DNA from: a virus
Strand: one strand, 5' to 3'
DNA: 26,294 bases
Virus record (IMG/VR): IMGVR_UViG_3300032304_000555
Coordinates: 1-26,294 of that record
Below the pieces are notes generated by a model. That model was given only the letters and a program-made list of their open reading frames with translations, was not told where the DNA came from and searched no databases. Positions 1 through 26,294 of this stretch are shown in pieces; position 1 is the stretch's first letter; every line of letters begins with the position of its first letter. Position numbers and translations under genes: made by a program.

Positions 1-2
1 CC

Positions 3-1307
3 TTCCTTTTAGGGGATTACTTTCACGACCGAAATGATAGGTTGGTGTACGAACTTATTGACGAGTATATCACTAAGTATAATCGAAGACCAACGAAAGA
101 AGCACTTCAGGTTAATCTGACATCTCGTGATGATGTGCTAGAAGATCAGTACGAAACCTGCAGTACGATTATCACTGATCTTAATGACGAAACCAAAAAT
201 GACATCGAATGGTTACTGGATTCTACAGAGAAGTTCTGTCAGGATAAGGCGATCTATAATGCCATCATGGAATCCATTAAGATCATGGATGACAAGACTG
301 GTAAGAAGTCTAAGGGTCAGATTCCAGAACTGTTGACGGATGCGCTTAGCATTACGTTTGATAGCTCTATCGGACATGACTACTTTGAGGATGCCGAGAA
401 GCGTTGGGAGTTCTATACCAATGTTGGCGAGAAACTTGTATTCTCGCTAGAGTTTCTGAATAAGATTACTAAGGGTGGTGTTAACCGAAAGACCCTAAAC
501 CTTCTTATGGCACCTACCGGTGTCGGTAAGAGCTTGATCATGTGTGACCTTGCTGCATCATTCTTGGAGCAAGGTAGAAATGTTCTGTACATCACACTTG
601 AAATGTCTGAAGAGAGAATTTCAGAACGTATCGATGCTAATCTGATTAATGTCGATATCGATGACATCCCAAATATGGCCAAGGACGTATTTCTGAAGAA
701 GGTTAACGCGGTCAAGGAAAAGACTGTCGGTAAACTTATCATTAAGGAATATCCTACGAGTGGTGCAGGTTCAGCTAACTTCAGACATCTGCTACAAGAG
801 CTAAAGTCCAAGAAAGGATTTGTTCCAGACGTAATCTTCATCGATTATATCAATATCTGTAACTCATCCAGATTGAAGGGTTCAGTCTCTGCTAACACTA
901 ATACTTACATCAAGGCTATTGCTGAAGAACTTAGAGGGTTAGCAGTAGAGTTTGATGTTGCTATGTTCACTGCTACTCAGGTAACTCGTGATGGCATGGA
1001 TACTAGTGACATCAATATTACTCAGACATCTGAATCTATTGGTCTAACTCACACGGTTGATATCATGCTAGCAGTTATGCAAACTGAAGAACTGGTCAGA
1101 TTGAACCAGTTTCTATTCAAGCAGCTTAAGAACCGATATGCAGATGCTAACAAGTGGAACAAGTTTACTATCGGGGTTGACAAAAATCGTATGAGGCTGT
1201 ATGATGTGGAAGGTAGTGCTCAGCATGATTTAGTATCTACTACACCAGCAGCTAACAATATGAAATCTAAAGAAAAATTCAAGAAGAAGTTTCAGGAGTT
1301 TAAATAA
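3..1307 (+). CDS. 41: Replicative DNA helicase, T4 gp41 / DnaB-like (5' partial)
   Basis: Hexameric 5'-3' helicase that unwinds the fork and, with the gp61 primase (also in this window), forms the T4-type primosome. The reading frame stays open to the left edge, and its first visible residues (FLLGDYFHDR) fit the gp41 N-terminal region, so the true start lies upstream. The RecA-type core shows Walker A APTGVGKS near 510-533, the following LYITLEMSEE strand typical of DnaB/gp41, and Walker B VIFIDY near 831-848. The segment around KAIAEELRGLAVEFDV and the TQV motif also match gp41. The Lys/Gln-rich tail is short. The stop overlaps the next start by one base. Family assignment is from remembered gp41 sequence and is secure. 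Confidence 0.95.
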   Translation, partial: FLLGDYFHDRNDRLVYELIDEYITKYNRRPTKEALQVNLTSRDDVLEDQYETCSTIITDLNDETKNDIEWLLDSTEKFCQDKAIYNAIMESIKIMDDKTGKKSKGQIPELLTDALSITFDSSIGHDYFEDAEKRWEFYTNVGEKLVFSLEFLNKITKGGVNRKTLNLLMAPTGVGKSLIMCDLAASFLEQGRNVLYITLEMSEERISERIDANLINVDIDDIPNMAKDVFLKKVNAVKEKTVGKLIIKEYPTSGAGSANFRHLLQELKSKKGFVPDVIFIDYINICNSSRLKGSVSANTNTYIKAIAEELRGLAVEFDVAMFTATQVTRDGMDTSDINITQTSESIGLTHTVDIMLAVMQTEELVRLNQFLFKQLKNRYADANKWNKFTIGVDKNRMRLYDVEGSAQHDLVSTTPAANNMKSKEKFKKKFQEFK

Positions 1308-1489
1308 TGGCAGAATATAGTTATGTTAAAGAGAATGGTGAGTTTCTAATCAAGGAACGTGCGACTGGGTATACTGTCAGGTACTTCTTTGATCTTGATC
1401 AAACTAAGAAGTTTATCAAGCATCTAAATTCGGGTGGTGCATTTGCTGGATGGACACCTAACTTCTTTCTAGTAGAAAGATATAAGTGA
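1307..1489 (+). CDS. Small protein of unknown function (60 aa)
   Basis: Starts in a TAATG overlap with the helicase stop, so it is probably translationally coupled. The product is a compact soluble protein rich in aromatic residues and Lys, without a membrane segment, cysteine pair or recognisable motif. It resembles the small unknown proteins that fill T4-like early operons. Its downstream end overlaps the next start. No function is proposed. Confidence 0.7.
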   Translation: MAEYSYVKENGEFLIKERATGYTVRYFFDLDQTKKFIKHLNSGGAFAGWTPNFFLVERYK

Positions 1490-1710
1490 TGTCGGATTAT
1501 GCTAGAGACGACGATTATATTGAACTTGGTAAAAGATATGATGAACTTTATGTGGATAAAGTTGCATTAAGTAGAAAAATGGATATAATTAATTGGTATT
1601 TAGAGTATATTAGCAAACATTATAAAGTAGATTCTAGACATCCGGGATATCATCTCATTCCAACTGAAACTTTTATGAAGTTGGTTCAATTGGGTATGGC
1701 CGATGACTGA
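1489..1710 (+). CDS. Small acidic protein of unknown function (73 aa)
   Basis: The ATG overlaps the previous TGA as TGATG, which favours it over the in-frame GTG one codon upstream. The N-terminus is rich in Asp and Tyr (ARDDDYIELGKRYDEL), probably helical, and the rest shows no motif I recognise. AAA lysine codons and A+T-rich third positions are commoner here than in the helicase, as in many accessory phage genes. Function unknown. Confidence 0.65.
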   Translation: MSDYARDDDYIELGKRYDELYVDKVALSRKMDIINWYLEYISKHYKVDSRHPGYHLIPTETFMKLVQLGMADD

Positions 1711-1724
1711 TGAAAATGGACTAA

Positions 1725-2081
1725 ATGCAATCGAGTCAGTTTTTAGTAGTTGACATATCTAAACGAATGGAGTATCCCATGGTTTATAAAATTGGTTATA
1801 TGTGGGTAGTAGAAATTTTGGGTGAGATGAGTGGTGAAGTTATTGAAAAAAATCACCAGTTTTCCTATGCAAAGGCTTGCAAGTTTGCTAAGAATCTTCA
1901 AAGCTTCAATATTGGTATAGTTCGAGATATATATGACGATGACGAGTGTTTATATGACCGTTCATGGGCATATATAGAAGATGGTGAGCTTCCAGAATAT
2001 TTTATCGATGAGTACGGTATTGAAGTAGCAAAGGTTCCACCAAGGTTCCATAAACAAATGAAGGATGATAGATATGGCTAA
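1725..2081 (+). CDS. Hypothetical protein (118 aa)
   Basis: An acidic soluble protein with no family I can name. It is mixed alpha/beta in character, with a strand-rich N-terminal half (MVYKIGYMWVVEIL) and an acidic C-terminal half. The start is uncertain: the first ATG has no clear Shine-Dalgarno, and Met15 or Met19 could also initiate. The end overlaps a short ORF by eight bases. Position in the early-type run suggests a host-modifying or accessory role, but nothing in the sequence shows one. Confidence 0.6.
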   Translation: MQSSQFLVVDISKRMEYPMVYKIGYMWVVEILGEMSGEVIEKNHQFSYAKACKFAKNLQSFNIGIVRDIYDDDECLYDRSWAYIEDGELPEYFIDEYGIEVAKVPPRFHKQMKDDRYG

Positions 2082-2215
2082 CGCGACTACAAAGACCGAG
2101 ACCAAGATTACTGGGGTTACGCTAGAACTAACTCCGATGGAGGCGTAATATGAGGTGGATGAACGATTCGGTCCAGAACACTATGAAAGATTGGCGGTAG
2201 ACGCTATCAATCGGG

Positions 2216-2243
2216 TTGACATAGTCTCCTCATTTGATATTAT
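2216..2243 (+). promoter_or_regulatory. Sigma70-like promoter nested in an inverted repeat
   Basis: A perfect -35 TTGACA (2216-2221) is followed after 16 bases by TATTAT (2238-2243). A start near 2250 would give a 20-nt leader to the small ORF at 2270. The left arm of a perfect inverted repeat lies between -35 and -10, and the -10 lies in the loop. The box pair has the same layout (TTGACA, 16, TATTAT) as the promoter at 2813. Confidence 0.7.
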
Positions 2244-2263
2244 AAGTACATCAAATGAGGAGA
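2225..2263 (+). promoter_or_regulatory. Perfect 13-bp inverted repeat, likely RBS-sequestering hairpin or operator
   Basis: TCTCCTCATTTGA (2225-2237) and TCAAATGAGGAGA (2251-2263) are exact reverse complements around a 13-base spacer. The right arm contains the Shine-Dalgarno GAGGAG for the ATG at 2270. In read-through RNA from upstream the arms would pair and hide the ribosome site. RNA started at the nested promoter would lack the left arm. As DNA it could also be an operator straddling the -10. Confidence 0.75.
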
Positions 2264-2269
2264 ACCGAA

Positions 2270-2380
2270 ATGAGAAATCCGATTGCCAAGTACTGCGGGC
2301 GTGTTAACAAGCCCAAAATTCACAAGCCCGCTAAAGGGCCGGGTTCATATACCCGTAAACCTAAATTTGGAGATAAATGA
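2270..2380 (+). CDS. Tiny basic protein (36 aa), ArfA-like C-terminal motif
   Basis: This 36-residue, strongly basic ORF starts with MRNPIAK and ends KGPGSYTRKPKFGDK. Its Shine-Dalgarno GAGGAGA lies seven bases upstream, in the right arm of the inverted repeat. The stop overlaps the next start as ATGA. The stretch K-G-x-G-S-Y-x-R-K-x-K-x-G matches, from memory, the ribosome-binding part of the rescue factor ArfA at 9 of 13 positions. ArfA is about twice as long and has an upstream helix not seen here. The RNP-x-AK start also resembles small basic phage proteins of unknown role. A ribosome-associated function is inference only. Confidence 0.6.
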   Translation: MRNPIAKYCGRVNKPKIHKPAKGPGSYTRKPKFGDK

Positions 2381-2757
2381 TGGAACATATTACATACCCT
2401 ACTGAGAAGCCAGTATTCGTGGTTAAAGCATGCGTCGAATATTGCGGTAGTGCTATGCAGAAGATACATCTGCAAGGAGACACTCTAGAAGAATTATATG
2501 AGGAAATGGCCAAATATAAGACTTATAATGAGACGAGCGAAGATTTTGTGGTAAGGTTTGAAAGAGAAATTCTTGAAGTAATTTCAAGCACTATGACTGA
2601 TGAAGCTAATCTTGAACACACCGAAGCTATGGAAGAATTTCGGAATCCGAAAGAACCTACGCCAGAAGAAGTTGAAGCAGTTGAAAGGAATATTCGTAGA
2701 GTTTTGGAGTATATGGAAAAGAGGGAGATTGAATATAAAAAGGATGGGATTTGGTAA
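2377..2757 (+). CDS. Hypothetical acidic protein (126 aa)
   Basis: Overlaps the preceding stop as ATGA with Shine-Dalgarno GGAG six bases from the first of two adjacent ATGs, so the two genes are coupled and share the hairpin-controlled promoter. The N-terminal 60 residues look strand-rich. The C-terminal half is Glu/Lys-rich and probably one or two long helices (EEVEAVERNIRRVLEYMEKRE). No cysteine motif of note and no family recognised. Confidence 0.65.
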   Translation: MMEHITYPTEKPVFVVKACVEYCGSAMQKIHLQGDTLEELYEEMAKYKTYNETSEDFVVRFEREILEVISSTMTDEANLEHTEAMEEFRNPKEPTPEEVEAVERNIRRVLEYMEKREIEYKKDGIW

Positions 2758-2812
2758 TGTACATAAACACTAATTTTAACGAGGTTCCTACATTAAAAAT
2801 TAAAATAATTAG

Positions 2813-2840
2813 TTGACATCATTTCGGATTATGTTATTAT
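2813..2840 (+). promoter_or_regulatory. Sigma70-like promoter
   Basis: A perfect TTGACA (2813-2818), a 16-base spacer and TATTAT (2835-2840) sit in an A+T-rich gap between genes. The predicted start near 2847 leaves a short leader with Shine-Dalgarno GGAG before the ATG at 2870. The architecture copies the promoter at 2216, suggesting a shared early promoter class read by host RNA polymerase. Confidence 0.75.
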
Positions 2841-2869
2841 AACTCATCAACTGATTTTGGAGAACGAAC

Positions 2870-3073
2870 ATGAACCGATTTGTAGTCCTTCTGGCGGCGG
2901 CTGAATATAACCAGAGCTTTATTGATCGTGAAGAAATTTTTTACGTTGTGACTAAGGGTCATAAGTTTGATGTTCTGTACAATGAATTGAACCGAGCAGA
3001 CAAGAACTACGTTGAGGCTAGCCTTGATCTTTTCGACACCATTAAGAACTTCGCTAGGGGAGCAGTTCGATGA
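2870..3073 (+). CDS. Small protein of unknown function (67 aa), tandem paralogue of next
   Basis: First gene behind the promoter at 2813, with Shine-Dalgarno GGAG nine bases upstream. Its C-terminal half (LNRADKNYVEASLDLFDTI) resembles the corresponding part of the next protein (LNRDDQEFVDNFLDTM): both have YN-x-L, then LNR-x-D, an aromatic-Val pair and a Leu/Phe-rich helix. This suggests a tandem duplication. The ATGA overlap implies coupled translation. Function unknown. Confidence 0.65.
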   Translation: MNRFVVLLAAAEYNQSFIDREEIFYVVTKGHKFDVLYNELNRADKNYVEASLDLFDTIKNFARGAVR

Positions 3074-3270
3074 ACAAGAAAATCACACAAACGCTTCACG
3101 CATATGTGGATTGGTCTACTGGATCATTTGCTGATAGAATTGGCGGACTTCAACGATATAATCGTTTGAGAGGATCATTAAATCGCGATGACCAAGAATT
3201 TGTTGACAACTTCCTTGATACCATGTATATTCTTGAGGATGGATTTTATCGAATGATTGGAGATTACTAA
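3070..3270 (+). CDS. Small protein of unknown function (66 aa), tandem paralogue of previous
   Basis: Begins in an ATGA overlap with its likely paralogue. The shared core is RYNRLRGSLNRDDQEFVDNF, predicted helical, followed by an acidic and aromatic tail. There is no membrane segment or metal motif. The similarity between neighbours is weak enough that it could be convergent, but order and length support duplication. Confidence 0.6.
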   Translation: MNKKITQTLHAYVDWSTGSFADRIGGLQRYNRLRGSLNRDDQEFVDNFLDTMYILEDGFYRMIGDY

Positions 3271-3271
3271 A

Positions 3272-3448
3272 ATGGCACATGAAGCTGAGTTTAATAACAT
3301 GGAAAAGCTGTTCGTTCGTTCGATCCAGCAATTTCCTCCTCGTGAACATTTCCTAGTTCGCGCAACTAAGATTACTGCAAAGTATGTTACGATTGCTGCA
3401 TGTCTGGGGGTTGCGGTCATGGGTCTAACGGTATGGTTGGGGCAGTAA
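3272..3448 (+). CDS. Small single-pass membrane protein (58 aa)
   Basis: The ATG at 3272 is chosen over an upstream TTG because GGAG (3259-3262) is nine bases ahead of it. About 37 mostly polar N-terminal residues precede one hydrophobic helix near the C-terminus (YVTIAACLGVAVMGLTVWLG). That predicts an N-in or tail-anchored inner-membrane peptide. Early phage membrane peptides of this size often act on host envelope functions, but nothing here identifies a target. Confidence 0.65.
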   Translation: MAHEAEFNNMEKLFVRSIQQFPPREHFLVRATKITAKYVTIAACLGVAVMGLTVWLGQ

Positions 3449-3449
3449 G

Positions 3450-3806
3450 ATGACTGAAGTTCTTGATGTAGATGACACGGTATGGCTCAATCCAGCTAAG
3501 GTGGCTAAAGTCTTTGGTCCATATGCTGATCGACCAGACGAGGAAGTTTGGTATGAAGTAGACTGGCACATTATGAATGACATGTATATGAGCGTCAGAC
3601 TCCCCGCTAGCCAAATTCATCACTATGAGCGTACTTCTGAACCAAAACTGAAAATTGGTGAAAAGGCTATCTGGGTAAGTCACACCGAAGGTGAGGATGA
3701 CGAAGAGGTTATCGTGAATTATATCGGACTATCTGAAGCTGTAGTCCAAAGTGCAAATCTTAGAGAATATTTCGTCGAGCTTAAAAATCTGAAGGCGGTG
3801 AGGTAA
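3450..3806 (+). CDS. Hypothetical acidic protein (118 aa)
   Basis: Follows the membrane peptide with one base between stop and start. The product is acidic and Trp-containing, with alternating hydrophobic residues suggesting a small beta-rich fold (DDTVWLN, EEVWYEVDW, KAIWVSHTEG). The two halves have similar spacing of W/V-rich strands, so an internal duplication is possible but not convincing by eye. I do not recognise a family. Confidence 0.65.
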   Translation: MTEVLDVDDTVWLNPAKVAKVFGPYADRPDEEVWYEVDWHIMNDMYMSVRLPASQIHHYERTSEPKLKIGEKAIWVSHTEGEDDEEVIVNYIGLSEAVVQSANLREYFVELKNLKAVR

Positions 3807-3809
3807 TGG

Positions 3810-4496
3810 ATGAAACGTAAACTTACATATGCAATAGGTGACATTCATGGGCATCTCAATTCTCTAATACAGCTACTAGATCATATTGAGGCTCATCGTC
3901 AGTCTTGTGATGCAGAAGCCACTATTATCTGTGTAGGCGATTACGTTGATCGTGGCCCTAACAGTAAGGGTGTCATAGAACTCCTCATGAAGAAGCAATC
4001 AGAAAAGTTCATCTGTCTGATGGGTAACCATGAGAATATGTTTCTGAATGCTATGGTTGATGATAGAGATATGTCATACTACATCTACCCGGATAATGGT
4101 GGACATGAGACGCTGAAAAGCTACGACTTTGCAGTTGACCCAGATCACCTACTATGGTTATCTGGGTTACCATTCATGCATCAAGATGAGCATCGCGTCT
4201 ACGTCCATGCGGGAATCGATCCATGGGTAGAACTGAAGGACCAACAGCCTGAAGTTTGTATGTGGATCAGAGATAAATTTTTACGTGCAGATGGTACTTC
4301 GTTCCAAAAGCATGTGGTCCATGGTCATACTCCGTACCATCATGGTAAGCAGGATTTCATTAAGCCCGAACTTCTACCACATAGAACAAATTTAGATACT
4401 GGAGTTTGTTTTGGTGGACTATTGACCGCCGCAGTATTCGATGATACTATTCCAAATGGACCAATCACTTACTTTCAAGTTGCAGGAGATTTATAA
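3810..4496 (+). CDS. PPP-type metallophosphatase (lambda NinI-like Ser/Thr phosphatase)
   Basis: A two-metal phosphoesterase of the PPP superfamily, 228 aa, close in size to the lambda phosphatase. All signature motifs are visible in order: GDIHGH (residues 10-15), GDYVDRGP (43-50), GNHE (72-75), HAGID and HGHTP. These supply the metal-binding Asp, His and Asn residues, so the enzyme should be active. The substrate could be phosphoproteins or, as in bacterial ApaH/PrpE relatives, nucleotide polyphosphates; sequence alone does not decide. The next gene overlaps its stop by one base. Its place among early genes suggests modulation of host metabolism after infection. Confidence 0.9.
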   Translation: MKRKLTYAIGDIHGHLNSLIQLLDHIEAHRQSCDAEATIICVGDYVDRGPNSKGVIELLMKKQSEKFICLMGNHENMFLNAMVDDRDMSYYIYPDNGGHETLKSYDFAVDPDHLLWLSGLPFMHQDEHRVYVHAGIDPWVELKDQQPEVCMWIRDKFLRADGTSFQKHVVHGHTPYHHGKQDFIKPELLPHRTNLDTGVCFGGLLTAAVFDDTIPNGPITYFQVAGDL

Positions 4497-4735
4497 TGAG
4501 TTCTGATAAGCAGCTAAACTATGAAGAAACTGTCGTAGTTCAAAATACGGTTGAACTCTCACAAGAGATGCTTGATCTAGTTTTCCAACACGTACAGACA
4601 CAGGGATCAAATGATCCACACCTCACCCCTATGGTTGCTGCATCATTTGCATCTGCTATTGCAGTCCTTTCGGCACTGATCCCCGGTTTCCGTGAGACCT
4701 TTGATAAAATGATGGGAACTATCCCAAAGATGTAA
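4496..4735 (+). CDS. Hypothetical protein (79 aa)
   Basis: Coupled to the phosphatase by a TAATG overlap. An acidic N-terminal half (VQNTVELSQEMLDLVFQHV) is followed by a moderately hydrophobic Ala/Ser/Leu segment (MVAASFASAIAVLSALIPGF) that could be a weak membrane helix or a buried helix. There is no signal peptide. Function unknown; the coupling suggests co-expression with the phosphatase. Confidence 0.6.
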   Translation: MSSDKQLNYEETVVVQNTVELSQEMLDLVFQHVQTQGSNDPHLTPMVAASFASAIAVLSALIPGFRETFDKMMGTIPKM

Positions 4736-4743
4736 GAATTATG

Positions 4744-4772
4744 TTTACATCATTATAGGAATGCGGTATAGT
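4744..4772 (+). promoter_or_regulatory. Candidate sigma70-like promoter
   Basis: TTTACA (4744-4749), 17 bases, then TATAGT (4767-4772). If real, transcription would start near 4779. That is downstream of the first ATG of the deaminase-like gene and would leave Met7/Met8 at 4779/4782 almost leaderless. The promoter and the longer start compete, so confidence is modest. Confidence 0.4.
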
Positions 4773-5192
4773 ACTCCCATGATGACAAAACACGACAAAT
4801 ACTTCTCGATTATCTCTAAGGCAGCCGAAGCGGTTGCTCCTGTAGGTAAACAGCGATTGGCTTCCATTCTTGTTTATAAGAATGAAATCATCGCTATGGG
4901 ATATAATCAACGTAAGTCTCATCCGTTCCAGAAGAAATATGGAACGGATGAGCAGTGTATCTATTTGCATAGCGAAGTAGATTGTATTCGAAATGCTTTG
5001 CGAAGTGTGAGTCTGGACGTCCTGTCGAAATGCACCATGTATGTGTATCGCGCCAAGCATCCGGATTACCAACCAGATAAATATGTTGCTGGTCTAGCTA
5101 AGCCTTGTGCTGGTTGTCAGCGGTGTATTGCTCAGTTCGGCATCAAGAAGGTTTATTACTCGACTGATGACGGATCGTATGATATGTTGTAA
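4761..5192 (+). CDS. Cytidine/dCMP deaminase-fold zinc enzyme
   Basis: The zinc signature of the cytidine-deaminase superfamily is present: H70-S71-E72 (the His ligand and the proton-shuttling Glu) and P115-C116-A-G-C119 with the two Cys ligands. HSE replaces the usual HAE. The protein is 143 aa, about the size of phage dCMP deaminases. Such an enzyme would make dUMP, which the ThyX in this window turns into dTMP, and that context favours a dCMP or deoxycytidine substrate, though RNA-directed members of the fold cannot be excluded. The real start may be Met7 or Met8 (4779/4782), where the sequence MTKHDKYF looks like a natural N-terminus. Confidence 0.8.
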   Translation: MRYSTPMMTKHDKYFSIISKAAEAVAPVGKQRLASILVYKNEIIAMGYNQRKSHPFQKKYGTDEQCIYLHSEVDCIRNALRSVSLDVLSKCTMYVYRAKHPDYQPDKYVAGLAKPCAGCQRCIAQFGIKKVYYSTDDGSYDML

Positions 5193-5195
5193 TAT

Positions 5196-5270
5196 GCACC
5201 TGTAGTTCAGGGGAAGAACGGCTGACTCTTAATCAGCGCGTCACAGGTTCGATTCCTGTCAGGTGTACCA
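5196..5270 (+). tRNA. tRNA-Lys (anticodon CTT)
   Basis: The cloverleaf folds completely. The acceptor is GCACCTG with CAGGTGT (one G-U pair), and the D arm is GTTC/GAAC. The anticodon arm is GCTGA/TCAGC around the loop CTCTTAA, giving anticodon CTT (5228-5230). The T arm is ACAGG/CCTGT with loop TTCGATT, followed by a discriminator A and encoded CCA. It reads AAG, the lysine codon preferred by most genes here. It lies directly upstream of the homing endonuclease gene. Confidence 0.95.
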
Positions 5271-5315
5271 AACTTAACCATCATGTGGTAAAGATGATTC
5301 TAGAAACTGATATTT

Positions 5316-5323
5316 TATAAATA
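5316..5323 (+). promoter_or_regulatory. T4-type late promoter (TATAAATA)
   Basis: A perfect TATAAATA octamer, the sequence recognised by the T4 gp55 late sigma factor, stands 29 bases before the homing endonuclease ATG in a non-coding gap. A start near 5330 gives a short leader with AAGGAG. A weak 6-bp pairing (TATATC with GATATA) flanks that Shine-Dalgarno. Confidence 0.75.
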
Positions 5324-5352
5324 GTTATATCAAACCTTCAAGGAGATATAGC

Positions 5353-6258
5353 ATGATTTATGAATGTCTAGAGTGCAATAAATCACTCAATAAACTGAGT
5401 CAACATCTTAAGTATATCCATCAAATGAGTGGCATAGACTATTACAATAAACACTTTGGGATAAAACACTGCTTAAATTGCGATAATATTCCTACATTCC
5501 GTGGTGTTACTATAGGATATTTAACTTACTGTTGTATAGAGTGTCGAGATTCACACAATAAAGCAAGCGGAAAGTTAAAGGGAGTCAATAGCGGAAAGAA
5601 GCAATCAACTGAAACTATACAAAAAAGAATTGCGAATACTGATCAAAGTAGAAAGGAAAATACAAAGCAAAATACCATGTTGGCGAGATATGGTAAGAAA
5701 TTTCATTGTTTTAATCCAGAATCTAGAAGTAAAAGAGTATCTGATTCACTTTCAGGTAAATCTCATACCAAAGAACACCACATAAAGGTAATTGAGTCGA
5801 AAAGGAAAAATAATACATTATTTCACTCAGAATCTACTAAACAGAAGATAAAAAATTCTATTAATATTTTGTATCAGTCAGATGATCCTCCAATGACATT
5901 GAGTAAATTTGGGGCCGGAAATAAACATCACCATGGCTACTACAATAATTTTTACTTCAGGTCAAGTTGGGAATTGTTCTTCATAAAATATTGTCAGGAT
6001 AACGGTATAGAAATTATCTCTGCTGAATCCAAAGAATACCGAGTTAGATATGTTGACAATGAGAAACAAAGGTATTATTATCCAGATTATTATCTTCCGC
6101 GTTATGACATGATAGTAGAAATAAAACCAAAAAGTAGACTCGATGACAGTATCATTAAATTGAAAGCCGATGCTGCTAAATGCGTCTACAAAAACTATAA
6201 AATAATAACAGAAGATGAATTAGCCAATTTAGACGACTTTTTTAGAACTGGAGATTAA
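5353..6258 (+). CDS. Free-standing homing endonuclease, zinc-finger / NUMOD3 / PD-(D/E)XK-like
   Basis: A 301-aa mobile endonuclease. The N-terminus has a zinc-finger-like C5-x2-C8 followed by His residues, and a second Cys cluster (HCLNCDN and CCIEC). The middle holds at least two NUMOD3-like DNA-binding helices (SGKSHTKEHHIKVIESKR; FHSESTKQKIKNS). The C-terminal nuclease region runs from YFRSSWELFFIKYC to YYPDYYLPRYDMIVEIKPK, with the Asp and E-x-K spacing of Vsr/PD-(D/E)XK-type homing nucleases. The Shine-Dalgarno AAGGAG lies seven bases ahead of the ATG. Lysine is mostly AAA, unlike neighbours that prefer AAG, a sign of recent transfer. It sits between the tRNA and a conserved gene whose start it abuts. 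Confidence 0.85.
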   Translation: MIYECLECNKSLNKLSQHLKYIHQMSGIDYYNKHFGIKHCLNCDNIPTFRGVTIGYLTYCCIECRDSHNKASGKLKGVNSGKKQSTETIQKRIANTDQSRKENTKQNTMLARYGKKFHCFNPESRSKRVSDSLSGKSHTKEHHIKVIESKRKNNTLFHSESTKQKIKNSINILYQSDDPPMTLSKFGAGNKHHHGYYNNFYFRSSWELFFIKYCQDNGIEIISAESKEYRVRYVDNEKQRYYYPDYYLPRYDMIVEIKPKSRLDDSIIKLKADAAKCVYKNYKIITEDELANLDDFFRTGD

Positions 6259-6259
6259 G

Positions 6260-6808
6260 ATTAATATTTTCTATGTGGACACCGACCCAGTAAAAGCTGC
6301 ACAAGCTCTAGGAAATCCTCATATTTGCAAAATGCTGATTGAAAGTGCACAAATGCTTTCTACTGCCCATCGAATTCTTGACGGCAAAGAGTATATCGAC
6401 TCTAGCAGTGGACGTAAAATTAAACGATGGTCACTAGACGATAATCGAGAGCACATTCTATATAAGGCGACTCATATCAATCACCCAAGCAATGTTTGGG
6501 TGAGAACATCTGTAGAAAATTACCTATGGCTAGTCGAACACATGTTCGCCATAGGTGAGGAATATACCTATCGATATGGCAAACGACATAAGTCTATTGT
6601 CAATCTCGGTTATACTCTACAGTCCCCTCCATTCAATCTAAAATCTTATGACATGACTCAAATTCCGTCATGTATGCCAGAGGAATACATCCTCGGCTCT
6701 CAAGACCCGGTAGCCAACTACAGAAATTACTATAAATATGCAAAGGTAAATATGCACACTTGGAAGAACCGAACTCCTCCAACATGGCTCAACATTAAGG
6801 ATGATTAA
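6260..6808 (+). CDS. Conserved phage protein of unknown function, probable ATT start
   Basis: The protein reads INIFYVDTDPVKAAQALGN then HICKMLIESAQMLSTAHR, which I recall as a widespread phage family beginning M-N-I-F-Y-x-D. The homologous N-terminus corresponds to the ATT at 6260, placed six bases after GGAG. The first conventional codon, GTG at 6275, would cut off the conserved strand and is 21 bases from the Shine-Dalgarno. The usual DKH-V-V-K metal-like motif appears as NPHICK. A GTG start cannot be excluded. The homing endonuclease stop overlaps this region, so its insertion may have cost the gene its ATG. No biochemical function is known to me. Confidence 0.75.
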   Translation: MNIFYVDTDPVKAAQALGNPHICKMLIESAQMLSTAHRILDGKEYIDSSSGRKIKRWSLDDNREHILYKATHINHPSNVWVRTSVENYLWLVEHMFAIGEEYTYRYGKRHKSIVNLGYTLQSPPFNLKSYDMTQIPSCMPEEYILGSQDPVANYRNYYKYAKVNMHTWKNRTPPTWLNIKDD

Positions 6809-8445
6809 TGACTGAAATTACAACAATTGATCAAGTACGTGAATTAGAATATAGTGAACTACTAAAACTAATCGAAAAACATGGCTCTCAAAATAAATTA
6901 GCTGAATTTCTCGGTGTATCCAGAAAGGCGATTTATAGAGTCATCAAGCGAGCAAGCACAGAAGTACTACAACATCGACCCGCACCAGAAGCAATTATTC
7001 AAAGAGTCGATAGTGGTATCCGTAGATTCATTTTAACGGCTGCTCAGGATCGAACTGTAGTACATGAAGGGTTCTTACAGAACATTGAAGCTTATCGTGA
7101 CTGGCTGTCTCAGACTGGACCTTGCGATATCTATATCTCTGGATTCACATATGGCACAAGAGTATTAGGTCAAGAGTCTAATGCACAAAAGGATACTGCC
7201 ATTTATGATGAACGAGTGGAAAAATATTTAAATAATAATCGGGTTCGACTTGGTGATCGAATCGACTGGTGTGGCGAGATGAACACATGGCCTACAGCGG
7301 TTACTCCACTGTCAGGATTTGAATCCTACACTCAACATCGTTGGGGTATTTTCCCACACACTAAAGTTCAACTTAAATCAGTTGCAACGATGAAGAATGA
7401 GCCCGCTAAGATTATTATGACGACTGGTGCCATCACCAAACCTAATTATATTCAAAGAAAAGCCGGGATCAAGGCATCCTTCCATCACATTATTGGTGCA
7501 GTTCTGGTTGAAATTTCAGCGGATGGCACATTCTTTGCTCGACATTTAGCGGCTGAAGAAGATGGATCATTCTGTGATCTAGACCGGATAGTCTACAATG
7601 GGCAAGTAACTTGTGGTAATAGAGTAGAAGCTATCAACTGGGGAGACATCCATGTGGCTCAGATGGACAAAGAAATCGTATTCAAGAGCTTTGGCATTCG
7701 AATGTTCAATTCATACCCCGACCAAGCTATCACTGCAGATTCTCAATCGTCAATGCTAGATGATCTACAGCCAAAGTATCAATTCTTCCATGATGTTGCT
7801 GACTTCCAATCTAGAAACCATCACAACATTAAAGACCCACATCACATGTTCAAGCTATTCATTGAGGGTAGTGATTCGGTAGAAGAAGAATTGTCTGATG
7901 TGGCACTATTCTTGAGTATGACTAAGCGTCCGTGGTGTAAATCTGTGGTAGTAGAATCCAATCATGACCTTGCACTGAATAAGTGGCTGAAGTATGCAGA
8001 TCATAGACTTGATCCACCTAATGCTAGGTTCTGGCTAGAATGCTCACTTGAGGTCTATAAGGCGATTGAACGAAGAGAGAATGACTTCTCCATCTTCCAC
8101 CACACAGTCAAGAGATTGACAGATGATCCACTTGACGATGTGTTATTCCTCAAGACAGATCAAAGCTTCAGAGTTTTGGATATCGAGAAGGGCCTCCATG
8201 GACATAATGGTGCTAATGGTGGTCGAGGATCAAGTCTAACATTCTCTAAGATCGGCTCTAAGTGCACTACAGGGCATACGCATACTCCAGCTATCACTGA
8301 TGGAGCATATACGTCTGGTACCAAGTCTAAACTCGATCTAGGGTACAATCTTGGTCTATCGTCATGGTCGCACTCTGACGTCGTGACATTATCTAATGGT
8401 AAGCGTCAGATCATCACATGGAACAACGGAAAGTATCGACTATAA
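6808..8445 (+). CDS. Calcineurin-like metallophosphoesterase with N-terminal HTH, resembling T5 A1
   Basis: A 545-aa protein in a TAATG overlap with the previous gene. Residues 27-49 (SQNKLAEFLGVSRKAIYRVIKR) form a helix-turn-helix. The body has dispersed metallophosphoesterase motifs: WGDIH (278-282), SNHD (384-387), HGH (464-466) and GHTH (489-492). Between them, W-C-G-E-M-N, PLSGFESYTQ and GIFPH recall the T5 pre-early protein A1, needed for host DNA breakdown and completion of DNA transfer. The A1 likeness is from memory. A nuclease or nucleotide phosphoesterase role is plausible. The HTH, if absent from A1, may be a self-regulating or DNA-targeting addition. Confidence 0.8.
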   Translation: MTEITTIDQVRELEYSELLKLIEKHGSQNKLAEFLGVSRKAIYRVIKRASTEVLQHRPAPEAIIQRVDSGIRRFILTAAQDRTVVHEGFLQNIEAYRDWLSQTGPCDIYISGFTYGTRVLGQESNAQKDTAIYDERVEKYLNNNRVRLGDRIDWCGEMNTWPTAVTPLSGFESYTQHRWGIFPHTKVQLKSVATMKNEPAKIIMTTGAITKPNYIQRKAGIKASFHHIIGAVLVEISADGTFFARHLAAEEDGSFCDLDRIVYNGQVTCGNRVEAINWGDIHVAQMDKEIVFKSFGIRMFNSYPDQAITADSQSSMLDDLQPKYQFFHDVADFQSRNHHNIKDPHHMFKLFIEGSDSVEEELSDVALFLSMTKRPWCKSVVVESNHDLALNKWLKYADHRLDPPNARFWLECSLEVYKAIERRENDFSIFHHTVKRLTDDPLDDVLFLKTDQSFRVLDIEKGLHGHNGANGGRGSSLTFSKIGSKCTTGHTHTPAITDGAYTSGTKSKLDLGYNLGLSSWSHSDVVTLSNGKRQIITWNNGKYRL

Positions 8446-8451
8446 TAAATA
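8444..8451 (+). promoter_or_regulatory. T4-like late promoter variant (AATAAATA) inside a hairpin
   Basis: AATAAATA differs from the late consensus only at the first base and stands just before the kinase gene. Transcription would begin near 8457, after the left arm of the inverted repeat at 8447-8471. Late RNA would therefore lack the strand that hides the Shine-Dalgarno. Confidence 0.6.
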
Positions 8452-8471
8452 CTCCTATATGAGGAGTATTT
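8447..8471 (+). promoter_or_regulatory. Perfect 10-bp inverted repeat sequestering the Shine-Dalgarno
   Basis: AAATACTCCT (8447-8456) and AGGAGTATTT (8462-8471) pair perfectly around a five-base loop. The right arm contains the AGGAG that serves the ATG at 8474. Read-through transcripts would fold and block translation; transcripts from the late promoter overlapping the left arm would not. This is the layout known for T4 genes e, soc and 49. Confidence 0.75.
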
Positions 8472-8473
8472 CA

Positions 8474-9148
8474 ATGATTTCATTTACCGAATTTCTAAAA
8501 GAAGGTGTACATGATCCTTCAATATTTAAAGCCGTATTCATGGCAGGAGGTCCCGGTTCCGGGAAGTCATTTATTGTAGGTAACACTGCACTAAAGCAAA
8601 TGGGGTTCAAGTTAATTAATTCTGATATCGCGTTTGAACGTGAATTGAAGAAGGCTAACTTGGCCCCTACTCCGTCTAACATCTCTTCTCCGAGAGGTCA
8701 GGCACTTCGAAATAAATCTAAGCATACAACTGGAAATATTAAAGAGCTTGCACTAACGGGTAGATTAGGATTAGTGATCGACGGTACCGGTAGAGATTAC
8801 GAGCATATCAGATCACAGAAAGTTAATCTTGAACATCTTGGATATGAAACTATGATGGTATTCGTCAATACCAATCTTGAGACTGCTCAGTTCAGAAATA
8901 ATATGCGGGAACGATCATTGGATAATAAAATGGTCGAAAAGATGTGGACTGACGTCCAGAACAACCTTGGAAAGTTCCAACAATTATTTAGCCATAGACT
9001 TGTCATCATCGATAACAATGAAAATTCTGATGTCAAGGCTCAGACGAATAGAGCATACAAATATATTCTCAACTGGTCTAAGCAGACTCCGAAGAATGAA
9101 ATTGCCCAAAAGTGGATCAAGAATCAAAATCATATAAATAAAGGGTAG
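8474..9148 (+). CDS. P-loop kinase (zeta-toxin-like) with capsid-targeting-like N-terminus
   Basis: 224 aa starting at the ATG seven bases after AGGAG; an upstream in-frame ATG belongs to the preceding gene region. Walker A is GGPGSGKS (residues 25-32), followed by a NSD motif and a GRLGLVIDGTG strand. This is the pattern of zeta-toxin/polynucleotide-kinase-type P-loop enzymes common in T4-like phages. The first eleven residues, MISFTEFLKEG, align position by position with the T4 internal-protein capsid-targeting peptide MKTYQEFIAEA, including the E-F-(I/L)-x-E cleavage motif of the gp21 protease. With a late promoter this suggests packaging in the head and delivery with DNA. The substrate is unknown. 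Confidence 0.8.
   Translation: MISFTEFLKEGVHDPSIFKAVFMAGGPGSGKSFIVGNTALKQMGFKLINSDIAFERELKKANLAPTPSNISSPRGQALRNKSKHTTGNIKELALTGRLGLVIDGTGRDYEHIRSQKVNLEHLGYETMMVFVNTNLETAQFRNNMRERSLDNKMVEKMWTDVQNNLGKFQQLFSHRLVIIDNNENSDVKAQTNRAYKYILNWSKQTPKNEIAQKWIKNQNHINKG
9133..9140 (+). promoter_or_regulatory. T4-type late promoter (TATAAATA)
   Basis: A perfect octamer overlapping the last codons of the kinase gene. It points into a 200-base region holding a palindrome and a 48-codon ORF ahead of the long Lys-rich gene at 9373. Lying at a gene end before late genes makes function likely, although codons can produce this octamer by chance. Confidence 0.65.
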
Positions 9149-9162
9149 GAAATATTTCCTAC
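9145..9162 (+). repeat. Perfect 18-bp palindrome
   Basis: GTAGGAAATATTTCCTAC is its own reverse complement and overlaps the kinase stop codon. As RNA it gives about six pairs around a small loop. No U-tract follows, so it is not a standard terminator. It may stabilise a 3' end, bind a protein, or mark the start of the late transcript from 9133. Confidence 0.6.
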
Positions 9163-9220
9163 TAAATGATTAAGGCCAAGGCAAACTCATTTATAACGGA
9201 TCAGTCTTAGGAAAACTCCG

Positions 9221-9367
9221 ATGTATAGTAAGTTTATTAGTAATACCCAGCGACCAACATTTTCTTCTCCCAAACTAAACGATGTCGTAGGAGAATGGTT
9301 TGCTTTGACCCTAGTCATTTGTAGTCTCTGCTTAATCAGCACGAGACTTTTTTATTTTAAGGGGTAA
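9221..9367 (+). CDS. Small single-pass membrane protein (48 aa)
   Basis: A 48-codon ORF fills most of an otherwise non-coding gap. AGGA stands nine bases ahead of the ATG, and the stop is six bases before the next gene. The N-terminal half is polar (MYSKFISNTQRPTFSSPK). It is followed by a hydrophobic helix, WFALTLVICSLCLIS, and a basic/aromatic end. It is in the late transcription unit of 9133. Single-pass peptides of this type in late operons can be holin partners or envelope peptides, but nothing identifies this one. Confidence 0.5.
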   Translation: MYSKFISNTQRPTFSSPKLNDVVGEWFALTLVICSLCLISTRLFYFKG

Positions 9368-9372
9368 GGTTT

Positions 9373-11268
9373 ATGACGCTAGAAGAAGAATTAGAACTAA
9401 AGGAATTTCTCCGCAATTCAGAGCATGAGAGTGAACACGCATCACTTCGTGCTGCAGTGGCTTGGCATAAGGAACAGGCGGCTAAGCTCAGAGGTAGAGC
9501 ACGTAGACTCAGAAGTAGAAGTGAAGAGGTCGTAGAACTTATTAATCGTGCTAAACGACACATGAAACATGCCGAAAATAAAGAGGCAAGAGGTCGTCGA
9601 TTGAGAAAAGAGGATGTCGAGATTGAACTCGATGAACGTGTATTGGACCTAGCTCAAAGACAGAAGAGAGCAATGGTATTCAGACGTTATAAAGAAAAAA
9701 TTGAACGATCAAAGGAAATTGCACAGAAGCATATGGCTCCGGATAAGAATATCAAGAAGAGAGCATATGTACTTGCCAGACAATTGGTTCGTAAGAAATT
9801 CGCTGGTCAACGTGGTGCAGAGTATGCACAACTCGGTCCATCAGAAAAAATGTCAATCGATAGAATTATTGATAAGAAATCTGCTCTTATAAAGAAGTTA
9901 GCGCTTAGATTGATTCCTAAAGTAAAGCAAGCTGAACGTCAGCGCTTGTCTTCATATATGGATGGTGCTGCACTTGTAAATAATCATAATGAGAGTTATA
10001 ATAACCTATTCAGTGAGGCATTCAAAGACAATGAAAAGGTACAGCCTAACAAACCGGGCAATAAAGCTCCAGCAGTTAAACTCAAGACTGGTAAGGAAAC
10101 CGGTAAAAGTAATATTGAGCAATTTAGAAAATTCTCTGAAGAAGCAGAAGATGGATCGTCTATCTATCAAGCGCTCAAGAAGAAGGCTGACAAGTCCTCG
10201 GTAGACATCGAAATTCTCGGTGAAGTATACAATAGAGGATTAGAGTCATGGGATACAGACACCAGTGTTTCTGCTCAACAATATGCGTTCGCTAGGGTGA
10301 ATTCTTTCCTTAATCGTGGTAAAACTTATTATAACGAAGATTCTGATCTAGCTCATTCAAATTGTGGAACTGAAGATTGCTGTGGTCAATGTGATTCTGG
10401 TGAATTGACCGAACTATCAAAGAAGGCCATGGGTTCTTATGTCAAGAAGGCTGTCCATAGTAGAGATAATATCAAGCGTAAAATTGTCTCTGCTGAACAT
10501 GAATTAAGGGCCAGTAAAGGCACTAAGGGTCATCATGCGAAGAAGAAGTCATTCGATGCTATCGTATCAAAACTAGTCAAGAGAGACAAGGGACTTGAGC
10601 ATGCCATCGATAAAATTGCTGAAGATCGTCTTGAAGAAGCCAAGAATGCTAAGCCAGCACATCGTCTAAGATACGATCCGTTAGAGAATCAATGGTGGCA
10701 TTCTTCTAATGCTGGATTCACATGGAAACGTGCTACTCCAGAAGACGCTAAGAAGGCCTATCCCGGCAAGTATAAAGACCTTTCGAACCAACATAATCTC
10801 AGTGAGGAAGACCCCTGCTGGAATGGCTACAAGCAGTATGGAATGAAGAAGAAGGGCGGAAAGAAAGTTCCTAATTGTGTCAAGGAAGACGAGACCATGA
10901 ATGAAATTTCATGGGACACACAACTAAAATATGACACTGCTGCTCGTAAAGATAGATTAGAATCATTTGAAAAGACTCTAGATTCAAAATTCAGAAATGA
11001 AGATGGAACCTACGAAGACCATCCAGAAAGAGATGCGCTTAATAGCCGTGTAGAACGAAGAAATTTTGGTATCAATACTGTGATGGAGCGATCCAATAGA
11101 CGAAAGGGATTCACCATTGAAGACGTAAAGACGTCTGAGCGCGAACCAGTTCTAGTTCCTGCACATACCGATGAGCATGGTAACACCATCAGAGCGAAAA
11201 CTGTCATGAGGAAGACTGGTCGCAAAATATTAAGGTCTGGTAATGTTCACAACGGCAAGCCAGACTAA
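9373..11268 (+). CDS. Long basic multi-module late protein (631 aa), possible head/internal protein
   Basis: Modules in order. A charged coiled-coil N-terminus rich in Glu, Arg and Lys spans about 1-130. Next is a basic block (RAYVLARQLVRKKFAGQRGA) recurring in environmental T4-like phages. A block near 265-320 ends with QYAFARVNSFLNRGKTYY, a phage domain of unknown role. A Cys cluster (CGTEDCCGQC) precedes the module LTELSKKAMGSYVKKA (345-360). Then come a Trp/Gly block with DPCWNGYKQYGMKKKGGKK and a second module, MNEISWDTQLKYDTAARK (509-526). The same module recurs three times in the next gene. AGGGG lies eight bases before the ATG. A structural or internal head role is inferred from late context and possible L-x-E protease sites. 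Confidence 0.75.
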   Translation: MTLEEELELKEFLRNSEHESEHASLRAAVAWHKEQAAKLRGRARRLRSRSEEVVELINRAKRHMKHAENKEARGRRLRKEDVEIELDERVLDLAQRQKRAMVFRRYKEKIERSKEIAQKHMAPDKNIKKRAYVLARQLVRKKFAGQRGAEYAQLGPSEKMSIDRIIDKKSALIKKLALRLIPKVKQAERQRLSSYMDGAALVNNHNESYNNLFSEAFKDNEKVQPNKPGNKAPAVKLKTGKETGKSNIEQFRKFSEEAEDGSSIYQALKKKADKSSVDIEILGEVYNRGLESWDTDTSVSAQQYAFARVNSFLNRGKTYYNEDSDLAHSNCGTEDCCGQCDSGELTELSKKAMGSYVKKAVHSRDNIKRKIVSAEHELRASKGTKGHHAKKKSFDAIVSKLVKRDKGLEHAIDKIAEDRLEEAKNAKPAHRLRYDPLENQWWHSSNAGFTWKRATPEDAKKAYPGKYKDLSNQHNLSEEDPCWNGYKQYGMKKKGGKKVPNCVKEDETMNEISWDTQLKYDTAARKDRLESFEKTLDSKFRNEDGTYEDHPERDALNSRVERRNFGINTVMERSNRRKGFTIEDVKTSEREPVLVPAHTDEHGNTIRAKTVMRKTGRKILRSGNVHNGKPD

Positions 11269-11281
11269 AGAATAACAATTT

Positions 11282-11289
11282 CATAAATA
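11282..11289 (+). promoter_or_regulatory. T4-like late promoter variant (CATAAATA)
   Basis: CATAAATA, one base from the late consensus, in a short A+T-rich gap 30 bases before the ATG of the repeat-containing late gene. A start near 11296 leaves AGGAGAAG as the Shine-Dalgarno. Confidence 0.55.
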
Positions 11290-11319
11290 TATAAAATACA
11301 TTTCTATTAGGAGAAGAAA

Positions 11320-13281
11320 ATGAGTTTTGATAAGAGTTTCGACAACATTAGTAAAGATTTACTAGAAAAGATTAAGGATATTACATCTGAGAAGAAGTCA
11401 TTGTACGAGAAGACCGTAGAAGTGACTGAAGTAGATACTTCATATCTGGATAGAAATTCAGTAGAATCTACTGGACAACTAGATGAGCTATCTGATGATA
11501 CTCTAAGGAACTATCGTAAGGCTGCTCAAGCCGTAGTCGATACCAAGAAGAAGGGTCGTCCATCTGCTGCTGATGTAGCAACCAAGGCGAAGAGAACTGC
11601 TGGTATTAGTCGTGCTAATGAAATTATGGGTGATAGATCAAATAAAAGACAACAGAAGTATCAAGATGATACTAATGAGGTAAAAAATCATATGTACTTC
11701 ATGGCACCAAATATTCTTATGGCACATGGGTATAATTCTGCAGGTAATACACCAAATTCACAAATGTTTTTTAAAGTCCATCCCGAACACGGTCTAGTGA
11801 CACATTTCAAGTTACATAATCCTAAAGCTGATAACTACTACATGGGGGAGTTTGGCTCTTCTGTTAAGGGATGGAGTACTGGAGATTCTCATAAGCATGA
11901 AGAGGGGGATACTTACTTCATTAAGAAGAAGGATGTTTCTGAGCGTAAAAAAGATGCTGAACTTCTACTTCGTAAGAAGATTAATGATTATGAAGCAGAA
12001 CAGAAGAATAGAGCACTCAACGAATCATTCGACCCAGAAGAAGTAGAAGCTGTCCTAAATGAGGCTCAGGGCTCGTCTAACCGTCTTGAAAAGATGGGTA
12101 AGAAGAATTCAGATTTTGACTATAAGAAGTTCGACAACAAGAGATATGACAAGAAGTCCTTTGATCGTTCCAAGAGACAAATGAAGGACGATGACTTCAG
12201 AGAAGAACTAGAACTTGAGGAATCTTCAGATAAGCTCGGTGACCACACCCTAGTCGCCACTAGAGGTAGTGAGGATGGTAATCGATACGAACTTCATCAT
12301 AAAGATAAAAACTCTGCCGTTCTCATCAGAACACATAAAGATGGTAGACCGTTTAAAAGTTCATATGAGAAACATGATGTCATGTGGAGAGGGCATCCAT
12401 TGGGTGGTAAAAAAGAAATTAACCACTGGATGTACAATACCGATGACAAACTAGCCAAATTCGTCAATAAAGGCGATCTAAAAGAAGCTCAATGTTCAGC
12501 TAATCGTGTCGAGAAGATGGGTAAGAAGAGTTCTGATTCAGAATATAAGAAGTTCGACAACAAGAGATATGATAAGAAGTCATTTGATCGTTCCAAGAGA
12601 ACAATGAAAGATGATGACTTCAGAGAGGAAATTGAGTTAGACGAAATTTCATTAAATGCACATGTCAAATATTTAAAGGCTGCAGACAAAGATACTTCTG
12701 GTAAGGATCGTTCTAAATTTGTCAACAAAAGTGTCAATAAATTAAATGCTTATAGAGACAAGCAACTAGAAGATTCCAAAAAGAGAGACCTTGAGCCCAT
12801 AAAACATGAATTAAAAGTTCATGATCTTTCTAGAATGGATCATGGTCGTGCTTACGATGAAACCCAAACTAATGATGATATCGAAGATGGTCATGTCCTT
12901 AAGGTAAAGGGCGGAACTGCCATTCTTATGAGAGCTTGGCCCACTATGGTATCTGGTAAATCAAAGCATCTACATTCTCTAGCAGATGGACATTCTTGGG
13001 AAACTATAGATGGCGGTAAATATAAAAAGTCATATGAACTTGCCAAGAGAACAATGAAAGATGATGACTTCAGAGAGGAAGTCGAAGAACTAGACGAAGT
13101 TTCCAAGAATACTCTTGCATCTTATATCAGTAAGGCTGCAAGGAAGATTTCAACTACTTCACATAGTATCGGCAAAAGCGGTTACAGTAATGATCGAGCT
13201 AAAGACGTCAATAAAAGAATTTCTGGTATTGATCTAGCAGGAAGAAAAATGTCTAGTAAGCCGACGAGAATGGATGACTAA
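11320..13281 (+). CDS. Repeat-containing late protein (653 aa), possible head/internal protein
   Basis: Three copies of a module, LDELSDDTLRNYRKAAQ (residue 54 on), LDEISLNAHVKYLKAADKD (440 on) and LDEVSKNTLASYISKAARK (591 on), match modules in the preceding protein. A second, highly charged repeat of 54 residues occurs twice in full and once as its last 25 residues, each ending FREE and L-x-E just before a module or an inserted domain. Globular inserts lie between (about 130-230, 300-388, 510-570). L-x-E before each module resembles the T4 gp21 prohead-protease recognition (L/I-x-E), so a processed head polyprotein is conceivable. The Shine-Dalgarno AGGAG is well placed. No enzymatic motif is visible. 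Confidence 0.75.
   Translation: MSFDKSFDNISKDLLEKIKDITSEKKSLYEKTVEVTEVDTSYLDRNSVESTGQLDELSDDTLRNYRKAAQAVVDTKKKGRPSAADVATKAKRTAGISRANEIMGDRSNKRQQKYQDDTNEVKNHMYFMAPNILMAHGYNSAGNTPNSQMFFKVHPEHGLVTHFKLHNPKADNYYMGEFGSSVKGWSTGDSHKHEEGDTYFIKKKDVSERKKDAELLLRKKINDYEAEQKNRALNESFDPEEVEAVLNEAQGSSNRLEKMGKKNSDFDYKKFDNKRYDKKSFDRSKRQMKDDDFREELELEESSDKLGDHTLVATRGSEDGNRYELHHKDKNSAVLIRTHKDGRPFKSSYEKHDVMWRGHPLGGKKEINHWMYNTDDKLAKFVNKGDLKEAQCSANRVEKMGKKSSDSEYKKFDNKRYDKKSFDRSKRTMKDDDFREEIELDEISLNAHVKYLKAADKDTSGKDRSKFVNKSVNKLNAYRDKQLEDSKKRDLEPIKHELKVHDLSRMDHGRAYDETQTNDDIEDGHVLKVKGGTAILMRAWPTMVSGKSKHLHSLADGHSWETIDGGKYKKSYELAKRTMKDDDFREEVEELDEVSKNTLASYISKAARKISTTSHSIGKSGYSNDRAKDVNKRISGIDLAGRKMSSKPTRMDD
12061..12222 (+). 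repeat. 54-residue charged repeat, copy 1
   Basis: In-frame unit encoding the series NRLEKMGKK, YKKFDNKRYDKKSFDRSKR and MKDDDFREEL. It shares an exact 29-base stretch (12121-12149 with 12544-12572) with copy 2. Most differences between the copies are conservative or silent. Confidence 0.9.
12484..12645 (+). repeat. 54-residue charged repeat, copy 2
   Basis: Aligns end to end with copy 1 without gaps. Its last part (12593-12630) is identical over 38 bases to copy 3 (13043-13080), pointing to recent duplication or gene conversion. Confidence 0.9.
13024..13098 (+). repeat. Charged repeat, copy 3 (last 25 residues only)
   Basis: Encodes KKSYELAKRTMKDDDFREE and then EELDE. Only the second half of the unit is kept, and it leads directly into the third LDE-(V)S module. 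Confidence 0.85.
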
Positions 13282-13299
13282 GTGATGTTTAGAGAAACT

Positions 13300-13307
13300 T
13301 ATAAATA
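13300..13307 (+). promoter_or_regulatory. T4-type late promoter (TATAAATA)
   Basis: A perfect octamer in the 46-base gap before the structural gene at 13328, followed by Shine-Dalgarno AAAGGAG six to eight bases from the ATG. It probably drives the structural and lysis block to about 16100. Confidence 0.85.
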
Positions 13308-13327
13308 CAATCAAAAGGAGATATCAA

Positions 13328-14152
13328 ATGTCACTATGGGGTAAAACAGATAACGCAGCTAATTCCGTACTATGGGGACCGGTTGCAGTAAATAAAACAC
13401 CTAACACTGTAAATCAGACTCTATTGTTTGGTAACACGACTGCTAACGCATTTATTTCTGGGGAAACTGTAGGTCAATTTGGTCTAGATACTTCAGAAAT
13501 GACAGCATCCGGCAATGCTTCGGTTTTGTCATATGTCGTTACGGCAGGGGGGTCCGGTTACAGAGCAAACACTACTGTTACGGTTACCGGAACTGCTACT
13601 GCAAACGCGAGAACTGATGCTACGGGTAGAGTAATTGATGTTAGAGTTGTTCTAGCAGGAAATGCTTACTCCTCTGCACCAACAGTAACTGTGGCTGCAC
13701 CTCCTGCACTCAAGTTCAGTGGTAATGCAATAGCAGTTAATGTTGCTACTGATTATATTACTCTTGGTTCTAACGCTGCATTCCTAGCTAATGGTGATCT
13801 AGTCACCTATACAGTAGGGGCAGGAAATACTGCTATCACTGGACTAACAAACGCAACTTCATATTATGTTGTAGAAGCTAATACTACCGCAGTTAAGCTC
13901 TCAACTACATATGGTGGTTCTGCCATCAATGTGACTGCTGTTTCTGCTAATGCTGAACCAAATCACTTTCTAACTGGACAAACCGCATCTGCAGTAGCAG
14001 TTATTACTGGTGCTAAGGGTGCTGCTCACTCTGGTTGGGTATTGAGAACTGTAGGTACCGGTGGACGTGCTGGAAGAATCACATACGAAACTCTTGTCGC
14101 TACTGGTTCTATTACCAGTGACTCCGAAGACACAGTACTAAAAGATAGCTAA
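13328..14152 (+). CDS. Virion structural protein (274 aa)
   Basis: The N-terminus MSLWGKTDNA and the C-terminal block SGWVLRTVGTGGRAGRI followed by TYETLVA are hallmarks, from memory, of a structural protein conserved in cyanophage and other environmental T4-like phages. The middle is Ala/Thr/Val/Gly-rich beta structure with two related motifs (YVVTAGGSGYRANTTVTVTG and VVLAGNAYSSAPTVTV), of the kind used in tail, fibre or neck decoration proteins. It has no signal peptide and no Cys. Strong late promoter and Shine-Dalgarno fit high expression. The exact virion position is not determined. Confidence 0.85.
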   Translation: MSLWGKTDNAANSVLWGPVAVNKTPNTVNQTLLFGNTTANAFISGETVGQFGLDTSEMTASGNASVLSYVVTAGGSGYRANTTVTVTGTATANARTDATGRVIDVRVVLAGNAYSSAPTVTVAAPPALKFSGNAIAVNVATDYITLGSNAAFLANGDLVTYTVGAGNTAITGLTNATSYYVVEANTTAVKLSTTYGGSAINVTAVSANAEPNHFLTGQTASAVAVITGAKGAAHSGWVLRTVGTGGRAGRITYETLVATGSITSDSEDTVLKDS

Positions 14153-14412
14153 TGTCAACCAGAGCTAGGAAAATACCTAATCTTTCCTCTGCTACTTCCG
14201 TATCTAACTCCGACCTTTTCATAATTGAAGTGGTCGGAGCTAATACTTCTACGACTAAAAAGATCACTGCAACTTTACTAAAGCAGAATATTCGTAAAAA
14301 CCTCGTTCCCGGTCCATATGCTAATGATTCAGTCGCCAACTCTTCAGGCGGAATTGTCGTAGGGGAACTGTACTATACATCCTCTGGGGACATCAAAATT
14401 AGACTGGCTTAA
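14152..14412 (+). CDS. Small virion structural protein (86 aa)
   Basis: TAATG overlap with the preceding structural gene. The C-terminal motif GGIVVGELYYTSSGDIKIRL is shared, from memory, with short structural or fibre-associated proteins of T4-like environmental phages. The N-terminal half (LSSATSVSNSDLFIIEVVG) resembles the start of phage fibre attachment domains. A small fibre-associated or head-decorating protein is most likely. Confidence 0.7.
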   Translation: MSTRARKIPNLSSATSVSNSDLFIIEVVGANTSTTKKITATLLKQNIRKNLVPGPYANDSVANSSGGIVVGELYYTSSGDIKIRLA

Positions 14413-14790
14413 ATGACACATTTGAATGAAGATACATTTCTACTGTATGCTGCAAAATATTATGACAACCCACAATGTATAGACTCAGAAGAGTTCTATG
14501 AAGACATAAAACGCTTTGCTTATCTTAAGCGTCTTTTTGGTAAATATTGCGAATATGGTGAGTTAAAGGAACGACTGATCCTTAATCACATCATCATACT
14601 ATACAACATCTTTGGCAACAATGCAACAGAAATGTTATTCATGAAGCTAGAAGATTTTCATGTACAATTAAAACCATTTGTAGTACTCTTAGGAAGAATG
14701 CCAGAAACTATTAAATATGAAGATAAGACCCTTTTGAACACCGATATACCTATGGACCTAACCATCATTAAGAAATTGAGGCTTGTCTAA
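14413..14790 (+). CDS. Conserved T4-like phage protein of unknown function (125 aa)
   Basis: Follows the structural gene without a gap. It is a helical protein with F-L-L-Y-A-A-K-x-Y-D-N-P near the start and a core GELKERLILNHIIILYNIFG, a set I recall as conserved in T4-like environmental phages next to structural genes (DUF7207-like). It has no membrane segment despite the hydrophobic core. It may be a chaperone, assembly or minor structural factor; no direct evidence. Confidence 0.75.
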   Translation: MTHLNEDTFLLYAAKYYDNPQCIDSEEFYEDIKRFAYLKRLFGKYCEYGELKERLILNHIIILYNIFGNNATEMLFMKLEDFHVQLKPFVVLLGRMPETIKYEDKTLLNTDIPMDLTIIKKLRLV

Positions 14791-15155
14791 TGTCAAATAA
14801 AATTCCTAACAATGGCGAATACGTTCATGTACCAGAACTTGGTGTCTGGAGGGCGAAGAATAAGGGCGGAAGGATGGATGCCTTCAAAACAGAAGATGAG
14901 GCGAAGAAGCATGCCTCTCACGATCCGTTTGCTGGGCTATCTTCATTAAAACAATCGGCTCAGAAGCATAATGATCGTCTTAATGCTACATTTGGTAACC
15001 GAGCAATCAAGAAATTCACAGTTAAGGAAGAAGCTCCAGTAAATTCTGCGGGTGGTGGAAATATTGCTGCTATCGGTGTAGGTCCACAGGGTGAACCTCC
15101 CGGTAAGATAAATAAGAAGAGAAAAACTTTCAAAGAGTTTAGAAGGAATATGTAA
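14790..15155 (+). CDS. Hypothetical late protein with Gly-rich NSAGGG motif (121 aa)
   Basis: The stop and start overlap by one base with the previous gene. Residues 1-50 contain GEYVHVPELGVWRAKNKGG, perhaps a small beta fold. The C-terminal half has NSAGGGNIAAIGVGPQGEPP, a linker-like motif I recall from several late proteins of T4-like environmental phages, and a strongly basic tail (KKRKTFKEFRRNM). The tail suggests nucleic-acid or head contact. Probable minor structural or assembly protein; not certain. Confidence 0.65.
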   Translation: MSNKIPNNGEYVHVPELGVWRAKNKGGRMDAFKTEDEAKKHASHDPFAGLSSLKQSAQKHNDRLNATFGNRAIKKFTVKEEAPVNSAGGGNIAAIGVGPQGEPPGKINKKRKTFKEFRRNM

Positions 15156-15682
15156 TGTTCGGATTAGTGATACCCACATGGATTAAAGTAGTAGCAGTAC
15201 TAGCCGCAATTGCAGGAACCTTTGGTGCTGGGTATTACTCTGGATATAGTAATGAGCATGCCAAGTTCGAGAAATATAAACTCGAACGTAAACTGGAAAT
15301 TTCTGATCTAAAGGTGAATCATGCAACTGCATTATTGAATCTTAAGGATAAGACAGTTACTGAGTATATCGATAGAGTTCAATATGTTAAGCAACTAGAA
15401 ACCAAGTATGTTCAAGTAGCATCTACTAATGTTCCACAGCAAGGAACTATGTCTAATGGTTGGGTGTCACTACATGATGCTAGCGCAAAGTCTAGAGAAC
15501 CTGACATCGAATTAGCTTCTGATCCTACGTCATCTGGAGTCACTGATACATCTGCTCTAGTAACTATTATCACTAATTATGCCAGATGTACACAAGATCA
15601 ACAACAATTAATGTCACTACAGAAGTTCATTCGAGACTACAATATTAACGTAGATATTATTAATGCAAAGGCGAAGAAATGA
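15155..15682 (+). CDS. i-spanin (Rz-like inner-membrane lysis protein)
   Basis: Inner-membrane subunit of the spanin, which disrupts the outer membrane at the end of lysis. A single N-terminal membrane helix (about residues 10-30, VVAVLAAIAGTFGAGYYSGY) is followed by a periplasmic charged region (EHAKFEKYKLERKLE) likely to form the coiled coil, and a C-terminal segment with one Cys (NYARCTQDQQQL). Size (175 aa), topology and the overlapping lipoprotein gene that follows are diagnostic. It overlaps the previous gene by one base. Confidence 0.85.
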   Translation: MFGLVIPTWIKVVAVLAAIAGTFGAGYYSGYSNEHAKFEKYKLERKLEISDLKVNHATALLNLKDKTVTEYIDRVQYVKQLETKYVQVASTNVPQQGTMSNGWVSLHDASAKSREPDIELASDPTSSGVTDTSALVTIITNYARCTQDQQQLMSLQKFIRDYNINVDIINAKAKK

Positions 15683-15843
15683 AACTAGCTCTGATCGGAT
15701 TACTATCTCTTATGCTAATTGGCTGCACTACTATTGTGGAGAAGCCTGTATTGGTTAAATTTGAGCCACCTGAAGTCCTTATGCGACCACCACAAGAATT
15801 AATAACTATAAAACCAGAGGTTGTAGATGAGAAGCCTGAGTAA
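15679..15843 (+). CDS. o-spanin (Rz1-like outer-membrane lipoprotein, 54 aa)
   Basis: Outer-membrane partner of the i-spanin. The signal peptide MKLALIGLLSLMLIGC ends in the lipobox L-I-G-C, with the lipidated Cys at residue 16. The mature part is a 39-residue Pro-rich peptide (EPPEVLMRPPQ), as in Rz1 proteins. It begins in an ATGA overlap with the i-spanin stop, and its last 17 bases overlap the next gene. Spanin organisation is end-to-end rather than embedded as in lambda. Confidence 0.88.
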   Translation: MKLALIGLLSLMLIGCTTIVEKPVLVKFEPPEVLMRPPQELITIKPEVVDEKPE

Positions 15844-16099
15844 TTTCATAACCGAAGCAGAAAATAGAACTGCACTAGCAGATTTGGATGGAATGAAGCC
15901 GAGTGAGGCTAGGTCTTCGCTTGCCAATTATATAACTTCAAATTTTTATCGTCTAGCATCTAAGGGTAGTGACAGAAGTCTTCTACTATTATTAGCTGCT
16001 ATCAATGTTTTATCACTAGGTGACGATTCTAGAAATATTAGTAATGCCAGACGATTGGTGTTGATGGCAACCGCTCAGAAAGACAGTTCGAAGAAATAA
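15827..16099 (+). CDS. Short late protein with capsid-targeting-like N-terminus (90 aa)
   Basis: AGAGG six bases ahead supports the ATG inside the o-spanin tail. The N-terminus MRSLSNFITEAE carries F-I-x-E-A, as in the T4 capsid-targeting peptide (consensus like F-I-A-E-A), with a gp21-type I-T-E site. The rest is a compact helical protein (SSLANYITSNFYRLASKG; RSLLLLLAAINVLSL) whose Leu-rich helix is probably buried rather than membrane-spanning. An internal head protein is the best guess. Alternatively it is a lysis accessory protein, because of its position between spanins and holin. Confidence 0.65.
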   Translation: MRSLSNFITEAENRTALADLDGMKPSEARSSLANYITSNFYRLASKGSDRSLLLLLAAINVLSLGDDSRNISNARRLVLMATAQKDSSKK

Positions 16100-16105
16100 T
16101 AAATA
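16098..16105 (+). promoter_or_regulatory. T4-like late promoter variant (AATAAATA)
   Basis: AATAAATA begins at the stop codon of the preceding gene and stands 56 bases before the holin-like ATG. A start near 16112 would keep both arms of the inverted repeat at 16118-16163 in the message, so holin translation would be restrained even in late RNA. Confidence 0.5.
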
Positions 16106-16117
16106 TACTACTATATT

Positions 16118-16163
16118 ATTGAAATCCGTGAATAATTTAAAAATTTATTGGGGAGATTTCAAT
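16118..16163 (+). promoter_or_regulatory. Inverted repeat covering the holin start codon
   Basis: ATTGAAATC (16118-16126) pairs perfectly with GATTTCAAT (16155-16163), which includes the first two bases of the ATG at 16162. The Shine-Dalgarno GGGGAG sits at the base of the 28-base loop, where AATAA and TTATT could form an inner stem. Such a fold would delay holin synthesis. Not tested by energy calculation. Confidence 0.55.
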
Positions 16164-16389
16164 GATCGAGAGAATTAAAGCTGTTATGGAAGTAGGATTG
16201 TGTCTCATTAGAAAATGGTGGAGACCATTGACCTGTGTTGGTATTGCTGCTACTATGTGGGTACAAGGAGTTATTATTCCTCTAGCAACAAAAACTGTAC
16301 CCGATCTAACGGGACTAGCTGCCCTAGTAACCGCCATCGCTGCAGCATTTGCAGTTCGTGAGTGGGGTAAGACGAAGGGTAATGACTAA
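16162..16389 (+). CDS. Holin-like membrane protein (75 aa)
   Basis: Two hydrophobic helices (about residues 22-42, LTCVGIAATMWVQGVIIPLA, and 49-66, LTGLAALVTAIAAAFAVR) follow an amphipathic, basic N-terminus. The R-P-L at the first helix and the R-E-W-G-K-T-K-G ending after the last resemble the holin family first described in gene transfer agents (holin-3TM type), common next to phage lysis genes. It follows the spanins directly and overlaps the PAS protein start by one base. It would form the inner-membrane hole that starts lysis. No endolysin is seen in this window. Confidence 0.7.
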   Translation: MIERIKAVMEVGLCLIRKWWRPLTCVGIAATMWVQGVIIPLATKTVPDLTGLAALVTAIAAAFAVREWGKTKGND

Positions 16390-17141
16390 TGACTCAAGAA
16401 ATTGTAGAACTATATAACGGATATATCGGACTGATTGCTGCAGCATTAGGTGTTCTTACTACATTATTCAGTAAGAAGGTTAGATCAATTGTGGCTGCAC
16501 CATTCATCTATATTCATAGAACATTCAGCAATAAAGCTATGGAGACTAAGCTTGACTTTATAGTACATGAGCTTAGAGATAACTGTGGATCAAGCCTTAA
16601 GGATGCCATTAAGAAAATTACAGTTCAACTCGATGTGTTCTCATCTACATTTGAAGAACGATCTAATCAGTTAAATAGCTTATTTACTCACGTTGAAGGT
16701 CTCAAATCAGAAATTTCTGAGATGAAGTCTTCTATCAATGATAAGCAAGCCAATCTGGTAGCAAAGTTTACTGCTATGCTAGACCAACCGAATAGTCCGC
16801 CAATCTTTGAATCAGATAAAGATGGCAAGTGCATTTGGGTATCGTCATCATATGTATCTATGGTGTCAAGACCAGCCAATGAATTGCTTGGTTGGGGATG
16901 GCTCAATTCGATTCATGAAGATGACCTAGAGCACGTCAAAGAACGTTGGCACGAATGTGTTAATGAAAAGAGAATCTTCGACCTTAAATATAGATTCGTT
17001 GATGTAGAGAATCGAATAATTCATGTTAGGTGCAGGGCGACTCCAGTCATGAATGCTTTTGATATTACTGGATGGATGGGAGTAATCACAATTTTACCCA
17101 AGAGGAAAGCTGCAAGTAATAGCGAACTTTTATTCACATAA
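16389..17141 (+). CDS. Membrane-anchored coiled-coil PAS-domain protein
   Basis: Residues 12-28 (YIGLIAAALGVLTTLFS) form a membrane helix. Residues 53-132 are a long heptad-like region (LKDAIKKITVQLDVF; HVEGLKSEISEMKSS). Residues 137-236 read as a PAS_3-type sensor: FESDKDGKCIWVSSSYVSMV, the N-ELLGWGWLNSIHEDDLE helix with H-x-D-D, YRFVD and GWMGVITIL. No histidine kinase, cyclase or DNA-binding output is attached, so it probably signals by oligomerisation or partner binding. It starts at the holin stop and ends the lysis cassette. Known PAS ligands include haem, flavins and metabolites; no ligand can be predicted. A role in timing lysis is inference from position. Confidence 0.78.
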   Translation: MTQEIVELYNGYIGLIAAALGVLTTLFSKKVRSIVAAPFIYIHRTFSNKAMETKLDFIVHELRDNCGSSLKDAIKKITVQLDVFSSTFEERSNQLNSLFTHVEGLKSEISEMKSSINDKQANLVAKFTAMLDQPNSPPIFESDKDGKCIWVSSSYVSMVSRPANELLGWGWLNSIHEDDLEHVKERWHECVNEKRIFDLKYRFVDVENRIIHVRCRATPVMNAFDITGWMGVITILPKRKAASNSELLFT

Positions 17142-17154
17142 CTACATTTTCTTG

Positions 17155-17183
17155 TTGACAGGGCCTTAAATCCTCAGTATAAT
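17155..17183 (+). promoter_or_regulatory. Consensus sigma70 promoter
   Basis: TTGACA (17155-17160), exactly 17 bases, TATAAT (17178-17183): both boxes match the bacterial consensus perfectly. It stands in the gap between the late PAS gene and the primase and gives a leader of about 46 bases with GGTGAGG. It marks the switch back to early transcription. Confidence 0.9.
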
Positions 17184-17235
17184 CTTTAGTAACAGGGAGG
17201 ACATAGGTTCTTCGCGGGTCGGTGAGGTATATACT

Positions 17236-18273
17236 ATGAGTACTGTATGGTTAGATACTAAATATATTTCTATAATTTCTTCTAGACTAGATTGTTTTAA
17301 AAGAAAAAACACGTATACATGGAACTTTAGGTGTCCTATATGTGGAGATTCAAAGAAAAATAGATTTAAGGCTAGAGGATGGATTTATCCGAAGGATAAC
17401 AAATTATTATTTCATTGTCATAACTGTAGCATCACTAAAGATGTGCCTAGTTTTCTTAAGGAACTGGATCAGTCATTATTCAATGAATATTTTCGAGAGA
17501 AGTATGCATCTATAGAGAAGGATGCAGAAGAGCAAGTCAAGTTTGAAGAATTTGTAAAGAAGATGAAGCCTCCGGTGTTTGAGGCTTCTACGGCTCTATC
17601 AGAACTCAGAAGAGTGTCTAGGCTTAGACCAGATCATCCGGTCAAGCAATACATCATGAATCGTAAGATTCCTTCTGAGTATCACTACAAGCTCTATCTA
17701 TGCATGAAATTTAAGGAGTGGACTAATAGCATCATTCCCGGAAAGTTTGAGAATATAGAGAAGGATGAGCCTAGGTTGATCATTCCATTTCTGGATGAAG
17801 ACAAAGAGCTATTTGGATATCAAGGACGATCATTCAAGAAGAAGGATGATCTGAGGTATATCACTATCATGCTAGACGAGAGACCTAAGCTATTCGGTCT
17901 CGATACACTAAATAGAATGTCTCATGTTCTAGTGGTAGAAGGTCCGATTGACTCTATGTTTCTACCTAACTGTATAGCATCTGCTGGAGGGAACATAAAT
18001 ACTGATCTTGACAGTCTTGGTTTACCTAAGGAGCAGTTCACAATCATTTATGATAATGAACCAAGGAATATTCATACAGTAAAAAAGATCGAGAAGGCTA
18101 TGGATATGGGATATCGAGTCTGCATGTTACCAGAGAATATTCAGTCAAAGGATATCAATGACATGATACTTTCTGGCATTAGTCGAGAACAATTGGTTGA
18201 CATTATATACGAACATAGTTATAGTGGTCTCCAAGCCAAACTTAAACTTAGTACATGGAGAAAAGTACAATGA
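17236..18273 (+). CDS. 61: DNA primase, T4 gp61-like
   Basis: Synthesises RNA primers for lagging-strand replication in complex with the gp41 helicase. An N-terminal zinc-binding domain has C33-P-I-C36 and C61-H-N-C64 around FKARGWIY. A TOPRIM core has E235 in VVEGPID and D273-N-E275 in IIYDNE, then a late conserved K-D-I-N-D-M. Length 345 aa matches T4 gp61 (about 342). The gene follows a perfect sigma70 promoter, so it is probably expressed early. Its last codons overlap the next start as ATGA. Confidence 0.92.
   Translation: MSTVWLDTKYISIISSRLDCFKRKNTYTWNFRCPICGDSKKNRFKARGWIYPKDNKLLFHCHNCSITKDVPSFLKELDQSLFNEYFREKYASIEKDAEEQVKFEEFVKKMKPPVFEASTALSELRRVSRLRPDHPVKQYIMNRKIPSEYHYKLYLCMKFKEWTNSIIPGKFENIEKDEPRLIIPFLDEDKELFGYQGRSFKKKDDLRYITIMLDERPKLFGLDTLNRMSHVLVVEGPIDSMFLPNCIASAGGNINTDLDSLGLPKEQFTIIYDNEPRNIHTVKKIEKAMDMGYRVCMLPENIQSKDINDMILSGISREQLVDIIYEHSYSGLQAKLKLSTWRKVQ
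18197..18225 (+). promoter_or_regulatory. Candidate sigma70 promoter inside the primase gene end
   Basis: TTGACA (18197-18202), 17 bases, TATAGT (18220-18225), five of six matches at -10. A start near 18232 would serve the 18270 gene and the ThyX-NrdAB block behind it. It lies in coding sequence, so chance is possible, but box quality and position are good. Confidence 0.5.
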
Positions 18274-18491
18274 AATTTATGACAGAAATAAGAGAAATTT
18301 TAAATGAACAACATAAGGATAATGAGAGAGATTTCAAAAGACAGGTGAAATTAGAGGAGTGTCTTCAGAGGAAATTTGGTGACAGTGTCATGATAGACGC
18401 AGACTTTGTTACTCTTGACGATGGATCAACTGGAATAGATATCTATCTTACATTGGATGATGATGACCTTGAATGGAAGGTAGGACAGTAA
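18270..18491 (+). CDS. Hypothetical small protein (73 aa)
   Basis: The ATGA overlap with the primase stop and GGAG nine bases ahead favour this start over an in-frame ATG 15 bases upstream. A helical basic/acidic N-terminal half (IREILNEQHKDNERDFKRQ) is followed by an acidic half (DDGSTGIDIYLTLDDDD). There is no membrane segment or metal motif. It shares a transcript with replication genes; the function is not recognised. Confidence 0.65.
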   Translation: MKFMTEIREILNEQHKDNERDFKRQVKLEECLQRKFGDSVMIDADFVTLDDGSTGIDIYLTLDDDDLEWKVGQ

Positions 18492-18733
18492 TGACTAATA
18501 AGCCTTATCACCTAGCAGATTATGGTGGTAAGCGGGTCAGGTTAACAAAAGCTTCACTTGGTCAATTTTGTTACGATGCATTGACGACTGGAGTGGAAAT
18601 CTACCAACTATGGCAGATAAATACCATGAGAGGATCAGCGGTCTATCCAGCCATCAAAGCTACAGATGAACAAATAGAGAAGCTGAGAACTTTGGGCTAT
18701 CATTTCGTAGAGACCCACCAACAATTCATCTGA
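18491..18733 (+). CDS. Hypothetical small protein (80 aa)
   Basis: Starts in a TAATG overlap with GGTAGG seven to ten bases ahead; an ATG 18 bases upstream lies inside the previous gene and is less likely. The sequence includes YHLADYGGKRVRLTKASLGQF and a C-terminal helix ending VETHQQFI. No family recognised. The coupled position suggests joint expression with the replication and nucleotide genes. Confidence 0.65.
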   Translation: MTNKPYHLADYGGKRVRLTKASLGQFCYDALTTGVEIYQLWQINTMRGSAVYPAIKATDEQIEKLRTLGYHFVETHQQFI

Positions 18734-18746
18734 ATAGGACAAAACA

Positions 18747-19745
18747 ATGCTAATTGAATACAAAGCAATCTTACACCCAAGAACAAAGTTAGAATTATCA
18801 TCTTTCAATAGATCATTGCAGGGTCGAGTTACAGTTTCTGGAGCTACCAATAGCAATCGTAGATGGGAACTAGATAATGATTCTGAGACACTCAACATCG
18901 AAGGTCAACGAATCTGTTTACAACTGATATGCGCCGGATTAGCTACATTTCCCATCGCAACTGATCTAATTTCACAGGGATGTAAAGCTATCGAGTGGTC
19001 ACTATCACCACAGATTATGGGTGATGGAAATTGGCCACAACTTAGAGCCGGTGATCTGGGTAATAATACCCATCCAAGAGTAGTGTTTCTAAATGCTGCA
19101 TGCAAGTCGATCCATCTACTAGAATCAAGTCTCTATCCACTAGATAGAGTTTGGTTAACCAATATTAAAGCTCAACTTATCAAAGCTGCACTGTGGAATC
19201 TGAATTCTGAAGATTTCAAGGAATTTCTTGAAATGAAGAATACTATGAACCAACGATTTACTGCTGGTGCAGTAATGAGAATTACTGGACTCTGGAGTAA
19301 GAATCCTGATCTACTAAAGATGGCAGATTACATTTACTTGGATGCTACCAAACGAATGACTCCAGATGGAGTTCTACCTGAAGCATATGGATATGATTGG
19401 TCATATCAATCAGTAAGTCTAGGGTCTATAGCACTATATATCGGGACATATACTGATGCTGGATTGAAACCACCTGCTGCAGTACTAAGTATGCTTAAGT
19501 TAGCTTCTAATAAGTGGTGCTCCAGCATTGATGACAAAGGGATTGTTACAGTAGCAGGTTCTAGAACACAGGTAAGTTCTTATAGAAATTCGGTTGGTCC
19601 ACATGGATTTGATGTTGATCAATATGCTCAACGAGCAAGGTATGTTGCATTAGCACCACTACCAAAGAAGACTAGAGAATTATTGCTTGAAAAGTCTAAA
19701 CTATTAGAATTTTCGGGTCCGGATTATGAACACATCGAGGGATAA
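18747..19745 (+). CDS. 332-aa protein of unknown role, possible alpha/alpha-toroid enzyme
   Basis: AGGA seven bases ahead of the ATG. Many helices are separated by short loops, with W-x-L-N and a segment KRMTPDGVLPEAYGYDWSYQ followed by SVSLGSIALYIG. In my memory DG-x-x-x-E-x-x-G-x-D-x-x-Y-Q resembles the active-site loop region of (alpha/alpha)-toroidal polysaccharide lyases and glycosidases. There is no signal peptide and no virion motif. Lying between primase and ThyX is unusual for a glycan enzyme. An intracellular glycan enzyme, a misplaced depolymerase gene or a non-enzymatic toroid are all possible. The function is not established. Confidence 0.6.
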   Translation: MLIEYKAILHPRTKLELSSFNRSLQGRVTVSGATNSNRRWELDNDSETLNIEGQRICLQLICAGLATFPIATDLISQGCKAIEWSLSPQIMGDGNWPQLRAGDLGNNTHPRVVFLNAACKSIHLLESSLYPLDRVWLTNIKAQLIKAALWNLNSEDFKEFLEMKNTMNQRFTAGAVMRITGLWSKNPDLLKMADYIYLDATKRMTPDGVLPEAYGYDWSYQSVSLGSIALYIGTYTDAGLKPPAAVLSMLKLASNKWCSSIDDKGIVTVAGSRTQVSSYRNSVGPHGFDVDQYAQRARYVALAPLPKKTRELLLEKSKLLEFSGPDYEHIEG

Positions 19746-19747
19746 TA

Positions 19748-20539
19748 ATGAAAGTAAATTTAGTAGGATTAACTACACCATCTGCATATACTGGTTGCCA
19801 TACTGCAGAAGAACTGATAGTATGGGCAGCTAGAGTTTCGAATCCTAGTAACCAAGCAAACAAAACTACGTCTGCTAGGTTACTAAGATATCTCATCACG
19901 AATGCTCACTGGTCTCCTCTGGAACTAGTGAGCATGACTGTAGAGATTGTTACTACAAGAGATATTGCTCGACAGATTCTTAGACATAGGTCATTTACCT
20001 TCCAAGAGTATAGTCAGCGGTATGCAAATCCTCTAGAAGACCTTCAGTTCGAATTTAGAGAAGCTCGACTTCAGGACCCTAAGAACCGACAGAATTCTAT
20101 TGCAGTTGATGACAAACGCCTTCAAGAGACGTGGAATTCTATGCAGTATACTAATCAATGTAGTGCCAAGATTGCTTACAATTGGGCCATAGAAAATGGT
20201 ATAGCTAAAGAACAAGCTAGATCAGTACTCCCTGAAGGTAATATTCAATCAGTATTGCAAGTGCAGGGAACCATTCGAAGTTGGATTCATTACTGTATGT
20301 TGAGGATGAAGAATGGAACTCAAAAAGAGCATGCTGAAGTTGCTGCAATGGTTCTTGATATCATGTCTGTCCACTTCCCTACTATAGTAGAAACAATAAA
20401 GCAGATGGAAGAGATTGCTTATCTGAAGGATAAGGCTCTAGAAATTCTTGTTAACAAGTATAATAACGATGAAACAATCTCTCCAGAAGACGAAGAGCTA
20501 CTACTCAAGTTTATAAATACATACTCCACCAAGAAGTAA
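19748..20539 (+). CDS. thyX: Flavin-dependent thymidylate synthase ThyX
   Basis: Converts dUMP to dTMP with methylene-tetrahydrofolate, FAD and NADPH. The ThyX signature RHR-x7-S-x-R-Y is present as R79-H80-R81-SFTFQEY-S89-Q-R91-Y92. The dUMP-binding E-Q-A-R158-S-V-L-P and the SPLE (56-59) region are also seen. At 263 aa the length is normal. It supplies dTMP for replication with NrdAB nearby and would use dUMP made by the deaminase upstream. GAGGG precedes the ATG. The gene end carries a TATAAATA octamer. Confidence 0.95.
   Translation: MKVNLVGLTTPSAYTGCHTAEELIVWAARVSNPSNQANKTTSARLLRYLITNAHWSPLELVSMTVEIVTTRDIARQILRHRSFTFQEYSQRYANPLEDLQFEFREARLQDPKNRQNSIAVDDKRLQETWNSMQYTNQCSAKIAYNWAIENGIAKEQARSVLPEGNIQSVLQVQGTIRSWIHYCMLRMKNGTQKEHAEVAAMVLDIMSVHFPTIVETIKQMEEIAYLKDKALEILVNKYNNDETISPEDEELLLKFINTYSTKK
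20512..20519 (+). promoter_or_regulatory. TATAAATA octamer before nrdA, possible late promoter
   Basis: Exact late consensus inside the last codons of thyX, 33 bases ahead of the nrdA ATG. It may allow NrdAB synthesis late in infection. The same octamer occurs in the middle of other genes, so this one may be chance. Confidence 0.35.
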
Positions 20540-20552
20540 GAAAAGGCAGTCG

Positions 20553-22817
20553 ATGATTAATGTAATTAAGCGCTCCGGAGCAAAAGAACCACTCGATATT
20601 GACAAGATTCATAGATGTGTGGAATGGGCATGCGAAGGATTAACTGGAGTTTCGGTTAGCGAACTAGAACTAAATGCCCAAATTCAATTTTACAACAATA
20701 TCAAGACTAACGATATTCAAGAAACTCTAATTAAAGCTGCATCAGAGCTTATCACTGAAGACAACCCAAACTACCAATTCGTTGCAGGTAGACTTATCAA
20801 CTACCACCTACGTAAGATGGTATACAATCAATTTGAACCTCTAGATTTATTGACACACGTAAAAAATGTAACTGACCTTGGTTACTACGATAAGAATATT
20901 CTTGAGATGTATTCCGAAGAAGAATTTGCTCTATTGAACGACTATATCGATCATGATAGAGACAATCTTATTGCTTATGCCGGAATGGAACAGCTAAGAG
21001 GCAAATATCTAGTAAAGAATAGACTTACTGGGATTACCTACGAAACGCCTCAAATGGCGTTTATGCTTATCAGCATGACACTTTTTATCAACTACAAGAC
21101 TGACCGACTGAAGTGGGTCAAGGAGCTTTACGATGCCCTATCTACGTTTGATGTTAGTCTTCCTACACCAATTATGGCTGGAGTTCGGACGCCCGAACGT
21201 CAATTTTCTTCTTGCACACTTATCGAGACGGATGACACGCTTGACAGCATCATTGCGACGACTGGGGCGGTGGTTAAATATGTGTCTCAGAAGGCTGGTA
21301 TTGGGATTGGGGCTGGCCGTATTAGGAATTCTGGTTCTATTGTTCGGGGTGGCCGCGTTGTTCATACTGGCAATACTGGGTATTATAAGCTATTTCAGTC
21401 AGCGGTTGGATCATGCTCTCAAGGTGGGGTAAGACCCGGAGCAGCTACTGTTTATTATCCTCTCTGGCATGGTGAGATTGAGAATCTTCTAGTTCTAAAG
21501 AATAACAAGGGTATCGAAACTAATCGTGTACGCCACATGGATTATGGTGTACAATTCAGCAAATTGATGTATGATAGACTGATTAGTGGTGGAAATATCA
21601 CACTATTCAATCCTCATGAAGTTCAGGATTTGTACGAAGCCTTTTACGCTGACGAGAGTCGATTTAAGGTTCTGTATGAACAATACGAGAAGTCTAACAA
21701 GGTATGGAAGAAGACTATCCCTGCAGTAGAGCTATTCAATAGCTTCATTCAGGAACGTAAGGATACTGGTCGAGTCTATTATATGAACGTTGACCATTGC
21801 AATTCTCATGGTTCATTTATTCCAGAGCTTGCGCCTATCCGAATGTCTAATCTTTGCACTGAAGTGACACTTCCGACAGTGCCATTAAGGTCACTAGATG
21901 ATCCGGATGGTGAAATTGCACTTTGCATTCTTGCTGCTCAGAATATGGGTAAGATTAAGAAGCCAGAAGACTTTGAACGTGGAGCTATTCTATTAGTACG
22001 AGCACTAGATGCACTTATCGACTATCAGGAGTATCCAGTACTAGCAGCCAAGAATGCGACACTAAAGCGTAGACCACTGGGTATCGGAATTATTAATCTA
22101 GCCTACTGGTTAGCTAAGAACAACCAGACCTACGATAATTGTGATCTAGATATGTTCGATGAATATATGGAAGCATGGTCATACTATCTAATCAAGGCGT
22201 CTGCTGATCTTGCTGTTGAATTTGGTCCATGTCCCTCTTGGAAAGATACTAAGTATAGTCAAGGAATTCTACCAATCAATACCTATAAGAAGGCGGTTGA
22301 TGAACTGACATCAAGAGCACCAAAGTATGATTGGGAAGCGCTAGCTAGACAAATTCAGAAGACTGGTATCAGAAACTCTACTCTAATGGCACAGATGCCA
22401 GCAGAGACCTCTGCTCAAGTAAGTAATGGTACTAATGGTATCAATGCACCTAGAGCACTAGTGTCTATTAAGAAGTCTAGGGATGGAGTTCTTAAGCAAG
22501 TTGTACCGGGTATTGCTAAACTGAAAAATAAGTATGAACTACTTTGGGATCAAAAATCGAACAAAGGTCACTTCAACATTGCTGCAATTATGACTAAGTG
22601 GATGGATCAAGCAATCTCTATTGATGCATCGTATAACCCAAAACACTTTGCTGACAATAAGATTCCTACGTCAGTTCTACTTGGTGATCTACTCTATGCA
22701 TATAAATATGGACACAAGACTGGTTACTACTTGAATACTAATGACCAGTCCGGTGAGGAAGAAGAGCAGTTAGATGATACTGTAATTGAAGAAGATTGTG
22801 ATGGATGTAAGCTATAA
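20553..22817 (+). CDS. nrdA: Ribonucleoside-diphosphate reductase class I, large subunit
   Basis: Reduces ribonucleoside diphosphates to deoxy forms with the NrdB radical. An ATP-cone lies at residues 1-90 (VIKRSGAKEPLDIDKI). The catalytic residues are C221 (SSC), N433-L-C435-T-E437 and C458 (ALCILAAQN). The radical-transfer Tyr pair is in KTGYYLNTND. The C-terminal redox pair is C749-x2-C752, right at the end, where the helper glutaredoxin would act. Length 754 aa is typical. No intron or intein is present. Codon use around 21180-21400 differs from the rest. AAGG precedes the ATG, and the stop overlaps nrdB. Confidence 0.96.
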   Translation: MINVIKRSGAKEPLDIDKIHRCVEWACEGLTGVSVSELELNAQIQFYNNIKTNDIQETLIKAASELITEDNPNYQFVAGRLINYHLRKMVYNQFEPLDLLTHVKNVTDLGYYDKNILEMYSEEEFALLNDYIDHDRDNLIAYAGMEQLRGKYLVKNRLTGITYETPQMAFMLISMTLFINYKTDRLKWVKELYDALSTFDVSLPTPIMAGVRTPERQFSSCTLIETDDTLDSIIATTGAVVKYVSQKAGIGIGAGRIRNSGSIVRGGRVVHTGNTGYYKLFQSAVGSCSQGGVRPGAATVYYPLWHGEIENLLVLKNNKGIETNRVRHMDYGVQFSKLMYDRLISGGNITLFNPHEVQDLYEAFYADESRFKVLYEQYEKSNKVWKKTIPAVELFNSFIQERKDTGRVYYMNVDHCNSHGSFIPELAPIRMSNLCTEVTLPTVPLRSLDDPDGEIALCILAAQNMGKIKKPEDFERGAILLVRALDALIDYQEYPVLAAKNATLKRRPLGIGIINLAYWLAKNNQTYDNCDLDMFDEYMEAWSYYLIKASADLAVEFGPCPSWKDTKYSQGILPINTYKKAVDELTSRAPKYDWEALARQIQKTGIRNSTLMAQMPAETSAQVSNGTNGINAPRALVSIKKSRDGVLKQVVPGIAKLKNKYELLWDQKSNKGHFNIAAIMTKWMDQAISIDASYNPKHFADNKIPTSVLLGDLLYAYKYGHKTGYYLNTNDQSGEEEEQLDDTVIEEDCDGCKL
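21180..21400 (+). other. GC-richer patch with foreign codon use inside nrdA
   Basis: Within the active-site region (about residues 210-283) codons such as CGG, CGC, CGT, ACG, GCG and GGG cluster, while the rest of nrdA prefers AGA, ACT, GCA and GGT. The protein stays fully conserved. This looks like a recombination or gene-conversion tract. Confidence 0.6.
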
Positions 22818-23917
22818 TGTCAGTATTTAATTTTAATAATACTAAACCACACACAGAAAGAACTATGTTCTTTGATGAGTCGGTTGACGTAGCAAGATAT
22901 GATAAGGTGAAGTATCCAAATATTGATAAGTTGACTGACAAGCAACTTGGATACTTTTGGAGACCAGAGGAAGTTGCTCTCCCTAGAGATGGTAAAGACT
23001 TCAGAGATATGTCGTCTAGTTATCAATTCATCTTCAGTGAAAATATTAAACGTCAAATTCTACTAGACTCGGCTCAAGGAAGAGCACCATCGCTAGCATT
23101 TTTACCAATCTGTTCTTTACCAGAACTAGAAGTGTGGATTCAGACATGGTCATTCTTTGAGACTATTCATAGCAAATCGTACACTCATATCATCAAGAAT
23201 GTGTACAACGATCCGAGTAAAGTGCTTGACACCATCAAGAGTTCACCAGAAATTGTTGACTGTGCCAAGGATATCTCTAGATATTACGATGATCTAATTC
23301 GATTCAATGATCAACGAGGTAATTTTACCGGGGGTGTAGCTGACTTCAATCTATATGAGCATAAGAAGGCTCTTTGGTTAGCTATGCATTCCGTTAATGC
23401 TCTTGAGGGTATTAGATTCTATGCTTCATTTGCTTGTTCATGGAACTTTGCTGAACTGAAGTTGATGGAAGGTAATGCCAAGATTATTGGCTTTATCGCC
23501 AGAGATGAAAATCTACACTTAGCTGTCACTCAACAAATTCTTAAACTTCTACCTAAAGAAGACTCAGACTTTGCTGCAATCAGAGAAGCGTGTAAACCAC
23601 GGGTTATGCAGATTTGGTTAGATGTCATCAACCAAGAGAAGACGTGGGCTCGATATATTATGCAACATGGTTCTATGATCGGACTTAACGAGAAGCTTCT
23701 TTGTGATTATCTAGATTGGATTGCATTTAGAAGAATGTCAGTTATTGGGTTGACACCATTCACAAAGTCTGGTACAAATCCTCTTCCGTGGACTACTAAA
23801 TGGATTGGTGGAGCAGATGTTCAACCAGCACCACAAGAAGTTGAAATCCAATCTTATGTAATTGGTGGTGTTACAAATGACGTAACTGATACTACCTTCT
23901 CTAACTTTGAATTATAA
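22817..23917 (+). CDS. nrdB: Ribonucleoside-diphosphate reductase class I, small subunit
   Basis: Carries the di-iron centre and tyrosyl radical. The ligands fall at almost the E. coli positions: D84, E115, H118 and radical Y122 (ETIHSKSY), E197, and E231 with H234 in RDENLHL. The C-terminus FSNFEL resembles the tail by which NrdB docks on NrdA. At 366 aa it is close to E. coli NrdB. The start overlaps the nrdA stop by one base, as expected for a coupled pair. Class Ia/Ib-type chemistry with a conserved Tyr is expected. Confidence 0.96.
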   Translation: MSVFNFNNTKPHTERTMFFDESVDVARYDKVKYPNIDKLTDKQLGYFWRPEEVALPRDGKDFRDMSSSYQFIFSENIKRQILLDSAQGRAPSLAFLPICSLPELEVWIQTWSFFETIHSKSYTHIIKNVYNDPSKVLDTIKSSPEIVDCAKDISRYYDDLIRFNDQRGNFTGGVADFNLYEHKKALWLAMHSVNALEGIRFYASFACSWNFAELKLMEGNAKIIGFIARDENLHLAVTQQILKLLPKEDSDFAAIREACKPRVMQIWLDVINQEKTWARYIMQHGSMIGLNEKLLCDYLDWIAFRRMSVIGLTPFTKSGTNPLPWTTKWIGGADVQPAPQEVEIQSYVIGGVTNDVTDTTFSNFEL

Positions 23918-23928
23918 GGACCACTGAT

Positions 23929-24324
23929 TTGTTGAAACATGAGCTTCTTGCTATCTCTGCAAGACTAAGAGACCCTATTAGAGATGTAGCGGTGATGAAA
24001 GAGTGGATGCTAGAACTCATTGATGCTATCGATATGGAACTATTGATGGGACCAGAGGCTATCTATTACTCTGGATTCGGTCTTTATAACGTTGGTATGA
24101 CTGCATTTGCTATCATTACTACTTCACATATTGGTTTACATACCTTCGAAAATTATGATTCAGAAGGAAAGTATGTTGACACCAAGCTAGAACTTGATAT
24201 ATATACATGTAAGAGCTTTGATCCAAAATCTGCATTCAAGATGATTGAGCAGTTTGGTCCGCTCGAAATCTCATACAAATTTATGGACCGCGAAAATGAT
24301 TTCGCTATTATTGAAAGGCCTTAA
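23929..24324 (+). CDS. SpeD-like pyruvoyl decarboxylase (AdoMet decarboxylase family), TTG start
   Basis: 131 aa matching the prokaryotic S-adenosylmethionine decarboxylase fold. S66-H67-I-G-L-H71 corresponds to the self-cleavage Ser (future pyruvoyl group) and catalytic His. DIYTC94 corresponds to the catalytic Cys, and DPKSAFKMI follows. The Glu that normally precedes the Ser is Thr65, so substrate or processing may differ; some SpeD homologues decarboxylate ornithine or arginine instead. TTG 23929 is the only sensible start: AAGGA lies nine bases upstream, a stop closes the frame just before, and no ATG precedes the conserved region. The product would feed polyamine synthesis, which could neutralise DNA in the head. 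Confidence 0.72.
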   Translation: MLKHELLAISARLRDPIRDVAVMKEWMLELIDAIDMELLMGPEAIYYSGFGLYNVGMTAFAIITTSHIGLHTFENYDSEGKYVDTKLELDIYTCKSFDPKSAFKMIEQFGPLEISYKFMDRENDFAIIERP

Positions 24325-24326
24325 CT

Positions 24327-24608
24327 ATGGGTAAGAAACGTCTACGTAAGAAGCTAGTATCTAAGGGCAATCGCTCACTAGTTTCTGGTGCTCTAGTAAC
24401 CGCTACTAATGCGGCTCGTGACATGCACGATAAGTTCCTGAACAAGCTTGATGCTTGGAAGAAGGGACAGAATCCTTGGATTACTATTGATAATCCTACC
24501 AAGGCAACTAATGCACTGAAGATTCGTGTCCGTGCAGAGGATTACTTTGGCCCATATAAACAAGTAATTAAAGAAAAGAAAGATAGAGAGGTAGATTACG
24601 CCCAATGA
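24327..24608 (+). CDS. Conserved small basic protein of T4-like phages (93 aa)
   Basis: Begins MGKKRLRKKLVSKGNR and contains LDAWKKGQNPWITIDNPTK then IRVRAEDYFGPYK. I recall this set from unnamed conserved proteins of environmental T4-like phages, often beside nucleotide-metabolism genes. It is strongly basic at the N-terminus, so nucleic-acid or ribosome contact is possible. Its stop overlaps the glutaredoxin ATG as ATGA. Function unknown. Confidence 0.7.
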   Translation: MGKKRLRKKLVSKGNRSLVSGALVTATNAARDMHDKFLNKLDAWKKGQNPWITIDNPTKATNALKIRVRAEDYFGPYKQVIKEKKDREVDYAQ

Positions 24609-24856
24609 GAATTCAACTATATACCAAAGACGGATGCACTTATTGTGACAAGGCTAAGGCCTTACTCACAATCAAGGGTTATAACTTCAGTGAAGTCAAC
24701 GTATCTAAGACTGATACTCTTCTTGAAGAGTTCAAAGCACAGTACCCTACAGTTCGAACCATGCCATTCATTCTAATCGATGGCACTCCGATTGGTGGTT
24801 ATGATAAATTAAATGAATGGGTGAATGAAAATGGAAAACAATTCCTCGCAGAATAG
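24605..24856 (+). CDS. Glutaredoxin
   Basis: A dithiol glutaredoxin of 83 aa with active site C11-T-Y-C14, the cis-Pro motif T52-M-P54 and GGYD near the glutathione site. It most likely reduces the C-terminal cysteine pair of the phage NrdA, the role of T4 NrdC. It is coupled by ATGA to the previous gene, and its 3' end overlaps the next gene by 32 bases. Confidence 0.93.
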   Translation: MRIQLYTKDGCTYCDKAKALLTIKGYNFSEVNVSKTDTLLEEFKAQYPTVRTMPFILIDGTPIGGYDKLNEWVNENGKQFLAE

Positions 24857-25118
24857 TGTTCTACGTGAACAACTTCTAGTCCTACTTAATAGGTGTGATC
24901 TAGAAGTTACCTTCACTAAGAAGGATGGTTCTGAACGAACCATGTTCTGCACATTAGATTGTGATGCAGTTCGGGATTATCACAATAATATGACCGAAGA
25001 AAATAGAGAGAAAGAGAAGAAGAAGAACCCAGAAATCATTAATGTCTGGGACCTCGAAGTGGATGCTTGGAGGGCTTTCAATATTAATTCTCTTATCAGT
25101 TATAAGGTATACGAATGA
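24825..25118 (+). CDS. Conserved phage protein, DUF2693/SH3-like beta-barrel (97 aa)
   Basis: The pattern VTFTKKDGSERTMFCTLD, then NVWDLEVDAWRAFNINSLIS, matches my memory of the DUF2693 family in T4-like phages, thought to be a small beta-barrel. Two ATGs (24825 and 24831) lie inside the glutaredoxin gene; the first is used here. A charged loop (EENREKEKKK) separates the two conserved blocks. The end overlaps the next start by four bases. Function unknown. Confidence 0.75.
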   Translation: MKMENNSSQNSVLREQLLVLLNRCDLEVTFTKKDGSERTMFCTLDCDAVRDYHNNMTEENREKEKKKNPEIINVWDLEVDAWRAFNINSLISYKVYE

Positions 25119-25780
25119 TTAAATATGAAGACTATATAGAAGTCAGAGATTATGATATCTGTGGTGAAACTAATTGGACATGGATTAAGCATGATCAGGG
25201 TGCATTTCTAGGCCCTGCTAATGATTGGGTCATGTCACACAGATTTATTTATGAAAAATATCCTAAAAAACTAGGGACTATAGTAACGGCAGGTACATCT
25301 TGCGGTATGTATGCTAGATTCTATGCCAAGATGTTTGATTATGTGTTTGCATTTGAACCAGACCCACTAAGTTTTCACTGCATGGTGAATAATGTTCCTT
25401 ATGATAATGTAATTAAGATTAATGCTGCTCTTGGACACGGTAACGGAATTGTTGGACTGAACCGAATTCCTCTCAATCAACCTAGCAATGATTATATGAA
25501 TATTGGAATGCATCAAATCTCCAACATGAATGAGTTTCATGTTCCTATGATAGCAATTGACTCATTAAATCTAAACGAATGTGACGTAATTCAGCTTGAT
25601 GTTGAGGGGTTTGAGCAGAATGCCATTCTCGGGGCAGTAAATACTATTACTAAATTCCGACCAGTAATTATTGCCGAGAGGTTTGATTCAATTCAAAATA
25701 AAAACTATATGTCCTCTATAGGATATAAGATGGTAGAAAAATCATCTATGGATGCAGTGTATATTCCGGCGGAGAATTAA
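25115..25780 (+). CDS. FkbM-family SAM-dependent methyltransferase
   Basis: A Rossmann methyltransferase of 221 aa. The SAM-binding loop is TIVTAGTSCGMYARFYAK, the acidic strand end is VFAFEPDPLSFHCMVNN, and VIQLDVEGFEQNAILGA is the FkbM signature. FkbM enzymes methylate hydroxyl groups, usually on sugars. Paired with a glycosyltransferase next door, it may modify glycans or a glycosylated virion or DNA. The ATGA overlap with the previous gene makes it part of the same unit. The substrate is not known. Confidence 0.88.
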   Translation: MIKYEDYIEVRDYDICGETNWTWIKHDQGAFLGPANDWVMSHRFIYEKYPKKLGTIVTAGTSCGMYARFYAKMFDYVFAFEPDPLSFHCMVNNVPYDNVIKINAALGHGNGIVGLNRIPLNQPSNDYMNIGMHQISNMNEFHVPMIAIDSLNLNECDVIQLDVEGFEQNAILGAVNTITKFRPVIIAERFDSIQNKNYMSSIGYKMVEKSSMDAVYIPAEN

Positions 25781-25781
25781 T

Positions 25782-26294
25782 ATGAGTTTCATTTACAAAA
25801 ATTCACAATCAGTAAATTCTAAGGGCGGGACAGAGCTTATGGCTTCACGCCTTGAAGAACGTCTACCTAAGGAATTGCTAGACAACTTTCAAATCTTCGT
25901 CTCTCGTGTTGAGCAGCCTCTAGATCAGACTAAGCTAAGAATCTTCTATGCTCATGATCTTCCGGGTGACCCTGCAGCAAATATTCTAGCTAATGATGGA
26001 TACAAAAAGTTCCATCGAATTGTCTTCACTTCAAACTGGCAGATGCAAGCTTATATCAATCATTACAAGATTCCATTTTCTTACTGCAAAGTTCTATTAA
26101 ATGCAATCATTCCGATTGAAGATAGAATTGAACGTAATGATGGTAAGATTAAGCTAGCATACTGGTCTACTCCACATAGAGGATTAAGTCTTCTAGTGCC
26201 AGTCTTTGAGAAGCTATCAGAAGAGTTTGACAACATCGAACTAGATGTATACTCGTCATTCAAACTATATGGTTGGGATGATAGAGATAAGGAA
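25782..26294 (+). CDS. Glycosyltransferase, GT-B type (3' partial)
   Basis: 171 codons run to the right edge without a stop. The N-terminal half of a GT-B fold is seen: SKGGTELMASRLEERLP (donor/acceptor loop with conserved G-G-T-E), LRIFYAHDLPGD, HRIVFTSNWQMQAYINHYKI and a linker LAYWSTPHRGLSLLVPVFEK. These are typical of family-4-like transferases found next to FkbM genes in T4-like phages. It probably glycosylates phage or host surface or nucleic acid; the acceptor is unknown. Confidence 0.85.
   Translation, partial: MSFIYKNSQSVNSKGGTELMASRLEERLPKELLDNFQIFVSRVEQPLDQTKLRIFYAHDLPGDPAANILANDGYKKFHRIVFTSNWQMQAYINHYKIPFSYCKVLLNAIIPIEDRIERNDGKIKLAYWSTPHRGLSLLVPVFEKLSEEFDNIELDVYSSFKLYGWDDRDKE

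Follow-up and report, generated by a model that had tools for sequence, protein, structure and literature searches.

We analysed a stretch of viral DNA of 26,294 bases, hereafter called the window. The record carries genes for a DnaB-like helicase and a primase, together with thyX, nrdA, nrdB and a glutaredoxin gene. We label the virus T4-like. Within its nucleotide cassette, which is ordered thyX-nrdA-nrdB-speD-x-grx, is a small gene of the SpeD family. The features are listed in Table 1.

Table 1. Features of the window around the SpeD-family gene
Feature	Position	Strand	Basis
thyX, flavin-dependent thymidylate synthase	19748..20539	+	Pfam, PHROG
nrdA, class Ia ribonucleotide reductase large subunit	20553..22817	+	Pfam, PHROG
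nrdB, small subunit, ending 11 nt before the SpeD-family gene	22817..23917	+	Pfam, PHROG
Shine-Dalgarno-like AAGGA, 8-nt spacer to TTG, overlaps nrdB stop	23916..23920	+	Sequence
SpeD-family gene, class 1b AdoMetDC fold, HTVC201P branch, 131 aa	23929..24324	+	Profiles, model, tree
Thr64, Thr65 and Ser66 codons, predicted self-cleavage site, Ser66 predicted to become pyruvoyl	24118..24126	+	Alignment to T. maritima S63; cleavage inferred
His71 codon, equivalent to T. maritima H68	24139..24141	+	Alignment
Diverged block F73-E88, replaces W-D-E-x-x-P and the branch Q, 16 residues against 10 in 42 relatives	24145..24192	+	Alignment
Cys94 codon, equivalent to T. maritima C83	24208..24210	+	Alignment
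93-aa MGKKR... protein, PHROG 23239, similar one after speD in L016, L033, L049 and L200	24327..24608	+	
Glutaredoxin	24605..24856	+	Pfam, PHROG
WYL_2 (SH3-like) protein, last cassette gene as drawn	24825..25118	+	Pfam

The SpeD protein matches the Pfam profile AdoMet_dc (PF02675; 2.6e-13, 50.7 bits, cut-off 25) and PHROG 3125 (2.3e-12). Its NCBIfam TIGR03330 score, 38 bits, falls under the cut-off of 75.65. Profile alignment to T. maritima S-adenosylmethionine decarboxylase (AdoMetDC; 1tlu) equates Ser66, His71 and Cys94 with S63, H68 and C83. Equivalents of these residues are essential for processing and catalysis in SpeD, according to the part of PMC10407285 available to us. An AlphaFold2 model, made from an alignment of 74 sequences, has a mean pLDDT of 93.5. 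The top four Foldseek PDB chains are SpeD, and VIA-align superposes the model on 1tlu with Z 13.9 and an rmsd of 2.3 over 110 residues. The T. maritima enzyme (1tlu, 1vr7) has the same fold but differs in its Glu62-Ser63 pair, its W-P-E and its use of AdoMet; the two proteins are 16% identical. Agreement between sequence profiles and modelled fold suggests that the SpeD assignment is more than chance. Profiles and alignment bear out the sequence-only reading of a SpeD-like enzyme that starts at a TTG, retains the three catalytic residues and has Thr at position 65, just ahead of Ser66.

The TTG at 23929 is the likely start, since pelagiphage homologues (MLEHKH/MLKHKH) begin at the residue aligned with M1, AAGGA lies upstream, and the window holds no in-frame ATG, GTG or TTG between the upstream stop and this codon. 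A second TTG, at 23932, is a possible alternative. It had been proposed that the TTG means low expression within the nrd unit. This is not supported: the gene has a ribosome site, and GTG or TTG is the closest start at 40 of 91 phage or viral speD loci (ATG 51, GTG 25, TTG 15), a redundant set with mechanically chosen starts that includes two out-of-branch records (L004, L012). A non-ATG start says little about expression in these loci.

We compared the cassette with 80 loci fetched by NrdB similarity, several of which share a contig with earlier loci and many of which are short. A SpeD match was found in 24. Nineteen are of the HTVC201P type and lie 0.5-1.2 kb after nrdB; the other five are SpeDC-like and lie 1.7-5.6 kb after it. 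The whole gene order of the window was not repeated in any locus read. Uncultured phages with a related nrd cassette (L016, L033, L049, L197 and others) have speD after nrdB and share part of the order. In L049, speD is followed by an MGKK protein and glutaredoxin; in L016 and L033 by an MGKKR protein and then a WYL_2-like gene (by eye); in L197 by glutaredoxin and a WYL_2-like gene. Their NrdB proteins are about 60-66% identical to that of the window and their SpeD proteins 31-40%. In the loci read, two or three small genes, absent from the window, separate nrdB from speD; by eye, these are zinc-ribbon and endonuclease-like. Across 20 SpeD-bearing records, NrdA was 62-67% identical to the window's in six, weakly similar in five and not found in nine. 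Eight of the nine pelagiphage records read have speD immediately ahead of nrdA or no more than about 1.1 kb from it; this proximity was not seen in the stretch of the ninth, HTVC104P. In HTVC201P, speD precedes nrdA, whereas in the window it follows nrdB.

Phylogenetic analysis placed the window protein in a branch with the HTVC201P protein, both in a 76-row tree (98/88, 45 rows) and in the first tree (96/82, 43 rows). L054, L135, L136 and L141 were excluded from the first tree and L128, L142, L170 and L174 from the second; loci from genome searches were admitted only if the frame held a recognisable motif. Besides pelagiphages and uncultured phages, the branch contains bacteria, among them Pelagibacteraceae, and one Thermoplasmatales archaeon. 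A separate branch (100/91) joins Sinorhizobium phage phiN3 with proteins of the VQLIETSN...HF...YLD type, which are ornithine decarboxylase (ODC)-like, and a third (100/96) holds canonical SpeD. The sequence-only reading had called for such a placement and had named grouping with non-enzymatic paralogues as counter-evidence. The window protein instead keeps its catalytic residues and shares its branch with a characterised enzyme, in the free tree apart from the canonical and ODC-like branches. Its end branch is the longest of the group, at about 1.0 change per column, and its best identity to any relative is 43-44% among the matches listed. Grouping it with the uncultured nrd-cassette phages (p 0.178), with pelagiphages (p 0.361) or with two TTSH bacteria (p 0.473) was not rejected.

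Thr65 stands where T. maritima has Glu62. This is not an anomaly, since Thr precedes Ser in all 42 aligned relatives in the HTVC201P branch, be they viral, bacterial or archaeal. This count is an upper estimate because much of the sample was fetched by patterns, one of each set requiring Thr before Ser; one of the pattern-based locus sets comprises 80 kept from at least 595 relatives. The rows counted came from clustering at 80% identity, with all named pelagiphages retained, some of them nearly identical. Of the 14 phage records given by a pattern-free tblastn search, two belong to a single 735-kb phage and the rest to pelagiphages or an uncultured relative of these. Among the ten examined, which leave out HTVC103P, HTVC304P, HTVC021P and LR756503, Thr occurs in nine and Glu in one (LR756501). 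Nine pelagiphage-type proteins all read Glu- or Asp-Thr-Ser-His. Conversely, canonical rows have Glu before Ser (6/6) and W-P-E after His; S-PM2 is the one assayed.

The six ODC-like rows comprise phiN3 and five viral proteins (L204, L244, L252, L255, L269). They belong, like the window protein, to the class 1b family, and four have Thr before Ser; phiN3 and L269 have Asp. They differ in branch and in a VQLIETSN...HF....YLDVFSC-like motif. NrdB at the five viral loci is 58-62% identical to that of the window and is encoded 1.7-5.6 kb away. Among the proteins compared, Thr before Ser goes with the HTVC201P and ODC-like types. An acidic residue at this place does not cleanly indicate that an enzyme uses AdoMet. 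Other arginine decarboxylases resemble AdoMetDC, according to the accessible parts of PMC10407285 and PMC9992855, and the available text of PMC3689656 gives no residue preference before pyruvoyl serines. Slow self-processing, also raised by the sequence-only reading, is without support because HTVC201P has the same Thr-Ser pair and is active. An apparent oddity of the active site becomes a trait of a whole phage and bacterial branch with one published arginine decarboxylase.

The window protein and that of Pelagibacter phage HTVC201P (AXH71538, pyruvoyl-dependent arginine decarboxylase) are 34% identical. Both have Thr-Ser-His-Ile, the catalytic His and Cys, N-x-G-x-T, L-D-x-Y-T-C and a C-terminal D-R-E. 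The window protein has Thr instead of Glu at -2 and F-E-N in place of W-D-E; it also lacks the Pro and carries six more residues. Most of these differences lie in one block. Where the branch has W-D-E-x-x-P (W, D and P in 39/39 rows, E in 38/39), the window has F-E-N-x-x-S; these counts exclude L196, L200 and L264, which also have the block. The stretch from 73 to 88 has 16 residues in the window and 10 in all 42 others. Defining a conserved column as one shared by at least 85% of other rows gave 34 columns. The window breaks ten, the most of 43 rows (next 9, 6 and 6; median 2). Five are in the block (Phe for Trp, Glu for Asp, Asn for Glu, Ser for Pro and Glu for Gln) and five at positions 5, 6, 10, 17 and 91. 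Catalytic positions are unaltered. At -2, Thr64 replaces a Glu found in 34/39 rows; Thr also occurs there in L098 and L121, and an acid is absent in two bacterial rows and one viral row. The window protein, which reads TTSHIGLHTFENYDS here, departs from the branch motif (E/D)TSHI..H.WDE..P, which was derived in this analysis and has no published definition. The model places the block directly past the catalytic His, where it spans the last part of strand 66-76, the turn and the first part of strand 82-93. The protein is a fairly ordinary branch member, and its true oddity is the rebuilt loop that follows the active site.

A frame error does not readily account for the loop. By eye, the other two frames of about 24139-24200 contain no W-D-E, and two cancelling frameshifts are unlikely. 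A single-protein scan found no close relative with the variant loop, and one motif scan of viral contigs had no match; near copies of the window record may be excluded from these and the following scans. A stretch in L302, found by motif scan, is not SpeD by family profile. L303 and L304, also from a motif scan, are real but distant SpeDs (ITTSHITIHTF and ISTSHISIHTF), and their grouping with the window was rejected (p-AU 0.007). Faster evolution as the sole explanation of the divergence is weakly countered by comparison at matched NrdB identity (60.7-66.7%). Here, mean SpeD identity is 37.1% over 28 pairs that include the window and 45.5% over 28 other pairs (range 36.9-66.9). The comparison kept 29 loci; its two ranges overlap, and many of the control pairs seem to come from a small number of shared loci.

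We next consider substrate. In the available text of PMC9992855, the HTVC201P homologue decarboxylates arginine with a kcat/Km of 290 per M per s, has no detected activity on ornithine or lysine and does not restore spermidine. The same text makes it the one protein of this branch with measured kinetics; BAR31446, called closely homologous, gave indirect support. Later literature searches named no additional phage enzyme study like these among the papers listed. Phage homologues are divided there into AdoMetDC, arginine decarboxylase and ODC clades, the last including phiN3, itself a proven AdoMetDC. The accessible part of PMC10407285 describes a Pro after Trp that is fully conserved in bona fide AdoMetDC but not in arginine decarboxylases, which are otherwise little different. 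This Pro is Glu74 in the window. The feature is not absolute, as phiN3 has Asp at that place in the alignment. A substrate other than AdoMet, either ornithine or arginine, had been suggested from the Thr-Ser pair. The shift away from AdoMet towards one of these two is supported by placement with HTVC201P, itself Thr-Ser, and by the inclusion of a Thr among the residues that PMC10407285 gives as diagnostic of SpeD-derived ornithine decarboxylases (SpeDC). However, Thr-Ser may not exclude AdoMet use, since a spermidine-synthase-like gene adjoins the speD homologue in 7 of 49 bacterial loci, all Glu-Thr-Ser and all of one sub-branch. No homologue of agmatinase type (four queries) or SpeY type (three queries) was found in the 49 loci. 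Neighbouring genes hence give no support for arginine use. Among 12 genomes, which may be incomplete, PF00491 matched in six, PF01916 in three and PF01564 in seven (six over the cut-off).

We give an even chance to the reading that this member of the HTVC201P branch, encoded in a phage nrd cassette, is a pyruvoyl enzyme that cleaves itself and most likely acts on arginine. Cleavage of the small proenzyme, of class 1b AdoMetDC fold, would fall between Thr65 and Ser66. The pyruvoyl group formed from Ser66 would then, with His71 and Cys94, decarboxylate an amino acid. The substrate would be L-arginine, rather than S-adenosylmethionine, and the product agmatine, a precursor of putrescine. Within the nrd cassette, the enzyme could raise polyamine supply during phage DNA replication. 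If the protein works as its branch suggests, a phage nucleotide cassette would contain a PLP-free route to a putrescine precursor. The substrate is uncertain because a single branch member has kinetics in the available text and speD of the Glu-Thr-Ser bacterial sub-branch adjoins a spermidine-synthase-like gene in 7 of 49 loci; it is less certain than for the relatives because of the rebuilt loop. The same loop would offer a clean test case for determinants of substrate choice in the SpeD fold.

Ornithine could be the substrate instead. The protein would then be a pyruvoyl-dependent L-ornithine decarboxylase, similar to SpeDC, and would make putrescine directly. In PMC9992855, as available, five homologues from freshwater phages decarboxylate ornithine when assayed, and one of these also acts on arginine. 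Thr, at what we map as the place before Ser, is among four residues diagnostic of SpeDC (Gln, Thr, Phe and Tyr) in the accessible part of PMC10407285. By our mapping, the window has Ala61, Thr65, Thr72 and Glu88 at these places and so matches one of four. The phage type that by this mapping matches all four in order (L204, L244, L252, L255) groups with phiN3, like the published ODC clade. In the free tree, the window is outside the ODC-like branch, but forcing it inside was not formally rejected (p-AU 0.0585). We regard the ornithine reading as doubtful. A true AdoMetDC is very unlikely, even though the Pfam name fits. In the Glu-Thr-Ser sub-branch of L122 and L130, speD does adjoin a spermidine-synthase-like gene, and the single PF02675 match in genome G006 (0.7 Mb and probably incomplete) stands next to its single PF01564 match. 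However, canonical rows have Glu and W-P-E, and the proven AdoMetDC of phiN3 has Asp, where the window has Thr and F-E-N. The sub-threshold TIGR03330 score and the failure of HTVC201P to rescue spermidine point the same way, and the subset of window ORFs scanned gave no spermidine synthase match.

The rebuilt loop invites two further explanations. The enzyme may through it have come to use a substrate that is none of AdoMet, arginine and ornithine, with the self-cleaving centre left intact. A single block immediately past the catalytic His accounts for the length change and for half of the ten departures, and the SpeD family has shifted substrate several times (PMC10407285, in its available part). 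This is quite unlikely; it depends on a single sequence, and the other five departures are elsewhere. Alternatively, the protein may be a decaying or non-catalytic copy, consistent with the longest end branch and the most broken columns of the group. Such a copy could be a regulator, resembling the trypanosomal prozyme. Conversely, 131 codons are open, the catalytic residues and C-terminal DRE are kept, the modelled fold is confident and the 26-kb record, a fragment, encodes no second SpeD to regulate. We consider decay rather improbable, and an arginine-acting enzyme of the HTVC201P branch is our preferred reading.

Several other SpeD types were seen. In L196 (3891-4286), L200 (3577-3960) and L264 (5400-5873), a sub-branch from phages with a related nrd cassette has NTSN for ETSH, so that the His after Ser is Asn. 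L264 also lacks an otherwise conserved Arg121. These proteins are possibly altered or inactive. SpeDC-like proteins are encoded 3.1-5.6 kb after nrdB in L204 (11193-11546), L244 (11371-11766), L252 (10228-10596) and L255 (10907-11365). Since these phages are related to the window, the two SpeD types may substitute for each other in one phage group. Glu-Thr-Ser SpeD genes are divergent beside a spermidine-synthase-like gene in L122, L129-L133 and L140, six of these seven being titled gammaproteobacterial; their Thr-Ser proteins may be true AdoMetDC. A further viral branch (L362, L365, L370, L372, L373) has (T/S)TSHIS.HTW motifs; some of these loci are on very large contigs, of as much as 497 kb.

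Elsewhere in the window, a 332-aa ORF just before thyX (18747-19745) has no Pfam, PHROG or NCBIfam match. The gene of a 653-aa protein (11320-13281) that has no PHROG or Pfam match contains a direct repeat of 174 nt (82%) and a 64-nt repeat in three copies. A phage protein at 16389-17141, without a PHROG match, has a C-terminal PAS domain. Positions 5196-5270 encode tRNA-Lys (anticodon ctt), and the ORF that comes after it weakly matches an endonuclease PHROG.
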